64,000 bases of DNA, from contig NZ_AQVA01000001.1 in the NCBI RefSeq assembly GCF_000372485.1, positions 1-64,000 on the forward strand, read 5' to 3'. Below are positions 1-64,000 of the stretch, one piece after another. The first letter of the stretch is position 1; every line of letters begins with the position of its first letter. The translations under genes and the position numbers were made by a program. Source of the stretch: Oenococcus oeni DSM 20252 = AWRIB129 (lineage in GTDB: Bacteria > Bacillota > Bacilli > Lactobacillales > Lactobacillaceae). A model generated the notes under the pieces. That model was given only the letters and a program-made list of their open reading frames with translations. It made no database searches and had not been told where the DNA came from.

Positions 1-134
1 AGGTAAAGAATAATTTCGTAATTTTTATTAAAAAAATTTTTCATAATCAGACTTTCTAATTTTAGCCCAAATCTTCCCGGTTAGGTTTTTGTTAATAAGT
101 AATTTAGAATAAATGTTGAATTAATAAATTTAGT

Positions 135-140
135 TATAAT
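135..140 (+). promoter_or_regulatory. -10 box of the exopolysaccharide cluster promoter
   Basis: A perfect TATAAT stands 10 bases before the ATG at 151, in a very AT-rich stretch. Initiation about 7 bases downstream of the box would leave a leader of only about 4 bases. No convincing -35 box at 16-18 bp spacing and no strong Shine-Dalgarno sequence are visible; only a purine run (AGAGA) touches the start codon. Confidence 0.5.
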
Positions 141-150
141 TAGACAGAGA

Positions 151-780
151 ATGACAGAACCGCAAAAACGTTACATACCTTTTAAGAGAATGATAGACAT
201 TGCCGGAAGTTTAGTTGGCATTGTTTTATTGTCCTGGCTTTTTTTAATTCTAATTATTTTGCAGAAAATAAATGACCTGCACGGGCCGATTTTCTATTTA
301 CATGACCGGGTTGGAAAAAACCATAAGCATTTCAAGCTGATCAAGTTTCGTTCGATGCGGGCTGATGCGGATACTTATTTCAAGCGTCACCCGGAAGACT
401 ATCAGACTTTTGTTAAAAACGATTACAAGTTTCCGGCCGGTGAGGATCCCCGGGTCACGAAGTTTGGTAGGATTTTACGGCGGACAAGCCTTGATGAGTT
501 GCCTCAGCTTTTTAATATTTTCGCCGGCCAGATGTCGATTGTTGGTCCACGCCCGGTTACCGAACCGGAATTGCGCTACTATGGTTCGAATGTTGACAAA
601 TTTTTAAGCGTTTTACCCGGGGCGATGGGTTTGTGGCAGGCAACCGGACGTTCCGACATTAAATATCCCGAGCGTGCCGAGATTGACCTTGAGTATGTCG
701 AACACATTGGTTTTTGGTATGACTGGTATATTGTTTATTTGACGATGAAGGCTATTTTTTCTCGTGCGGGGGCATATTGA
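151..780 (+). CDS. Priming sugar-1-phosphate transferase of EPS synthesis
   Basis: This is a polyprenyl-phosphate sugar-1-phosphate transferase (WcaJ/RfbP/CpsE type). It loads the first sugar onto undecaprenyl phosphate at the cytoplasmic membrane. The 209 residues match the short catalytic form: one N-terminal membrane segment (about 20-37), a KLIKFRSM motif around 62-69, then RRTSLDELPQLFN and the SIVGPRPV signature near 110-137. Base composition is less AT-rich than in the glycosyltransferases that follow. The next frame begins in a TGATG overlap at 778-782, suggesting translational coupling. The sugar donor cannot be told from sequence alone. Confidence 0.9.
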   Translation: MTEPQKRYIPFKRMIDIAGSLVGIVLLSWLFLILIILQKINDLHGPIFYLHDRVGKNHKHFKLIKFRSMRADADTYFKRHPEDYQTFVKNDYKFPAGEDPRVTKFGRILRRTSLDELPQLFNIFAGQMSIVGPRPVTEPELRYYGSNVDKFLSVLPGAMGLWQATGRSDIKYPERAEIDLEYVEHIGFWYDWYIVYLTMKAIFSRAGAY

Positions 781-1049
781 TGCAAGCAAAAATATATGTG
801 GCATCTCACAAACTTTATCAGATGCCTAGTGACCCTTTATATCAGCCGATTTGGGTTGGACATAGTAAATCAAGCAATCCTTTTGATTTACCGGCTGGAT
901 GGATTGGCGATGACAGCGGTGACAATATTAGCGACAAAAATTCCTCTTTTAATGAATTAACAGCTCTTTATTGGGCTTGGAAGAATTCCGATGCCGACAT
1001 AATCGGCCTTGTCCACTATCGAAGATATTTTTCGCTTAACCACAAATGA
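780..1049 (+). pseudogene. Truncated DUF4422 polysaccharide-synthesis protein
   Basis: The 89 residues look like the N-terminal third of DUF4422 capsular polysaccharide proteins, which are usually about 250 residues. Family-like segments are KIYVASHKLYQMP at the start, then GWIGDDSGDNIS and GLVHYRRYF near the end. The frame stops right after the HYRRYF segment and the next gene starts 13 bases later, with no remnant of the missing domain. This fits a recombination junction that replaced the 3' part with an AT-rich GT2 cassette. It starts in a TGATG overlap with the priming transferase. A short functional peptide cannot be excluded. Confidence 0.7.
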
Positions 1050-1062
1050 TAAAATCGATTAT

Positions 1063-2028
1063 ATGAGAAATAATATACCTAAAGTCGGCGTTGTAATACC
1101 AACTTATGAGAGACCGGATCATAGTGAGGCAAATGGTTTTGTTTTGGAAGCGATTCAAAGCGTTTTAGATCAAACTGTACCCGTTAATGATATTGTTGTC
1201 TCTATAGATGGAAGTTCGACTAATATTAAATCTTTGATTAAAAATAATTTTAAAGGGATTAAAATTATTGAATCAGTTGAAAAAGTTGGTGGCTCCAAGG
1301 CTAGAAATAATGGATTTGATTCTTTGGATGTAAATGATCAATTTGTTGCCTTTTTAGATGATGATGATAAGTGGTATCAAAATAAATTAAAAGAACAGTT
1401 AAATGAGGCTTTAAAACAGACTGATAGCCGTTATTTTATCTTTACAAATGTTGTATATGATGAACCCGATGGTCAAAAAATTAGACCCATTAATCGTATT
1501 TCTAATAATGAGAGTGCTGCTGATTTTATTTTTTTGCGACAAGGATATATAACCACTTCCAGTCTTCTTATTCCGTTTGAAACTTTTAATAATATACGAT
1601 TTAAGAATGGATTAAAAAAACATCAAGATTGGGATCTTATTTTCCGTTCCAATTTAATTAATGGTATCCGTATGATTCAAATTTTCGAACCATTAGTTTG
1701 GTATAGAATGCAATATTCTGGCAGAAACAATAGTGTTTCTTCTGTGATTGACTGGAAATTTTCGCATAATTGGATTATTGGTTTTAATAATCTAATTTCA
1801 AAAAAAGTCATTGCTTCTTTTGATAAAGACCAGGTATTGCCAGGCCTCATAAGCGATCATGAATTAGGCATATTGAATAAAATTTATTTTTACTTAATAG
1901 TTTCTTTAGATTTTAATTTTGGAATTTTCAATTGGTACTTATTAAAAAGAATGTTCTTTGTATTGTTTAATCATTTTATAGGTAAACATCTTAAAATATC
2001 TGATAAAGTAAAGGAAAAAAATGAGTAA
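1063..2028 (+). CDS. GT2 family glycosyltransferase
   Basis: This cytoplasmic GT-A-fold transferase probably adds one sugar to the lipid-linked repeat unit. From the ATG at 1063 it has 321 residues: VGVVIPTYERPD at the N-terminus, then GGSKARNNG, and the acidic metal-binding motif FLDDDDKW near residue 100. The open frame reaches back to 1009, but that part overlaps the truncated DUF4422 gene and precedes the family's usual beginning, so 1063 is preferred. The gene is much richer in AT than the priming transferase, which suggests separate acquisition. Donor and acceptor are unknown. Confidence 0.85.
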   Translation: MRNNIPKVGVVIPTYERPDHSEANGFVLEAIQSVLDQTVPVNDIVVSIDGSSTNIKSLIKNNFKGIKIIESVEKVGGSKARNNGFDSLDVNDQFVAFLDDDDKWYQNKLKEQLNEALKQTDSRYFIFTNVVYDEPDGQKIRPINRISNNESAADFIFLRQGYITTSSLLIPFETFNNIRFKNGLKKHQDWDLIFRSNLINGIRMIQIFEPLVWYRMQYSGRNNSVSSVIDWKFSHNWIIGFNNLISKKVIASFDKDQVLPGLISDHELGILNKIYFYLIVSLDFNFGIFNWYLLKRMFFVLFNHFIGKHLKISDKVKEKNE

Positions 2029-2917
2029 TTCTGTCTCTGCAATAATTGTTACTTATAACAGGTTACACGAGTTAAGAAAAAGCTTAACGGCATTAACAAA
2101 TATTCCTAGCAATTTATTAACTAACATTATTGTTATCAATAATGCTTCCAATGATGGAACTAAAGATTATTTATATGGTTTTTCTCAAAATAAAAGAATT
2201 AAAATTATTGATTTATCAGAAAATACTGGTGGAGCTGGCGGTTTTAATGCCGGAATTCGTTATTTTTATGAAAAATCTAGAACGGAATTCGCTTGGCTAA
2301 TGGATGATGATACTATTGTTACTGAGAATTCTCTAAGAGAGTTGCTTGAAGCTACCAAGTTAATAAAAGCTTCTTTTTATTCCAGTGATGTTCGGTGGGT
2401 AGATGGTTCCCCCGCTTTGATGAATGTGGTAAGAAAAACTGGTGATTTTGGTAATGGCTTAAAAAAAATCGAAAAGGCTACTTTTGTTTCTTTAATGATT
2501 CCCAGGAAATTTATTACCAGAGTTGGTTTTCCACAAAAAGAATATTTTATTTGGGGAGACGATATGGAATACACAGAACGTCTTTCGCGATTTTCTCCTG
2601 GTTGTTTTGTTACATCGAGTAAAGTTATTCATGAAATTAATAGCAATATTGCTTCTGGCGATATTTTTCATGAAAATAATCCTGACAGAATATCTAGGTA
2701 TTATTATGAATATAGAAACCGCCTTGTAACAGGCAAAAGGAGAAAAAATTTCTTTATTATCATTCGTCCCTTTATCCATACTTTTATTGATTTTTCTAAG
2801 GTTATTTTCGGAAAAACAAAATATAAATCTGAAAAAATAAAGCTTATTGTCAAAGGAACGAAAGATGGAATTTTCTTTAATCCAAAAATAGAGTATCCAA
2901 GTAAAAAAGAGGAATAA
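2021..2917 (+). CDS. GT2 glycosyltransferase, GlfT/rhamnosyl-transferase-like
   Basis: A 298-residue GT2 enzyme with SAIIVTYNR at the start, INNASNDGT, the NTGGAGGFNAG loop and the metal-binding WLMDDDT motif. The GG-GGF loop is typical of the galactofuranosyl/rhamnosyl-type GT2 subgroup, so a deoxysugar or furanose donor is plausible but unproven. A good ribosome site (AAAGGA) precedes the ATG, and the gene overlaps its upstream neighbour by 8 bases. It shares fold and loop motifs with the next gene and the two may be old duplicates. Confidence 0.85.
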   Translation: MSNSVSAIIVTYNRLHELRKSLTALTNIPSNLLTNIIVINNASNDGTKDYLYGFSQNKRIKIIDLSENTGGAGGFNAGIRYFYEKSRTEFAWLMDDDTIVTENSLRELLEATKLIKASFYSSDVRWVDGSPALMNVVRKTGDFGNGLKKIEKATFVSLMIPRKFITRVGFPQKEYFIWGDDMEYTERLSRFSPGCFVTSSKVIHEINSNIASGDIFHENNPDRISRYYYEYRNRLVTGKRRKNFFIIIRPFIHTFIDFSKVIFGKTKYKSEKIKLIVKGTKDGIFFNPKIEYPSKKEE

Positions 2918-3855
2918 TGATTTCACATTTTTCGTATGCAAATTTAATAGTTACATTTAATAGAAAAGATAAACTTATTAACGCTATTCGTTTTATTCTT
3001 AACCAAAATCCGGCTCCCAAATATATAGTTATAGTTGATAATAATTCGACCGATGGAACTAATGAATATCTTAAAAGCCAAGGAATTCTTGATCAAAAAG
3101 AAATCTTATATTTTAAGTTACCCGAAAATGTTGGCGGGTCGGGAGGATTTTCCTATGCCTTGAAAAAAGTCCGAGAACTTGATGTTGATTGGATTGCTTT
3201 TGGAGATGATGACGCATACTATCAACCTGGTTTCTTCAAAACCATTTCTGAGGCTGCAGACAAACATCCTAATATTAAAGCTTTTACAGGAACTGTAAAA
3301 TTGAATGATGGGAGAATAGATATTTCTCATCGAATACATATAAAGGATTGGGGTATGCTTCGTTATAGTTATATCCCTTTAAGTTATTACAAAAAAGATT
3401 TTTCCATTGATATGTTCACCTTTGTTGGGAGTGTTATTAACAAAGATATTATTAATAGTATTGGCAATATCAATTCAAAATATTTTATCTGGATGGATGA
3501 TTTAGAATTTTCCGTTAGGGTAAGAGAAAAAACAGATATCATTAATCTAATTGATGCAACTGTGATTCATGACACTCCCATTTCTGCGATGGACTTTAAA
3601 AGTAATTTTAAACCTGATTGGCGTGATTATTATGGAGTTAGAAATAAAATAGATATGTGTGATGTTCATGGAAAATCTTTTCGTCGGAAGTTTTATCCAA
3701 TTGCTGTCTGGATCAAAAATATTTTAGAGGTTACGCATAAAAGATTTAAGGGCCATAGATTGTATAGAATGCGTCAAGTTACAGATGCTATTATCGATGC
3801 AAAAAAACATTCTTTTGGTAAAAATCCAAAGTACTTGCCTAACAAAGATAGTTGA
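2917..3855 (+). CDS. GT2 glycosyltransferase, paralogue-like to the preceding gene
   Basis: A 312-residue GT2 enzyme. Visible motifs are NLIVTFNRKDKL, VDNNSTDGT, NVGGSGGFSYAL and the FGDDDAYY metal site, followed by a C-terminal YFIWMDDLEF segment. Its start overlaps the preceding gene's stop region, with GAGG just upstream. It is the third consecutive AT-rich glycosyltransferase, so the repeat unit probably needs at least three sugar additions besides priming. Followed by 177 bases of gene-free, strongly AT-rich DNA that may carry a second internal promoter. Confidence 0.85.
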   Translation: MISHFSYANLIVTFNRKDKLINAIRFILNQNPAPKYIVIVDNNSTDGTNEYLKSQGILDQKEILYFKLPENVGGSGGFSYALKKVRELDVDWIAFGDDDAYYQPGFFKTISEAADKHPNIKAFTGTVKLNDGRIDISHRIHIKDWGMLRYSYIPLSYYKKDFSIDMFTFVGSVINKDIINSIGNINSKYFIWMDDLEFSVRVREKTDIINLIDATVIHDTPISAMDFKSNFKPDWRDYYGVRNKIDMCDVHGKSFRRKFYPIAVWIKNILEVTHKRFKGHRLYRMRQVTDAIIDAKKHSFGKNPKYLPNKDS

Positions 3856-4032
3856 TTCTTATCAAAAAATTGTAATATCTATTAAATTAATTATTATGTG
3901 AATTAAATAATGTAAACTTATAATGTTTTAAATTTTTATTGAAATATTGATTTCAATAATTTATTATTTTTACAGATTTTAAGAAAATATAAAATTTTAT
4001 TATTATACCGGATTGGAACGTAAAGGACAAAA

Positions 4033-4677
4033 ATGAACAAAACTCAATTTACATTGAAAGACCTGGTTAAACACCTGATCAAATATTCCTGGTTAACTCT
4101 TATTTTAGTAATTATTGGAGCAGGAGGGACCTATATATATACAAATAAGGTTTCGCCCTATCCCGGAAATTTATATTCGGCTTCAAGAAATGTGCTTATA
4201 AAGAGCAAAAATAATAAATATTCTTCAATTAAAGCCGACTGGTCCTTAATTAACAGTTATATTGTTGTGGCAAGTGATGATAAGATTATAAGCGCTACAA
4301 AAAAACAATTATTAAAAGATGGGACCAAGATTTCAGAAAAAGAAATCAAAAAAGAAGTTAGTATTAATTCGATTAAAGGTACTCTTTTTATTAAAATTAG
4401 TGCAAATTCTCCAAAAAAAAATGTTTCTGCTAAATTAGTAAATGTATATTCGGAATCATTTGCAAAACTTGGGCCTACATTGGTCTCTTCGATGCCTAAA
4501 CCAATTCTAATGTCGAAAGCCCAGAACACTAAATTAGCTACTTCAGCTAAATCCATTCATTCAATTCATAAAAAAGGAATTGTTTTTGGCGCTGGTTTTG
4601 GCTTTGTATGCGGAATAATTATTTCTTTAATTATCGCTATTTATGATAATTATAAAAAAATAGGTAAATCGGAGTAA
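4033..4677 (+). CDS. Wzz/YveK-type polysaccharide chain-length protein
   Basis: A 214-residue membrane protein with the Wzz topology: a membrane helix at about 18-38, an extracellular Lys/Ser-rich domain, and a second helix at about 182-204 (GIVFGAGFGFVCGIIISLII). It has no C-terminal tyrosine-kinase domain, as expected where the kinase is a separate gene; no kinase lies in this window. It should set polymer length together with the polymerase encoded next. AAAGGA lies 6 bases before the ATG at 4033. Confidence 0.8.
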   Translation: MNKTQFTLKDLVKHLIKYSWLTLILVIIGAGGTYIYTNKVSPYPGNLYSASRNVLIKSKNNKYSSIKADWSLINSYIVVASDDKIISATKKQLLKDGTKISEKEIKKEVSINSIKGTLFIKISANSPKKNVSAKLVNVYSESFAKLGPTLVSSMPKPILMSKAQNTKLATSAKSIHSIHKKGIVFGAGFGFVCGIIISLIIAIYDNYKKIGKSE

Positions 4678-4686
4678 TTTTTAGTT

Positions 4687-6042
4687 ATGCAATTTCTTCT
4701 TTTACCATTGACTTTCTTATCTAAGTTTTTCGATGTATATGGTTTCTTTTTAGTTTTTCTCGTTATTTTGTGGACACTCTTCAAGAGACCAGAAGACATT
4801 CCTAAGATTATTCCGTCTTGGAAAACTTTCATTTTTTGGTCCGTGATGATTCTATTTCAATTTTTAGCAATGTTATTGAGTTTTCCTTTTTCTGCAAAAG
4901 CCAATATTCCAATAGGTATGTTTAAATCCTTTTCTCTTATTTTGGAAGAAGTTTTGATGATTTGGATGGTGTATGCATTTTCAAAACTTTTTATTGTTTC
5001 TAAAATTGATGCTGTTAAATTTATTAGATGGGCAATTTATGGTTATATTTTATATTCTTTTCTCGTAATCGTTCCTGAAGTTTTTATAACTTTGGGTTTT
5101 CATTTTTTTGATGGATATATCAATTTTTTGGCATCGATATTTGAAACGAGGTGGACTGGAAGAACAGATTTTTACGACTTAGGAAGCTATGCTGTAACCC
5201 AAGGAAGGGTTAATGGTTTTGAAGGTGAATCTCCTGTATTTGCAAATTTGTTAGGTGTGGTTTATATTCCGATTTTTATTGGGTTAATCATTGGGAAGGA
5301 TCATTCGGTATTCAAAAAACCAGCATTTATTTTATGGCCGCTTGTTATTTTTAGTATGGTCTTTCTTTTAATGGCAAAGACGACTACCGGAATTTTAACA
5401 ATTATTTTTCTCTACATTTCTTGGTTATTTTTTTCGAATTCAAAGGATCGAAGATTTCTTTTATTTATGGGAATTATTGGTCTATTAATTATAGGCTGTT
5501 CTTATATTTTTATTAATCCTGTTCACACTATCCTTAACCAGTTTTTGTTTCAGAAACAAGGAACATCAAATCGTATTGGAGGGACTATAGGGTTAATTCT
5601 AACTTTTTTGTCTAAACCTATATTTGGCACAGGGCAAGGGTTTGCTGGATATTTTATAAATGAAAATGTCCCACTGTGGTCAACTCATAATTGGGAATAT
5701 CAATACATATATTCAAAATTAGGATACCCAGTTTTGAGTGGCCTTTTTGGTGCTTTTGCTCAGTATGGCCTTGTAATTATGGTTCCATTCTTGTTTTTCT
5801 TTTCTAAATATATATTTAATTTATCTGCGAAAAGGAAACACTATTTTAATTTGGGAGTTAGAAGAGATGACTTTTATTTTTCAATGCTTAATAGTTCAGA
5901 AATAACTCTTTTCGTTATAATTTTTAGTTCTATACTTTCTTTCGATTTATTTAAATGGTCGATTTTCTTTATTTTATTCTTTTACTGGAGAATCATGTAC
6001 CTCTCTGATATAAAAAATAAAAAGTTCCCTGAAATAAATTAA
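4687..6042 (+). CDS. Wzy-like polysaccharide polymerase
   Basis: A 451-residue integral membrane protein with about ten to twelve hydrophobic helices and a large loop around residues 290-350 (GTGQGFAGYF, STHNWEYQYIYSKLGYP), as in O-antigen polymerase/ligase-family proteins. It is assigned as the polymerase because of topology and its place between the chain-length protein and the flippase. Polymerases diverge greatly, so no residue can be called catalytic here. The Shine-Dalgarno is weak (GGAG, 13 bases before the ATG). Composition is strongly AT-rich. Confidence 0.75.
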   Translation: MQFLLLPLTFLSKFFDVYGFFLVFLVILWTLFKRPEDIPKIIPSWKTFIFWSVMILFQFLAMLLSFPFSAKANIPIGMFKSFSLILEEVLMIWMVYAFSKLFIVSKIDAVKFIRWAIYGYILYSFLVIVPEVFITLGFHFFDGYINFLASIFETRWTGRTDFYDLGSYAVTQGRVNGFEGESPVFANLLGVVYIPIFIGLIIGKDHSVFKKPAFILWPLVIFSMVFLLMAKTTTGILTIIFLYISWLFFSNSKDRRFLLFMGIIGLLIIGCSYIFINPVHTILNQFLFQKQGTSNRIGGTIGLILTFLSKPIFGTGQGFAGYFINENVPLWSTHNWEYQYIYSKLGYPVLSGLFGAFAQYGLVIMVPFLFFFSKYIFNLSAKRKHYFNLGVRRDDFYFSMLNSSEITLFVIIFSSILSFDLFKWSIFFILFFYWRIMYLSDIKNKKFPEIN

Positions 6043-6123
6043 TCGAGTATTTAATTATTTTTATTTGTATTTAGCAATTAGATAGTTAGTTGTCTATAAT
6101 TGACTAGTCGAGGTACTTTTTTT

Positions 6124-7290
6124 ATGAAAATTGCAGTTATCGGTACAGGTTATGTTGGTCTTTCATTAGCCACACTTTTGTCTCAACAAAACGAAGTTAA
6201 GGCATTGGACATTATTGCCGAAAAAGTTGAGAAAATTAATCGAAAAGTCAGTCCGATTGTCGATCATGATATTACGGATTTTTTTGAGCACAAAAATTTA
6301 AAGCTTCAAGCGACTCTGGATCCTAAAGAAGCAATTACAGCGGCTAGTTTTGTTATCATCGCAACGCCAACCAATTATGATCCGCAAACAAATCATTTTG
6401 ATACATCCAGCGTTGAAGCTGCTATCAAAGAAACAATCGAAATCAACCCACAGGCGCAAATTGTTATTAAATCTACAATTCCGGTTGGTTTTGTTGATAA
6501 GGCAATTCGGCATTTTGATTTTAAAAAGATTCTCTTCTCTCCTGAATTTTTGCGTGAAGGTAAGGCTTTAAGCGACAATCTATATCCAAGTCGAATTATT
6601 GTCGGCTCTCAGTCCAAAGAGGCTCATCAATTTGCCGAGTTGTTGAAGCAGGCGGCAATTAAAGAAAATATTCCGATTTTGTTTACCAACAGTGAAGAAG
6701 CCGAAGCAATTAAACTTTTCTCGAATACATATTTGGCTATGCGAGTGGCTTATTTTAACGAATTGGATACCTACGCCGTCAGCAACAATCTTGATACAGC
6801 AAAGATTATCAAAGGTGTCGGGATGGATCCGCGGATTGGTGATTTTTACAACAACCCGAGTTTTGGTTATGGCGGTTATTGCCTGCCAAAAGATTCCAAG
6901 CAATTATTAGCCTCTTATGAGGGAGTTCCACAGGAACTGATGACAGCAATCGTGAAATCCAATGACACCAGGAAACGGTTTATTGTTAAACGAATATTGT
7001 CGAAAAAACCGAAAACAGTTGGAATCTATAAATTGGCTATGAAGTCTGGCTCCGACAATTTCCGCCAGTCATCGATTATTGATGTTATGAATTACTTGGC
7101 TGAAAACAATATTGAAATCATTATCTATGAACCAACTCTAAAAACAAAACTTTTTCAAGGGAAAGAGGTTGATAACGATTTGACTGATTTTAAAAATAGG
7201 GTTGATCTAATCATTGCCAATCGGGTCACTGAAGAAATTAAAGACTCGGCAGATAAACTCTACACTAGGGATCAATGGGAAAGAGACTAA
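6124..7290 (+). CDS. ugd: UDP-glucose 6-dehydrogenase family enzyme
   Basis: This NAD-dependent enzyme oxidises UDP-glucose (or a related UDP-sugar) to the uronate for EPS precursor supply. The 388 residues show the N-terminal dinucleotide fold IGTGYVGLSLAT, ATPTNYD, the substrate segment FSPEFLREGKAL, and the active-site cysteine in GYGGYCLPKD. The frame opens at 6100, but GAGG sits about 10 bases before the ATG at 6124, which begins exactly at the family's MKIAVIGTGY. It is less AT-rich than its neighbours on both sides, resembling housekeeping genes in the window. The polymer may therefore contain glucuronate or a related acid. Confidence 0.9.
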   Translation: MKIAVIGTGYVGLSLATLLSQQNEVKALDIIAEKVEKINRKVSPIVDHDITDFFEHKNLKLQATLDPKEAITAASFVIIATPTNYDPQTNHFDTSSVEAAIKETIEINPQAQIVIKSTIPVGFVDKAIRHFDFKKILFSPEFLREGKALSDNLYPSRIIVGSQSKEAHQFAELLKQAAIKENIPILFTNSEEAEAIKLFSNTYLAMRVAYFNELDTYAVSNNLDTAKIIKGVGMDPRIGDFYNNPSFGYGGYCLPKDSKQLLASYEGVPQELMTAIVKSNDTRKRFIVKRILSKKPKTVGIYKLAMKSGSDNFRQSSIIDVMNYLAENNIEIIIYEPTLKTKLFQGKEVDNDLTDFKNRVDLIIANRVTEEIKDSADKLYTRDQWERD

Positions 7291-7297
7291 TTTACTT

Positions 7298-8464
7298 TTG
7301 AAAAAAATTCTTTTTGTAATTAATGATTTAGACATTGGCGGTTTGCAACGTGTAGTATCTATTGTTGCTGATGCTATTAACAAGTTGGATGATTTTCAGT
7401 CATCCATTTTTGTTGTTCAAAGCGATATACCGGTTTTTTATCAGACTGAATCTACTATCTTAGATTCTCAGAAGGATACTACAAAAGAAAATAACATTGT
7501 TGTACCTTTTTATCAAAAGCCCGGAATGATTAGAGCAGTTAAGAAAACTCTGAAAAAAAATCGCATAGGCAAATATTTAAGATTCCGTTTAAGAAATAGA
7601 CGTATTATTGGATCTTTACTAGATGTCATTGAAAAAAATAATTATTTCACAGTTGTTCTTACGGCTGATTATACGTCTTATGCTCCTTTTATTAAAAACA
7701 GGTTTCCACATTTAAAAGTTATTTCCTGGCAACATAATAGTTTTGATGTTTATATGAATAATTATTTCGTTGTTATTAAACAGCAATATATAAAAGGATT
7801 ACGATTTTCAGACGTTGTGGTTTCCTTAACTAAATCTGATGCAAAAAAATTCAGGAAGTTTAACGAGCGTTCCTTAGAAATTCCAAATCCTATTACAATT
7901 AATAATTCTGCTAATCATATTTCTGATCTGAAAAAACACGTGATCTCCTGGGTAGGTAGAGCATCAGATTGGCAGCATAAGGGGACAGATTATTTATTAA
8001 AAATAGCCGCACATTTGCCTGATGATTGGATCATTTCTGTTGCCGGAGATGTTGATCCCTTAAAAATGGATCAGGTATTAAATCAAGGTGATATCGAACG
8101 TGCCCGAGGAAAAATTGTTTATAAGGGTCCTTTAAAAGGAAAAGATTTAGTGCAGCACTATGTCAATAGTTCAATATTTTTAATGACTTCACGTTGGGAA
8201 GGATTTGGCTTGGTCATCACTGAAGCGATGTCTTGTGGTCTGCCAATTGTTTTATTTGATCAAACCGGTGCTAAAGCGGTAACTAACGGTGGAGAGTTTG
8301 GAAAAATAATCCAACCTGGTGATCTTACGGGTATGGACAAATATCTAATTGAATTAACCAGAAATATTAATTTGCGTAAACAGTGGCAGGAAAGGTCAAT
8401 CGCGAGGTCCAAAAATTATATGATGAACCATATCATTGACGAATGGGCTACTATTTTAAATTAA
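7298..8464 (+). CDS. GT4 family glycosyltransferase (TTG start)
   Basis: A 388-residue GT-B enzyme. The N-terminal fold begins KKILFVINDLDIGGLQRV, and the C-terminal donor domain carries ISWVGRASDWQHKG and the retaining GT4 signature SRWEGFGLVITEAMSCGLP. The frame is open from 7214, inside ugd, but the conserved N-terminus begins only at the TTG at 7298, preceded by the purine run GGGAAAGAGA, so a TTG start is chosen. It ends in a TAATG overlap with the flippase gene. AT-rich like the other transferases. Sugar unknown. Confidence 0.85.
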   Translation: MKKILFVINDLDIGGLQRVVSIVADAINKLDDFQSSIFVVQSDIPVFYQTESTILDSQKDTTKENNIVVPFYQKPGMIRAVKKTLKKNRIGKYLRFRLRNRRIIGSLLDVIEKNNYFTVVLTADYTSYAPFIKNRFPHLKVISWQHNSFDVYMNNYFVVIKQQYIKGLRFSDVVVSLTKSDAKKFRKFNERSLEIPNPITINNSANHISDLKKHVISWVGRASDWQHKGTDYLLKIAAHLPDDWIISVAGDVDPLKMDQVLNQGDIERARGKIVYKGPLKGKDLVQHYVNSSIFLMTSRWEGFGLVITEAMSCGLPIVLFDQTGAKAVTNGGEFGKIIQPGDLTGMDKYLIELTRNINLRKQWQERSIARSKNYMMNHIIDEWATILN

Positions 8465-9903
8465 TGCAAGAAATTAAACAACAATTTAAGCACGGAGTCG
8501 TTTATACGGCAATTGGACAATATGCAAGTGTTATTGCAAACTTTATTGTGACGATTATTTTATCCCGTCTTTTAGGTCCTAAAACTTATGGTGTGTTAAG
8601 CATTATTTTAGTTTTTTTGCCTTTTTTTTCTTTGATTTCCGAGCTTGGTGTAGGACCGGCCATTGTTCAAAGCCACGAATTAGACGACGAGGACTATTCA
8701 TCGCTTTTTAAAATTTTAACTTTCTGGTCATTGATTATTGGTGTTATTTTTGGTTTATTAGGGATTCCTGTGAGCTATTTTTATGATGATAAGATCTACA
8801 TTTTGTTGAGTTGGATGATCGCACCGAACCTGATTTTTTCGATGATGTCAGTAGTTCCTTTGTCATTATTGCAAAAAAGGCAGGAATTTAAGCATATTAA
8901 TATTACGAGTTTATTTGCATATGTAGTTGGTGGGGTAGTGGGTGTTGTCGCAGCTTATATGGGATTAGGAGTTTATTCACTTATTTTGACAAGTTTGATA
9001 CCGGTTTTTTTGAATTTTATTGCTTATTTCTATTTTTCAAAGTTAAAGTTATTTAAGGGCATCAATGAGTATTCTTTTGGTAAAATTCGTTCTTTTTCAT
9101 CCTATCAATTTGTTTTTGGAATTATCAATTATTTTTCCAGGAACTTGGACAACTTATTAGTTGGAAAATTTTTTGGGCAAACTGCTCTCGGAAATTATGG
9201 CAAGTCCTATCAGATGATTACTTATCCAAATAATATTTTTACTAATGTTATTGTTCCAGTGATGCAACCGGTTTTAGCTAATTATCAGGAGAATATCCAA
9301 ACCATTAAAAAAGTATATTTAAAGGTATTGCGTTTTCTTTTGATTGTTGGTATTCCTTTATCGTTATACTTATCGGTCGATTCTGACTTGATAATTAGAT
9401 TCTTGTTTGGAAGCAAATGGGATGGTGCTATTATGCCATTTAGAATACTTTCTCTTACTACATGGGTTCAACTTATTACAACAACAATTGGTGGAATCTA
9501 TCAATCTAGAAACATGACTAAAATGCTCATGAAAACGGGAATTGTTTCAACATGTATCACCATTTTTTTTATTATCATTGGAATTTTATCAGGGAATATT
9601 AACCATTTTGCAGCTTTTATTGCAGCTAATTTCTATGTGACATTTACTTTTAATTTTTACGTATTAATGAAAAAGGCCCTGAAATCATCTATAACTGAGG
9701 TTTTAAAGCTTATCTTGAAACCAGCGGTGATTGCTTTTATTGCTTTTTTAGCAGTAATTGGTTGGAATTCAATGGCTATAGATCTACATGGTATTTTTTG
9801 GGAATTACTTATTACGAGCTTAATTTTCTGGATTATTGATTTAATCGGTCTAATAATTACTAAAGAAATTTATTTTGTTTTCAATATTATTTTTAAAAAT
9901 TAA
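8464..9903 (+). CDS. Wzx-type polysaccharide flippase
   Basis: A 479-residue polytopic protein with about 12-14 helices and the N-terminal pattern QFKHGVVYTAIGQYASVIAN seen in polysaccharide-transport MATE/MVF-clan proteins. It probably flips the lipid-linked repeat unit across the membrane for polymerisation. The ATG at 8464 overlaps the upstream stop as TAATG, so translation is likely coupled; the open frame starts 21 bases earlier. It is the last recognisable EPS gene; the following 250 bases are AT-rich and gene-free. Confidence 0.85.
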   Translation: MQEIKQQFKHGVVYTAIGQYASVIANFIVTIILSRLLGPKTYGVLSIILVFLPFFSLISELGVGPAIVQSHELDDEDYSSLFKILTFWSLIIGVIFGLLGIPVSYFYDDKIYILLSWMIAPNLIFSMMSVVPLSLLQKRQEFKHINITSLFAYVVGGVVGVVAAYMGLGVYSLILTSLIPVFLNFIAYFYFSKLKLFKGINEYSFGKIRSFSSYQFVFGIINYFSRNLDNLLVGKFFGQTALGNYGKSYQMITYPNNIFTNVIVPVMQPVLANYQENIQTIKKVYLKVLRFLLIVGIPLSLYLSVDSDLIIRFLFGSKWDGAIMPFRILSLTTWVQLITTTIGGIYQSRNMTKMLMKTGIVSTCITIFFIIIGILSGNINHFAAFIAANFYVTFTFNFYVLMKKALKSSITEVLKLILKPAVIAFIAFLAVIGWNSMAIDLHGIFWELLITSLIFWIIDLIGLIITKEIYFVFNIIFKN

Positions 9904-10150
9904 TAATTATTTTTAATTTTATTATATTTTATTTGCAAAATCAGATTGTTAGAATGATTTTTTATAGTATTTTTGGAAAATTAAACTATGTATTTTGTCA
10001 AGAAAAAACAATAAATTTTTTAGAAAAGTTGTTTTTTAATTCTTTTTAAGATTTACAATTGGCTTTTTGCTATCCATAATTTTTTAATATTCTTAAAGCA
10101 GATAATTTTCGGAAGGCTAATTTGGTCGCGAGAGTTAATTAATATCTTTA

Positions 10151-10890
10151 ATGATAACCGATTCAGTTACATCTAGTCGAATATTAAGCAATAATTATTC
10201 TTACATAAATCGAACCAAGTGCAGAGATGGTGTTTATTATGATAGAATTACCGGCACGAGTAGATTAACCGCAAGTAAAATGCTGCTCAATTCAATGGCG
10301 ATTTGGTAACAATTCTCAAATCGGATGTTACTAAACGTTCCAATGGATTGGTTTACACCTATTATCAGATAAAAGACGGCTCTTCAACTTTTTGGATTGA
10401 TGCAAGGGCTGTTAACCAGAAGGCTCTAAATATAAAAACAAGTAGCTTAACAACAGCACAGAAAAATTGGTTAAACAGCATCGTTCCAGCGGCAGCCGAG
10501 GTTGCCGATTCCAATGGCCTTTATGCTTCTGTCATGGTAGCTCAGGCAATTCTCGAATCCAGCTTTGGTACGAGCGCATTAGCAGCTGCTCCTTATAATA
10601 ATTTATTCGGAATAAAAGCCAGTTACTCACCGTATGTAAGTGGCTATGCTAGTTTCTCTACTACTGAATATGTTGGCAACCAATACATTACTGTCAAAGC
10701 TTCATTCAATACTTATTCTTCGGTAACTAATTCTTTTTATGACTATTTATACAAGATGAATCATGGGGTTACTTGGAATACTTCTTTGTATCATAACGTC
10801 TTTCGTTCGGTTGCTGGAAGCTATAGCCAAGCAGCAAAAAATCTTGTCAGCGACGGATATGCAACCGATCTGACTTATGGACAAAATTAA
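10151..10890 (+). pseudogene. Decayed GW/SH3-like module plus glucosaminidase
   Basis: Two frames make up one broken cell-wall hydrolase. Residues read from 10151 (INRTKCRDGVYYD, TSRLTASKMLLNS) look like a wall-binding repeat. They run into a stop at 10304, while the repeat continues in another frame (VTILKSDVTKRSNGLVY). Adding one A at 10294-10295 gives a continuous reading (LLNSNGDLVTILKSD). The 3' part, from about 10450, is an endo-N-acetylglucosaminidase domain with catalytic-region AQAILESSFGTSALA and NNLFGIKAS. There is no signal peptide, so the 5' end is also lost. The 195-residue frame from a TTG at 10303 is open but unlikely to give a secreted enzyme. Confidence 0.7.
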
Positions 10891-10958
10891 TTAATCTTAT
10901 AAACAGTTATAAGCTTTATAACTTAGACTGATTTGCTCAGATTATTCTTTAAATTTAG

Positions 10959-10980
10959 AAGCCTGATAAAGGCTTTTTTG
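10959..10980 (+). terminator. Short rho-independent terminator
   Basis: AAGCC (10959-10963) pairs with GGCTT (10971-10975) over a 7-base loop and runs into six T. The stem is short, so strength is uncertain. Confidence 0.45.
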
Positions 10981-11150
10981 TAAATTTATATTTGCAGAAA
11001 AGCTTAAATATAGGCTCCGGTCCAATTTGTGATATTACAGACCAAGTAATTTCTTTAATTTCCAGTTTCCAGCTATTTGTCTAGGAGATAATTAAAGGAG
11101 CTTTTTGTTTATGGCTAATTTTTAAGAGAGTTATTTGGAAGGAAAAATAA

Positions 11151-11798
11151 ATGAAATCAAAAAAAACAACAATTATAATCAGTTCGATTATTGTCTTTCT
11201 GTTCATCATTGGAGGAGCCGTATTTGCAGTTAAGGCTTTGGATCAACCAAGCGGATCAAAAAAGGGAAGCAGTCAGAAGAAAACAGTTTCAAGCAAAAAT
11301 TCCAGTAAAAAATCAAGTCAGAATAAAAGTAAGTCTTCTGCAAAATCTCAAAGTTCTTCGTCCAGCGTTAATAATAATTCCAGTACATCGACAAGTTCTT
11401 CGAATGTTCAGACTAAATGGGCTTCGCTCAGCTTGACTAATCAGGTCGCGATTTTAATTCAAGTCGCTTTCAAAGGCGACAACGGGAAACCAAATGATTT
11501 ATTCCAATTCGATAAAAACTATTGGGATATGACCGGATCTATTTCAAATGGAGTTATTAATCGTTATGTGCCTAATGCCGATAGTTTTTCTGGTATTTCT
11601 GATCTATTATCAGCAAAAATTACAATTTCAAACAATCAAATTACGGTTGTTCGGCCAATCACTGCGGCTTTTACAGTCTCGCTAACTCAGGCGATTAATG
11701 ACTATTACGGTCAGTCAAGTAGTCTTGATTATACTCAGCAATTAGCCAAACGAGTAGTCAGCCCGACGAAATTGACCGATTTGGAAAATAATCGATAA
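11151..11798 (+). CDS. Membrane-anchored Ser/Lys-rich extracellular protein
   Basis: A 215-residue protein of unknown function. A basic N-terminus and hydrophobic segment (about 6-28) without a clear cleavage site act as signal or anchor. Residues about 33-85 are almost entirely Ser, Lys, Asn and Gln, a typical extended wall-spanning linker. A folded C-terminal domain of about 125 residues follows (LTNQVAILIQVAF, NDLFQFDKNYWDM). The domain resembles small secreted proteins of lactic acid bacteria, but I cannot name the family. A good ribosome site (GGAAGG) precedes the ATG. The next gene, 93 bases on, is an LCP ligase, which fits a cell-envelope role. Confidence 0.75.
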   Translation: MKSKKTTIIISSIIVFLFIIGGAVFAVKALDQPSGSKKGSSQKKTVSSKNSSKKSSQNKSKSSAKSQSSSSSVNNNSSTSTSSSNVQTKWASLSLTNQVAILIQVAFKGDNGKPNDLFQFDKNYWDMTGSISNGVINRYVPNADSFSGISDLLSAKITISNNQITVVRPITAAFTVSLTQAINDYYGQSSSLDYTQQLAKRVVSPTKLTDLENNR

Positions 11799-11891
11799 TA
11801 AAGATTACTATTTTCATAATCGTTCCGAAGTTTTTTGTTATTATAGACAGTGATTTGGACTAATTTTTGTCATATTAGCGAGGAAATTTAA

Positions 11892-12782
11892 ATGAAAAGA
11901 TTTTTAATCGGGCTTTTTTCAATTCTAATTGTGGGTGTTGTTGGTATAGCCTCTTATGCTGTTTGGACAACTCATGGAGCAATCGAAAAGATCCATAAGG
12001 ATAGTTCTATTAAGACGTCCGACAAGGCCGACACGTTGACCAAATCCGGCAAGCCGATTGCTATTTTGCTTTTGGGCACTGATACCGGAGCCCTTGATCG
12101 GAGCTATAAAGGTCGGACTGATTCAATGATGATTGCGGTGATTAATCCGAAGACAAAAAAGACCTTTCTTTTAAGCCTTGAACGGGATACTCCGATTACA
12201 ATTGATGGACAAACAGTTAAATTGAATGCCGCTTATGCATATGGTTCAGCTAGTTCTTCTATCAAACAAGTTGAAAAACTCGTTAATATCAAGTTAAATG
12301 GTTATGCCTTAATTAATATGGGTGGTTTAGAGTCGATTGTCGACTCTCTCGGCGGAGTTACTGTTACTTCCAATTTAACTTTCACAGAATTTGGTCATTC
12401 TTTTGTTAAAGGCACTGTCTACAATATGAAGGGAAATCAACTGCTGTCCTATGTTCGAGAGCGGCATTTAGATCCTCGTGGTGATTATGGTCGCCAGCTC
12501 CGTCAGCAGCAGGTCCTAAGGGCGGTTATTAGCAAGGCGGTTTCCAATCCGACAACAATTTTCAATCAGAAGTTTATCAAAAGATTGTCTTCTAATATTT
12601 TGACCGATTTGTCTTGGAGCAGTTTTAAAAATCTTGCCTTAAAGTACCGTGCTGCTTTTGGGACTGTTAAGTCCGATCAAATGGTTGGTACAGGTGAGAC
12701 GATTAATGGGCAATCGATGCAGGTGATGAGCCAGGCGGAAAAAACTCGGGTTCATAATGAATTGGAGAAGTATTTAAAATGA
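11892..12782 (+). CDS. LytR-CpsA-Psr (LCP) family cell-wall ligase
   Basis: LCP proteins transfer teichoic acid or polysaccharide from undecaprenyl carriers to peptidoglycan on the outer membrane face. The 296 residues show one N-terminal helix (about 4-26) and the LCP domain: ILLLGTDTG near 57-65, GRTDSMMIAVINP, SLERDTPI with its lipid-phosphate-binding Arg, and SYVRERHLDPRGDYGRQLRQ near 190-210 with further conserved arginines. GAGG precedes the ATG. Its stop overlaps the next start as ATGA. Given the EPS cluster upstream it could attach either wall teichoic acid or EPS. Confidence 0.9.
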   Translation: MKRFLIGLFSILIVGVVGIASYAVWTTHGAIEKIHKDSSIKTSDKADTLTKSGKPIAILLLGTDTGALDRSYKGRTDSMMIAVINPKTKKTFLLSLERDTPITIDGQTVKLNAAYAYGSASSSIKQVEKLVNIKLNGYALINMGGLESIVDSLGGVTVTSNLTFTEFGHSFVKGTVYNMKGNQLLSYVRERHLDPRGDYGRQLRQQQVLRAVISKAVSNPTTIFNQKFIKRLSSNILTDLSWSSFKNLALKYRAAFGTVKSDQMVGTGETINGQSMQVMSQAEKTRVHNELEKYLK

Positions 12783-13177
12783 CTGAAGCGGAATATTCGG
12801 CATTAAAAAGGGTTGCCGACCAAGAACTAGATAAAGCTTATATTCCTTACAGCCATTTCGCTGTTGGCGCTGCTCTTTTATCGGCTGATGATCGAATTTT
12901 TCCCGGCTGCAACATTGAAAATGCTGCTTTTGGTTCAACAATGTGTGCCGAACGGACGGCAATTTTTTCAGCTGTTGCCGCTGGTTGCCACCAGTTCAAA
13001 GCTCTGGTTATTTCCGGGCGAACCGAGGGCGCAATTGCTCCCTGTGGGGCATGCCGTCAGGTGATGGTAGAATGGTTCGATAAAAAAATGCCGATATATT
13101 TAACCAATACATCCGGAAAAGTTGTCAAAACCGATTTAGACCATTTATTGCCAGCATCTTTTGAAGATTTAAAGTGA
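12779..13177 (+). CDS. cdd: Cytidine deaminase
   Basis: Zinc-dependent hydrolytic deamination of cytidine/deoxycytidine in pyrimidine salvage. At 132 residues it is the normal length for the homotetrameric bacterial form. Zn ligands and the catalytic Glu are visible: NIENAAFG then MCAERTAIF, and PCGACRQVM. YIPYSHFAVGAAL near residues 21-33 is the substrate region. Its ATG overlaps the LCP stop (ATGA), so it is probably co-transcribed with that wall gene. Confidence 0.95.
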   Translation: MTEAEYSALKRVADQELDKAYIPYSHFAVGAALLSADDRIFPGCNIENAAFGSTMCAERTAIFSAVAAGCHQFKALVISGRTEGAIAPCGACRQVMVEWFDKKMPIYLTNTSGKVVKTDLDHLLPASFEDLK

Positions 13178-13204
13178 TACGATTAGTTTTAATGTGCTTT
13201 ACGC

Positions 13205-13210
13205 TATAAT
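13205..13210 (+). promoter_or_regulatory. -10 box of the tig promoter
   Basis: TATAAT lies 25 bases before the tig ATG; a second candidate TATAGT follows closely. No good -35 box is seen. Unlike several neighbours, tig has a proper Shine-Dalgarno (GGAGG) within its leader. Confidence 0.45.
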
Positions 13211-13235
13211 TTTATAGTACGTATCTGGAGGAATA

Positions 13236-14555
13236 ATGGTAGATATTATTAAGACCAATGCCACTTTTAAAGCCGGCAAAGGCAATAAAGGAACTTTGAG
13301 CTTTGAAATTCCAGCAAAACAAATATCAAGCGGAATTGACCAGGCTTTCAATAAACAAAAAGACAAGATTAACATTCCCGGTTTTCGTAAGGGACACGTT
13401 TCAAAAGAGTTGTTTTTGGCTCGTTTTGGCGAAGAAGCTCTTTATGAAGACGCTTTGAATGCAATTTTGCCTGATATTTATGATCAAGCAGTTAATGAAG
13501 CTGATATCACTGTCGTTGGACAACCACAAATCATTCCTGATGATTTGAAACATGGCGGTCCATGGAAGATTCATGCCGAAGTTACTTTGGCACCAACAGT
13601 TGAACTTGGTGATTATAAGGGCGTAGAAGTTGAAAAGGAATCCGACGAAGTCAGCGATAAAGAGTTAAATGCCGAATTAGAGCGTTTGCAAAAAGGCGAG
13701 GCTGAGCTGGTACCTGCTAAAGAGGATCAGGTTTCTGAAAAAGGCGATACGGTCGTGATTGATTTTGACGGTTCTGTCGATGGAAAACAATTCGACGGCG
13801 GCAAGGCACAAAACTTTAGTTTGAGTCTGGGATCGGGACAGTTTATTCCTGGGTTTGAAGACCAGTTGGTTGGCCATAAAGCCGGGGATGACGTTGATGT
13901 TAAAGTTACTTTCCCTAAAAATTATCAAGCTAAAAATTTGGCTGGCAAGGAAGCTGTCTTTGCAGTTACGATTCATGAGTTAAAGAAATTGGAAACACCA
14001 GCTTTGGATAACGAATTTGCTAAGGATGTTGATGATTCGGTTTCTTCTTTAGAAGAGTTAAAGGCCAAGACCAAAGAAAAGTTGGCAAAAGATAAAGCGG
14101 AAAAGAACAAGGATGCTTTTGAAGATGCCGCAATCCAAAAAGTTGTCGATGGGGCAAAAATAAATCCCGAAAAGTTGCCTGAAGAAATGATTAACGATGA
14201 TGTTTCTCGTCAGATGCAGACATTTTTCAATAATTTAGCTGGTCAAGGGGTCAAGCCGGAAATGTATTTCCAGATTACCGGAACCAGCCAGGAGCAGTTA
14301 AAGCAACAAATGACGGAAGGCGCACCCAACCGGGTTAAGACTAATTTGGTTCTCGAAGAGATTGCTCGTGTCGAAAAGATTAATCCAAGCAACGAAGAGA
14401 TAGATAAAGAAATCAAGAGCTTGGCTTCCGAATACAATATTAAGGAAAGCGAAGTTGAGAAATCGGTTTCTGCCGGCATGCTTAGCCACGATTTGAAGGT
14501 TCAGCAAGCGGTTGAATTGATTGTTAACAGCGCTCAAGCAGTTGAAAAAAAGTAA
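13236..14555 (+). CDS. tig: Trigger factor
   Basis: Ribosome-associated chaperone and peptidyl-prolyl isomerase. The 439 residues fit the three-part architecture. The N-terminal ribosome-docking domain carries NIPGFRKGHVS around residues 46-56 (the GFRKG signature). A central FKBP-like domain (about 165-245) includes GDTVVIDFDGSVDG and GSGQFIPGFEDQLVG. A long helical C-terminal chaperone domain follows. Strong GGAGG 6 bases before the ATG; own promoter and terminator. It precedes clpX, a common order in Firmicutes. Confidence 0.97.
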   Translation: MVDIIKTNATFKAGKGNKGTLSFEIPAKQISSGIDQAFNKQKDKINIPGFRKGHVSKELFLARFGEEALYEDALNAILPDIYDQAVNEADITVVGQPQIIPDDLKHGGPWKIHAEVTLAPTVELGDYKGVEVEKESDEVSDKELNAELERLQKGEAELVPAKEDQVSEKGDTVVIDFDGSVDGKQFDGGKAQNFSLSLGSGQFIPGFEDQLVGHKAGDDVDVKVTFPKNYQAKNLAGKEAVFAVTIHELKKLETPALDNEFAKDVDDSVSSLEELKAKTKEKLAKDKAEKNKDAFEDAAIQKVVDGAKINPEKLPEEMINDDVSRQMQTFFNNLAGQGVKPEMYFQITGTSQEQLKQQMTEGAPNRVKTNLVLEEIARVEKINPSNEEIDKEIKSLASEYNIKESEVEKSVSAGMLSHDLKVQQAVELIVNSAQAVEKK

Positions 14556-14560
14556 TTTTT

Positions 14561-14586
14561 AAAACCGTTTTTAAAGAACGGTTTTT
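14561..14586 (+). terminator. Rho-independent terminator of tig
   Basis: AAACCGTT (14562-14569) pairs with AACGGTTT (14577-14584) over a 7-base loop, with a T-rich tail immediately after. Confidence 0.8.
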
Positions 14587-14623
14587 CTTTTGCTTTAGAA
14601 AACTTGTATTATGCAAACTTTGT

Positions 14624-14629
14624 TATAAT
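14624..14629 (+). promoter_or_regulatory. Extended -10 promoter of clpX giving a leaderless mRNA
   Basis: The sequence TGTTATAAT is a perfect -10 box with the extended TG. The clpX ATG at 14637 begins 8 bases after the last base of the box, exactly where transcription should start. The -35 region (AACTTG at 17 bp) is weak, as usual for extended -10 promoters. There is no Shine-Dalgarno between box and ATG. Confidence 0.65.
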
Positions 14630-14636
14630 GAAAAAC

Positions 14637-15893
14637 ATGGACGTAGAATCAATACAACCGACATTAGCTTGTTCTTTTTGTGGTAAACGCCAGGATCAGG
14701 TTAAAAAATTAATCGCAGGACCGGGTGTTTATATTTGTGACGAATGTGTTGCCCTTGCGCAGCACATTATTGATCAAGAACTGGAGCATGAACAACAGGC
14801 TTTGGTTCTTGACGACCTACCAACGCCAATCGAACTGGTTAAGCATTTAAATGAATATGTCATTGGTCAGGAAGAAGCTAAAAAGACTTTAGCGGTCGCT
14901 GTTTATAATCACTATAAGCGTGTTAACGAGTCCTTGCAGCATAAAAGCGATGTCGAGTTACAAAAATCGAATATTTTGTTGATCGGGCCAACTGGTTCCG
15001 GTAAGACTTATTTGGCTCAGTCGCTGGCAAAAATGCTCGATGTACCTTTTGCAATTGCTGATGCTACAACGTTAACCGAGGCTGGTTATGTTGGCGAAGA
15101 CGTTGAAAATGTCGTCTTGAAATTATTACAGGCTGCTGATTTCGATGTTGAAAAAGCTCAGCGCGGCATCATTTACATCGATGAAATTGATAAAATTGCC
15201 AAGAAGTCTGAAAACGTTAGTATTACACGTGATGTCTCCGGCGAAGGCGTTCAACAATCCCTTTTGAAGCTTTTGGAGGGTACGATTTCATCGGTACCGC
15301 CTCAAGGTGGACGCAAACATCCGCAACAGGAATATATTCAGGTTGATACCAGTAATATTCTCTTTATTGTCGGTGGAGCTTTTGATGGTATCGAAGATGT
15401 TATTCGAGATCGTCTCGGTGAATCGATGATCGGTTTTGGACATGAGGACCAACAGGAAAAACAACAGTTCAACAAGAAGAATCCATTAACTCAGTTTACT
15501 GATCAGGATGTGATAAAGTTTGGTTTAATCCCAGAATTCCTTGGTCGTTTACCAATCATTTCGATTCTGAATCCATTATACGAAGACGATTTGGTAAAAA
15601 TTTTGACGAAGCCTAAAAATGCCTTAGTTAAGCAGTATAAGGCCTTATTGGCTTTGGATGGCGTTCAGCTTGATTTTGATCCGAAAGCTCTTAAAGAAAT
15701 GGCCAAAATTGCAATTGATAAAAAATCAGGTGCTCGTGGCTTACGCTCGATTATGGAATCGACTATGAAAGAAACAATGTACGAAATTCCTTCCAAACCG
15801 GATGTTGCCAAAGTTCTGGTGACTAAAGCGGCAGTTGATGGCAAAGCTCAGCCTAAGATTATTTCCACTTCCAAAAAAGCATTAGCATCTTAA
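14637..15893 (+). CDS. clpX: ClpX, ATP-dependent unfoldase of the ClpXP protease
   Basis: AAA+ unfoldase that feeds proteins to ClpP. From the ATG at 14637 it has 418 residues: N-terminal zinc-binding domain ([10 protein letters not shown] and YICDECV), Walker A GPTGSGKT near 120, pore loop GYVGEDVEN, Walker B YIDEIDKI, and the IGF loop (ESMIGFG) that docks onto ClpP, so it should pair with ClpP and not act alone. The frame opens further upstream, and ATG also occurs at 14628, but that one overlaps the -10 box. The promoter geometry favours a leaderless start at 14637. Genes tig-clpX are separated by a terminator. Confidence 0.95.
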
Positions 15894-15922
15894 TTCTATT
15901 ATTAATTGGGCTATACCAAACC

Positions 15923-15928
15923 TATAAT
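15923..15928 (+). promoter_or_regulatory. -10 box of nagA, leaderless geometry
   Basis: A perfect TATAAT is followed by GGAAGT and then the ATG at 15935, leaving room for a transcript starting at or next to the A of the ATG. GGAAG resembles a ribosome site but is only one base from the ATG, too close to work as one. The -35 region is poor. Confidence 0.55.
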
Positions 15929-15934
15929 GGAAGT

Positions 15935-17089
15935 ATGGCAAAATTAATTAAAAATATTGATATCTATACTGGCGTAGGAGTCGTGAAAAACGGTTTTCTG
16001 CGCTTTTCTAATAAAATTGAAGAAATCGGCGAAGCGAAAGCTTTTGTTACTAAAGGTGACGATCAAGTAATCACTGTTCCAAAGGGGGCAATTATCGTAC
16101 CTGGTTTTATTGATGTCCACACCCATGGAGGCTATGGTTTTGATACGATGGATGCTGATGTCGATGGCTTTAATCGTTTTATGGAAAATCTTCGAAGGGA
16201 AGGTTTGACAAGTGTTTTTCCGACCACGATTACGCAAACAAAAGACAACATTAAAAAAGCTCTTGTTTCGGTTGCTGAAGCAGCAAAAAATAATTCAATG
16301 ATCCGGGGAATCCATTTGGAAGGTCCTTTTATTAATGCCGACATGAACGGGGCGCAACCGGCCGAGTATGTGATCAGGCCTGATTTGGCTTTGTTTAAAA
16401 ACTGGCAAAAAGATGCTGATGGTTTGATAAAATTAGTTACTTACGCTCCAGAAAAATCCGGATCGGCTTTTGAAGCCGGTTTGCATAATATGGGTGTTGT
16501 GCTTTCGGCTGGCCATACAAATCAATCTTATTTCAAAATGAATAAGGGCCAAACCTTGGCTTCCCATGTAACTCATTTATACAATCGCCAGTCGCAATTA
16601 GAAGGCCGTGAACCCGGTGTCACAGGATATGGTGTCTTAACGCCGTCTATCAAGGTTGAAGTAATTGCTGACGGGGTACATGTTTCTCCTGAAATGATTA
16701 AATTGGCTTATCAGTTGAAGGGTGCCAAAAATATTGAAGTAATCACTGATTCGATGAGAGCCAAAGGCCAAAAAGAAAATGAAGTTTCAGAATTAGGCGG
16801 TCAGAAGGTTATTGTTAAAAACGGAGCTGCTCGTTTGGAAAACGGCCATTTGGCAGGTTCGGTCCTTAAGTATATTTTGGCTTTCAGAAATATTCAAAAA
16901 TTCACTGGTGCCAGCATTGAAGAGGCCGTCTTAATGACTTCAGTAAATCAAGCGCGAGAATTTGGCTTGAATGATGTCGGCAGTCTGGAAGTTGGCAAAC
17001 GGGCAAACTTTAATTTGCTGAATTCCGATCAGGACTTATTAGAAAACTTTCTCGACGGAGATGGTTTAAAGGCAGTTGATCAAAAATGA
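15935..17089 (+). CDS. nagA: N-acetylglucosamine-6-phosphate deacetylase
   Basis: Amidohydrolase converting GlcNAc-6-phosphate to glucosamine-6-phosphate and acetate, in amino-sugar use and wall recycling. The 384 residues show the metal motif DVHTHGGYGFDTMD, the metal-binding Glu in HLEGPFI, AGHTNQ, VTHLYN, and the catalytic Asp in TDSMRAKG. The substrate loop after HLYN reads RQSQLEGREPG where many NagA proteins have AM.PLHHREPG, a possible specificity change. It overlaps the GntR regulator gene as ATGA, a typical nagA-nagR pair; no nagB is nearby. Confidence 0.93.
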   Translation: MAKLIKNIDIYTGVGVVKNGFLRFSNKIEEIGEAKAFVTKGDDQVITVPKGAIIVPGFIDVHTHGGYGFDTMDADVDGFNRFMENLRREGLTSVFPTTITQTKDNIKKALVSVAEAAKNNSMIRGIHLEGPFINADMNGAQPAEYVIRPDLALFKNWQKDADGLIKLVTYAPEKSGSAFEAGLHNMGVVLSAGHTNQSYFKMNKGQTLASHVTHLYNRQSQLEGREPGVTGYGVLTPSIKVEVIADGVHVSPEMIKLAYQLKGAKNIEVITDSMRAKGQKENEVSELGGQKVIVKNGAARLENGHLAGSVLKYILAFRNIQKFTGASIEEAVLMTSVNQAREFGLNDVGSLEVGKRANFNLLNSDQDLLENFLDGDGLKAVDQK

Positions 17090-17796
17090 GCGATATGCCT
17101 ATTTTTCTTCAAATCCGCGATGATTTAGCCGAAAAAATCCGTAGACAGCATTTTAAGGGTGGAAGTCGTTTGCCAGCCGAAAGAGTTTTGGCTGAACAGT
17201 ACAAAGTTTCTCGAATGACTTTACGCCAAGCGATTGCATTATTGGTTAACCAAGGTAAATTGATTAGAAAACCCGGTTCGGGAACTTATGTATCCGATCA
17301 GGAAAAAGAAGTTTCGGAAAATCTGAAGGGTATCACCAGTTTTACTCAGATTATGCAATCTCAGGGTAAAAAAGCTCAATCAAAGTTCATAGTTTTTAAG
17401 CGTCACTTGCCGTCGGCGATTGAGGCCTCTAATCTTGAAATTGATCGAAATGAAGAAGTTATCACAATCGAGAGAGTTCGTTATGGGGACGAGGAACCGA
17501 TCGCTTTTGAAATTACGACAATTCCGGTTTCTTTAGTCGGCAATATCAACCGCAGCCAAATGGCTCACGGACTTTATGAGTATTTAGAGGACCGGGGCTT
17601 TCATTTTGGTAAAGCTGTTCAGGAGATTTCAGCGGTCGTACCAAACGAAATCGTTTGTAAACGATTAAATTTAACTCTTGGCCAGGCAGCTCTTTTTTTG
17701 CGTCAAACATCTTACCTTACTGATGACAAACCGTTTGAATTTGTAAAAACCTATTACGCTGGAGACCGATACCGTTTTTATCTTGAAAAGCATTAA
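17086..17796 (+). CDS. GntR/HutC-family regulator, NagR-like
   Basis: Transcription regulator of 236 residues: N-terminal winged helix (about 5-70, with SRLPAERVLAEQYKVSRMT and GTYVSD) and a C-terminal UTRA ligand domain (about 90-230). The family (YvoA/NagR) senses glucosamine-6-phosphate or GlcNAc-6-phosphate and represses amino-sugar genes. Its overlap with nagA makes that assignment likely. No operator was recognised at the nagA promoter. The 240 bases after it show no gene or clear terminator. Confidence 0.88.
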   Translation: MSDMPIFLQIRDDLAEKIRRQHFKGGSRLPAERVLAEQYKVSRMTLRQAIALLVNQGKLIRKPGSGTYVSDQEKEVSENLKGITSFTQIMQSQGKKAQSKFIVFKRHLPSAIEASNLEIDRNEEVITIERVRYGDEEPIAFEITTIPVSLVGNINRSQMAHGLYEYLEDRGFHFGKAVQEISAVVPNEIVCKRLNLTLGQAALFLRQTSYLTDDKPFEFVKTYYAGDRYRFYLEKH

Positions 17797-18039
17797 TGTT
17801 TTTGGTAAATACTCATTTAATCGCTTTTTGACTGCTTTCATTGCCAAAACGCCAAACCGTGATTAGCATTGTAATGCCAAACAGTTTAGTGATCTCATTG
17901 GTTATTCTGGTACGGCGTTCAGGCAATATACCGTTCGATACCAATCCGAAAATTTTATAAAATAATGGCGATACTTTCGTTAAATCGATCGGTTTTTCTG
18001 GTGTTAAGCGTTAATGCGTTCTTAATTCTCAGCACTTTC

Positions 18040-18627
18040 TTAATTAAAATTAGGAATCTCTTTTTCGTAAGCTTCAATTTTTTTGGCGTAATTCATTGTG
18101 ATCGCGATGTCATCGAGGCCATTGATGAATTTGTGTTTCCAAAGCGGATTAATTGAAAAATCAAACTGATACTTTTCATATCGTACCTGTTGCCTTGGAA
18201 GATCAACAATGATTTTTTCTTTAGCTGGAATTGAAGCCAGGATTGTTCGATCTTTTTTAGGAAGCTCGATCGCCAAAAGACCATTCTTTGTACTGTTCAT
18301 ATAGAAAATATCGCTGTAGCTCCCGGCGATTACGACTTGAAAGCCATAATCCTTTAGTGCCCAGACGGCGTGTTCTCTCGATGAACCACAACCGAAATTT
18401 TCTCCCGTTACCAAAATTTGTGCCTGCTTGTATTCCGGCTTATTTAAAATGAAGTCCGGATTGGCCTCTTTTGAAGTGGCCTTGTAACGCCAGTCATAAA
18501 ATAAATTGCGTCCGTAGCCACTTTTAAGAATATTTTTTAAAAACTGTTTTGGAATAATCTGATCAGTATCGATATTGTCCCTCATTAAGGGAATTACGCC
18601 ACTGTTAATTGTTGTAATTTTTTTCAT
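18040..18627 (-). CDS. leuD: 3-isopropylmalate dehydratase small subunit
   Basis: Small (swivel-domain) subunit of isopropylmalate isomerase, working with LeuC in leucine synthesis. It has 195 residues, the usual length, with [16 protein letters not shown] near the start and [17 protein letters not shown] carrying the substrate-loop GCGSSREH. The ATG at 18627 overlaps the leuC stop as TGATG, with AGGAGA just upstream; an in-frame TTG directly before it is less likely. Last gene of the leu operon. Confidence 0.95.
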
Positions 18628-20000
18628 CAAATTATCTCCTTTCTGATATCAATGAAACGACCGTGGATTGCTGCAGCGGCAACCATTGCCGGACTTGCTA
18701 AATGAGTCCTTGAACCGGCTCCCTGGCGACCGGCAAAATTACGGTTGGATGTCGAAGCACAATGAATTCCTGCTGGTACTCTATCGGGATTCATCCCCAG
18801 GCATGCCGAACAACCGGGTTCGCGCCACTCACAACCAGCCTCTTTGAATATTTTGTCCAAGCCGATTTTTTCGGCTTTTTCTTTAATTTTTCGTGATCCA
18901 GGAACGACTAATGCAGTAATTCCGTTTTTGATATGTTTGTTTTTTAGAACTTTTGCAGCAATAATCAAATCGGAAAGGCGACCATTGGTACAGGAACCAA
19001 AAAAGACAAATTTAATTGGTATTTGGTTTGCTTTTTCGCCAGCTTTCAAACCGACATATTCATAAGCTTTTTTGTCTTCTTCGTTTTTAATTTTTGGAAA
19101 AGGCTGATCTATTGGTACAGCCATCCCTGGGTTTGTTCCCCAACTGACAAAAGGTGCCAATTCGTTAACACTGAAATCGATTACCTTATCAAAAGCATCC
19201 GGACTGTCCGTGTAAAACTGTTTCCAGTAAGAAACTGCTTTTTCCATATTGCCCGGCGCATATTTTCGATCGGCGATATAATCAAAGGTTGTTTGGTCTG
19301 GCTGAATACTTCCCATTTTGGCACCGCCTTCGATGACCATGTTGCAAAGAGTCATTCGCTCTTCCATGTTCATATTCCGAATTGTATCTCCGTAAAATTC
19401 AACTGCGTAACCAGTTCCAAAGGAGACACCTTCACGAGCAATAATACCCATGATAATGTCTTTGGCATAAACTCCTTTCGACAACTTTCCGTGGACATGG
19501 ATTCCGATTGTTTTTGGTTTTGTTTGCCAAATCGTTTGTGTGGCGAGAACATGCTCGACCTCACTGGTTCCGATTCCAAAAGCGATCGAACCAAATGCTC
19601 CATGAGTGGCCGTATGTGAATCTCCGCAAACAATTACCATTCCTGGTTGGGTTAGGCCCAGTTGCGGACCAATAACGTGAACAATTCCTTGGTCTTTTGA
19701 TCCCATTCCAGCCAAACGAATTCCGAAGTCTTTTGTGTTTTTAGCTAAGGTTTCAATTTGTTTTTTGGAAATTAAATCTTTGATATTGAAAATATCGACC
19801 GTGGGAACATTGTGATCCATTGTGGCAAAATTTCGATCCGGCCGTCTGACCTGACGATTTTTTTCCCGCAATCCTTCAAAAGCCTGTGGCGATGTGACTT
19901 CGTGAAGTAGTTGCAGATCAACGTAAATCAATTGTGGTTCGCCGGGTTCTCCGGTAATTACATGTTGATGCCAGATCTTGTCGAACATTGTTTTTTTCAT
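18627..20000 (-). CDS. leuC: 3-isopropylmalate dehydratase large subunit
   Basis: Aconitase-family subunit holding a 4Fe-4S cluster; isomerises 2- to 3-isopropylmalate with LeuD. From the ATG at 20000 it has 457 residues. [10 protein letters not shown] opens it, then [24 protein letters not shown] with the first cluster cysteine, [10 protein letters not shown] with the other two, and [12 protein letters not shown]. The frame is open 69 bases farther upstream into leuB, but the conserved start is at 20000. The gene looks intact although leuB just upstream is broken. Confidence 0.95.
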
Positions 20001-20007
20001 ATTTATT

Positions 20008-21062
20008 CTAGTTTTCCTCAATTCTTTTGATAATTGCATTCGTAACAACAGTTGTTTTGCTGTTTCCACCTAAGTCGGGAGTTGTTGTACCACCTTCTAT
20101 TGTTTTATTGACACTATCTGTGATTCGCTTGGCCAAATCTTTTCGATTAAAACTGTGGTCAAGCATCATGGCAACTGAATTAATCATCGATAAGGGATTG
20201 GCAATTCCTTTTCCTGCGATATCGGGCGCTGATCCGTGGATTGGTTCGTAAAGGGCTGGGCCGTGATCGCCCCCCGGCTTATCGAAGGGATTGTTCCCAA
20301 AGAGCCGGTAATTTGGGCCGCTTCGTCACTTAAGATGTCGCCGAATAAATTTTCGGTTACGATTACGTCGAATTTTTCCGGAGCGGAGATAATTTTCATT
20401 GCTGCGGCATCGACGTAGCAGCTGTCAAAGCTAATCTCGGGAAATTCTTTGGCAACTTGGTTGGCAATTCTCCGCCATAGTTTGCTGGTTGCCAAGACAT
20501 TGGCTTTATCGACTAGAGTGACATGATGGTTGCGTTTTGCAGCCGTTTGGAAAGCAATTTTCACTATTCGTCTTATTTATGTTGCGCTATAACGCATGGT
20601 ATCGAGAGCTGCTTGTTCAGACTCTTCTCGTGGTTTTCCAAAATAAATTCCACTGGTCAGTTCTCGAACGATTAAAAAATCAATTTTTTTAATTTGTTTT
20701 AAGGGCGAATACTTTTGCATAGCGGGACTAATGGCCGTCGGCCTAATGTTTGCGAAGAGATTTAAAGCTTTACGAATTTCTAGCAATCCTGCCTCTGGTC
20801 TTTTAGAAGCTTGGTCCCATTTGGGGCCGCCGATTGCAGCCAACAGAATCGCGTCGCTATCTTGACATTCTTTTAGCGTATTCGCTGGCAGTGGATCACC
20901 GTCTTTGTCAATTGCTGCACCGCCAAAGGGCAGTTCCTTGATTTTATAATCAAAATTTTTATTTTTACTAACAGCTGCTAAAACAGCTAATCCGGCTCGC
21001 ATTATTTCAGGGCCAATATAGTCTCCGGGCAAAACAGCGATTTCAAAGCTCCGCCCATTCAT
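20008..21062 (-). pseudogene. leuB: 3-isopropylmalate dehydrogenase, broken by a stop and a frameshift
   Basis: Two lesions split this gene. First, after TMRYSAT (residue 161) an in-frame TAA at 20577-20579 replaces what is probably GAA; the same frame continues IRRIVKIAFQTA. Second, after [10 protein letters not shown] the frame is lost at a run of six C on the forward strand (about 20268-20273). One more base restores [22 protein letters not shown] and the frame to its end at 20008. Repaired length would be 351 residues, normal for LeuB. N-terminal LPGDYIGPEI and the metal-site region [18 protein letters not shown] are otherwise intact, so decay is recent. The ATG overlaps the leuA stop (ATGA). 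Confidence 0.93.
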
Positions 21063-22222
21063 CTTTTCACCTCACTAATTTGCTGCATTATTACCTGTAA
21101 ATCTTTTTCGTCGATAAGAGCTTTTTTGTCGGCTCTTTCTTTGAAAATTGGAAAAATAATTTTCATTGATTCGTGATCGAACGGATAACCCATTTCCTTT
21201 AGCTTTTCCATTACGGCATGTGAACCGGATAGTTTTCCCAGGGGCAGTCTAGTAGATTTTCCGCCGACTGTTTCCGGCCTTAGGATTTCGTATGTTTGGG
21301 GATTTTTCAATATTCCGTCTTGATGAATACCAGATTCATGGGCAAAGGCATTATTACCGACGACTGCCTTATTTTTTGGCAAAGGCATTTTGGAGTACCT
21401 GCTAATCATTTCACTGGTTGCTTGGGTATCTTTTAAGTTGATATTATCGGTCGCATGATAGTAGTCTTTACGAACATATAGGGCTGCCGCAATTTCTTCC
21501 AATGCAGCATTTCCAGCTCTTTCTCCAATGCCGTTGATTGTTCCCTCGATTCGTGTGGCTCCATTTTCGATTGATGCCAGACTGTTCGCGACAGCCATAC
21601 CTAAATCATCATGGCAATGAACGGAAAAGATAACTTCGTCAAAAGTGGGAATATTCTTTCGAAGATATGTGAATAAATCGGCAAATTCGGCGGGATTCGT
21701 ATAACCGACTGTATCGGGGATATTAATAACACTTGCGCCTGCTGTGATAGCTGTTTCAATCGCTTGGACTAAGAAAGTTCGTTCCGTGCGGGTCGCATCT
21801 TCCGGTGAGAATTCAATGATTTCAAAAAAATGATGGGCATATTCAATGCTGCCTTTGATTTTTTCAAGAACCTCTTTTTTTGTCATATGTAGTTTGGATT
21901 GACGATGAATCGGACTGGTAGCGATAAAAATGTGAATTTGTTTATGAATTGCCGGCGCAGTGGCCTGTACACAGGCATCGATATCCTTTTTATTAGCGCG
22001 GGCCAAAGCAGTTACTCGAGCCTTTTTAATTGATGAAGCTACCGCTTGAACTGCTTGGAAATCTCCCTTCGAAGCTACGGGAAAACCCGCCTCGATTACA
22101 TCGATACCCCGTTTTTCTAGTTGTTGCGCAATAGCTATTTTTTCTTCGATGCTGAAATTAACGCCAATTGTTTGTTCGCCGTCTCTTAAAGTTGTATCAA
22201 AAAACTGAATTTTTTTAATCAT
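21059..22222 (-). CDS. leuA: 2-isopropylmalate synthase, short form
   Basis: Condenses 2-ketoisovalerate with acetyl-CoA in the first step of leucine synthesis. The 387 residues contain the DRE-TIM barrel: [11 protein letters not shown] at the N-terminus, [17 protein letters not shown] with the metal-binding His, [14 protein letters not shown], and [14 protein letters not shown]. The typical protein is about 510 residues with a C-terminal regulatory domain that binds leucine; here that domain is absent and leuB follows directly, leaving no remnant. Start 22222 begins the conserved [11 protein letters not shown]; the longer open frame runs back into the terminator hairpin. The ribosome site is weak. 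Confidence 0.93.
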
Positions 22223-22247
22223 TTTGAATAATCTTTTTTTTGGAATA

Positions 22248-22282
22248 AAAAAAGTATCCCAACAAAATGGGATACTTTTTTC
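22248..22282 (-). terminator. Attenuator terminator in the leu leader
   Basis: On the reverse strand AAAAGTATCCCA pairs with TGGGATACTTTT over a very short loop and continues into a run of T. It lies between the leader peptide and leuA, so it must be read through for the operon to be expressed. Confidence 0.85.
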
Positions 22283-22288
22283 GACAAG

Positions 22289-22338
22289 CCCCATTTCTAC
22301 AACAAAATAGGGCTCGACAAATAATAATTGTCAGAGTC
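22289..22338 (-). promoter_or_regulatory. Alternative hairpins of the leu attenuator
   Basis: Between leader-peptide stop and terminator, the reverse strand can fold in competing ways. GGACTCTGACAA (22327-22338) can pair with TTGTCGAGCCC. AGCCCTATTT (about 22305-22314) can pair with AAATGGGGCT (about 22289-22298). The latter's AAATGGG is also perfectly complementary to CCCATTT in the terminator stem-loop. TTGTCGA occurs twice, at both hairpin edges. Which structure forms when ribosomes stall needs a folding calculation. Confidence 0.55.
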
Positions 22339-22343
22339 CTATA

Positions 22344-22415
22344 TCAGAGCAACAAGGCTTTTAAAGAGATCATGTATGAAAAATTATTCATTGAAATATT
22401 GATAAATTTATTCAT
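22344..22415 (-). CDS. leuL: leu operon leader peptide with terminal Leu-Leu-Leu codons
   Basis: A 23-codon frame reads MNKFINISMNNF then SYMISLKALLL and stops with TGA. The last three codons are TTG TTG CTC, with another Leu (TTA) five codons from the stop, so 4 of the last 6 sense codons are Leu. A perfect AGGAGG (22425-22430) stands 9 bases before the ATG at 22415. Hairpins and a terminator follow before leuA. This is the layout of ribosome-mediated transcription attenuation, as known for the leu-ilv operon of Lactococcus lactis. An upstream ATG 2 codons nearer the AGGAGG gives only MNYE. Confidence 0.8.
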   Translation of the reverse strand: MNKFINISMNNFSYMISLKALLL

Positions 22416-22447
22416 AATTCATAACCTCCTCAAAAATGTTTAAAACA

Positions 22448-22453
22448 AGTGTA
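22448..22453 (-). promoter_or_regulatory. -10 box of the leu operon
   Basis: Reverse-strand TGATACACT offers an extended -10 (TG-N-TACACT) 18 bases before the leader peptide's AGGAGG. The -35 (TGATCT at 17 bp) is weak. Confidence 0.4.
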
Positions 22454-22502
22454 TCACTTAATTATTAAAAAGATCACTAAGTTTATTGAAAGAAATTATT
22501 TT

Positions 22503-23201
22503 TCATTGCATGTCGGCATGATTAATTCTTTTTGCCAACCAGTCGCCAATTCCCTGGATCGCAAATATTAAAATCAGTAAAGCAATCGTGCCGATCCAAA
22601 CGACATCGTATTTTGATTGTTGTCCGAAGGTCACAACGGTGTTTCCCAGACCGCCTGATCCGATTGCACCGGCCATTGCCGTTAAACCGACCAAACTGAT
22701 CAGGGTTACTGTTGAAACGCGAATTATTTCCGGGAAACTTTCTCTCATGTAAATGACCAGAATATCCCAATTATTTGCACCAAGAGCCTGGGCCGCTTCG
22801 ATTTTCCCTGTATCAACCGATTTAAGGACTACTTGAATCTGTCGTGCGTAAAATGGAGCGACCGAGAGGCTTAAAGGAACCAAGGCGGCTGTTGCGCCGA
22901 GCGTAGTCCCGATTAAAACTTGTGTAAAGGGCGAAATCACGAATAGAAGAATTATAAATGGAATTGCTCGAAAAATGGAAACAATTTTATCAGCTAACCA
23001 GAAAATTTTTCCGTTCGGCAAAATTCCATCGTCGTCGGAAATAACCAAAATAATTGCAAATACTAAACCAATTGCACCGCCGATGATGGCTGAGAAAAAT
23101 GTCATGTATAGGGTTTGATATATTGCCGCCCACCAGCCATAGTCGCCGCTCCAGCCCATTGAAACAACATTCGGCAGGACTTTAATTAACCAATTAATCA
23201 T
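22503..23201 (-). CDS. metI: Methionine ABC transporter permease
   Basis: Integral membrane subunit of the MetNIQ methionine importer. At 232 residues it has the usual length with five to six helices and the coupling-helix EAA-like stretch EAAQALGANNWDILVIYMRE near residues 135-155. GSGGLGNTVVTFG is a typical MetI segment. Its ATG overlaps the metN stop (4 bases). Last gene of the T-box-controlled methionine operon. Confidence 0.93.
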   Translation of the reverse strand: MINWLIKVLPNVVSMGWSGDYGWWAAIYQTLYMTFFSAIIGGAIGLVFAIILVISDDDGILPNGKIFWLADKIVSIFRAIPFIILLFVISPFTQVLIGTTLGATAALVPLSLSVAPFYARQIQVVLKSVDTGKIEAAQALGANNWDILVIYMRESFPEIIRVSTVTLISLVGLTAMAGAIGSGGLGNTVVTFGQQSKYDVVWIGTIALLILIFAIQGIGDWLAKRINHADMQ

Positions 23202-24262
23202 TTTCCCTCCTTGATGATTTCCAATTTGACGTTTTGTTTTTTGATTTCATCCAGAGCTTGTTTGAGTTTTGTTGCTGTACCCGACAAAACGACAATCAAA
23301 GTTCCAATTGGAATATTTTCGATTGTTTCGACATTTCCGTAAAGAATATTGGCTGAAACTCCGTAATTTTTTGCCAATGAAGAAATTAATGGTTCGTCAG
23401 TCGAAGAGCCACTAAATCCCAGTTGGATTAAAAACTCGTTCTTTTGCAATCGGGCGATTTCCGGTTGCCTCAAAATTTTTTCAAGAGCTTCCTGATTACC
23501 GGAAGCCGATTCGATAAATTCTTTCGTTAAAGGTTTTTGTGGATCGGCAAAGATGCTATAAGTCGAATTTTTTTCGATGATTTCACCATCTCTCATCACG
23601 GCAACCCGATTGGCAATATTTTTGACTACCTGCATTTCGTGAGTAATCAAGACGATTGTCAAGCCGGTTCGTTTATTTAAATCAGCCAACAATTCGAGGA
23701 TTTGCTTGGTTGTTTTTGGATCAAGGGCGCTAGTCGCTTCATCGGAAATTAAAATTTCCGGGTCATTAGCCAATGCTCGCGCAATTGCAACTCTTTGTTT
23801 TTGACCGCCGGATAATTGAGAAGGATGGTTATCGATGCGGTCAAAGAGGCCAACTTCTTCCACCAGTTTTTTGGCCTTTTCCAGTCTCTTTTCTTTGGAC
23901 ATTTTGGAATGCTTCAAAGCAAAGAGGACGTTCCCTAAGACTGTTGATTGATCCAGAAGATTGAAATGCTGAAAAATCATCCCGATTTTTTGACGCAAAT
24001 TACGTAATTCTTTTCCTTTGATCAGAACATTACCGTTTTTTACAGTTTTTGTCTGACCAATCATCATATCTCCGCTACTCGGATGGTGAAGCAAATTAAT
24101 TAAACGAACCAAACTGGATTTTCCGGCACCAGAATAGCCGACAATTCCAAAAATTTCTCCTTTTTCGATTGCCAAATTAATATTTTTTACCGCATCAATC
24201 GACTCGCTTCCGTTTTGAAAATGAACACTGATGTTTTTCAGTTCAATGATCGAATCACTCAT
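23198..24262 (-). CDS. metN: Methionine ABC transporter ATP-binding protein
   Basis: ATPase subunit of MetNIQ, 354 residues. Walker A GYSGAGKSSL near 38-47, signature [15 protein letters not shown], Walker B EILISDEATSALDP, and the switch His in VLITHEM. The C-terminal part (about 275-350) fits the NIL/ACT-like domain that binds methionine and inhibits the transporter. It overlaps both neighbours by a few bases, so the genes are co-translated. Confidence 0.95.
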   Translation of the reverse strand: MSDSIIELKNISVHFQNGSESIDAVKNINLAIEKGEIFGIVGYSGAGKSSLVRLINLLHHPSSGDMMIGQTKTVKNGNVLIKGKELRNLRQKIGMIFQHFNLLDQSTVLGNVLFALKHSKMSKEKRLEKAKKLVEEVGLFDRIDNHPSQLSGGQKQRVAIARALANDPEILISDEATSALDPKTTKQILELLADLNKRTGLTIVLITHEMQVVKNIANRVAVMRDGEIIEKNSTYSIFADPQKPLTKEFIESASGNQEALEKILRQPEIARLQKNEFLIQLGFSGSSTDEPLISSLAKNYGVSANILYGNVETIENIPIGTLIVVLSGTATKLKQALDEIKKQNVKLEIIKEGK

Positions 24263-25601
24263 AACTTTTAATTAATTCCTTTGTAAAGTCGACGTGATCA
24301 AAATAATCCTTTATTCGGACATTTTCATCAGGGGCGTGATCGGCTGAATCGCTGTAACCGATTCCGATGGCAGCGATTGGCGATTTAAAGTTGTTGTAAA
24401 AGTAAGCCATTGGGCCGGTTCCAGGAGTCGTTGGCAGCAATGAAATATCGTTACCGTAGATTTGTTTATCTGTTTTAATAACTCGCTGAATTTCTGGTGC
24501 AGATAGATCGGAACGGTATGGTGTTTCTCCCAAAGTATATTCGGCTTGAACGTTATCAAAATGATTATTTTTTAAATGGTCGACAACTTTTTGAAAAATA
24601 TCGTGTGGGTCCTGATCTGGGACTAGTCGGATCTCCAATTTTGCAGTTGCTTCAGCTGGCAAAACCGTTTTAACACCATCTTCCTGGTAACCAGATTGAA
24701 TTCCTTCGATATTTAGAGCGGGTGAAAAATATAAAGCTTTTAATAATTCAGTTTTTGTTTGGCTGTTTAAAAGCGGAGCTGTTAATTGAAAACTGTCGAC
24801 TAATAAATGCTCGTCAATGGTCGAATATTGATTGACCAATTCCTGTTCTCGTTCGCTTGGTTTGCGTACCGTGTCGTAAACCCCTTTGATTGCAATTGTG
24901 CCGTCAGAATTACGCAGGGAATTAATTGCTGCAACCAATTGCCAGGCAGCTGAATCAATTACAGGGGCAAAACTGGAATGCAAATCCCGTCCAGCAGTTT
25001 TTGCTTTCAGATCTAAAGTTACAATTCCTTTGGTCCCGCCGCCGATTTCCTGCTGACCCTTGTTGTTGTATCCGCCGGATTCCCAAATTACGAGATCGTT
25101 TTTCAGAAATTGAGCATGTTTTTTTAAATAATTAGCGAGACCGCGGGAAGCTGTTTCTTCAGAACCTTCAACAACAAAATCGATGTTTACCGGTAAAGAA
25201 TGATTGTTTTCTTTTAGATATTCGGCCAACGCTGTTAAACGAGCCAACAAATTTCCTTTGTCATCATCGATGCCGCGACCAAAGAACTTGTTGTCGCGTT
25301 CGGTCAGAATCCATGGGTCGCTATGCCAAAGATCAAAAGGCTCAGCCGGTTGGACATCGTAATGATTGTAAATTAAAAGTGTTTTTGCATTATCCTTTGT
25401 GGCTTTAAATTGAGCTAATACAAGCGGAAACTCATATTGATCGTCAATAATCACCTGGTCGGCTTTTAATTCTTTAAAAAAACTCCCAATCAACTCGCTG
25501 GCTTCTTTTAGACCTGTTTTTTTGGCCGAAACGCTTGGAATTTTAATTAATTGTGCCAGTTTTTCTAAATAATCCTGTCTAATTTTTGTTGTCGCAACCA
25601 T
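24255..25601 (-). CDS. M20 family metallopeptidase (dipeptidase-like)
   Basis: A 448-residue zinc peptidase of the M20 dipeptidase/ArgE clan. Metal and catalytic motifs: LLIYNHYDVQPAEPFDLW, GRGIDDDKGN, and EGSEETASRG with the base Glu; the final metal His lies in DSADHAPDENV. A dimerisation domain lies at about 200-310. The start at 25601 follows AAGGAGT at the right spacing. It lies inside the methionine operon between the MetE-like gene and metN, which suggests release of methionine from peptides or removal of an acyl group from imported methionine derivatives. That role is inference from position. Confidence 0.88.
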   Translation of the reverse strand: MVATTKIRQDYLEKLAQLIKIPSVSAKKTGLKEASELIGSFFKELKADQVIIDDQYEFPLVLAQFKATKDNAKTLLIYNHYDVQPAEPFDLWHSDPWILTERDNKFFGRGIDDDKGNLLARLTALAEYLKENNHSLPVNIDFVVEGSEETASRGLANYLKKHAQFLKNDLVIWESGGYNNKGQQEIGGGTKGIVTLDLKAKTAGRDLHSSFAPVIDSAAWQLVAAINSLRNSDGTIAIKGVYDTVRKPSEREQELVNQYSTIDEHLLVDSFQLTAPLLNSQTKTELLKALYFSPALNIEGIQSGYQEDGVKTVLPAEATAKLEIRLVPDQDPHDIFQKVVDHLKNNHFDNVQAEYTLGETPYRSDLSAPEIQRVIKTDKQIYGNDISLLPTTPGTGPMAYFYNNFKSPIAAIGIGYSDSADHAPDENVRIKDYFDHVDFTKELIKSYE

Positions 25602-25603
25602 TT

Positions 25604-26740
25604 TTACTCCTTCCAAACTTTTTTAGCAGTTGAAATAACCAGTTTTAATTTTTCCCACTGTTGATCCTCTGTCAGCAGATTACCTTCTTCGGTTGAAGCA
25701 AACCCACATTGAGTACTGATTCCGAGGTTTTCCAAGGGGACATATTCGCTGGCTTCTTGGATGCGATCGATTAGTTTCGTCTGTTCCTCTAATGCGGGCA
25801 GTTTAGAAGTCACTATTCCAAGAATTATTCTTTTATTCGAATCTTGCTTCCAAATTTGTTTTAATGGTTGAAATCCACCAGAACGGTCGTTATCGTATTC
25901 CAAAAATAATCCATCGTAATTCAGTTGTGCTAAATATTTAGCAATTACGTCATAGCTTCCAGAAAAAAGGTAAGTCGACTTGAAGTTTCCACGACAGATG
26001 TGAGTTGTTACCGTTAGATCCTCTGGTAAATCCTTTAAAAGATTATTAATTACTTGGATTGAATCGTTGGCTATTTTTTCATATTTTTGACGACTTTCGG
26101 GATCGTTTTTTGTGTCATTTAATTTACTGATTAAAAAGGCCCAAGTTGTGTCGTCTAGTTGAATATAGCGAGCCCCCAATTCGTAAAAATGAAGAATTGT
26201 TTTATGATAGGCAGCTGCGATGTCAGCCAAATAATCAATCCAATTTTCGTAAAAATGATGCCAATTGTCACTCCGATTATCCCTAAACAGCAAGCTCGGA
26301 GATGGGATTGTTTGTTTAGGCAGGATATTAGATGGTGTGATTGATTTTAAATATTTGAAGGCAGCGAAAAAAGGATGATTTGGATTGTAAGCAATTTTTC
26401 CAACTAATTCCGCGTTATCGGTTCTCGTTTTGCTACCATGAAATTTATAACTTTTTTCGTAGTCATATTTACCAACTCCGGAAAATCCCCAAAGAAAGTC
26501 CAAATGCCACCAACTGCGGGAAAATTCTCCGTCGGTAACATCGTTTAAACCAAGTTCGACTTGTTTATCGACAATTTTTTTAATTTCTTTCTGTTGAATC
26601 TCAAGTAGCTTTTCCTGGTCTATTTCACCGGCGCTAAATTTTTTATGCGCAATTTTTAAATTCTCGGGTCTTAAAAAACTGCCAACAATGTCGGCCCGGA
26701 ATGGTGGCCTTGTCAATGTAATATTTGTATTTTCCGACAT
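25604..26740 (-). CDS. MetE C-terminal-like methyltransferase (YxjG/YxjH type)
   Basis: A 378-residue single-barrel protein similar to the catalytic half of cobalamin-independent methionine synthase. FRADIVGSFLRPENL opens it; GLNDVTDGEFSRSWWHLDFL, YIQLDDTTW, VTTHICRGNFKS with candidate zinc His and Cys, and a late GISTQCGFAS with another Cys complete the pattern. In Bacillus the YxjG/YxjH proteins are methionine-related methyltransferases using a donor other than the usual polyglutamyl folate. Position directly after metQ under a T-box supports a methionine role; the methyl donor is unknown. Confidence 0.88.
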   Translation of the reverse strand: MSENTNITLTRPPFRADIVGSFLRPENLKIAHKKFSAGEIDQEKLLEIQQKEIKKIVDKQVELGLNDVTDGEFSRSWWHLDFLWGFSGVGKYDYEKSYKFHGSKTRTDNAELVGKIAYNPNHPFFAAFKYLKSITPSNILPKQTIPSPSLLFRDNRSDNWHHFYENWIDYLADIAAAYHKTILHFYELGARYIQLDDTTWAFLISKLNDTKNDPESRQKYEKIANDSIQVINNLLKDLPEDLTVTTHICRGNFKSTYLFSGSYDVIAKYLAQLNYDGLFLEYDNDRSGGFQPLKQIWKQDSNKRIILGIVTSKLPALEEQTKLIDRIQEASEYVPLENLGISTQCGFASTEEGNLLTEDQQWEKLKLVISTAKKVWKE

Positions 26741-26753
26741 CTTAAATTTCTCC

Positions 26754-27632
26754 TTACTTTATTTTGATATCCCAAGCTGCCAGTTCAGTACCGTCAGAAT
26801 ATTTTTTGATTAACTGCTTAACTTTCTTTTGGTGATAGCCTTTAATGATTTCTTTATAGGCAGCGTATTTGGCTTTGTTTTTCTTGTAATTTGGTTTGGC
26901 AGCGATCACGTTGATCCACTTCTTTGATGCTTTGTTGACCGGTTCAACGTATATGGCTGATTTGAATTTTAATCCGGCTGATGAAACGAAGGTGTTGTTT
27001 ACAAAAGCAGCATCGACTGAACTTAAAGAACGGGCGGTCTGCGAAGCGTCGACCAGAGTTATTTTGATCTTTTTTGGATTACTTGTGATATCACTTGGAG
27101 TAGCCAAAGTGACACCCTTCTTTAATTTAATTAAACCAGCTGTCTGCAAGGCAACCAAGGAGCGACCCTCGTTGGTTGCATCATTAGGAATGGCAATTTG
27201 TGCCCCTTTTGGAAGATCCTTGACACTCTTATATCCTTTTTTGGTATAAAGACGAATCGGTGCGATGACTGTTTTAGCGATTGCCTTGATATCACCGTGA
27301 TTTTCTTTGTTCCAATTATCCAAAAAATCATAATGCTGAAAAGCGTTCAAGTCGATATTGCCGTCTTCTAAAGCCTTGTTGGGCTGGGAATAATCGGTAA
27401 ATTGAACATATTTAATTGTGACATTTCCATGCTTTTTAGCATATTTGCTGATGACTTTCCATTCAGCCTTGGCCTCGTCATCCATTGTCATTACACCGAC
27501 TTTAACTGTGATTGCTTTGGCCTTGGCAGATGCAACTGTATTTGAATTAATTGCCGGCAAAACAAGTGCTAAGGTACTCACGGCCAGACTTGAAAGTGAA
27601 AAATAGGCTGCCTTTTTAATTGCTCTTTTCAT
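26754..27632 (-). CDS. metQ: MetQ/NlpA-family methionine-binding protein, no lipobox
   Basis: Substrate-binding component of the methionine importer, 292 residues. After a basic N-terminus and hydrophobic stretch (residues about 5-30) the mature NlpA fold follows: VKVGVMT, FTDYSQPNKALEDGNIDLNAFQHYDFLD, and IAIPNDATNEGRSLVALQ. NlpA proteins normally have a lipobox cysteine at the cleavage site; here the region reads NSNTVASAKAKA with no Cys at all. The protein would be either released or held by an uncleaved signal helix. The frame runs farther upstream into the T-box leader, but GGAG precedes the ATG at 27632. Confidence 0.9.
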   Translation of the reverse strand: MKRAIKKAAYFSLSSLAVSTLALVLPAINSNTVASAKAKAITVKVGVMTMDDEAKAEWKVISKYAKKHGNVTIKYVQFTDYSQPNKALEDGNIDLNAFQHYDFLDNWNKENHGDIKAIAKTVIAPIRLYTKKGYKSVKDLPKGAQIAIPNDATNEGRSLVALQTAGLIKLKKGVTLATPSDITSNPKKIKITLVDASQTARSLSSVDAAFVNNTFVSSAGLKFKSAIYVEPVNKASKKWINVIAAKPNYKKNKAKYAAYKEIIKGYHQKKVKQLIKKYSDGTELAAWDIKIK

Positions 27633-27685
27633 AATAAATAAATCTCCGATCCCAAAATTTAGTGATTTCTCGCGGAATTTCCCGA

Positions 27686-27990
27686 CAAAAAAATCGCTCC
27701 TGTAAATTAATACAGAAGCGACTTGTCGCGTTACCATCCTGATTTGTTTCTTTGCTTGCACAAATAAACCTTACTAACCATCTTTGTTAGCAGATGGGCT
27801 AACAGCAATGGCGTGTCCGATAACGAGGACCATTCCGTTTGATACTTTCGGTAAACCGTTCGTATCAACCAATCACCGGCCATTTTCCTTTTCTTAGTAA
27901 AGATCGGCTTACAGCTAGTACCGACTCTCTAGACATTACTGGAAAAGTACTTTCCAGATCAATTCGTTTGAAATCTACGTAACACAATAT
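27686..27990 (-). promoter_or_regulatory. T-box riboswitch of the methionine operon
   Basis: The reverse-strand leader of metQ contains the T-box core GGATGGTAACGCG (27727-27739), which base-pairs with the uncharged tRNA acceptor end. A terminator follows (27686-27721: TCGCTTCTGTA pairing imperfectly with TACAGGAGCGA, then seven T). Upstream lie an AGTA element, the GAGAGTCGG...GCTG...CCGATC stem I pattern, and a candidate specifier ATG at 27881-27883 (AAAATGGCC). A Met specifier agrees with the genes controlled. The family is standard in Firmicutes; specifier assignment is by eye. Confidence 0.88.
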
Positions 27991-28014
27991 AACAAGGGCC
28001 GATTGCTTTGTCAA
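27986..28014 (-). promoter_or_regulatory. Consensus promoter of the methionine operon
   Basis: Reverse strand: TTGACA (28009-28014), 17-base spacer, TATATT (27986-27991). This is the best-matched sigma-70-type promoter in the window and starts the T-box leader. Confidence 0.85.
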
Positions 28015-28202
28015 ACATTTTTAAAAAAAGAAAGAGAGACACAAAACAGATCTAGCGTTTATTTATTAGGAGCAAATGGTGCAAGATAAATATCTTGCTA
28101 ATTTATATTTGTGGACAGAAGAAATTTTGATGAATTTATTGGCTTATTTCTTATTTAAGAAAAAGTTTTTTTAGGGGTGTAAAATAGTTCATATAAAGTT
28201 TT

Positions 28203-28218
28203 GAATGAATATTCATTC
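28203..28218 (+). promoter_or_regulatory. Perfect palindrome, fatty-acid TetR-type operator
   Basis: GAATGAATATTCATTC is a perfect 16-base palindrome, 25 bases before the oleate hydratase ATG and just after the -10-like TATAAA (about 28193). It fits the TGAATGA-N4-TCATTCA site of fatty-acid-responsive TetR regulators (FadR/YsiA type in Bacillus) except at the last base on each side. A regulator gene is not adjacent. Confidence 0.6.
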
Positions 28219-28242
28219 CGAAATTGTTAAAGGAGTAATCTT

Positions 28243-29916
28243 ATGACACAACATGTTTATATGATCGGAACTGGAATTGGAAATCTGTCTGCTGGAATAT
28301 ATTTAATTCGTGATGGCAAATGGTCTGGCAAACAAATCACAATGTATGGTTTAAATACCCACGGCGCAAATGATGGTAATTTGGTTGAAGAATATACCAA
28401 GGAATACCGGGGGCCTAAATTAAGCAATACAAAGGGCTTTTTGGCCGAGGGTGGTCGCATGCTTAATGAGGCGACTTATGAAAATCTCTGGGACATTTTG
28501 CGAAGCGTTCCGTCTTTAGATAATCCTGGTCAGTCAGTGACCGACGATATTTTACATTTTGATCACGCCCATCCAACCCACGATGTTGCTCGTTTGATGG
28601 ACAAAGTCAATGGTTTGAGAATTAACGGTAAAAATGATTACAAAAAGATGCAGTTTAATATGCGCGATCGAAGTTTTTTGACCAAATTAATGCTGATGCC
28701 GGAAAAGGATGAAGAAAAATTAAACGACATCTCGATTGAGGAGTGGTTTAAGACAAGTCCGCACATCTTTACAACTAATTTCTGGTATATGTGGGAAACG
28801 ACTTTTGCTTTTAAAAAAGAATCTTCGGCGATGGAACTTCGCCGTTATATGAACCGAATGATTTTAGAGTTTTCCCGAATTAATACTCTGGAAGGCGTTA
28901 CGCGAACTCCTTACAATCAATATGAATCGATTATTTTGCCAATGCGGAAGTATTTGGAAAATAGCGGGGTTGAATTTGTAAATGATACTAAAGTTACTGC
29001 TTTTGATTTTGCCGATACGCCTTTTCGCGATGACATTATCGTGACCGGCTTGGAGTTGGAAAATGTTGATTCTGGAAAGAAATCAAAAATCAACGTTGAA
29101 AAAGATGATTTTATTTTTGATACAAACGGTGCGATTACTGATTCGGCAAGTATCGGTGATATCGACACAGCAATTGTCGAAAACAAAGAATATGCTCCAT
29201 CAGCAGCTTTGTGGAAACAAGCAACCGAGCATTTTTATTCCCTTGGCCATCCGGATAAGTTTTTCAACGACCGTTCGCAATCCGAATGGATGAGCTTCAC
29301 GGTGACAACCAATAATCATTTCTTGTTGAATCAAATTACCCGAATTACTCAGCAGGAACCCGGCAATGCCTTAAATACTTGGGTCGATTCGAATAATTTG
29401 CTTTCGATCGTTGTTCATCATCAGCCACACTTTAAAGCTCAAAAAGAAAATGAGACCGTTTTTTGGGGCTATGCAATGTTTCCTAGAAAGAAAGGGGACT
29501 ATGTTGACAAAACATTTATTGAAATGACCGGTCGGGAAATTCTTAGTGAATTGATTGGTCATTTAAATGAAGTCGATGGGGCAGCTGATAAAATCGGTGA
29601 TCATCTTGACCAGATTTGGGATTCGGTTGTTAACGTGGTTCCGGTTTATATGCCTTATGCCAGTGCTCTTTTTAACCGGCGCGCAGTTGGGGACCGTCCT
29701 GCGGTTGTACCAAAGAATTCTAAAAATTTAGCCTTTATTAGTCAATTTGCTGAAATGCCCTTCGATATGGTCTTTACCGAACAATATTCGATTCGAGCGG
29801 CGCAGGTGGCCGTTTACAAATTCCTCGGTATTCCTTCTAGTAAATTAACCAAACTTCATCATTATGAAAAAGATCCAAAAGTGATTGCAAGGGCCACAAA
29901 GAAGATGTTTAAGTAA
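28243..29916 (+). CDS. ohyA: Oleate hydratase
   Basis: FAD-dependent hydratase that adds water to the cis-9 double bond of oleic/linoleic acid to give 10-hydroxy fatty acids; formerly called myosin-cross-reactive antigen. The 557 residues are normal for the family. YMIGTGIGNLSAGIYLIRDG is the FAD-binding N-terminus, GLNTHGANDG and AEGGRMLNEATYENLWD follow, and the C-terminal VYMPYASALFNRR and GQFAEMP-like SQFAEMPFDMVF segments are family-typical. AAAGGAG precedes the ATG. It is probably a defence against unsaturated fatty acids or a membrane adjustment enzyme; the upstream palindrome suggests fatty-acid induction. Confidence 0.95.
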   Translation: MTQHVYMIGTGIGNLSAGIYLIRDGKWSGKQITMYGLNTHGANDGNLVEEYTKEYRGPKLSNTKGFLAEGGRMLNEATYENLWDILRSVPSLDNPGQSVTDDILHFDHAHPTHDVARLMDKVNGLRINGKNDYKKMQFNMRDRSFLTKLMLMPEKDEEKLNDISIEEWFKTSPHIFTTNFWYMWETTFAFKKESSAMELRRYMNRMILEFSRINTLEGVTRTPYNQYESIILPMRKYLENSGVEFVNDTKVTAFDFADTPFRDDIIVTGLELENVDSGKKSKINVEKDDFIFDTNGAITDSASIGDIDTAIVENKEYAPSAALWKQATEHFYSLGHPDKFFNDRSQSEWMSFTVTTNNHFLLNQITRITQQEPGNALNTWVDSNNLLSIVVHHQPHFKAQKENETVFWGYAMFPRKKGDYVDKTFIEMTGREILSELIGHLNEVDGAADKIGDHLDQIWDSVVNVVPVYMPYASALFNRRAVGDRPAVVPKNSKNLAFISQFAEMPFDMVFTEQYSIRAAQVAVYKFLGIPSSKLTKLHHYEKDPKVIARATKKMFK

Positions 29917-29964
29917 TTTGTTTTTCACCAGAAGAAACTTTTGAAAAATTGAAACTTGGATAAA

Positions 29965-29997
29965 TAAAAAAGCATTCTCTATCTGAATGCTTTTTTA
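29965..29997. terminator. Bidirectional terminator between ohyA and the sugar transporter
   Basis: AAAAAAGCATTC pairs with GAATGCTTTTTT over a 7-base loop. A-run on one side and T-run on the other serve both convergent genes. Confidence 0.85.
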
Positions 29998-30009
29998 TTT
30001 GCAAAACTT

Positions 30010-30957
30010 TTAAAGTTTGCTTAAATTTGAGATCAAAACTCCGCCAATCACGACAAGAACAGAGCCGATAACTATTTTAACCATTTGATCGCGAGTCTTT
30101 TTTTCGTGTAAAAGATAAATTCCACCGAAGGTTCCGACAATCACACCCATCTGTGAAAGGGTTGTGGCCGTTGCTTGCCCGATTGCCGGGTTGGCCGTTG
30201 AAATAAACATAAATAAATTTCCGACTCCCCAGTTTAAACCGGTTAAGATATTTCTCCAAGTTGCTTTTTGAAACATTTTTTCGGATTCGTGGAAAACAAA
30301 AATTACGATAATAAAAGCACCTATAACCTGGCCGATTGCTTGAGGACCAATGATTGCCGTCATGTAGCTGGCGCCATTATTAGCTTCATGGACGGCCTTG
30401 CTGATAAAGCCGACTTTGAACATCAAGTTTGGAAAAACAAAGTAAAGCATGTAGCCGATTGTTGAAAGCAGAAGAGCAATCAACCCGTGTGAATAGGCAG
30501 CCGGTCTTTGGGTACTGGTAGACTTGGAAGCTTTTGAACGAGCGGAAGTCAAAAGCGCGCCAGTTGTAACCAATGTAATGGCAATTGCACCGAAAATCCA
30601 CATCTGAATTGTTGTCCATTCGCCAAGAACGGCTGCTGCCATTATTGCGTTTGAAACAATTTGTCCGGCAGTTGAAAGCGGAAAAGCCGAAGAAACGCCC
30701 ATATCTTTATAGGCGACGAATTGTCCAGCTGTACCAACTGCCCAAAAAATTCCGGAAAATAGGCCGACTATCCATATGCGGTAATCAAGCGAAATATGAT
30801 TTGGAATCACATAAAACAGCATTACTGCCAAACCGAAAATTAATGCGCCGAAAGTCATGCCGAGTGTTTGTTGGGCAGCTGATCCACCCATTTTTGTGTT
30901 AACTAAGCCAGTTGATCCCCAAGTTATGGCAGGAATCAAGGCAATTAAAATTCCCAT
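30010..30957 (-). CDS. GRP-family sugar uptake protein (GlcU/RbsU-like)
   Basis: A 315-residue permease with ten predicted helices, in the glucose/ribose porter family of the drug/metabolite superfamily. ALIPAITWGSTGLVNTKMGG at the N-terminus, PLSTAGQIVSNAIMAAAVLGEW near 95-115, and GVGNLFMFISTANPAIGQAT in the second half are family-typical. In related lactic acid bacteria such proteins carry glucose or ribose without PTS; substrate not deducible. Monocistronic, with its own terminator. Confidence 0.85.
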   Translation of the reverse strand: MGILIALIPAITWGSTGLVNTKMGGSAAQQTLGMTFGALIFGLAVMLFYVIPNHISLDYRIWIVGLFSGIFWAVGTAGQFVAYKDMGVSSAFPLSTAGQIVSNAIMAAAVLGEWTTIQMWIFGAIAITLVTTGALLTSARSKASKSTSTQRPAAYSHGLIALLLSTIGYMLYFVFPNLMFKVGFISKAVHEANNGASYMTAIIGPQAIGQVIGAFIIVIFVFHESEKMFQKATWRNILTGLNWGVGNLFMFISTANPAIGQATATTLSQMGVIVGTFGGIYLLHEKKTRDQMVKIVIGSVLVVIGGVLISNLSKL

Positions 30958-31072
30958 AAAATACCTTTCTTATTTTTTTATTTTGTAAAACGTTTAAAAC
31001 AACCTTTTAACTATAGAATAATTGGTAACCCCTTTCAAGTGAAAAAAGTCCCAATTTTAAAAATTAGAATTC

Positions 31073-31996
31073 TCATCTAGTAATGAAGATATAGATTTTC
31101 TTGGTTGAAAAGCCGGTATCAAATTTAATTCCTTTTGAGCTGATTGTCTTCAAAGAGGTTGTCTGCGATGTTTTTGCTTCTTTGGCAAACTTTGTGAACT
31201 TTTCTAAAACGTTTTTTGAATTGGCGCCAAGTGAATTAGCCAGCAAGGCGAAAGTTGTTGCGAAAGTTTGAGCTGATTTTTTATTGCTTCCGCTTGAAAG
31301 CAATTTAGCCGGGACGATTAAGGATATTCCGATTAATCGACCATTAGCGACGTTGACTCTTATAATATAATTTTTATTGCTAACAGCATTTTTAATCGCA
31401 TTTTTAAGCTTTTTCGGTAGAAGGTTATCCTTGTTTTCTGATTTCAACTTCGCTGTTGCCGCTTGAACTTCTTTGGCGTCCTGCTTTAATTCTTTGTTTT
31501 TTTCTTCCAATTGAAGTTGTTCGGTCCGACTCATTCGAGCGATTTCGGCGGCCGTTGTTTGTTTTGCCGCTTGCGCTTTTTTTAATTCGTTTGCTTTTTT
31601 AATAATGCTTTTCGGTAGGGAACTGGCAATTAAAGATTGATTATATTTTTTGGCGAATTTTTGGTAGTCAGCCAATTGTTTACTTGCTTTAACAACTATT
31701 TTGGCAGATACGTTGCCATTATAAATCGTTACTTTCTGTTCTTTATTCGAACTTGGAATATTTATTGCAAAAGAATTCGATCTGATTCGAACAGAATGCT
31801 TTTTTCCGTCATTAATTGAATAGCTGATAAATTTATTTTTAGTTGCGGTTCCCTTGATATTCGTGGACAAACCACTTGCTTTGTAAACTGTTTTATCCGG
31901 TTCGACTTTCGCTGGGCGAAAGATATAATATCTGACACCGGAAACTATTAAAAGGAGAAGGATTATCTCTGAAATTATTTTCGTTGACTTCTTCAT
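31073..31996 (-). CDS. Membrane-anchored protein of unknown function coupled to an ABC exporter
   Basis: A 307-residue protein I do not recognise. One N-terminal helix (about 8-27) probably anchors it outside; an Ig-like-looking beta-rich part follows (about 35-105, VRIRSNSFAINIPSS, KVTIYNGNVSAKIVV), then a charged, probably coiled-coil stretch (about 130-190, rich in Lys, Gln, Glu, Ala) and a C-terminal domain (about 200-305). Its ATG overlaps the exporter's stop as TGATG, so it belongs to the TetR-controlled exporter operon. No cysteine lipobox. Confidence 0.75.
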   Translation of the reverse strand: MKKSTKIISEIILLLLIVSGVRYYIFRPAKVEPDKTVYKASGLSTNIKGTATKNKFISYSINDGKKHSVRIRSNSFAINIPSSNKEQKVTIYNGNVSAKIVVKASKQLADYQKFAKKYNQSLIASSLPKSIIKKANELKKAQAAKQTTAAEIARMSRTEQLQLEEKNKELKQDAKEVQAATAKLKSENKDNLLPKKLKNAIKNAVSNKNYIIRVNVANGRLIGISLIVPAKLLSSGSNKKSAQTFATTFALLANSLGANSKNVLEKFTKFAKEAKTSQTTSLKTISSKGIKFDTGFSTKKIYIFITR

Positions 31997-33882
31997 CAGA
32001 TAACCACCTTTCCGGAAAATTGGCTATTATACAGATCGGCATAAAAACCGTTTTTCTTCATTAACGAGTCATGATTTCCGGTTTCAACAATTGATCCGTG
32101 GTTCATAACGACAATATGCTGAGCATCGCGGATTGTTGAAAGACGATGTGCGACGACAAAACTCGTTCTTCCTTTTAGCAGAGTTTCCATTGCATGTTGA
32201 ATTTGGACTTCTGTTCGACTGTCAACAGAAGAAGTCGCTTCATCGAGAATCAGAATTTCCGGATTGGCAAGAAAAGCTCGCGCAATTGTAATCAATTACC
32301 GCTGCCCTTGAGAGATATTTGACGCTTCTTCATTAAGAATTGTTTTATATCCTTTTGGCAGTTGCTTTACAAAAGTGTCGACGTGGGCGGCTTTTGACGC
32401 TTTAATAACCTCATCTTTTGATGGATTTTCTTTTCCGTAAGCGATATTGTCATAGATTGTTCCAGTGAAAAGCCAGGTGTCTTGAAGTACCATTGCGAAG
32501 TGGGAACGTAATTTTTCGCGGCTCATATCACGTGTATCCTGGCCGTTGAAACGGATCGAACCGGCTTTTATATCGTAAAAGCGTTCGAGAAGGTTGATCA
32601 TAGTCGTTTTTCCAGCCCCGGTCGGTCCCACAATCGCAACGATTTCGCCTTTTTTAACCGGCAAATTATAATCGGTCATCAATAATTCGTCATTGGGATT
32701 GTATCCGAATTGAACGTGATCGAAATTAATTATTTCTTTTTCTTTTTTGACCGGAAGATTTTGCTTATTATTTTTCATTTCCGGTTCATCAAGAACTTGA
32801 AAAATACGCTCTGCAGAAGCAATTGTTGATTGAATTTGGTTTGTAAGATTGGTAATTTGAGAAATCGGTTGACTGAATTGATCGGTATATTGAAGAAAGG
32901 CCTGAATATCACCGATTGGAATTTTGCCATTAGCGACTTTAATCCCACCGAGAATTGCAATGCCGATGTAACCCAAATTATTGATAAAGGTCATTAGAGG
33001 CATAATCATGCCGGAAATAAATTGGGCTTTCCAGCTGGCTTTATAAATTTGATCGTTTTCTGCTGCAAAGCTTTGTCGTTCTTTGTCTTCGTGATTATAG
33101 GCTCTGACGATTGTATATCCGGCATAAGTTTCTTCGATCTGATTGTTCAATAATCCCAAGTGGCGTTGCTGATCGGAAAAATATTTTTGTGAACGGGGTG
33201 CGACGATTCCGATGATAACAACTGAAACAGGTACGATAATCAAAACCCATAAAGTTAATGGGATCGAAATTGAGATCATCATCCAAAGAATCGAGAAAAA
33301 GGTTGCAATCGAGGTAATCAGCTGGGTCAAATTTTGTTGCAGAGTCGACGAAATATTATCCATATCATTGGTTGCTCTGGACATAATATCGCCATTGGAG
33401 TGTGTGTCATAGTAGCTGATCGGAAGATTCCGCATTTTGTTTTTCAAGTCGCGTCGAAGATCGAAAACGGTATGCTGGGAAACACGCGTCATGATAAATT
33501 GTTGTGCAAAAGAAAGAATTGCCGCCAGTATATATAAGACAATAACTTCAATCACGATACTGATAATTTTGTCCCAATTCATCGGCAAAGTGGAAATGTG
33601 CATCCCGGCTTTTATTTCGGCAGCTCCCGAGAGAACCCCTTCATAAATTTGAGTCGTTGCTTTTCCAAGAATTTTTGGAGTTTGTGCTTGGAAAATTGCT
33701 GATCCGATTGCAAAAACGACCACAAAACTGACAGCCAGCCAACGCTTTTTCATATAACCGAATAAACGTTTTGTGGTTGGCCAAAAATGTTTTGGTTTTT
33801 CTACCAGACCCGGGCCACCATGCGGTCCGAAACCGCGCGGGCCGCCAGGATGTTTTTGAGTCGTTTTGTTGTTTTCGGCCAT
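31996..33882 (-). pseudogene. ABC exporter subunit B, nonsense mutation in the ATPase domain
   Basis: A fused membrane-ATPase half-transporter of the EfrAB/LmrCD type (multidrug or peptide export), 628 residues if the stop is ignored. Walker A GPTGAGKTTM and signature ISQGQR are present, but a TAA at 32296-32298 follows directly where the family has Gln (ISQGQRQLLTIARAF); the same frame then reads [26 protein letters not shown] with Walker B, D-loop and the switch His. CAA to TAA is the simplest change. The truncated 528-residue product lacks Walker B and cannot hydrolyse ATP normally. Its start overlaps subunit A as TAATG. A TTG after the stop could restart the 99-residue rest. Confidence 0.9.
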
Positions 33883-35590
33883 TATTGATCTCCTTTCCGA
33901 ATCTGCGTGATATGCTTTGTTTTTTTCTTTAATTCCTGATGCGTGCCGACACCGGTCATTTTTCCGTCTTCAAGAACTAGAATAGTATCGGCATCGACAA
34001 CCGTTGAAATTCTTTGGGCAACGATAACAACGATTGATTTTTTAATTTCTGGGTCTTTTTTCAAAGCAGCCCGCAAATTGGCATCGGTTTTAAAGTCCAA
34101 GGCCGAGAAGCTATCGTCAAAGATGTAAATTGAAGCTTTTTTGGCTAGAGAACGGGCAATTGCCAAGCGCTGCTTTTGGCCTCCAGAGAAATTGTAGCCC
34201 CCTTGTTCAACGTGGCCGTCCAGACCGCCGTCCAGTTCTTTAATGAAATCACTGGCTTGGGCAACATCCAAGGCATGCCAGAGTTCTTCGTCGCTGGCAT
34301 TCGGATTTCCATATTTAAGATTATCGCGAACAGTTCCGGTGAAGAGGGTTGCTTTTTGTGGCGTAAGAGCTATTAAATCGCGAAGATCATGTTGACGGTA
34401 GTTTTTGATATTTTGACCGTTAACTGTAATTAATCCTTTGTCAATATCGTAAAAACGCGGAATTAAATTAATCAAAGTCGTTTTTCCAGAGCCGGTTCCA
34501 CCAATAATTGCGACTGTGTCACCAATTTTGGCAGAGAAGTTTACGTTTTTGAGTGCTGCTTCTTCAGCACCATCATAAAAGAATTCAACGTCTTTGAAAG
34601 ACAGTTCCGGTTTCTCAAGGGCTTTTACTGATTCTTTGGGATCTATAATTGTTGATTTGGAATTAAATAATTCATTGATTCGATCCGCCGAGGCCTGGGC
34701 ACGAGGAACCATTACGAAGATCATTGACAGAAGCATAAAACTGATCATAACCTGCATTGCATAGGTCATAAAGGCAACCAGGTCACCGGTTTGCATTGCC
34801 TGATAGGAGATTAATTTTGCTCCGAACCAAGTGATACCGACATTTGTTCCAGACATTATCAAGGTTACCAAAGGAAAAATTGCCGACATAATTGTAAAGA
34901 CTTTTATGGCATTGTCTGTATAGTCATCGTTAGCATCTTTAAAACGAGACTGTTCGAACTTGTCTCGCCCAAAAGCACGAATAACCCGGACACCAGTCAG
35001 TCCCTCACGAAAAACCAGATTGATTCGGTCGGTTTTTTCTGCATTGCTTTGAAAAGTGGTATCGCAAAGTACATCGCAATACCGATTACAATCACCAAAA
35101 CCGGAATCGATACGAGAAAAATTTTTGTTAATTGAGGCGACTTGCTATAGGCCATAATACTGGCCGCCACCAGCATGATCGGAGACATAAGCATCATCCT
35201 TAAAAACATCATGGCGACATTTTGAATTTGGACGACGTCGTTGGTTGTTCTTGTAATTAGAGACGAAGTGCCGATTTGGTCGAATTCTTTGTTGGAAAAG
35301 CTCATTACTTTGTTATAGATATCGCGTCTTAAGAGCATCCCAAGTTTTTGTGAGGCAATCGCTGAAGCATAAACATTAGCCACACCGGCTAAAACCGAGA
35401 TGAACGAATATAAGGCCATCCAGACACCTGTATGATATATGTAGTTTATATTGCCTTTGATAACGCCGTTATTGATTAAATTAGAAGTCAAATCAGGCAA
35501 AAGCAGCATCGTATAAACCTGAATGATCATAAAAACGACTGATGCTGCAACTGCCCATATGCTCATTCTTCCTTTGGCTAATTTAATCAT
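33882..35590 (-). pseudogene. ABC exporter subunit A, frameshift in an A-run
   Basis: Partner half-transporter of the same heterodimeric exporter. The N-terminal frame ends after FKAMQKK when the correct sequence moves to another frame (TDRINLVFREGLTGVRVIRAFG). Six T on the forward strand at 35033-35038 should be seven: one extra base restores a 569-residue protein. The rest is intact: SAIFPLVTLIMSGTNVGITWFG, Walker A GGTGSGKTTLI, signature FSGGQKQRLAIARSL and Walker B IYIFDDSFSALD. The Walker B lacks the catalytic Glu (Asp-Ser instead), as in the degenerate site of heterodimeric exporters. It starts inside the 3' end of the TetR gene. Confidence 0.9.
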
Positions 35591-36227
35591 GCTCTTTCTC
35601 CTTATATACTCCGTATTTTAACCAGTCTATTTGTTTGTCTATTCCTTCCAGGATCTCTTCTAAATCCACTTTTTGACCGGAATCGCATTTTGAAAAGTAG
35701 GCCGTTGCTGCTTGAATGATGATTCCCGACATTATGTGCCGCAAAGTTATCAGATCCTTTTTTGATTTTATTTTCAAAAAAGAGAAATCTATCTCATCGA
35801 AATATTCCGGTGCTTTGTTTTCCGGATGATGAAAATTCGCAAAACTATCAATAATATTTTGATCTCGTTGAATATTCAAACCGAAAATAGCATTTTCGAA
35901 AAAAATCGAATTCTCGCCATTCACAATTCTTCTCAAGACTTTTTTTGCGACTTGCCGCCATGCCTCAATCAAATCGCCTTGGTGATTTTCGAGTTCTTTT
36001 TTGAAATTTTCATGAAAGCCCTGAAATTTTTTTTCAAAAAAATAATGATACAAATCATTCAAATCATCAAAATATTGATAAAAACTTCCCCGAGGGATTT
36101 GGGCTCCAGTAACTATATTGGCAATACTTGCCTTTGATAAGGGCACGCGGAAGAACTCTTTTTCAGCGGAATTAATAATCCTTTGACGTTTTTCTTCACT
36201 TAAATTGTAAAAAGTTTCTTTCGGCAT
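35583..36227 (-). CDS. TetR/AcrR-family regulator of the ABC exporter operon
   Basis: A 214-residue repressor-type protein: N-terminal helix-turn-helix (about 10-55, RQRIINSAEKEFF, KASIANIVTGAQIPRGSFYQYF) and an all-helical ligand domain. First gene of the operon TetR-subunit A-subunit B-unknown. A 40-bp perfect palindrome overlaps its -10 box, so it probably represses its own operon. It overlaps subunit A by 8 bases. The ligand is unknown, probably a substrate of the exporter. Confidence 0.88.
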   Translation of the reverse strand: MPKETFYNLSEEKRQRIINSAEKEFFRVPLSKASIANIVTGAQIPRGSFYQYFDDLNDLYHYFFEKKFQGFHENFKKELENHQGDLIEAWRQVAKKVLRRIVNGENSIFFENAIFGLNIQRDQNIIDSFANFHHPENKAPEYFDEIDFSFLKIKSKKDLITLRHIMSGIIIQAATAYFSKCDSGQKVDLEEILEGIDKQIDWLKYGVYKEKEHD

Positions 36228-36238
36228 ACAGATTGTTT

Positions 36239-36278
36239 TTATTATGACATGTTGTCATATGACAACATGTCATAATAA
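36239..36278. promoter_or_regulatory. 40-bp perfect double palindrome, TetR operator
   Basis: The forward strand is a perfect 40-base palindrome centred between 36258 and 36259. Each half contains its own smaller inverted repeat, ATGACA-N3-TGTCAT (ATGACATGTTGTCAT and ATGACAACATGTCAT), so two overlapping dimer sites lie back to back. It covers the -10 box (36272-36277) and the start point of the TetR operon. Confidence 0.85.
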
Positions 36279-36300
36279 CTTTATTAAAATTAAAAGTCAA
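36272..36300 (-). promoter_or_regulatory. Promoter of the TetR-ABC exporter operon
   Basis: Reverse strand TTGACT (36295-36300), 17-base spacer, TATTAT (36272-36277). The -10 lies within the palindromic operator, so repressor binding should block RNA polymerase. Confidence 0.8.
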
Positions 36301-36344
36301 GAAAAAGATTTTGTTTTCCTTTTCATAATCCGATATCTTTTAGT

Positions 36345-36372
36345 TTGTTATTGAGGATTTTTTTGTTAAGAT
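36345..36372 (+). promoter_or_regulatory. Promoter of the D-lactate dehydrogenase gene, near-leaderless
   Basis: TTGTTA (36345-36350), 16-base spacer ending in an extended TG, and TAAGAT (36367-36372). The ATG at 36382 is 10 bases after the -10 box, which leaves a leader of only 0-4 bases. No Shine-Dalgarno is present. Confidence 0.6.
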
Positions 36373-36381
36373 TGCAACAAT

Positions 36382-37371
36382 ATGAAAATCCTAATGTATG
36401 CTGTTTTCGAAGATGAAGTACCTTATATTGAAGAGTTTGCCAATCGTACTGGCCATGAAATCGTTCAGGAAACCGATTATTTATCCGAAAAAAATGTCGA
36501 TTTGGCAGCCGGTTTCGATGCGGTTGTTACCCAACAGACGGTCAACATTCCTGACATGGTGTATTCTCGTCTGGCTGAATTAGGTATCAGGCAAATCAGT
36601 ATCCGTCAGGTTGGTTACGATATTTTAAATATCGATGCGATTCATAAAGCCGGACTGCGTGCGTCAAATGTCGCAGCTTATTCGCCAAGAGCGATTGCCG
36701 AATACACATTGACACAACTTTTAAACCTGATCCGTAACAACAAGAGATATTATCAGGCCACAGAATCGGGTAATTGGTTATGGTCTGCAGCCCCTCAGGG
36801 GAAAGAAATCCATGATCTAACGGTCGCTGTTATCGGCGCTGGACGTATTGGTTCGGCTCTGGCTGAGATGCTTCATGTACTTGGCGCGAAGGTTTTGGCA
36901 GTTGATCCGGTTTACCATGCTCAAAATGAAGCTTTTTTGGATTATACAAATCTTGACGATGCTTTGAAAAGGGCTGATGTTATCACTTTCCATACGCCTT
37001 TAAACAAGCAGACCAATGGTATGGCCGACAAAGATTTTTTTCAAAAAGTTAAAAAGAATGCATACATTTTAAACTTTGCCCGCGGAGGGATTATTCAAAC
37101 TTCGGCTTTATTGGAAAATTTGCGTAGCGGAAAATTAGCTGGAGCAGCTCTGGATGTTTTGCCCAATGAAACCGAGTTTATGGGCAAAATCCAAAATCCT
37201 GACAAACTTCCGGCTGATGTTCAGGAATTAATGTCGAGGGACAACGTTTTACTGTCGCCACACGTGGCTTTTTATACGAACCTGGCCGTTAAAAATATGG
37301 TTGAAATAGCTTTAAACGATGCGATTGCCCTTTCTCAAGGCAAACATATCGAGAATGAAATTCTTTATTAA
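36382..37371 (+). CDS. D-lactate dehydrogenase family enzyme
   Basis: NAD-dependent D-2-hydroxyacid dehydrogenase of 329 residues, most like fermentative D-LDH, which reduces pyruvate to D-lactate. NAD-binding GAGRIGSALAEMLHVLGAKV near 152-171, then NFARGGIIQTSALL with the substrate Arg, PNETEF with the catalytic Glu, and LSPHVAFYTNLAVKNM with the catalytic His. The NAD motif differs slightly from the common VGTGHIG form, so a D-2-hydroxyisocaproate-like specificity remains possible. Product D-lactate is typical for Oenococcus and Leuconostoc. Confidence 0.88.
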   Translation: MKILMYAVFEDEVPYIEEFANRTGHEIVQETDYLSEKNVDLAAGFDAVVTQQTVNIPDMVYSRLAELGIRQISIRQVGYDILNIDAIHKAGLRASNVAAYSPRAIAEYTLTQLLNLIRNNKRYYQATESGNWLWSAAPQGKEIHDLTVAVIGAGRIGSALAEMLHVLGAKVLAVDPVYHAQNEAFLDYTNLDDALKRADVITFHTPLNKQTNGMADKDFFQKVKKNAYILNFARGGIIQTSALLENLRSGKLAGAALDVLPNETEFMGKIQNPDKLPADVQELMSRDNVLLSPHVAFYTNLAVKNMVEIALNDAIALSQGKHIENEILY

Positions 37372-37627
37372 ACTTTTAAAAATAATTTAAATCAATCCCT
37401 AAAAACAGTCAAAAAGCTCTCCACAAACTAATTGAATTTTGTGGAAAACTTCACTTGATTGCTTTTTTGAAAACGACAACATCAAGTTAATGAAGGATTT
37501 ATAAATCTGGTTGGATCGGAAAAAACTTGATCGAACTGATTCTGAATTGGATTTATTTATCCTTCAGAGTGAAATAATTGATTGTTTTTTATATCAATTC
37601 TTATTTTTGTACCAGAGGGAGATGCGA

Positions 37628-38503
37628 GTGTTACTAGGAAGCATTGAAGCTGGCGGTACCAAATTTGTTTGTGCCGTCGGCAATGAGGATTACCGGACAA
37701 AAAATATTGTTCGTTTTCCAACGACTACACCAGAAGAAACATTGACAAAATGTGTCGAATATTTTAAGAAATTTGACGATGTAAAAGCGATTGGCGTTTC
37801 TTCGTTTGGACCGATTGAATTGCGTCGCAATTCGCCAAAATATGGTTACATAACAAATACGCCAAAACCCGGTTGGGCCGATGTTGATTTCGTAGGTCGT
37901 TTAAAAAAAGATTTTGATGTACCAATTCATTGGACCACTGATGTTAATGGTTCGGCTTATGGAGAATATGTTATTTCGACTTTATTCAACGAGCATATTA
38001 ATTCTTTGGTTTATTACACGATCGGAACTGGTGTTGGTGCCGGCGCGATTGTGAATGGCAAATTTATCGGTGATCTTGGCCATCCGGAAATGGGGCATGT
38101 ACGTTTAAAGCGTCATCCGGATGATTTGGACTTTCCAGGAATTTGTCCTTTTCACGGCGATTGCCTTGAGGGACTCGTTTCCGGTCCGACTTTTGAAGCG
38201 CGAACCGGTAAAAAAGGTCAAAACGTTCCACTGACTGACCATGTTTGGGACATAGTGGCTTATTATGTTGCTCAAGCAGCGATTCAAGTTACTTTGACAC
38301 TTCGCCCGGCAAAGATTGTTTTTGGCGGCGGCGTCGTTAGCGAGGAATTTTTGAAAAAGGTTCGTGTCCAGTTTAAAGAGCTGTTAAATGATTACGTCGA
38401 TGTTGGAAAACTGGAAGATTATATTGTGATGCCGGCAATCAAGGAGAACGGATCAGCGACTTTAGGCGATTTTGCTTTGGCACTTTTGGAATATCGTAAA
38501 TAA
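37628..38503 (+). CDS. ROK-family fructokinase (GTG start)
   Basis: Phosphorylates fructose to fructose-6-phosphate. LLGSIEAGGTKFVCAVG carries the N-terminal phosphate loop, DVNGSAYGEY and GTGVGAGAIVNG the sugar and ATP regions, and HPDDLDFPGICPFHGDCLEG the zinc site typical of ROK fructokinases. From GTG 37628 it has 291 residues and begins at the family's LLGS; AGAGGG lies 8 bases before it but only 2 bases before the ATG at 37622, so GTG is favoured. The long open frame upstream of that is not coding. Next to a mannitol dehydrogenase, which supports a fructose role. Confidence 0.9.
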   Translation: MLLGSIEAGGTKFVCAVGNEDYRTKNIVRFPTTTPEETLTKCVEYFKKFDDVKAIGVSSFGPIELRRNSPKYGYITNTPKPGWADVDFVGRLKKDFDVPIHWTTDVNGSAYGEYVISTLFNEHINSLVYYTIGTGVGAGAIVNGKFIGDLGHPEMGHVRLKRHPDDLDFPGICPFHGDCLEGLVSGPTFEARTGKKGQNVPLTDHVWDIVAYYVAQAAIQVTLTLRPAKIVFGGGVVSEEFLKKVRVQFKELLNDYVDVGKLEDYIVMPAIKENGSATLGDFALALLEYRK

Positions 38504-38532
38504 AGTTAGTGAAAAAATTATTTTAATAGTGA

Positions 38533-38538
38533 TATAAT
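38533..38538 (+). promoter_or_regulatory. -10 box ahead of the mannitol dehydrogenase operon
   Basis: TGATATAAT offers a TATAAT with a nearby TG about 118 bases before the ATG at 38656. The roughly 110-base leader shows no recognised riboswitch. Confidence 0.4.
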
Positions 38539-38655
38539 ACAATAAGTCAATTATTTCACATAAAAGGGTTTGAATTAAAGATTATTTCCCATTTTGAATA
38601 ATGATTCCTTTGTTGATTCTTAAATTGACAATCGTTGAAAAAAGGAGATTTTATT

Positions 38656-39666
38656 ATGGCAACGATGGATGCATTAGTATTAACTGCCGTTAAGAATATG
38701 AAAATTGAACAAGTCGACAAGCCTCAAGTGAAGGCAAATGAGGTTTTGATCGAGACCAAATACGCCGGAATTTGTGGAACCGACCATGCTCTTTACAATG
38801 GTTTGCCGGGTTCGGCCGCTGCGGTTCCACCAATTGTTTTGGGACACGAGAATTCCGGGGTTGTTTCCGAAGTTGGTGAGAAAGTTACAAGCGTCAAGGT
38901 CGGCGACCGGGTAACGGTTGATCCGAACATATACTGTGGCCACTGTTTCTATTGCCGGACTGGCCGTCCAGAACTTTGTGATAATTTGTCGGCCGTCGGT
39001 GTTACCCGTAACGGAGGTTTGGAACAATACTTCACAGCACCTTCGACACAGGTTTACAAGGTTCCTGACAACGTTTCTTTAAAAGCCGCCGCCACAACCG
39101 AACCGATTTCATGTGCTGTTCACGGTGTTAAGTTGTTAAAGTTAACGCCTTATCAAAAGGCTCTGGTAATCGGTGATGGTTTTATGGGTCAATTGTTTGT
39201 TCAACTTCTGTGTGCTTACGGAGTTCATCAAGTGGATTTTGCCGGTATTATCGATGAAAAGCTGGCTCTGAACAAAGAAAAATTTGGCGTTACCAATACT
39301 TACAATACGACTCGCGACAAGATTCCGGCTGATTATGATGTTGTGATCGAAGCAGTCGGTCTTCCCGAAACACAAGAACAAGCCGTTAATGCAACTGTCA
39401 AAGGAGCGCAAGTCTTGATGTTTGGTGTCGGAAAACCAAATCAGGAATTCAAAATGAATACTTACGAGGTTTATCAAAAGCAACTTACAATTCAAGGTTC
39501 CTTTATCAACCCTAATGCTTTTGAAGATTCTTTGGCATTGTTGTCGAGCGGGAAATTGGACGTATTGTCTTTGATTAGTAATGAACCATCACTTGATAAA
39601 GTTTCCGATTATCTTGATGGCAGTGTTAAAAATGTCAGCAAAGCTGTTGTTAAAGTAGGTGCTTAA
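38656..39666 (+). CDS. Mannitol 2-dehydrogenase-like zinc dehydrogenase
   Basis: A 336-residue medium-chain dehydrogenase. Catalytic zinc region YAGICGTDHALY and GHENSGVV; structural zinc cysteines in CGHCFYCRTGRPELC; GVTRNGGLEQYFTAP; nucleotide-binding GDGFMGQLFVQLL. From memory it closely resembles the Leuconostoc mannitol dehydrogenase, which reduces fructose to mannitol as an electron sink in heterofermenters. AAAGGAG precedes the ATG at 38656; the frame opens 21 bases earlier. A related sugar-alcohol dehydrogenase is the alternative. Confidence 0.82.
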   Translation: MATMDALVLTAVKNMKIEQVDKPQVKANEVLIETKYAGICGTDHALYNGLPGSAAAVPPIVLGHENSGVVSEVGEKVTSVKVGDRVTVDPNIYCGHCFYCRTGRPELCDNLSAVGVTRNGGLEQYFTAPSTQVYKVPDNVSLKAAATTEPISCAVHGVKLLKLTPYQKALVIGDGFMGQLFVQLLCAYGVHQVDFAGIIDEKLALNKEKFGVTNTYNTTRDKIPADYDVVIEAVGLPETQEQAVNATVKGAQVLMFGVGKPNQEFKMNTYEVYQKQLTIQGSFINPNAFEDSLALLSSGKLDVLSLISNEPSLDKVSDYLDGSVKNVSKAVVKVGA

Positions 39667-39669
39667 TCG

Positions 39670-40437
39670 ATGTCTTCTAATATCTCAGCAACATCAAAAA
39701 CAGAACCAATACAAAAAACACGAACAATTTCAATGCAGAGCTCAATTGCTTACTTCATCTTATCGCTGGTTATTAACTCAGCTGGAAATGTTTTGACACT
39801 GGTAACAAGTGCTAAAATCCATCCTTCTTATTTAGGAGCTGCTTATTGGACCGCTGCAACAGCAAATTTCGGAGATGCGCTTAATTGGAATCTTTTCTGG
39901 GCCTTTATTATTATTGGTGTTCTAACAGTAATTTTGAACGCGATTCTGATCGGTCATTGGTCTTGGTCAAGAGCAATCGGAAATATGATTTTTATGGTTC
40001 CTTTCTCAGCATTGATTCAGGTTTTCGCTGATTTTTTCAATGGTGTTTATCCGGTATTCAAAGGCTTGCCAGAAGCCCACAGTTTAGGAATGATCATTCT
40101 TTATATCGTTTTAAACTTCTTCGGTGTTGCCTTGATCGCAACTGCTATCTCGATTTATCAAAGAGTTAATCTGATTTTGCATCCGGCGGATGATTTAATG
40201 CAGGTTCTGCGTTTTAAATATTTCAAAGGCAATGCTGCAGCGGCGATGTGGGTATCCTATATTCCACCAACGGTTCTGGCAATCATTGCTTTAATTATCG
40301 ATCACCAGTTTACAAATTTGGGCTTGGGCACGATTTTCGCCTTTCTCTTTCAAGGTGGAATTACCGGTTTTGCCGATAAGCGGGTCTTTCTCCATCTCCA
40401 TCACCAGGCACTGGATGTTGGAAAACAAATTAATTAA
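39670..40437 (+). CDS. Six-helix membrane protein, YczE/YyaS-like
   Basis: A 255-residue integral membrane protein with about six helices (for example SSIAYFILSLVINSAGNVLTL region, FWAFIIIGVLTVILNAILIG, MIILYIVLNFFGVALIATAI). It resembles the YczE/YyaS membrane family; similar genes beside mannitol dehydrogenases in Leuconostoc-group bacteria have been labelled sugar or fructose permease. It starts 3 bases after the dehydrogenase stop, so it is in the same operon. Transport function is inference from position. Confidence 0.65.
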   Translation: MSSNISATSKTEPIQKTRTISMQSSIAYFILSLVINSAGNVLTLVTSAKIHPSYLGAAYWTAATANFGDALNWNLFWAFIIIGVLTVILNAILIGHWSWSRAIGNMIFMVPFSALIQVFADFFNGVYPVFKGLPEAHSLGMIILYIVLNFFGVALIATAISIYQRVNLILHPADDLMQVLRFKYFKGNAAAAMWVSYIPPTVLAIIALIIDHQFTNLGLGTIFAFLFQGGITGFADKRVFLHLHHQALDVGKQIN

Positions 40438-40456
40438 TAAAAAGGAGAATTTCAAC

Positions 40457-40846
40457 ATGGCATTAAAAAATTTCTTTACCGGAATTCAACACGTGGGTAT
40501 TCCTTCGGCTGATTTGGATAAAACGATCGATTTCTATAAATCGCTTGGTTTTGAAGAAGCCGGATTGTTCAAAAACGGCAAGAATCGTTGTGCATTTATG
40601 CGCTTTGGCAATTTAACGATTGAAACATGGGAAGGCGATCCAGCGGTTATGAAGGCCGGTGCAATTAATCACATTTCCCTGAATACAACGGATATCGAAA
40701 AAGCTTTTAGCGCTGCTAAAGAACAAGGCCTACGTTTGGTTAATGATGAAATTCAATCAATCCCTTCGTTCTGGGATCGTGGAATTCGTTTCTTCAATAT
40801 TCTTGGGCCAAATGAAGAAACAATTGAATTTTGTCAGATTCTTTGA
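40457..40846 (+). CDS. VOC (glyoxalase/bleomycin-resistance fold) protein
   Basis: A 129-residue vicinal-oxygen-chelate protein with two beta-alpha-beta-beta-beta modules: GIQHVGIPSADLDKTIDFYKS then NHISLNTTDIEKAF, and the terminal NEETIEFCQIL. Potential metal ligands are the His in QHVGI, the Glu of the first module, the His in NHISL and the Glu in ETIEF. A methylglyoxal or aldose-phosphate isomerase-like role is possible. AAAGGAG 9 bases before the ATG selects this start. Third gene of the mannitol-dehydrogenase operon. Confidence 0.8.
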   Translation: MALKNFFTGIQHVGIPSADLDKTIDFYKSLGFEEAGLFKNGKNRCAFMRFGNLTIETWEGDPAVMKAGAINHISLNTTDIEKAFSAAKEQGLRLVNDEIQSIPSFWDRGIRFFNILGPNEETIEFCQIL

Positions 40847-40864
40847 TTTTTCAAAAATAAGTTT

Positions 40865-40897
40865 TAAAAAAACGGATCAAATAACGGTCCGTTTTTA
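40865..40897. terminator. Terminator after the VOC gene
   Basis: AAACGGA pairs with TCCGTTT around an 11-base loop, flanked by A-run and T-run; may serve both the VOC gene and the convergent alsD. Confidence 0.75.
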
Positions 40898-40901
40898 TTA
40901 T

Positions 40902-41618
40902 TTATTCTGTCTTTTCAATCGCTTTTTTTAAAGTTTCCAAGTCTAATTCGCGTCGGCGAAAATCGGGATTTTCAATTGGTAGATGCAACTGGAAATCCTG
41001 AAAAATCTGAACCTGGAGGTCGGCTTTTTTGATTTTAAAATCTAATAGGTGCCCTCCGAATTGACGATCATCGGAGAGAATGTGAAGGTGAAAGCCGGCC
41101 GCGGTTGTCCCTTCATACATCGCTGCTGAATAATAGCCAACCATCGTTGCCGTCAGTGAATCAACATGGAATTCATGTTGCGCTGCCGCGACCTTTGAAA
41201 ATGGCGGGTATGGTTTTTCTTGTTTATCGGCTGATCGCGCCAAAACATTTGTAAATTCTCCGTGTACTCTAATTGCGGCAAAGACATTTTTAAGTTTATA
41301 TTCTTCTTCAACCCTTTTTCGAAAACTATCGGAATCAAGATTAATTAGGCTTTCGCTCTTCAACTTTTGATCGAAGTAGTTAATATTTGCAAAGGGTGCT
41401 TTTTCGTGCTCGATGTCCATTTTTTGGACTTTTCCGCTGCTGGGGATTCCATAAGCCACCCCATCCAAAACTATTAATTCGACCCCGATTCCGGTTGTTG
41501 TACCAATACCGAAATCGCCGTGTTCGAGAAGATCTTTAAGCAGTATTGTCCCATCATATTGGCCATCCATAATTTGAGCCAAAGTGCCATGTTGATAAGC
41601 TTTTGTTAAATCTTTCAT
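40902..41618 (-). CDS. alsD: Alpha-acetolactate decarboxylase
   Basis: Converts acetolactate to acetoin. The 238 residues contain GTLAQIMDGQYDGTILLKDLL at the N-terminus, DFGIGTTTGIGVELIVLDG, the substrate Glu region VHGEFTNVLARS, and the zinc-binding HLHILSDDRQFGGHLLDF. Start 41618 is preceded by AAGGAGG located in the end of alsS; the longer open frame lies inside alsS. In wine bacteria this pathway removes pyruvate and affects diacetyl and acetoin. Confidence 0.95.
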   Translation of the reverse strand: MKDLTKAYQHGTLAQIMDGQYDGTILLKDLLEHGDFGIGTTTGIGVELIVLDGVAYGIPSSGKVQKMDIEHEKAPFANINYFDQKLKSESLINLDSDSFRKRVEEEYKLKNVFAAIRVHGEFTNVLARSADKQEKPYPPFSKVAAAQHEFHVDSLTATMVGYYSAAMYEGTTAAGFHLHILSDDRQFGGHLLDFKIKKADLQVQIFQDFQLHLPIENPDFRRRELDLETLKKAIEKTE

Positions 41619-41620
41619 TT

Positions 41621-43303
41621 TTAATCCATACCTCCTTCGATCAATTCCGAATAAAGTTCGGTATCGTGCGAATAATCGACTGGAATATCGACCAAAACCG
41701 GTCCTTGATCCCAATTAAACGCCTCAGTCAAAACTTGGTCGATTTTTGTAGGATCATCTACACGCAAGCCTTTTGCTCCAAAGGATTCGGCAAACTTCAC
41801 AAAATCGACTTGACCAAAATCGACTCCGGCTGATTTGCCGTACTTCATTTCCTCTTGGAATTTAACCATATCGTAATGTCCATGATCGTTAAAAATAATA
41901 TGAACCAGATTTGATTTCAGTCGAACAGCTGTTTCCAATTCCGCGCTGGAAAACATAAAGCCGCCATCCCCGGATACACTGACAATTTTTTCATTTGGAC
42001 GAACCAAACCTGCCGCAATTGCCCAAGGCAAAGCAACGCCCAGGGTTTGCATGCCGTCGGAAATTAAAAAATGACGCGGACGATATGAACGGAAGAAACG
42101 GCTCATCCATATATATACCGAGCCAACATCCAAAGTAACAGTCATATTATCGTCGACTTGTTTTTGAATGGCGTGAACAACATCCAAAGGATGGGACAGA
42201 CCGACTTTTGCGACAAATTTTGGGCCGCCAGGCTCGCTTTTAAGCTGTTCACGGTATTTATTAAGCAAAGAATTGCTTTCTTTTGACAGCGAATAATTAT
42301 TGAGCTGTTTGGCCAATAGATTAATTGTTACCGGCATGTCGCCGACTAATTGAATTTTCGGATTATAATGTGCATCGATCTGGGCATGGATCGAATCGAT
42401 CGTTGCAATCGGCAGTTTATTATTCTTGTTCCAAACACGCGGTTCATATTCAACGGCATCATAACCGAGTGCAATTACCAAGTCGGAAGCTTTTAAGAGT
42501 TGATCGCCGGTTTGGTTGGCAAATAAACCAACACGCCCAAAAAACGATTGTTCTACCAAAGACCGATCGATAACACCGGCACCTTGAAATGTTTCGACAA
42601 CCGGCAATTTAGTTGCGTGCAAAAAATCATGGAGAGCTTTGACGGTTTTTTCGTCGGAACCGCGTTGGCCAACCAAAATAACCGGCAATTTTGCCTGACG
42701 TATTTTACCTGCCAGGAACTCGATTTGTTCCGGACTGGCCGGACCAGCAGAAATATTTTCTACTTTTTCCAAGGCTTGACTCGATACCGGACTGTCGTCA
42801 ACGTCTTGTGGGAGACTGATGAAAGAGGCTCCCTGAGGGGCCGCGCTGGCAATATCGAAGGCATTTGCAATTACTTCGGATAAGTTTTCTGCATCTTGTA
42901 CCTCGGTCGTGAATTTTGTAATTCCATTGAACAAAAGTACTGAAGGAGTCGATTGGTGTGTTCGGCGATAAAGATCCTGTCTTTGAACTTGGCCGGCGAT
43001 TGCGACAACCGGATCATTTTCAGTCTGTGCCGTCAAAATTCCGGTTGCCAGATTCGATGCTCCCGGTCCGGATGTTACGAGCACTACACCGGGTTTTCCG
43101 GTCAGACGTCCGACCGCTTGAGCCATGAAAGCTGCGTTTTGTTCGTGTTTTGTGATCACGAGTTTTGGAGCATTGGAATTATTTTCAATTACTTCAAAAA
43201 GCCGGTCTATTTTGGCTCCGGGAATGCCGAAAACATATTTAACGTCATGATTTAATAGGGACTCAAGAACCAGATCGGCCCCAAAACATTTCTTTTCTGT
43301 CAT
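41621..43303 (-). CDS. alsS: Catabolic alpha-acetolactate synthase
   Basis: Thiamine-diphosphate enzyme condensing two pyruvates into acetolactate. The 560 residues carry VFGIPGAKIDRLFE and the catalytic Glu in TKHEQNAAFMA near the start, GPGASNLATGILTA, and the ThDP motif VSGDGGFMFSSAELETAVR ending in IIFNDHGHYDMV. No regulatory subunit gene is adjacent, as expected for the catabolic FAD-independent type. AGAGGTG precedes the ATG at 43303. It is directly followed by alsD (2 bases), one operon. Confidence 0.95.
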   Translation of the reverse strand: MTEKKCFGADLVLESLLNHDVKYVFGIPGAKIDRLFEVIENNSNAPKLVITKHEQNAAFMAQAVGRLTGKPGVVLVTSGPGASNLATGILTAQTENDPVVAIAGQVQRQDLYRRTHQSTPSVLLFNGITKFTTEVQDAENLSEVIANAFDIASAAPQGASFISLPQDVDDSPVSSQALEKVENISAGPASPEQIEFLAGKIRQAKLPVILVGQRGSDEKTVKALHDFLHATKLPVVETFQGAGVIDRSLVEQSFFGRVGLFANQTGDQLLKASDLVIALGYDAVEYEPRVWNKNNKLPIATIDSIHAQIDAHYNPKIQLVGDMPVTINLLAKQLNNYSLSKESNSLLNKYREQLKSEPGGPKFVAKVGLSHPLDVVHAIQKQVDDNMTVTLDVGSVYIWMSRFFRSYRPRHFLISDGMQTLGVALPWAIAAGLVRPNEKIVSVSGDGGFMFSSAELETAVRLKSNLVHIIFNDHGHYDMVKFQEEMKYGKSAGVDFGQVDFVKFAESFGAKGLRVDDPTKIDQVLTEAFNWDQGPVLVDIPVDYSHDTELYSELIEGGMD

Positions 43304-43331
43304 AAATAAATTCACCTCTGTCTTTTTTTGT

Positions 43332-43361
43332 ATTTTAACACTTGTTAATTTTCATTGACAA
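43332..43361 (-). promoter_or_regulatory. alsSD promoter with inverted repeat
   Basis: Reverse strand TTGTCA (43356-43361), 18-base spacer, extended TGT-TAAAAT (43332-43337). The inverted repeat TTAACA-CT-TGTTAA (43335-43348, forward) covers the -10 box and the adjoining spacer and may bind a regulator. Confidence 0.65.
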
Positions 43362-43388
43362 CAAAAAGCCTGCTTTAAACAGGCTTTT
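43362..43388 (-). terminator. Terminator of trxA
   Basis: Reverse strand AAAAGCCTG pairs with CAGGCTTTT over a 7-base loop, with T-run beyond. Confidence 0.85.
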
Positions 43389-43417
43389 CTTCAATAAAGT
43401 ATATAGTTTCACAAACT

Positions 43418-43732
43418 TTATTTTGTATATTTATCAATAATATCAGTCAACTGTTTTTGGTTGTGTACGCCAACGATCCGATCAACGACTTCACCGTCTT
43501 TTTTAACGATCAAGGTAGGGATCGCTTTAATTCCAAGTCCATTTGCCGTTTCCTGGTTTTGATCGACATCAATCTTGCCGAATTTAACACTCGACATTTC
43601 ATTAGAAAGTTTTTCCAAGATAGGTGCCTGGATTTTACAAGGGGTACACCAAGTGGCCCAAAAATCAGTCACAGTCACGCCGGATTTGGTTGCTTCTTCA
43701 AACGAATCAGAATTTAATACTGAGATTGCCAT
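43418..43732 (-). CDS. trxA: Thioredoxin (CTPC active site)
   Basis: A 104-residue thioredoxin for cytoplasmic disulfide reduction. WATWCTPCKIQAP near residues 25-37 holds the two redox cysteines; the usual middle Gly is replaced by Thr, which tends to shift redox potential. KFGKIDVDQNQ and the cis-Pro in IKAIPTLIV are conserved. GGAGGAA precedes the ATG. Has its own consensus promoter and terminator, so it is monocistronic. Confidence 0.95.
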   Translation of the reverse strand: MAISVLNSDSFEEATKSGVTVTDFWATWCTPCKIQAPILEKLSNEMSSVKFGKIDVDQNQETANGLGIKAIPTLIVKKDGEVVDRIVGVHNQKQLTDIIDKYTK

Positions 43733-43756
43733 ATAATTCCTCCTTCTCTAGTTCTC

Positions 43757-43785
43757 ATTGTACTTACTTACAATAAGTAATGCAA
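43757..43785 (-). promoter_or_regulatory. trxA promoter
   Basis: Reverse strand TTGCAT (43780-43785), 17-base spacer, TACAAT (43757-43762), 25 bases before the ATG. Confidence 0.8.
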
Positions 43786-43804
43786 AAATAATTTAAGAAA
43801 GTAC

Positions 43805-43834
43805 TTGCTTTGAGGTTGCTGGAGCCTTTATACT
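43805..43834 (+). promoter_or_regulatory. Promoter of the amino-acid permease gene
   Basis: TTGCTT (43805-43810), 18-base spacer, TATACT (43829-43834). The ATG at 43847 would give a leader of about 6 bases with no ribosome site. Confidence 0.55.
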
Positions 43835-43846
43835 TAATCGAAAATC

Positions 43847-45221
43847 ATGATCGAAAACGAAAAACAACTCAAACGAAACTTCGGCTTTTTTGGTACTTTA
43901 TCTCTTGTTATTGGAACAGTCATCGGTTCCGGTATATTTTTTAAGCAAGGACGTGTTTTGCAGGAAGCCGGATCCACTAAAATGGCGCTTTTGGCCTGGT
44001 TCGTTGGTGGGGTTTTAACCCTTTCTTCAGCGATGTCGGTTGCCGAACTCGGTTCGGAAATGCCACAGACTGGTGGTATTTATATATATTAGTAAGATAT
44101 TTGGAAAATTCTGGGGTTTCTTGGCTGGTTGGATGCAGATCTCTTTTTATGGACCGGCTTTGATTGCGTCCGTCTCTTACTTTTTTTCGACTTTGTTTGT
44201 CACTTTTTTTAAGCTGCCGACAAAAATAACGTTTTTTTATTTTTCGATGCGAAGTGTTGTGGCTGTTTCGATACTTGCGTGCATTTTGATTGCACTGATG
44301 AATATGCTGGAAAACCGAGTTAGTCGGACTTTTGCAATTACGACGACTGTTATTAAGATGATTCCTATTTTTGCTTTGATTCTGTTCGGTCTGTTTTTTG
44401 GTAAGACCGGCGCGACTGGAAGCGCAATTTCAGTTCTATCCGAACAGGTTGATAAGGGCAATTTTGGTGTTGCTGTTTTGTCTACATTGTTTGCTTATGG
44501 TGGCTGGGTAATTATTTCCAATCTTGGAGGCGAGATCAAAAATGCCCAAAAAAATCTGCCTCGTGCAGTCACAATTGGGATTTTTATCGTTCTGCTGGCT
44601 TATATGGGTGTTTCTTTTGGTGTTTTCAGCTCTTTGCCAGGAAAAGAAATTGTTTCTCTTGGCGATCATGCTCCTTTTCATATTATGCAGGAAGCCTTTG
44701 GTTCGCTTGGTGGCCGGCTCATGGATATTGGGGTTATGATTTCGGTGATTGGGACTTTGAACTCGAAAATTCTAAGTTTCCCCAGGGTCGTTTTTGAAAT
44801 GGCCGATCACGGGCAATTGCCATTTTCGAGTTTTTTCCATACTTTGGGCAAAAAATCAAAAACACCCAATTATGCGACGGCATTTGAAATCCTGATTGCG
44901 GCGCTCTTATTGAATGCTTTTTCCTCTTCTCAGGATCTTTCCGATTGGTTGGTTTTTGTCAGTTTTCTCTTTTATCTTTTGACTTTTGTGGCTGTCTTTA
45001 TTTTGCGTCATCAGTTAAAACGCAAACCGCATTTCGCAGCTCCTTTGCATCCGCTTTTTCCAATTTTGGCGATTGCCGGTACTCTATTCATTGAGATTTC
45101 GACGATTGTCAATGCATTAAATGATTCAACTGGGGAACAGCTTTTCGGAATTACAATCTCGCTTTTAACTGTTGCACTTGGAATTCCGCTTTATTACTTA
45201 AGGAAGTCTTATAAACTATAA
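43847..45221 (+). pseudogene. APC-family amino acid permease, frameshift in a TA repeat
   Basis: The N-terminal frame (NFGFFGTLSLVIGTVIGSGIFF, the APC signature start) ends after MPQTGGIYIY at 44092. The rest of the permease (ISKIFGKFWGFLAGWMQISF onward) is in another frame through 45221. The break is at the dinucleotide repeat TATATATAT (44081-44089); adding one TA unit gives one 458-residue protein with about 12 helices, normal for the L-type amino acid transporter subgroup. The remainder is undamaged. Because it is a repeat-length change it could revert, so the gene may be switchable. Substrate unknown. Confidence 0.88.
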
Positions 45222-45223
45222 GT

Positions 45224-46198
45224 ATGCAGGAAACAGTTTATCCTTCGTTAGCAATCATTGTGCCTGTTCATAACGAAGAGGAAAATATTCATATTTTTTA
45301 TGACACTGTTAAAAAAAATTTGACAGCCGAAGGTTTGCTATCATTGCCGGACGCCTTTAAGCATTTAAAATATGATTTTTGGTATATCGATGACGGTTCG
45401 ATTGATCGAACCTTACTTGAGATCAAACAACTTCAACTGAAAGATTCCTCGGTCCACTTCGTTTCCTTCTCGCGAAATTTTGGTAAGGAAGCCGCCATTT
45501 ATGCCGGTCTGACTTATGCAAAAAAATATGATTATGTTGTTTTGATGGATGTTGACTTGCAGGATCCACCAGCTCTTTTACCGAAGATGCTTGGAAAATT
45601 AGTCAATGAACAATTGGATAGCGTTGCTACCAGAAGGTTGGACCGCAAGGGAGAAAAGCCGTTAATTAGTTTCTTTTCAAATCTCTTTTATGAATTTATT
45701 TCCAAGATTTCATCGACAAAACTCGTCAGTGGAGCACGCGATTATCGAATTATGAGTAGACAAATGGTTAAAGCTGTTTTGTCGATGCCGGAAAATCAGC
45801 GTTTTTCCAAGGGACTTTTCACTTGGATTGGTTTTAGAACCGAATATATCAGTTATAAAAACGTTCAAAGAAAGAAAGGACAAACAAAATGGAGTTTTTG
45901 GAAACTCTTTAAATACGCAATTTCTGCACTTATTTCTTTTTCGACGGTGCCTTTAACGTTGGTAACTGTATTGGGTTTTTTAACAACTTTGCTTGCAGTG
46001 GTTGGCGGTATTTTTGTAATTGTTCGTAAATTACTTGATCCGGCAATTGCAATTGGCGGCTGGACAACGATTACGGTTATCATTATGTTTTTTGGCGGTC
46101 TGCAAATGTTCAGTCTCGGAGTTGTCGGCAGATATATTTCAGCGATTTTTTTAGAGTCGAAGAGAAGGCCGATTTATGTCGAGAAAGAGAGCAAGTAG
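45224..46198 (+). CDS. GtrB/YkcC-type undecaprenyl-phosphate glycosyltransferase
   Basis: A 324-residue GT2 enzyme of the dolichol-phosphate-sugar synthase type: SLAIIVPVHNEEENI, FWYIDDGSIDRT, VSFSRNFGKEAAIYAGL, the metal motif VLMDVDLQDPP, and RRLDRKGEKP. Two C-terminal helices (about 240-265 and 275-305) anchor it. It makes polyprenyl-phosphate sugar for wall or teichoic acid decoration. The ATG is 2 bases after the permease stop; a -10-like TATAAA (45210-45215) lies 8 bases upstream, so its own near-leaderless transcript is possible. Confidence 0.88.
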   Translation: MQETVYPSLAIIVPVHNEEENIHIFYDTVKKNLTAEGLLSLPDAFKHLKYDFWYIDDGSIDRTLLEIKQLQLKDSSVHFVSFSRNFGKEAAIYAGLTYAKKYDYVVLMDVDLQDPPALLPKMLGKLVNEQLDSVATRRLDRKGEKPLISFFSNLFYEFISKISSTKLVSGARDYRIMSRQMVKAVLSMPENQRFSKGLFTWIGFRTEYISYKNVQRKKGQTKWSFWKLFKYAISALISFSTVPLTLVTVLGFLTTLLAVVGGIFVIVRKLLDPAIAIGGWTTITVIIMFFGGLQMFSLGVVGRYISAIFLESKRRPIYVEKESK

Positions 46199-46213
46199 GT
46201 CAAAAAGAAGGCA

Positions 46214-46219
46214 TATAAT
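46214..46219 (+). promoter_or_regulatory. -10 box of map, leaderless geometry
   Basis: TATAAT, then seven bases ending in GGAAGT, then the ATG at 46227. The spacing and the GGAAGT match nagA. The -35 region is not conserved. Confidence 0.55.
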
Positions 46220-46226
46220 CGGAAGT

Positions 46227-47039
46227 ATGATTACTTTGAAAAGTATTAATGAAATAAAGGAAATGGATCAAGCCGGTCAAGTAATTGCCGGTATGCATCA
46301 CATGCTGCGTGATTTGATTAAACCAGGACTCGATACTTGGGAAATCGAAGAAAAATCACGGGCCTATATAGAAAACCATGGCGCGATTGCCAGCCAAATC
46401 GGTTTTGAAGGCTTCAAATATGCTGTTACGGTATCTGTTAATAACGAAGTTGCCCATGCCTTTCCGCGCAAAGGACTTATTTTGGAAAATGGTGATTTAG
46501 TTAAAGTTGATACTGTTGTCGAAAAGGATCACGGTCTGGCCGATTCGGCCTGGACTTATCGGGTCGGGACTGTCAGCCCGGAAATCGAACGCTTATACGA
46601 AGTTGCCCATAAAGCACTTTATGTCGGGATCGATCATGCGCTTGTCGGAAATAGAATTGGCGATATTGGCGCAGCGATCGATCATTTCGTAACTGACGAA
46701 AACCACTTCGGAAACGTTCGCGAATATATCGGCCACGGTATTGGACCGACGATGCACGAGGATCCTCAGGTTCCTCATTTTGGTGTTGCCGGGCATGGTT
46801 TGCGTCTCCGCCCGGGGATGACGATTACGATTGAACCGATGGTAAATACCGGTACCTGGGAAGTCACAACCGATTATGCAGGCGATGGTTGGACTGTGGC
46901 GACCAAAGATGGTGGCTGGTCGGCTCAATTTGAACATACGATTGTTATTACACATGACGGTCCCAAGATTCTCACTTCTCAGGACCCGGAAATTGACGAT
47001 AAATATTTGATCAAAAATTGGGATAATTTCGAAATATAA
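46227..47039 (+). CDS. map: Methionine aminopeptidase, type I
   Basis: Removes the initiator Met from nascent proteins. The 270 residues show the pita-bread fold metal ligands: VKVDTVVEKDHGLADSAWTY (two Asp), IGHGIGPTMHEDPQVPHFG (His), TIEPMVNTG (Glu) and AQFEHTIVIT (Glu). Earlier in-frame ATG at 46176 would overlap the upstream gene and add a basic tail; the start at 46227, just after TATAAT, begins at the family's normal N-terminus. Confidence 0.93.
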   Translation: MITLKSINEIKEMDQAGQVIAGMHHMLRDLIKPGLDTWEIEEKSRAYIENHGAIASQIGFEGFKYAVTVSVNNEVAHAFPRKGLILENGDLVKVDTVVEKDHGLADSAWTYRVGTVSPEIERLYEVAHKALYVGIDHALVGNRIGDIGAAIDHFVTDENHFGNVREYIGHGIGPTMHEDPQVPHFGVAGHGLRLRPGMTITIEPMVNTGTWEVTTDYAGDGWTVATKDGGWSAQFEHTIVITHDGPKILTSQDPEIDDKYLIKNWDNFEI

Positions 47040-47066
47040 TTTTTTTATTCTCAGTGCATTAACTAA

Positions 47067-47882
47067 ATGACAAAAAAAATAACAAAAATTTCAGCTCAAA
47101 AGAGTAAAGGCCGTTATAACTTGGATTTAGACGGTAAATTTGCTTTTGGGATTTCAGAGATGACTTTGATTAAATTTGGTTTGGCGAAAAATCGCGAACT
47201 GAACGAAAAAAAAATCAATGAAATAAAAAAGTACGAAGATATTGCCCGGGCAATTTCCAAGTCTTTGAATTATTTATCACACCATTTAAGAACTGAAAAA
47301 GAAATTTTTGATAAATTACGCAGTTTGGAATTTAATAATGCAACGATCAAAGCGGCGATCGCACGTTTGAAAGATGAAAAATATCTCGATGATAAGATTT
47401 ATGCCGAGAATTTTGTCCGCACACAGGCTAATCTACAGGCGGCCGGGCCGTTGGTTATTTCGCAGAAATTAAAATTAGTCGGTATTCCCAATACCGATAT
47501 CGAAGCGGCTTTGGCGGTTTATGAAACTAACGATCAAATGGAAAATGCTCTTTCTCTAGCTGAGAAATATCAAAAACATTATTCCAAGAATTCGATTATC
47601 AAGCAGAAACAAAAAATCAATCAAGCACTTTATGCAAAAGGCTACGATTCGGATTTAATTAAGGCGACAATTGATAAATTGGTTTTCGAGGAAGATAATC
47701 AGCAGCAATTAGAGAATGCACGCCGGACAATTAATCACATTTGGTCTCGTTATGATAAATATGGTCGCGAGAAAGCTTATCGTGCTCGCAGTTATTTATA
47801 TGGGAAAGGTTTCCCGGTTGAAATCATTGATCAGGTAATTGGAGAGAAAGAAAATGACGGAACAGGGTCGGATTTTAAATGA
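47067..47882 (+). CDS. recX: RecX regulatory protein
   Basis: Modulator of RecA filaments. The 271 residues are the long Gram-positive form with three tandem three-helix repeats: SLNYLSHHLRTEKEIFDKL near 70-90, IARLKDEKYLDDKIYAENFVR, and the later QKQKINQALYAKGYDSDLIK and YRARSYLYGKGFPVEIIDQV. No clear ribosome site. Its end overlaps the NUDIX gene by 29 bases. recA is not in this window. Confidence 0.92.
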   Translation: MTKKITKISAQKSKGRYNLDLDGKFAFGISEMTLIKFGLAKNRELNEKKINEIKKYEDIARAISKSLNYLSHHLRTEKEIFDKLRSLEFNNATIKAAIARLKDEKYLDDKIYAENFVRTQANLQAAGPLVISQKLKLVGIPNTDIEAALAVYETNDQMENALSLAEKYQKHYSKNSIIKQKQKINQALYAKGYDSDLIKATIDKLVFEEDNQQQLENARRTINHIWSRYDKYGREKAYRARSYLYGKGFPVEIIDQVIGEKENDGTGSDFK

Positions 47883-48414
47883 AAAAAAAGAGTTTCATGG
47901 ATTTATTTTTGACGTTGTCAGCCGAAAGATTAAGACTCCGGATGGCCTGACAGTTGAGCGGCAGGTTGTTTTACACGGCAATGCGGTTGCTTTTATTGCT
48001 CCTGTGCCCGTTGATAATCAAATCAAATTTGCTTTAGGGACCGAATATCGAGCTGGGCTTAACCAAGAAAGAACCAGTTTCCCGGCTGGTTTGATCAATC
48101 CCGGTGAAGATCCGAAAACGGCTGCTTTAAGAGAAGCTCGCGAGGAAATCGGGTTGCAATATCGCGATGCACAGGAGATATTTTGTATCAGTACCAGCGA
48201 AGGTTTTACAAACGAAGCGACCCATTTAATGCTTCTAACCGATTTACAGGGAAAGACGGACAAAAATTTCGATCCAAGTGAGTTTGTGAAAACTGTTTTC
48301 TTTTCATTTGAAGAATTGGAAGAAAAAATTCTTTCCAAAAAAATTACCACAGCCCCTGGAATTATCGGTTACCAGTGGATGAAAATGCACCCGGAAGTTC
48401 TTGAGAAACTTTAG
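47854..48414 (+). CDS. NUDIX hydrolase, ADP-ribose pyrophosphatase type
   Basis: A 186-residue NUDIX enzyme with the complete box from GLINPGEDPKTAALREAREE through the IGL that follows, which fits the G-X5-E-X7-RE-X2-EE-XG pattern. The N-terminal beta part (FIFDVVSRKIKTPDG, RQVVLHGNAVAFIAP) resembles ADP-ribose pyrophosphatases. GGAGAGAAAG precedes the ATG at 47854; an in-frame ATG at 47839 is less well placed. Confidence 0.9.
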   Translation: MTEQGRILNEKKEFHGFIFDVVSRKIKTPDGLTVERQVVLHGNAVAFIAPVPVDNQIKFALGTEYRAGLNQERTSFPAGLINPGEDPKTAALREAREEIGLQYRDAQEIFCISTSEGFTNEATHLMLLTDLQGKTDKNFDPSEFVKTVFFSFEELEEKILSKKITTAPGIIGYQWMKMHPEVLEKL

Positions 48415-48480
48415 TCGAAATTTTCGCTCCTTTCACTGTGATAAACTTTAATCGAAGACGAAATGTCTTGAGGTAGGATT

Positions 48481-49035
48481 ATGACTAAAGACGCAGCTCG
48501 CAATCCGCGGGAAGGCGACTTTATCACGATCAAAAGTTACAAGCACGACGGCCATTTACATCGGACTTGGCGTGACACGATGGTTTTGAAAACCAGTGAA
48601 AATTCTCTCATTGGTTTGAATGATCATACACTTGTTACCGAAGATGACGGTCGGCGTTGGGTTACCCATGAACCGGCACTTGTATATTTTCACAATAAGT
48701 ATTGGTTTAATATTATCGCGATGATTCGTAATGATGGTGTTAGTTATTACTGCAACCTTGCCAGCCCATACGTTATGGATAAAGAAGCTTTAAAGTATAT
48801 CGATTATGATTTGGATATTAAAGTCTTAACAAATGGGACTAAGCACCTTTTGGATGCAGATGAATATATTGCTCATGGGCAGCTTTGGAATTATCCTCCG
48901 GAAATTGATGAGATTTTAAAGGCTCACACGAAAATCCTCATTCAGATGATCAATAGCAATGCCGGTCCTTTTTCACAAGAATATGTTGATCTTTGGTATT
49001 CGCGGTATAAAAGTCTTGTAAAACGCAAAAAGTGA
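48481..49035 (+). CDS. DUF402 nucleoside di/triphosphatase (YgaC/Ntdp type)
   Basis: A 184-residue DUF402 protein. The N-terminal [19 protein letters not shown] and the central [20 protein letters not shown] with [20 protein letters not shown] (metal-binding Asp residues) match the Ntdp family, which hydrolyses nucleoside tri- and diphosphates in Staphylococcus and relatives. TTGAGGTAGGA precedes the ATG. Monocistronic with a strong terminator. Confidence 0.88.
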
Positions 49036-49043
49036 TAAGTCGT

Positions 49044-49070
49044 AAGCGGAATCTAATTCCGCTTTTTCTT
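49044..49070 (+). terminator. Terminator after the DUF402 gene
   Basis: AAGCGGAAT pairs perfectly with ATTCCGCTT over a 3-base loop, then a T-run. Confidence 0.9.
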
Positions 49071-49114
49071 TTTGCTTCGCGGTTAAACTGTTAAAATTTT
49101 ATCAAGGAGGAACT

Positions 49115-49417
49115 ATGTCAGAATCATTACCACGTGAAGATGCAGCTCATGTAGCCAAGCTTGCAAAACTTCATTTTAACGATCAGCAATTAAATCTTTT
49201 CACTGGTCAGTTAGCAAATATTTTGGATTTAGTAGAAACATTAAACGAAGTTGATACCGACGGCGTTAAACCAACTTATACTGTTTCTGATAATATCAAT
49301 GTTCTAAGAGAAGATGTTGCCGTCAAGTCCAATCAAAAGAACGAATTATTGGCTAATGCGCCTGAAACCCAGGATGGCCAAATTAAAGTTCCAGCAATTA
49401 TTGACGAGGAAAGCTAA
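49115..49417 (+). CDS. gatC: Aspartyl/glutamyl-tRNA amidotransferase subunit C
   Basis: Small linker subunit of GatCAB, which converts mischarged Glu-tRNA(Gln) or Asp-tRNA(Asn) to the amide form. 100 residues with [15 protein letters not shown] and the C-terminal [21 protein letters not shown] typical of GatC. Strong AAGGAGG 7 bases before the ATG. First gene of gatCAB. Confidence 0.95.
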
Positions 49418-49418
49418 A

Positions 49419-50882
49419 ATGACTGATTTTTTTAATGAAAATTTAACAAGTTTACACAAAAAATTAGTCGATAAGGAAATTTCTGCGACTGAGCTTACAA
49501 AAGAAGCCCTTAATAAGTCGAAAAGTTCTCAAAGCGAAATCAATGCCTTTATCACGATTGATGATGAAGGGGCTTTGAAACGAGCTGCTGAAATTGATGC
49601 TGTTGGAATAGATCCGGATAATATCCTCTCCGGTATTCCCTTTGCGATTAAAGATAATATCGTTACCAAGGGCCTAAAAACAACGGCAGCTTCGCATATT
49701 CTTGATAATTTCGTGCCAGTTTATGATGCGACTGTTATCGAAAAACTGAATGAATTGGGGATTGTCACAATCGGCAAGACCAATATGGACGAGTTTGCGA
49801 TGGGCGGCTCAACTGAGACCTCTTATTTTGGTAAAACTGCTAATGCTTGGGACCATACAAAAGTTCCTGGTGGTTCATCAGGTGGATCGGCTTCTTCGGT
49901 TGCTTCGGGAGTTATCCCGGTTGCCTTGGGTTCGGATACTGGTGGCTCGATTAGACAACCAGCAGCCTTTAATGGAATCGTAGGTTTAAAACCCACTTAT
50001 GGTCGCGTTTCGCGTTGGGGCTTGATTGCCTTTGGTTCTAGTCTTGATCAGATTGGTCCTCTAACAAGAACCGTTGAAGATAATGCTCGTGTTTTAGCGG
50101 CAATCTCCGGAAAAGACCAACGGGATACAACGACTGAGGATCAATCGGTTCCTGATTTTACAAAGGGAATTAAGAAGGGTGTTAAAGACTTGCGAATTGG
50201 TGTTCCCAAAGAATACTTCGCCAAGGGCATCGATGAAGGGGTCAAAGATGTCGTTAAAAAGGCGATTGCCAAATATGAATCATCGGGGGCAAAAGTTGAT
50301 GAAGTCTCTCTTCCTCATTCCAAATACGGAATAGCCGCTTATTATATTTTGGCTTCATCGGAAGCTTCTTCTAATTTGGAACGTTTTGACGGTATTCGCT
50401 ATGGTTTTTCTGCTCGTCAGGATGGTCAAACGTTGGAGGATTTATATGTTAGAACTCGTTCCGAAGGTTTTGGTGATGAAGTAAAACGCCGAATTATGTT
50501 AGGCACTTTTGCTTTGTCGGCTGGTTTTTACGATGCTTATTTCAAAAAAGCAGCTCAAGTGCGTACTTTGATTGTTAATGATTTTGCCAAAGTTTTTGAA
50601 AATCACGATATTATCTTGGGACCGACAACGACTTCACCGGCTTTCGATCTTGGTTCAGAAAATGACGATCCTGTGAAAATGTATATGAATGACTTGTTGA
50701 CAATTCCGCTCAATTTGGCCGGTTTGCCAGGAATGTCGATTAATGCCGGTTTCACCGACGGTTTGCCGGTTGGCCTGCAAATTATCGGCAAACGTTTTGA
50801 TGAAAGTACAATTTACAAAACAGCCTACGCTTTTGAGCAGGACAGTCAATTATTTACTAAACATCCGGGGGTGAATTTCTAA
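49419..50882 (+). CDS. gatA: Aspartyl/glutamyl-tRNA amidotransferase subunit A
   Basis: Amidase subunit that releases ammonia from glutamine; 487 residues. The amidase-signature triad is visible: Lys in [14 protein letters not shown], cis-Ser and Ser nucleophile in [15 protein letters not shown] and [32 protein letters not shown] follows. The ATG at 49419 follows gatC by 1 base with GAGGAAAG upstream; the longer open frame overlaps gatC and is not used. Confidence 0.96.
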
Positions 50883-52315
50883 TGTCGAGCTTTGAAACCA
50901 CGATCGGACTTGAAGTCCATGTTGAATTAAAAACGAAATCGAAGGCTTTTTCTCTTTCACCGGTTAATTTTGGTGATCCAGCTAACGAGAATACCAATGT
51001 AATCGATTGGGGCTATCCCGGTGTTTTGCCAAGCGCCAATAAGGGCGCTTTGGAATCCGGTATGATGGCAGCTCTGGCCTTGAATGCACAAATTACCCGC
51101 GATGTTCATTGGGACCGGAAAAACTATTTTTATCCAGATAATCCAAAGTCCTATCAAGTTACCCAACAGCAAACACCGATCGGTCATGATGGTTACGTTG
51201 AAATAAAAAAAGAAGACGGTACGAGCAAACGAATTGGTATTAAAGAATTACATGTCGAAGAGGATGCGGGAAAAAATTCTCATTCCGGTAAGGGCTATTC
51301 TTTGGTGGATCTTAATCGTCAAGGGACGCCATTGGTCGAAATTGTTTCTCAACCAAATATTTCCAGTCCCGATGAAGCTTATCTATATTTGGAGAAACTG
51401 CGTCAATTAATTCAATTTACGGGCATTTCCGATGTTAAGATGCAAGAAGGATCGATGCGGGTTGATATTAACATTTCTGTTCGCCCGATTGGAGCAGAAA
51501 AGTATGGTACTAAGGTTGAGATTAAGAACGTCAATTCTTTCCAATATGCGAAAAATGCCTTGGCCTATGAGGAACAACGCCAACGTGACGAATTGATGGC
51601 TGGTCATATAATTGGTCAGGAAACCCGTCGTTTCGACGAACCAACGAAGTCGACAATTTTGATGCGGGTTAAGGAAGGCGCGGACGATTATCGTTATTTT
51701 CCGGAACCGGATCTTCCAGTGATTCATGTTTCCGATGAATGGATTAAAGCGGTTAAATCGAGTTTGCCCGAAACTGCCGATGATCGTATCGCCCGTTACA
51801 TTAATAAATTTGCTCTCTCTAAAAAGGAGGCCGCTGTTTTAACCCAGACACTTGAGATGGCTAATTTTTACGATCAAGTCGTTGATGATGGTGCTGATCC
51901 AAAACGAACTGCGAATTACTTGATTGGGGATGTAAACGCCTATTTGAATGAAACCCAACTTGATTTGCAGGACACAAAATTGACGCCTGGACATCTATCC
52001 GGGATGATTAAATTAATCGACAACGGAACAATTTCAACCAAGCAGGCAAAGAAGGTTTTCACGGCAATTACGGATGGCGAAGAACCAAAAGCCTATGTCG
52101 AGAAAAACGGTCTGGTTCAGCTATCGGATCCGAACAAGCTAACGCCGATCATTAATCAAATACTGGATGATAATCAACAGTCAATTGATGATTTTAAAGG
52201 CGGCAAAGATCGTGCAATTGGTTATTTGACTGGGCAGGTCATGAAAAAAACTCACGGCAATGCCAATCCAAAAATTGTTCACGAAATTTTGCTGGCCGAG
52301 CTTAAAAAAAGATAA
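50882..52315 (+). CDS. gatB: Aspartyl/glutamyl-tRNA amidotransferase subunit B
   Basis: Kinase/transamidase subunit that binds the mischarged tRNA; 477 residues with TTIGLEVHVELKTKSKAFS, DRKNYFYPDNPKSYQ, the GSMRVDINIS segment, EIKNVNSF, DYRYFPEPDLP, and the YqeY-like tail domain (about 330-477). Start overlaps gatA as TAATG. Followed by a terminator. Confidence 0.96.
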   Translation: MSSFETTIGLEVHVELKTKSKAFSLSPVNFGDPANENTNVIDWGYPGVLPSANKGALESGMMAALALNAQITRDVHWDRKNYFYPDNPKSYQVTQQQTPIGHDGYVEIKKEDGTSKRIGIKELHVEEDAGKNSHSGKGYSLVDLNRQGTPLVEIVSQPNISSPDEAYLYLEKLRQLIQFTGISDVKMQEGSMRVDINISVRPIGAEKYGTKVEIKNVNSFQYAKNALAYEEQRQRDELMAGHIIGQETRRFDEPTKSTILMRVKEGADDYRYFPEPDLPVIHVSDEWIKAVKSSLPETADDRIARYINKFALSKKEAAVLTQTLEMANFYDQVVDDGADPKRTANYLIGDVNAYLNETQLDLQDTKLTPGHLSGMIKLIDNGTISTKQAKKVFTAITDGEEPKAYVEKNGLVQLSDPNKLTPIINQILDDNQQSIDDFKGGKDRAIGYLTGQVMKKTHGNANPKIVHEILLAELKKR

Positions 52316-52344
52316 TTAGTAATTAAATTAATAAAAGCATGTTT

Positions 52345-52374
52345 AAGTCTTAGATTTATTTCTAAGGCTTTTTA
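52345..52374 (+). terminator. Terminator of gatCAB
   Basis: AAGTCTTAGA pairs with TCTAAGGCTT (one G-T pair) over a 6-base loop, followed by T residues. Confidence 0.8.
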
Positions 52375-52553
52375 AGTAAAAAATTGTTTTTATTTGGTTC
52401 TTAATTTAAGGATTCTTTAATAAGTGATCTGTGTTAATCGATATTAATATGAGAAAGTTTAAATCATGTTCGATCACTCTAGATTATTAACTGCTAAACG
52501 AAGACAATTATCAATAGGAAGAAATTGTAGAGATTTTTAAATGGGGTTTGGGA

Positions 52554-52745
52554 ATGAATAAAAACAATCACGAAGAGAAGAAACTATTTAATATATTGAC
52601 TTATACATATTTGGCTTTCTATTTGGTAGCTTTGTTATTAATGATAGTGAATGTTGTTTTTGGCAAGAGTTTCTTATTCTATTTGGCACTGGTATTTTTG
52701 ATAGTTGGGATTTTTATTGATATTGCTTCTAATTTCATCAACTGA
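52554..52745 (+). CDS. Small two-helix membrane protein
   Basis: A 63-residue frame starting MNKNNHEEKKL with two hydrophobic helices (about 14-35 and 40-60) ending in N. The start is weakly supported by GGGG upstream. Not recognised; the hydrophobic pattern and lack of overlap with other genes suggest a real small membrane protein, but a chance frame is possible. Confidence 0.5.
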   Translation: MNKNNHEEKKLFNILTYTYLAFYLVALLLMIVNVVFGKSFLFYLALVFLIVGIFIDIASNFIN

Positions 52746-52883
52746 ATCATTGTATCCGTTGCCAATACAATAAATAATAAATTAATAAAAGAATTTCTAC
52801 CCCCTATTAGAACCATTAAAACAGATATGCTTTCCACCTTGAATTTTAAAGAGAAAATTAAAAAATTAATAGCTTTAAATTTA

Positions 52884-53756
52884 TTATTTATTTGTTTTGA
52901 TTTCGTTTTTTTGTTCTGCTGATCTTTTTTTCAATTCTTCTTGTTCAATTGCTTTTAGATAGCTGCTTGTCAATTGAGCCTTGATCTTTGATTGTTGGCC
53001 GTTTTTAACAAACAAAATAATCGTAATGCCAAAAGTATTGTTGTTTTCTAATACAACCGGGGCCTGTATTTGCGGTTGACTTATGATTGAATTATTTTTA
53101 TTCAAAATAGTTTCATTTACATTTTTGATAGCTTTGATTGCCAAAGGGCTTTGCTGAACATTTTTGATCGGAATGTCAATTTGGACACGCATGTTGGCTC
53201 GGGATTGATTGTTGATGGTTGTGATACTGCTGTTAGTTATATAGTTTAAACCGCCGTCGGTGTCTTTAATAGTGGTGATCCGTAAACCAAAAGCGACCAC
53301 CCGCCCGCTGATATTACCGTTTATTATGACGCTGTCGCCAACTTCCATCTGTTGTTCGAGCAAAATTAGAAATCCGGAAATAATATCGCGAATAATGCTT
53401 TGGGCTCCCAACCCAACCACGACTGTTACAATCCCAGCACTGGCAACTAAAGTGCCAATTGGGAAACCCAGTGCGCTTAAAATTGTATATAAATAGAAGA
53501 AAACAATGAAATAGCGAACAGTATTACGTGTTAGAGTGTGAAGCGTATCTGCTCTTTTTTTGTTGATTCGGCGCGATCTCAAATAGGTATCGAAACTTCG
53601 ATCGAGCAGAAAAACAGCCAGTCGATTAATTATCCAAAAGATGATTGAATAAATTATTATTTGTATGATCGAATCGAGAATTTTAGGGCCAATTATTTCC
53701 CAGTTGAATTTTTGCCAATAATTAGCGAAAGTCTTTATTAAATTATTTGTAATCAT
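52884..53756 (-). CDS. MscS-family mechanosensitive channel
   Basis: Small-conductance osmotic safety valve, 290 residues. Two N-terminal helices (about 22-50 and 70-95), then the pore helix region GTLVASAGIVTVVVGLGAQSI and IIRDIISGFLILLEQQM, the beta domain GDSVIINGNISGRVVAFGLR with ITTIKDTDGG, and a mixed C-terminal domain. The GLGAQSIIRDI motif is the YkuT/MscS pattern. Monocistronic. Confidence 0.92.
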   Translation of the reverse strand: MITNNLIKTFANYWQKFNWEIIGPKILDSIIQIIIYSIIFWIINRLAVFLLDRSFDTYLRSRRINKKRADTLHTLTRNTVRYFIVFFYLYTILSALGFPIGTLVASAGIVTVVVGLGAQSIIRDIISGFLILLEQQMEVGDSVIINGNISGRVVAFGLRITTIKDTDGGLNYITNSSITTINNQSRANMRVQIDIPIKNVQQSPLAIKAIKNVNETILNKNNSIISQPQIQAPVVLENNNTFGITIILFVKNGQQSKIKAQLTSSYLKAIEQEELKKRSAEQKNEIKTNK

Positions 53757-53911
53757 AGACGGTTTTCTTTCTTTAACAACTTTATGTTCATTTTAAACGA
53801 GCTTCCTTCCTTTGACTATTAACCGACATAAATCGTTTTTATTTTCTTTGCTTAATCTGTTTAAATTTCGAATATTCAAGTACTTCTTAGAATTTTGGAT
53901 TAACTGAAAAG

Positions 53912-53925
53912 TGGATGCGCTTTCA
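53912..53925 (+). promoter_or_regulatory. cre-like site ahead of the broken dehydrogenase
   Basis: TGGATGCGCTTTCA matches the CcpA site consensus (TGNAARCGNWWWCA) with one mismatch. It lies just before the -10-like TATGAT and about 60 bases before the ATG, a usual place for catabolite control. Confidence 0.45.
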
Positions 53926-53982
53926 TTTGTATGATAAAGGAAGTACAATTAACTTATTATTAATAAGGAAAGTGTGATTTGT

Positions 53983-55002
53983 ATGAAACAAGTTCAAGTT
54001 ACTGCTGTCGGAGAAAATTCGTTTGTTGATGTCGACCAACCACAAGTGGGTCGACAGGATGTTTTAATTAAAATTAAGGCTAATGGAATTTGTGGGTCTG
54101 ATACCTTCTACACTTCAATTGGTGGAATTCCACCACGCCAAGGCCATACTCCATTGGGACATGAAGCAGCTGGTATTGTGGCCGATATCGGTTCGGATGT
54201 AGATGACGTTTCCATCGGAGATCACGTGGTGATCAATCCGATGGCGGCTGAAGATGGCATTATTGGTAATGGTGGCGTACAGGGTGCTTTATCAGACTAT
54301 GTCAATTTAATTAATGCCAAAGCTAACCGGAATTTCCGAATTATTCCAAAAAATATTCCTTGGTAAGTTGCTGCTTTAAATGAGCCGATGGCGGTTGCGC
54401 AGCATGCTGTGAATCGTTCCAAAGCGAAAGCTGATAGTAAAGTTGCTGTTTTTGGGGCAGGACCAATTGGCCTGGGAGCAATTATTAGTTTAAAGGCTTT
54501 AGGAGTTAAGAACGTCGTCGCGATCGATATTATTCCTGAAAGATTACAAAAGGCTTTGGATGTTGGTGCCGATTCAATCATTGATTCCGGCAAAGAAGAC
54601 GTATTGGAACAATTAATTAAGTTTCATGGTCAAGGGCTGGAAAAAGTTCCAAGCGGAAATAAACGTTCGGCTACCGATATTTATATCGATGCAGCCGGAG
54701 CTTCGATTGTTCCAAAAACAGTTTTTAAAATTGCCCAATACCGTGCTGTTTATACAATTGTTGCTGTGCACAAAAAAGAAGTTCCTGTGAATTTCGGCGA
54801 TCTACTCGATAGAGAGTTGGACATCAGACTTTCAGTCGGCTATCCAACTGAAATTTTTCAGGTAACTGATAATATAATCAAGTACCCGGAACTATACGCT
54901 AAAATTATCAGCAATGTTTTCCCGTTTTCGGATGCCTTAAAGGCTTTGAAAACCGCCGCAACGCCCGGCGCAGCGGACAAAGTTGTTGTTTCTTTTGACT
55001 GA
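53983..55002 (+). pseudogene. Zinc-type butanediol/sorbitol dehydrogenase, nonsense mutation
   Basis: A medium-chain dehydrogenase of 339 residues if the stop is ignored. The catalytic zinc region ANGICGSDTFYTSIGG and GHEAAGIVADIG is in the first part, then FRIIPKNIPW is followed by TAA (54364-54366). The same frame continues VAALNEPMAVAQHAVNRS and the NAD-binding AVFGAGPIGLGAIISL. Family members have an acidic or other residue at this point, so a single base change is the simplest cause. The structural zinc cysteines are lacking, as in the butanediol/threonine-like subgroup with a glycine-rich loop. A cre-like site precedes the gene. Confidence 0.88.
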
Positions 55003-55246
55003 TATTGTTGCACCGCGGTTTGTGTGTATGCTTGATTTAATTATTCTAGGATTACTTTGGTTTAACTTTATTTTTATTTAATATTTGATTTACTTAGCTT
55101 TAACTAATCGGCGTTATCTTATGTTTTGTAGCCAGTTTTCAGCTGGCTACAATCGCAGCAGCATAATTAAATAGCTTCAATACTTGAAATTGATATATTT
55201 TTCATGAGAAAACTTTAAGTTTCCCAGTACAATATTTATTATGATA

Positions 55247-55276
55247 AGGCGCCAGTTCATTAGCTGGCGCTTTTTT
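55247..55276 (+). terminator. Strong terminator downstream of the broken dehydrogenase
   Basis: GCGCCAG (55249-55255) pairs with CTGGCGC (55264-55270) over an 8-base loop, followed by six T. It shares GCCAGTT-loop-AGCTGGC with the hairpin 110 bases upstream. Confidence 0.85.
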
Positions 55277-55409
55277 GTCAAATTAAAAACTCACAGCAAA
55301 GATACGATTATGAAGCTTCACTATGAGTTATTTCAATGATTTTAGTAATGTGTAAGCGCCCGTTTTTCAAGAAGAGGAGTTATTTTGAATCGGATAATAA
55401 AGAGTACCC

Positions 55410-55423
55410 TGCAAGCGCTTACA
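55410..55423. promoter_or_regulatory. cre-like CcpA site
   Basis: TGCAAGCGCTTACA fits the catabolite-responsive consensus on both strands. No intact gene with a promoter begins nearby; the next forward gene is 360 bases away. Confidence 0.5.
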
Positions 55424-55786
55424 AGAAATCATTCTAACACCGCTCTTAACTGCTCAGAGTATGTTTTGGAAGTCAAAACGTCTTTGGTCTAAACCAATTT
55501 GCGTACATTATTGGAATTCCTTAACCTACAGTACTTTTGAATCAGATTTTTTGTAGTTATCGAAATAGCAGAATATTTGCAATTATATTGTCATTTTTAT
55601 TTCTTTTTTTAATAACAGTTCAATATTTTTTTCTTAGATGAAAGGAACTTATAAAATTATTTTTAATAAATTATTTTTTTGCTCAATATTTCATGGACTA
55701 AAGTTTTTTATATTGAGATTTGATTATTAATCCAGGATAATGTTTTTTATTAGATAGTCTGTTTAATAATTAATGGGGAACTTAAT

Positions 55787-56488
55787 ATGGCTTATATTCA
55801 GGTCAAAAACGAATTTAAACGTTATAAAATGGGTGAAATCGAGATCGTCGCCAATGACGATCTTTCTTTTGAGGCTGAACGAGGAAAACTAACCGTTATT
55901 CTTGGACCAAGCGGTGCTGGAAAGTCAACCATTTTAAATATTTTGGGTGGTATGGACTCGCCAACCGAGGGTAAAGTCATTGTAGATGGCACTGATATTG
56001 CTGTTTTCAATGAGAAACAATTAACTGAATATCGGCGTCAGGATATTGGCTTTGTTTTTCAATTTTACAATTTAATACCGAATCTTACGGCAAAAGAGAA
56101 TGTTGAATTAGCTTCTTCGGTTGTAAAAAGCGGCCTTGATGCCTCCGAAGTATTGAAAGATGTCGGTTTAGAGAAACGATTGGACAATTTTCCTTCCCAA
56201 TTGTCCGGTGGCGAACAGCAGCGCGTTGCTATTGCGCGAGCTTTGGTTAAAAATCCCAAGATACTTTTATGCGACGAACCAACCGGCGCGTTGGATTATG
56301 AAACTGGCAAACAAATTCTGAATTTATTACAAAGTGCCAGCCAAACATATAATAAAACCGTTCTGTTGATTACACATAATTCAGCAATCGCTGAAATGGC
56401 CGACAGAGTTATTAGAATCAATGACGCCAAAGTAGCTTCCGTTCAGGATAATGCAAAACCGATTCCGATTTCGGATATAAAGTGGTAG
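55787..56488 (+). CDS. ABC transporter ATP-binding protein (MacB/LolD type)
   Basis: A 233-residue ATPase: Walker [14 protein letters not shown] near 38-50, Q-loop [17 protein letters not shown], signature [16 protein letters not shown], Walker [13 protein letters not shown], and switch His in LLITHNS. This subfamily pairs with FtsX-domain permeases; the next gene is exactly that. GGGGAA lies upstream of the ATG. Confidence 0.93.
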
Positions 56489-56497
56489 GAAATTTCA

Positions 56498-59116
56498 ATG
56501 AAACCCTTAACTAAAAATATGTGGCGTGCCATCAAAAACCCCTTGGGAAGATTTATTGCGATTGTTTTAATTATTATGCTTGGAGTTTTAATTTTTGTCG
56601 GCGTGAAAGCTTCAGGACCCAGCTTAAATGATTCTTTGAGTAAAACGTTACTTAATACTAAATTGAGCGACATCCAAGTCCTTTCAACAACCGGCTTTGA
56701 CAAAAAAGATATTAAAATTGCCGAGAAGCTTTCCGATGCAAAAGCCGAAGCCGTTAAATTTAAATATGTTTTAGCAGGTAAAGACAAGTCTGCAGTGGCT
56801 TTGTTTGGATACCAGTCTCAGCAAAAGCAAAATAAATTAATTCTGCGCAGCGGAAGATTGCCAAAGTCCAAAAATGAAATTGTTTTGGATAATAGAGCCA
56901 AAACAAAATATGGATATAAGTTAGGGCAAACATTTACTTTTCTTAAATCAGCAAATTTAAAACAACGGAAATATAAGATTGTTGGTTTCGCTGATTCGCC
57001 AATGTATATTGACAATACAGAAAGAGGAACAACCAATATCGGTGACGGAACGGTTCATTTTTTTGCCTATATACCTGATAATCAAATGAACCTTGATTCT
57101 GCGACTTTGTTGAATATTAGATTCGACAGTTTGCAAAAATACAGCAGTTTTGGCAATCACTACCAGGACCAAATTAACAAGAAAATAATTCAATTAAAAA
57201 AACTTTTTAAAACTCGCTCAAAAATACGAAGCAGCCAGATCTTAAATAAAACACTTAGCGTTATAGAAGGAAAACAAAAACAACTGAATCAGGCCAAAAA
57301 TGAAGTTGATCAAGCGAAAAAACAATTGGTCGAAAAATCCGGTGGTCTTGTCAAAACAACACCTAAACTGGATCAACAAGAAAAAAGATTGAATGTTCAG
57401 CAGAAGAAACTTAGTGGACTTTTAAAAAAGGCCAATCAAAATTCCAAAACGGTTTATACTTGGCAAACACGTGAAGATTTGCCGGGATTTTCCACTTATG
57501 GAGACAGTTCGAATCGAATTTCAGCAATCGCAAATGTATTCCCGGCGTTCTTTTTCTTGATTGCTGCCCTGATTACTTTCACAACCATTACGAGAATGAT
57601 CGAAGAAGCTCGTGGACAGATTGGCATTTTTAAGGCCTTGGGATACTCTAAATTTTCAATCGCCCGCAATTATATTGGTTATGCTTTAATGGCAGGAATG
57701 GCCGGTACAATTATTGGTGCACTAATCGGTAATAATTTTTTGCCACGAATTGTATTGTCTTTGTATAAAAATTACATACCAATCGTTGCTGTTGTGAAAT
57801 TTCAATGGGGATTTTTTGCCTTATCTATTTTATTTTCATTAATCGCAACCACGGACGCTGCTATAATTGTTGTTTTTAACGAATTATCAGAAAAACCAGC
57901 AGCATTGATGCAGCCGAAATCACCTAAATCGGCTAAAAAAATTTTGCTGGAGAAGATTAAACCTCTTTGGTCATCGTTAAATTTTAAACAGAAGATTAGT
58001 TACCGCAATCTTTTTCGATACAAATCGAGAATGTTTATGACAATTATCGGAATTGCCGGTGGAACAGCACTGATCCTCACCGGTTTTGGGATACAAAATT
58101 CAATTGCTGCCAGTGGTACGCGTCAATTCAACGAACTAACCAAATATCAAGCACTCATTAGACTGAAAAGTGCAAAAAGCGAAAATCGGGTTCTTGGAAC
58201 CTTACAAAAAAATAAACGCTATAAAAGTCACGTTGATATTTCTTCTGATATTGGCAAAATTCAAGCAAATGGGAAACAGGTGAGCGATACTGGCATTTAT
58301 GTCCCGAAAGAAAATAGTCGGTTTTATCAGTACGTTAACCTTAGGAGAGTTAATTCCAATCAAAAAATAACTTTGCCAAAGAAAGGTGTCGTAATTACTC
58401 AAAAAATTGCTGCTGTTCTAAATATAAATGTTGGCGATAAAATTAGAATCACCACTAGCAGCGGTATAAAGGCCCAGGCTGAAGTTAAGGCTATTGCTGA
58501 AAACTTTGTTGGTAATTTTATGTATATGAGCCAGTCCTCTTATACAAAACTATTTAGCCACAAGGCCAACTGGAACAGCTTTCTAATTAGGCTAAAAACA
58601 CAAACAGAAAAGCAGCGTAACAAGCTGTCTAATCAATTGATCGAAAAAGATGATGTTTTGGGTGTCACTTATTCAGAGGATCAAAAAAATACTGTTTCAA
58701 ATATGTCCTCTAGTTTAATTCCGATTATTTTGATTCTTATTTTGTTATCAGGAATACTGTCTTTTGCTGTTTTGTATAATTTGACGAATATTAATATTTC
58801 CGAGCGTATACGTGAATTATCAACCGTTAAGGTACTTGGTTTTTATGATAAGGAAGTAACCATGTATGTTGTGCGGGAGAACATTGTTTTAACTATTATT
58901 GGAATCTTTACCGGCTATATTGTCGGAAATTTGCTTACCTGGTATATTCTTCAGCAGGCAGAAACCGATCAAGTAATTTTTCCATTGACGATTCATTTAT
59001 TTGGTTATATTGCGTCAACATTTTTGATGATTTTATTTACCGTGATTGTCATGTTTATTACACATCAGCGATTAAAAAATATTGATATGGTATCGGCACT
59101 GAAATCGAATGAATAG
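56498..59116 (+). CDS. FtsX-domain ABC permease with large extracellular domain
   Basis: An 872-residue permease. One N-terminal helix (about 16-37), a long extracellular part (about 40-335) that includes a Lys/Gln-rich coiled coil (about 255-315), then three helices with an FtsX domain (about 345-470), another extracellular portion, and the second three-helix FtsX domain (about 735-870). The topology is that of exporters or mechanotransmission systems for envelope substrates (bacitracin/peptide-related in other Firmicutes). No two-component system is adjacent. AGGAA precedes the ATG. Confidence 0.88.
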   Translation: MKPLTKNMWRAIKNPLGRFIAIVLIIMLGVLIFVGVKASGPSLNDSLSKTLLNTKLSDIQVLSTTGFDKKDIKIAEKLSDAKAEAVKFKYVLAGKDKSAVALFGYQSQQKQNKLILRSGRLPKSKNEIVLDNRAKTKYGYKLGQTFTFLKSANLKQRKYKIVGFADSPMYIDNTERGTTNIGDGTVHFFAYIPDNQMNLDSATLLNIRFDSLQKYSSFGNHYQDQINKKIIQLKKLFKTRSKIRSSQILNKTLSVIEGKQKQLNQAKNEVDQAKKQLVEKSGGLVKTTPKLDQQEKRLNVQQKKLSGLLKKANQNSKTVYTWQTREDLPGFSTYGDSSNRISAIANVFPAFFFLIAALITFTTITRMIEEARGQIGIFKALGYSKFSIARNYIGYALMAGMAGTIIGALIGNNFLPRIVLSLYKNYIPIVAVVKFQWGFFALSILFSLIATTDAAIIVVFNELSEKPAALMQPKSPKSAKKILLEKIKPLWSSLNFKQKISYRNLFRYKSRMFMTIIGIAGGTALILTGFGIQNSIAASGTRQFNELTKYQALIRLKSAKSENRVLGTLQKNKRYKSHVDISSDIGKIQANGKQVSDTGIYVPKENSRFYQYVNLRRVNSNQKITLPKKGVVITQKIAAVLNINVGDKIRITTSSGIKAQAEVKAIAENFVGNFMYMSQSSYTKLFSHKANWNSFLIRLKTQTEKQRNKLSNQLIEKDDVLGVTYSEDQKNTVSNMSSSLIPIILILILLSGILSFAVLYNLTNINISERIRELSTVKVLGFYDKEVTMYVVRENIVLTIIGIFTGYIVGNLLTWYILQQAETDQVIFPLTIHLFGYIASTFLMILFTVIVMFITHQRLKNIDMVSALKSNE

Positions 59117-59215
59117 CAAAGAAATTAAAAGTTCTATTTTTTACTTCGCGTAATTTATATTTTTCTGTTGAAACTCTTAAATTTAAAAATAAAGAAATTC
59201 TAAAAAACTATCTGT

Positions 59216-59914
59216 TCAGTTTTTAGAATATTTGACTAATGTTTTTTTAGTATATTTTTTCAGTAACTCGTTTTCTTCTCTTTGAATGGCTGATTTATTA
59301 GTAGCTTCTTTGGGATGCTCTTGCAAATAGTCCTTCAATTGTTTTGAGACCGTTTTTTTCGTATTTTTCTTAATATCTTTTCCTGCTTTAACTAGATTTG
59401 TTTTAGAAATTACGAACCAATTGCGGGGAAGAACGAAACTAACGGTATTTTTTTTAATTTGATGATTGTTGATTATTCCGGCAAAAAGTATTTGATCGGC
59501 TTTATTTGTGTAACGGTATTGACTAACTGATTTAATTCTTGAAGCGTTTTTTTGAGATTGATTGATAAGCAGCTTAACAGTTATACCGTTTGAATAGGTT
59601 GTTTGGCTTTTATGCGATTGAGTACTGCCTTTGTAGACATAAATTTGTTTTTGTTCCTTGCCTTGGTTGATGTTTTGATAAACCAAAATGTGATTTGATC
59701 CTGGAAAATTAACCAATGGATAAATAGTTTTTTTAGAACTCATTACCTTTAATTCTGTTCCCCAGTGATAATGTGTATCGGCGATCAACAAAGTTTGGGA
59801 GGCTAATAAAGTAATTATTAAAATGGCTCCAATAGTTATTCGGTGTGGAATGTTTCCTAATAAAGCTAATAGAATAATTCCAATAATACAGATTAAACTG
59901 ATAATAATTATCAT
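59216..59914 (-). CDS. DUF4811 membrane protein linked to the MFS exporter
   Basis: A 232-residue protein with two N-terminal helices (about 2-22 and 26-45) and an extracellular/C-terminal Lys-rich domain, matching DUF4811, a family found in lactic acid bacteria next to DHA2 drug exporters. HYHWGTELKVMSSKK follows the second helix. Its ATG overlaps the exporter stop (ATGA), so the two are probably made together. No function is known to me. Confidence 0.8.
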   Translation of the reverse strand: MIIIISLICIIGIILLALLGNIPHRITIGAILIITLLASQTLLIADTHYHWGTELKVMSSKKTIYPLVNFPGSNHILVYQNINQGKEQKQIYVYKGSTQSHKSQTTYSNGITVKLLINQSQKNASRIKSVSQYRYTNKADQILFAGIINNHQIKKNTVSFVLPRNWFVISKTNLVKAGKDIKKNTKKTVSKQLKDYLQEHPKEATNKSAIQREENELLKKYTKKTLVKYSKN

Positions 59915-61350
59915 CGGTCTGCTCCTTTTACAATGTTTTTGTTTTCTTGTTTTTTTAGGTCTTTATGATGGGACAGGAACCAAGCTGGAATAGCAGCCGC
60001 CGCCGTTATTGCAATTGACCAGATAAAAGCCATGTGATAGGCATTCGACAGATTTGAAACTGTTGGTACTAGTCCGTTTGTTTGACTCTGAATAACTGTT
60101 GCTAAAATTGCCGATCCAAAAGCGCCTCCGACATTTTGTAATGTCCTGGTTGCTGTGGTGGCTTCGGGAACCTGCTCAGCTGCTATGCCGCTATAGGAAT
60201 CGGACATAACTGGAATCGTTAATCCACCTTGGCCAATCCCACGAAAGAAAAGCATCAGCCAAATTAAATATTTACTGGTATTATCATCAAAGAAAGCAAA
60301 AGGCAGAGTGCTTAATACTGCAATAACAACGGAGACCAGAACAACCCAACGAGTTCCAATACGATCGGTTAGTTTGCCTATTTGGGTCCTCGACACCAAC
60401 AAACCAACTCCCTGAAAAATTAAGTAGGTTCCTGACCAGACAACGCTTAAGCCACGAACATTTTGCAAATACAGAGGCAGAAGAAACATGGCACCATTAA
60501 CCGTGATTCCAGACATTAAAAGAATCACTGTAGCTCCTGAAAAGTTAATTGATTTAAACAAACTTAGACTAACTAATGCATGTTTGGAGAACTTTTGTGC
60601 GTAAATAACATAAGCAACTAGTAAATCAATTCCGATAAATAGTGGTATTAGAACGTTTGCAGACGATAGATTGCCATAATTACTGAATTTAACAATACCT
60701 AGAATTAAAGAAGAGAACATTCCTCCTAATATCAGAAAACCAATCCAGTCAAAACTTTTACCATATTTTTTAGAAGCAGGAAATTTTGGCATGAGCCAAA
60801 TTACTAAAGCAATCGAAACGGCAACGATTGGAATATTAACATAAAAAATCCAGCGCCAGTTTAATTGATCAATAATATATCCACCAATCGTTGGTCCTAA
60901 TATAGGTATTAATACGGCGGGCAAACCCACGATAGCCATCAAACTTCCCAAATTTTTCCCACCTGCTGCGCGAACAATCAATGTCGATAACAAGGAAACA
61001 ACTATTCCTGATCCAGCACCTTGAATTAATCGACCAATGATTAAAATATCAATATTTGAAGCAATTCCGGAAAATATCGAACCGATTAAAAACAAAATAA
61101 TGCCGGCTATATAAAGATTTTTTCCACTGAATCTATCTGAAGCCCAGCCCGTAAAAAGAACGGTAATACCAAGGGAAAGTATATAGCCAGTCGTGACCCA
61201 TTGGACGACGTGGACAGAACTGTTTAAATCATTCATAATGGTGTTAATTGCTACGTTAGTCATAGTTGTGTCAAGCATTGGTGCGATAGCGCCTAATATT
61301 AAGATAAAGGCAATTTTGACAATCTCGTGACGATTATTTTCTTTGTTCAT
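59911..61350 (-). CDS. DHA2-family MFS multidrug exporter (EmrB/LmrB type)
   Basis: A 479-residue proton-driven exporter with 14 helices. LDTTMTNVAINTIMNDL in helix 1, GWASDRFSGKNLYIAG (motif A), GRLIQGAGSGIVVSLLSTLI (motif B), and GPTIGGYIIDQLNWRWIFYVN (motif C and following) are characteristic. GAGG precedes the ATG at 61350; the longer open frame runs through the operator and is not used. Divergent from a TetR gene; a 34-bp palindrome lies between, so expression is probably repressor-controlled. Confidence 0.93.
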   Translation of the reverse strand: MNKENNRHEIVKIAFILILGAIAPMLDTTMTNVAINTIMNDLNSSVHVVQWVTTGYILSLGITVLFTGWASDRFSGKNLYIAGIILFLIGSIFSGIASNIDILIIGRLIQGAGSGIVVSLLSTLIVRAAGGKNLGSLMAIVGLPAVLIPILGPTIGGYIIDQLNWRWIFYVNIPIVAVSIALVIWLMPKFPASKKYGKSFDWIGFLILGGMFSSLILGIVKFSNYGNLSSANVLIPLFIGIDLLVAYVIYAQKFSKHALVSLSLFKSINFSGATVILLMSGITVNGAMFLLPLYLQNVRGLSVVWSGTYLIFQGVGLLVSRTQIGKLTDRIGTRWVVLVSVVIAVLSTLPFAFFDDNTSKYLIWLMLFFRGIGQGGLTIPVMSDSYSGIAAEQVPEATTATRTLQNVGGAFGSAILATVIQSQTNGLVPTVSNLSNAYHMAFIWSIAITAAAAIPAWFLSHHKDLKKQENKNIVKGADR

Positions 61351-61370
61351 TATTACAACCTCATTTACTT

Positions 61371-61404
61371 TATTACTTAAGGTACTTAAGTACCTTAAGT
61401 AATA
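61371..61404. promoter_or_regulatory. 34-bp perfect palindrome between MFS exporter and TetR
   Basis: The sequence is perfectly symmetrical about 61387/61388 and contains ACTTAAG repeats (ACTTAAGGTACTTAAGT and its mirror), so two overlapping repressor sites are likely. TATAAC (61403-61408) on the forward strand overlaps its edge, consistent with control of both divergent genes. Confidence 0.85.
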
Positions 61405-61443
61405 TAACTCATTGTTTTTAAGAATACAAGGAGGAGTTTTCAG

Positions 61444-62037
61444 ATGGAAACACAAAAACAAACTCGTCGTCGTGGTGAGAAATTAGAAAATACGATTCTA
61501 ACTGCAGCTTGGGATCAATTAAATAAAGTTGGTTATAAAGATTTAACCATTACAGAGATTGCTAGTTTAGCCGGTACGAACAAAACAACTATTTATAGGC
61601 GTTGGCCAAACAAATCTTTGCTTGTAGTTAGTGCTTTTTCTAAGTTCGTACCCAGACCAAAAATGCACATTCCCAATAGCGGAAATTTGCGTGACGATCT
61701 TGTTAAACTATTTGAACAGTTGGTAAATCAGTTAGAATTCTTAACTAGCGGAAAATTCGAGGGATTGCTGCTTGACCGTTTACGTGACACGTCTATCGAT
61801 AAGGTTTTTGGAAGAGTGGACGAAAATAACGCCCTACAAAAATTTATTGTAATTATTCTTCAAAGGGCAGAGAAACGCGGAGAATTAAAAATCAATCAGC
61901 TATCTCAAAGAGTTTTAGAACTTCCGTTTTTATTATTATTGAATGAAGTAATTTCAACTCGCGGAATAGTGCCTAAAGAATCTCTCACAGAAATTGTCGA
62001 TAAAATACTGTTACCGGTTTTTTTGAGGTCAAATTAA
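61444..62037 (+). CDS. TetR-family regulator of the MFS exporter
   Basis: A 197-residue TetR/AcrR regulator: helix-turn-helix at about 15-60 (ENTILTAAWDQLNKVGYKDL, EIASLAGTNKTTIYRRWPNK) and a C-terminal helical domain of the TetR_C-11-like type. AGGAGG precedes the ATG. Divergent with the MFS-DUF4811 pair; the shared palindrome indicates repression of both. Confidence 0.92.
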   Translation: METQKQTRRRGEKLENTILTAAWDQLNKVGYKDLTITEIASLAGTNKTTIYRRWPNKSLLVVSAFSKFVPRPKMHIPNSGNLRDDLVKLFEQLVNQLEFLTSGKFEGLLLDRLRDTSIDKVFGRVDENNALQKFIVIILQRAEKRGELKINQLSQRVLELPFLLLLNEVISTRGIVPKESLTEIVDKILLPVFLRSN

Positions 62038-62242
62038 AATAACGATAATTAAATATTAAATCTTTATGTTCCGGATTATAATCGCGGAATAAAGCAGTTT
62101 TAGTTGCTTTTGCGGTGTTTTAAACAGTTGATCAGTTCATATAACCACACGTTTTTTATTAAAGAGGAATTAATTATTTTCCAAAAAGATTATTATAACG
62201 AGTTGGATTTCGGTCAAGTTTTCCGTTGAATTTACTATTTTT

Positions 62243-62650
62243 TCAATCCTGATCACTAAGTTTGAAATCAAGCAAAAGTTCGCTTGATTTACCTTGGAAA
62301 TTATATTTATAAGTTCCATCCAAACCCTTTAATTGTTCGGTCGCATTAACTATTTGAGCGTTAATATTCAGTCTTCCTTCTTCAAAGGTGCCGTTTTCAC
62401 AAGCGGTAAAAGTTCCTTCCCTGTTTTTGTAAATTCCTTTAAAGTGAAAAAAACCAGAAACCCTGGCCTCTGCCTGTTGGCCATCAACGTCCTCTTCAAG
62501 ATAATAAAGGAGATACTGCAGGTAGGCAATCCCCTCTAAAATGCCGGAAATTTTATACTCTACTTCAACTGTATGGACCGGAAAAAGATCTGTTTCGTTT
62601 TCGATTGCCTTCTCTTCCCATTTAGTGACTTTAAAATCTGATTTTTCCAT
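62243..62650 (-). CDS. DUF3224 family protein
   Basis: A 135-residue protein with the DUF3224 beta-barrel pattern: VTKWEEKAIE, VEVEYKISGILEG, HFKGIYKNREGTFT, GTFEEGRLNINAQIVNATEQ and LKGLDGTYKY. These proteins are small cytoplasmic beta-barrels of allene-oxide-cyclase-like fold; function unknown. About 200 bases of gene-free DNA separate it from the TetR gene; AGAGGTTCATTA-type bases on the reverse strand provide a weak ribosome site. Confidence 0.8.
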   Translation of the reverse strand: MEKSDFKVTKWEEKAIENETDLFPVHTVEVEYKISGILEGIAYLQYLLYYLEEDVDGQQAEARVSGFFHFKGIYKNREGTFTACENGTFEEGRLNINAQIVNATEQLKGLDGTYKYNFQGKSSELLLDFKLSDQD

Positions 62651-62841
62651 TAATGAACCTCTTGGTTTGATTTTTTGTTATCGAGATTTCTAGTGTCGGG
62701 CATAAAAACGCAAAACTCACGATAGAAATTATTTTATGTTCAGTATCGCAATCGTAAGTAAATATAACTTTATTTTTTGATTTTGTAAGCCTTCATTTTG
62801 GTTGAGGAAAATATCTTATTAAACGAAACAACTAATGTTTA

Positions 62842-62855
62842 TCTAAACGCTTACA
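62842..62855. promoter_or_regulatory. cre-like site
   Basis: TCTAAACGCTTACA reads TGTAAGCGTTTAGA on the reverse strand, one mismatch from the CcpA consensus. It lies about 190 bases upstream of the DUF3224 gene; the controlled gene is uncertain. Confidence 0.4.
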
Positions 62856-62916
62856 AATGTTTATTTTATCATTGAAGATTTAAATCAGATTAAAGCGATA
62901 AAAAATTGAGCTCAAA

Positions 62917-63279
62917 TCAGTCGGGTCTCATTTGCTCGGCTAAAGTGCTTAACTCTCTCAATTGCTTCAATAATTGGTCAATCTTGGCCTGCTTTTCAAT
63001 ACTTAAATAGACTGACGACCCTTCCAAAGAGCCCTTTAATGTATAAAGTTGATTCCGGAAGTTTAATAGTTCTTGTTTTTGAATCGTTCGATTTTTTTGG
63101 AGCTGTTTGAGTGTTTGATAACAAACTTGTGCGGCATCTTCTATAGAAGACCGATGATTATTCTTATTAATAATTTTTTGATCGGGGCTTGACGACCGAA
63201 TGGGAAATTGTTGTCGAAAAGCATTAGCAAAACTTATAAGTCCTTGATCCAGTTTTATAAGTATCTGTTGGTTGTCCAT
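62917..63279 (-). CDS. Small helical protein of unknown function
   Basis: A 120-residue, highly charged, probably all-alpha protein without membrane segment. Heptad-like regions run through about 45-75 and 95-118 (QVCYQTLKQLQKNRTIQKQE, IDQLLKQLRELSTLAEQM). Not recognised. It lies between the sugar porter and a cre-like site in the same orientation. Confidence 0.6.
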   Translation of the reverse strand: MDNQQILIKLDQGLISFANAFRQQFPIRSSSPDQKIINKNNHRSSIEDAAQVCYQTLKQLQKNRTIQKQELLNFRNQLYTLKGSLEGSSVYLSIEKQAKIDQLLKQLRELSTLAEQMRPD

Positions 63280-63334
63280 AGCTTAAGTGTAGAGAGTTCG
63301 ACTAATTATCGCATGTTTACATATAAATTAAATA

Positions 63335-63370
63335 TAAAAAATGATTGAACCGTTTAAAGTTCAATCATTT
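63335..63370 (-). terminator. Terminator of the sugar porter gene
   Basis: ATGATTGAAC pairs perfectly with GTTCAATCAT (10 bp) over an 8-base loop; reverse-strand T-run follows. Confidence 0.88.
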
Positions 63371-63386
63371 AATCGTTTATTGATTT

Positions 63387-64000
63387 TCAGTTTTTCTTTG
63401 GCAGCGGCTTACGACGCATATCCATTTCAATTTGCTCAAGTGATTTTCCTCTGGTTTCTGGAACGAGATAGATCACGAAGAATATTGAAAGAATGGCAAA
63501 GAAAGTGAAGATTGCAAACGGCCCACCGACATTGTAATGGAAAGTTGCCAATAATACGAGAAAGAATTGAGAAACAATAAAGTTTGCAATCCAGTTAGCA
63601 GCTGATCCTATCGATGTGCCGACTCCACGAATATTCAATGGGAAGATTTCACCAATCATTAACCAGCAAATTGGTCCCCAGGAAACGGCAAAACCAAAGA
63701 TATATATCGCAATGAGAATCATTGTCGGAATGGCCGCTTGTTTAACACTGAGAGTAAAGTTAAGCACGGACAAAATTCCAATTGATACTGCCATTACAAT
63801 CGATCCAAACAAGAGGATTGTGCGACGGTTAAATTTGTCCATGATATTGTATGCCAAAACGGTACACAGAAAATTAACAACACCAATGCCGACTGAGATC
63901 CAGATAGCATTGCCTGCTTGAAAGCCGAATCCTTTAATAAAGACCTGTGGCAAAAAGTAGATAACGGAATTAATACCAACCAATTGTTGTAAAAGCATCA
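63387..64000 (-). CDS. MFS sugar porter, C-terminal part (runs off the window)
   Basis: The last about 203 residues of a sugar-porter MFS protein (XylE/GalP/AraE type). QQLVGINSVIYFLPQVF is the helix 7 substrate motif, FAVSWGPICWLMIGEIFPLNIRG the helix 10 region, and VPETRGKSLEQIE the family's final signature. Pentose or hexose proton symport is expected; the exact sugar needs the N-terminal half. The gene continues past the right edge. Confidence 0.9.
   Translation of the reverse strand, partial: MLLQQLVGINSVIYFLPQVFIKGFGFQAGNAIWISVGIGVVNFLCTVLAYNIMDKFNRRTILLFGSIVMAVSIGILSVLNFTLSVKQAAIPTMILIAIYIFGFAVSWGPICWLMIGEIFPLNIRGVGTSIGSAANWIANFIVSQFFLVLLATFHYNVGGPFAIFTFFAILSIFFVIYLVPETRGKSLEQIEMDMRRKPLPKKN

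Follow-up and report, generated by a model that had tools for sequence, protein, structure and literature searches.

A probable ribosome-mediated leucine attenuator ahead of leuABCD, with related leaders in lactic acid bacteria

Results

The window, by which we mean the whole 64,000-nucleotide stretch of DNA analysed here, carries leuABCD behind a leader that directly follows metI, which ends at 22503 on the same strand as the leader (Table 1). Direct reading gave a leader frame of 23 codons (22415-22344, minus strand) with its ATG at 22415 and its TGA at 22346-22344. The Leu codons of the frame are TTA (codon 18), TTG (21), TTG (22) and CTC (23), and the last three abut the TGA. The frame, its perfect AGGAGG and the final TTG-TTG-CTC are thus as the preliminary description of this DNA had given them. 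An ATG at 22422 yields only MNYE followed by a stop. The competing hairpins and the rho-independent terminator that had been proposed ahead of leuA are also present; the arms of the terminator stem (22282-22247) are GAAAAAAGUAUCCCA and UGGGAUACUUUUUUU, and leuA begins with an ATG at 22222. Folding of the leader (22440-22243) gave a z of -8.09 relative to 200 dinucleotide shuffles. From leader start to terminator, the window differs by a single base from its relative G004, in which leuB is continuous with 350 residues; the breaks in leuB of the window may be sequencing error in an assembly of 28 contigs.

Table 1. Positions of the leader elements and leu genes in the window
Feature	Position	Strand	Evidence or remark
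Hairpin on the ribosome-binding site	22358..22436	-	outer 17 bp, 22436-22420 with 22374-22358
Shine-Dalgarno sequence AGGAGG of the leader peptide	22425..22430	-	read directly
Leader peptide MNKFINISMNNFSYMISLKALLL, then TGA	22344..22415	-	read directly; other genera keep the peptide end before leuA
Match to covariance model R1	22248..22364	-	96.9 bits, E 4.2e-18 in own genome
Segment 0, AAGCCUUGUU; holds Ala codon GCC plus the first Leu codons, possible partner of 3	22351..22360	-	83.2% of cells paired
Segment 1, AUAGGACUCUGACAA; partner of 2	22328..22342	-	core 1:2 96.3% paired, 49 leaders
Segment 2, UUGUCGAGCCCUAUUUU; partner of 1 or 3	22304..22320	-	2:3 96.5% paired
Segment 3, GAAAUGGGGCUU; partner of 0, 2 or 4	22286..22297	-	alignment pairing counts
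Segment 4, core CCCAUUU; antiterminator partner of 3	22265..22271	-	3:4 96.8% paired
Intrinsic terminator 4:5, stem of 15 bp with U tract	22247..22282	-	direct reading; 91.6% paired
leuA, 387 aa, without C-terminal LeuA_dimer domain	21059..22222	-	frame and profile match
leuB, one in-frame stop codon and one frameshift	20008..21062	-	continuous frame in G004
leuC, open frame, family match from residue 24	18627..20069	-	frame and profile match
leuD	18040..18630	-	frame and profile match

The ribosome-binding site of the leader can be locked by the leader's own codons. In the 17-bp hairpin its partner consists of codons 15-19 together with one base each of codons 14 and 20, and the pairing probability of the Shine-Dalgarno sequence was 1.0 in the window and above 0.8 in 24 of 49 leaders.

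Pairing was counted in an alignment (A2) of 49 distinct leaders, where L062, which is misaligned in segment 1, was counted as a break; L025 and L077 were left out of the extracted leader set, and L006 was lengthened by hand. The successive pairings of the segments are mutually exclusive, and these alternatives were kept in the 49 leaders, with 91.6% (4:5) to 96.8% (3:4) of the alignment cells paired (Table 1). When the partner was slid by 1-3 columns as a control, no more than 62.7% of cells paired in the same 49 leaders. Changes on both sides occurred in 4 of 7 pairs of 3:4 (reached by 3 of 500 shuffles) and in 8 of 9 pairs of 4:5 (0 of 500), and in 2 of 10 pairs of 2:3 (42 of 500) and 1 of 6 pairs of 1:2 (405 of 500). 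Compensatory changes, a search for which had been proposed earlier, are therefore clear for 3:4 and 4:5 and slight for 1:2 and 2:3, and the covariation in 3:4 and 4:5 points to a terminator and an antiterminator that are maintained as mutually exclusive structures. The additional pairing 0:3 was kept at 83.2% in the 49 leaders; its inner pairs are nearly invariant and its covariation is weak.

The same pairings were counted outside the training set (A3), where 51 of 54 matches were used and three on the strand opposite a real match were dropped. In these 51 rows the paired cells were 273/305 for 1:2, 419/457 for 2:3, 324/356 for 3:4 and 248/288 for 0:3, and slid partners reached at most 0.73. 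Pairing was poorer for 0:3 before ilvD (66/90 and 23/33), for 1:2 before LivJ-like and related genes (53/72), and for 3:4 in two leaders ending in AVILI (6/14). Segments 2 and 3 are separated by a stretch (22298-22307; many relatives have TTTGCGTTA) that appears to be conserved beyond what pairing needs; that it might be a polymerase pause site is a guess.

The preliminary description had staked its reading on conservation of the frame and its Leu codons in relatives, and the frame end and Leu codons turned out to be kept in other genera. In 47 of the 49 distinct leaders the stop (31 TGA, 13 TAA and 3 TAG) follows ALLL or VLLL without a gap, and the remaining two have one Cys and one Asn codon in the stop position. 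Across the 49 leaders the three Leu codons are spelled TTA, TTG, CTA, CTC, CTG and CTT; because they vary synonymously, the Leu residue is held while the codon is free. The codon preceding the run is GCC in 48 of 49 training leaders and GTC in one, and its fixation would be explained by its pairing with segment 3. This pattern is expected if a ribosome reads three Leu residues and RNA pairing holds the codon before them. Outside the training set the codon at this site was GTC in 26 of 51 rows, GCC in 20, TAT in 3, TTA in 1 and ATT in 1, so that G-Y-C was found in 49/49 training leaders and 46/51 others. GTC is the rule before ilvD (15/17 from the order, 5/6 from genus g108), and GCC prevails before LivJ-like and related genes (11/12) and before leuB (7/9). 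The codons of the run match the pathway, with [A/V]LLL before leu genes and Val-Ile-Leu mixes (LVIIL, LVILL) before ilvD. Both the G-Y-C rule and the match of codons to pathway have exceptions.

The T-box that had been noted on the neighbouring methionine genes is present at 27711-27971 on the minus strand, with 95.6 bits against a gathering score of 93. A consensus scan of the minus strand from 22150 to 22650 gave no sigma-70-like site, and between metI and the leu leader (22431-22503) it gave neither a consensus promoter nor a terminator; these negatives are weak, since the same scan missed the evident terminator at 22282-22247. With no such signal between metI and the leader, T-box-controlled met transcripts could run into the attenuator. 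The elements of the two sensing mechanisms described as lying side by side are thus both there, and on this weak negative they may instead act in series. The position of the leader directly behind metI on the same strand, with no consensus promoter found, would also suit an explanation in which the terminator does no more than close the met genes and the short frame arose by chance and is never translated. However, other genera have the same kind of peptide end, hairpins and terminator before leuA, leuB, ilvD and transporter genes, the spelling of the Leu codons varies synonymously, and 3:4 and 4:5 show compensatory changes, which makes that explanation extremely unlikely.

To place the leader among its relatives, LeuA was searched for at E <= 1e-100 and found in 84 of 397 genomes of Lactobacillaceae. 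Upstream of leuA, the window's leader type stands in 54 of the 84 and a different Leu-rich leader in 26; three have a T-box, and in one the contig is too short. A leader ending in ALLL or VLLL with the same RNA accounts for 51 of the 84, two of them with one extra residue. Three more of the 54 were placed by a match to R1, a covariance model built from these leaders: G245 (also by its peptide), whose leader lies about 590 bases upstream; G132, whose match is at the end of another contig; and G354, where it is upstream of a partial LeuA. Among the 26 other leaders, 16 have an LLL run and 10 were called by eye, and the difference in their RNA was likewise judged by eye. Genus g17 and some others carry a different-looking Leu-rich leader (ALLLNLLR and similar) before leuA (L079-L103). 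The three T-boxes before leuA scored 63-81 bits (gathering score 93; E 4.2e-12 or better), and a leader peptide of the window's kind was sought in these three genomes and not found. Among six other genomes of the window's genus, the leader DNA and leuA were present only in G004; two of the rest are 65-68% complete. The preliminary description had called such attenuation uncommon in Firmicutes, where T-boxes would be usual; this fails for the leu genes of Lactobacillaceae, with Leu-rich leaders in 80 and T-boxes in 3 of the 84 genomes. The counts indicate that control before leuA in Lactobacillaceae is usually by leader-peptide attenuation, not by a T-box. The leader is not a product of chance, and related putative switches occur in many other lactic acid bacteria.

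An Rfam scan of the window leader gave no family at threshold among 24 matches up to E 10. Neither Leu_leader nor leu-phe_leader, which we take to be the Rfam leader families for leucine operons, was among these 24; the T-box model RF00230 gave no match on the leu leader, and RF02414 (rli60) stayed at 18.0 bits (gathering score 60, E 6.9). A PyrR-family match at 28.2 bits (gathering score 54, E 0.047) was below threshold. An alternative is a leader that needs no translation of its frame and instead binds a ligand or a protein, be it a T-box, a PyrR-type or another element. In its favour are the weak PyrR-family match and the commonness of T-boxes in Bacilli. Against it are the lack of any Rfam family at threshold on the leader and the three genomes in which a T-box before leuA comes without a leader peptide of the window's kind, and we regard such a leader as barely plausible here.

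We examined how a ribosome on the leader would affect its folding by masking a footprint whose assumed end lay 11 nt beyond the first base of the codon in the A site. Whatever the mask, the terminator won in full-length folds, where the mean P(3:4) did not exceed 0.04. We therefore folded partial transcripts, each starting 6 nt ahead of the Ala codon, stopping where segment 4 ends and omitting the upstream leader hairpin. With the A site at the first Leu codon (Leu1), the partial transcripts of the 49 leaders had mean probabilities of 0.84 for 3:4, 0.83 for 1:2 and 0.10 for 2:3; with the A site at the stop, these were 0.18 for 3:4 and 0.78 for 2:3. For the window leader the corresponding partial transcript gave P(3:4) 0.55 and P(2:3) 0.37 at Leu1, and 0.00 and 1.00 at the stop. 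Its preference for 3:4 is thus modest at Leu1 and gone at the second Leu codon (0.08), which is a narrow margin. Five of the 49 leaders lacked a preference for 3:4 over 2:3 at Leu1, and seven kept the preference for 3:4 at the stop. Counted from the first base of the stop codon, the fold changed after 5 to 10 nt on average and after 3 to 5 nt in the window. Without a ribosome, full-length leaders had means of 0.91 for 0:3 and 0.84 for 4:5, and the partial transcripts had P(3:4) of 0.36 on average and 0.47 in the window. Folding with and without masks, which had been put forward as a check, therefore gave the expected flip on partial transcripts on average, modestly in the window, and none at full length.

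R1, whose training set includes the window leader, was used to look for the same RNA elsewhere. Beyond the window leader, its own genome had R1 matches only at E 0.45 or worse. At E <= 0.01, false matches included, R1 matched in 134/397 genomes of the family and 164/395 of the order; at E <= 0.001 it matched in 16/299 genomes of the class, six of them belonging to the order and the other ten to a single further genus, g108, whose loci may be from staphylococci. Matches before pyrG-like genes (L148, E 8.7e-5; L152, E 2.6e-4) and at L156 (E 0.0014) were judged false by eye, and R1 matches from about 1e-4 upward are for that reason not trusted.

The downstream genes at R1 loci were read by eye and tested with profiles in a few. 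They comprise leuA, leuB (L114) and ilvD (L280, L289, L321 and L336), as well as transport genes of the MFS (L109, L154), Peripla_BP_6 LivJ-like (L137, L146), SBP_bac_5 (L140) and SBP_bac_3 (L149) types, where the loci named are those tested with profiles. Before one LivJ-like gene the peptide runs on past ALLL as LALLLNTRT. The same scaffold with the peptide end AVILI is found at L149 (205-319), ahead of the SBP_bac_3 amino-acid-binding protein, and at L150 (1321-1435). Of seven loci tried with the rli60 model, two, L329 and L336, both from g108, reached threshold; a third g108 locus, the Listeria locus L321 and three loci from the order stayed below it. R1 and rli60 overlap on the ilvD leaders L329 and L336, which supports relatedness, not membership.

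The LeuA of the window and three named lactobacillar LeuA proteins have no LeuA_dimer domain, which is present in one LeuA each from Listeria, Streptococcus and Enterococcus. LeuA_dimer was matched in 0/201 genomes of the family, many of them without any LeuA, compared with 14/14 controls, and the complete LeuA frames of the family (388-447 codons) are too short to hold it. With this domain missing from LeuA, leucine-specific control may rest largely on the attenuator.

Trees were built without 7 of 49 LeuA rows (all g17) and 1 of 30 ClpX rows (g27). In the ClpX tree the window's genus stands with g17, g7, g39 and g2 apart from the sampled lactobacilli (100/98), and ClpX identity puts the window at a similar distance from the two groups (63-69%). 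In the LeuA tree the window lies inside the lactobacilli group (95/95), apart from g17, g7, g39 and g2 (100/99), and its LeuA shares 70-75% identity with that of the closest lactobacilli, mostly 57-67% with that of others, and 53-58% with that of g17. The simplest reading of these trees is that the operon and its attenuator were gained horizontally, maybe from lactobacilli; an old duplication with loss may instead lie behind them.

Discussion

The arrangement that had been proposed for this locus, a leader peptide with competing hairpins and a terminator that together sense leucine through a translating ribosome, is supported by the present analysis. Judging from sequence and modelled folds, we consider it highly probable that leuABCD is preceded by a ribosome-mediated transcription attenuator that senses leucine and has six segments (0-5), and the leader and its hairpins very probably restrict expression of the leu genes to leucine shortage. 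From the conserved codons, the alternative pairings, which covary in part, and the mask-dependent fold of the partial transcript, we infer a stall, its timing, termination and a response to leucine as follows. When charged tRNA-Leu is low, the ribosome would stall at the first Leu codon of ALLL, covering segment 0 and sparing 1:2; with 1:2 formed, segment 3 would be free for segment 4, the antiterminator, and leuABCD would be transcribed. When leucine is present, the ribosome would get to the stop, three codons on, and cover segment 1, whereupon 2:3 would pair and the terminator 4:5 would form. Since the terminator dominates at full length, such a switch would rest on co-transcriptional timing. 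If the leader is not translated, 0:3 (around 1:2) or 2:3 would be expected to hold segment 3 and so to allow the terminator; the share of 3:4 on the ribosome-free partial transcript means that this off state without translation is not clear-cut.

That nearly all distinct leaders (47 of 49) have ALLL or VLLL abutting the stop might suggest nascent-peptide arrest, in which the ribosome would be held at the stop by the ALLL peptide itself or by the action of free leucine on that peptide. Yet relatives run past ALLL, both in the LALLLNTRT before a LivJ-like gene and in the ALLLNLLR of g17, the run is recoded before ilvD, and a ribosome at the stop favours 2:3, which is the off state. We therefore hold arrest to be very unlikely and prefer stalling of the ribosome for want of charged tRNA-Leu.

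The mechanism itself is already known, and the interesting part is the uncatalogued, recodable scaffold. Tentatively, and with slightly less than even confidence, we propose that these leaders are one scaffold, represented in Rfam only via rli60, which extends over Lactobacillales and at least one genus beyond and acts as a recodable cassette. Rewriting three to four codons would set the amino acids sensed ([A/V]LLL for leu, LALLL for LivJ-like, Val-Ile-Leu for ilvD and AVILI for an amino-acid ABC transporter), and the codon before them would stay G-Y-C because it is an RNA pairing arm. In the same proposal, the allosteric domain of LeuA was lost in Lactobacillaceae, the switch is maybe the main leucine-specific brake, and the window's genus acquired it together with the operon. 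Such a scaffold would tie together scattered cases in Firmicutes (Rli60 and other ilvD leaders) and would provide a set of natural variants that differ in their codons while the RNA switch stays fixed. Because LeuA_dimer was matched in none of the family genomes searched, the system would also allow tests of pathway control where feedback on the enzyme has been lost.

Among known systems, the T-box (RF00230) resembles the window leader in sensing amino-acid supply through transcription termination; it differs in giving no match on the leu leader and in standing before leuA in only 3 of 84 genomes of the family. The ilv-leu attenuator of Lactococcus lactis, reportedly described by Godon in 1992 (cited in PMC5794164), is alike as a predicted leader attenuation in a lactic acid bacterium, the likeness being one of description, not of sequence. 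The his-type attenuator of enteric bacteria has six segments with its regulatory codons in the first arm, and a stalled ribosome frees the next hairpin. The window leader shares the six segments, the codons in the first arm and a stalled ribosome that would let the next hairpin form, whereas its segment 0 pairs with 3, not with its neighbour, and no Rfam model of that kind matched it.

Branched-chain synthesis has been described as being under T-box control in Bacillales and Clostridia, and as lacking that control in staphylococci, Listeria and several streptococci, according to the accessible part of that study (PMC2494555). A His leader in bacilli was presented, in the portion available, as the first leader-peptide system outside Proteobacteria and Actinobacteria to its authors' knowledge (PMC2965389). 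The accessible parts of both papers do not mention the window's leader type. Nor did any title or abstract start in our literature search, in which subscription journals were thinly covered, concern this leader type in Lactobacillaceae, and its novelty is unproven.

The ilv-leu attenuator of Staphylococcus aureus likewise has a Leu-rich leader, a terminator and an alternative fold before a branched-chain amino acid operon; as far as the available text goes, it differs in having Ile and Leu codons and ilvD as the first gene, and it is likened here by description only (PMC5794164). The closest characterised case is Rli60 of Listeria (RF02414, an ilv-leu leader), a ribosome-mediated attenuator according to the reporters and mutants in the accessible part of the report (PMC5864092). 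Mutants of its start codon and ribosome site were made, and these we take to be the 'super-attenuator' mutants that, in the same excerpt, grew like an ilvC deletion (PMC5864092). Rli60 and the window leader would have in common ribosome-mediated attenuation of branched-chain amino acid genes, and R1 matches the ilvD leader of the Listeria genome at L321 (42.8 bits, E 3.5e-7). They differ in that the end codons of the window leader are Leu only and stand ahead of leuABCD, and in that the published Rli60 model, as given in the part available, has four segments (PMC5864092), compared with the six proposed for the window leader.
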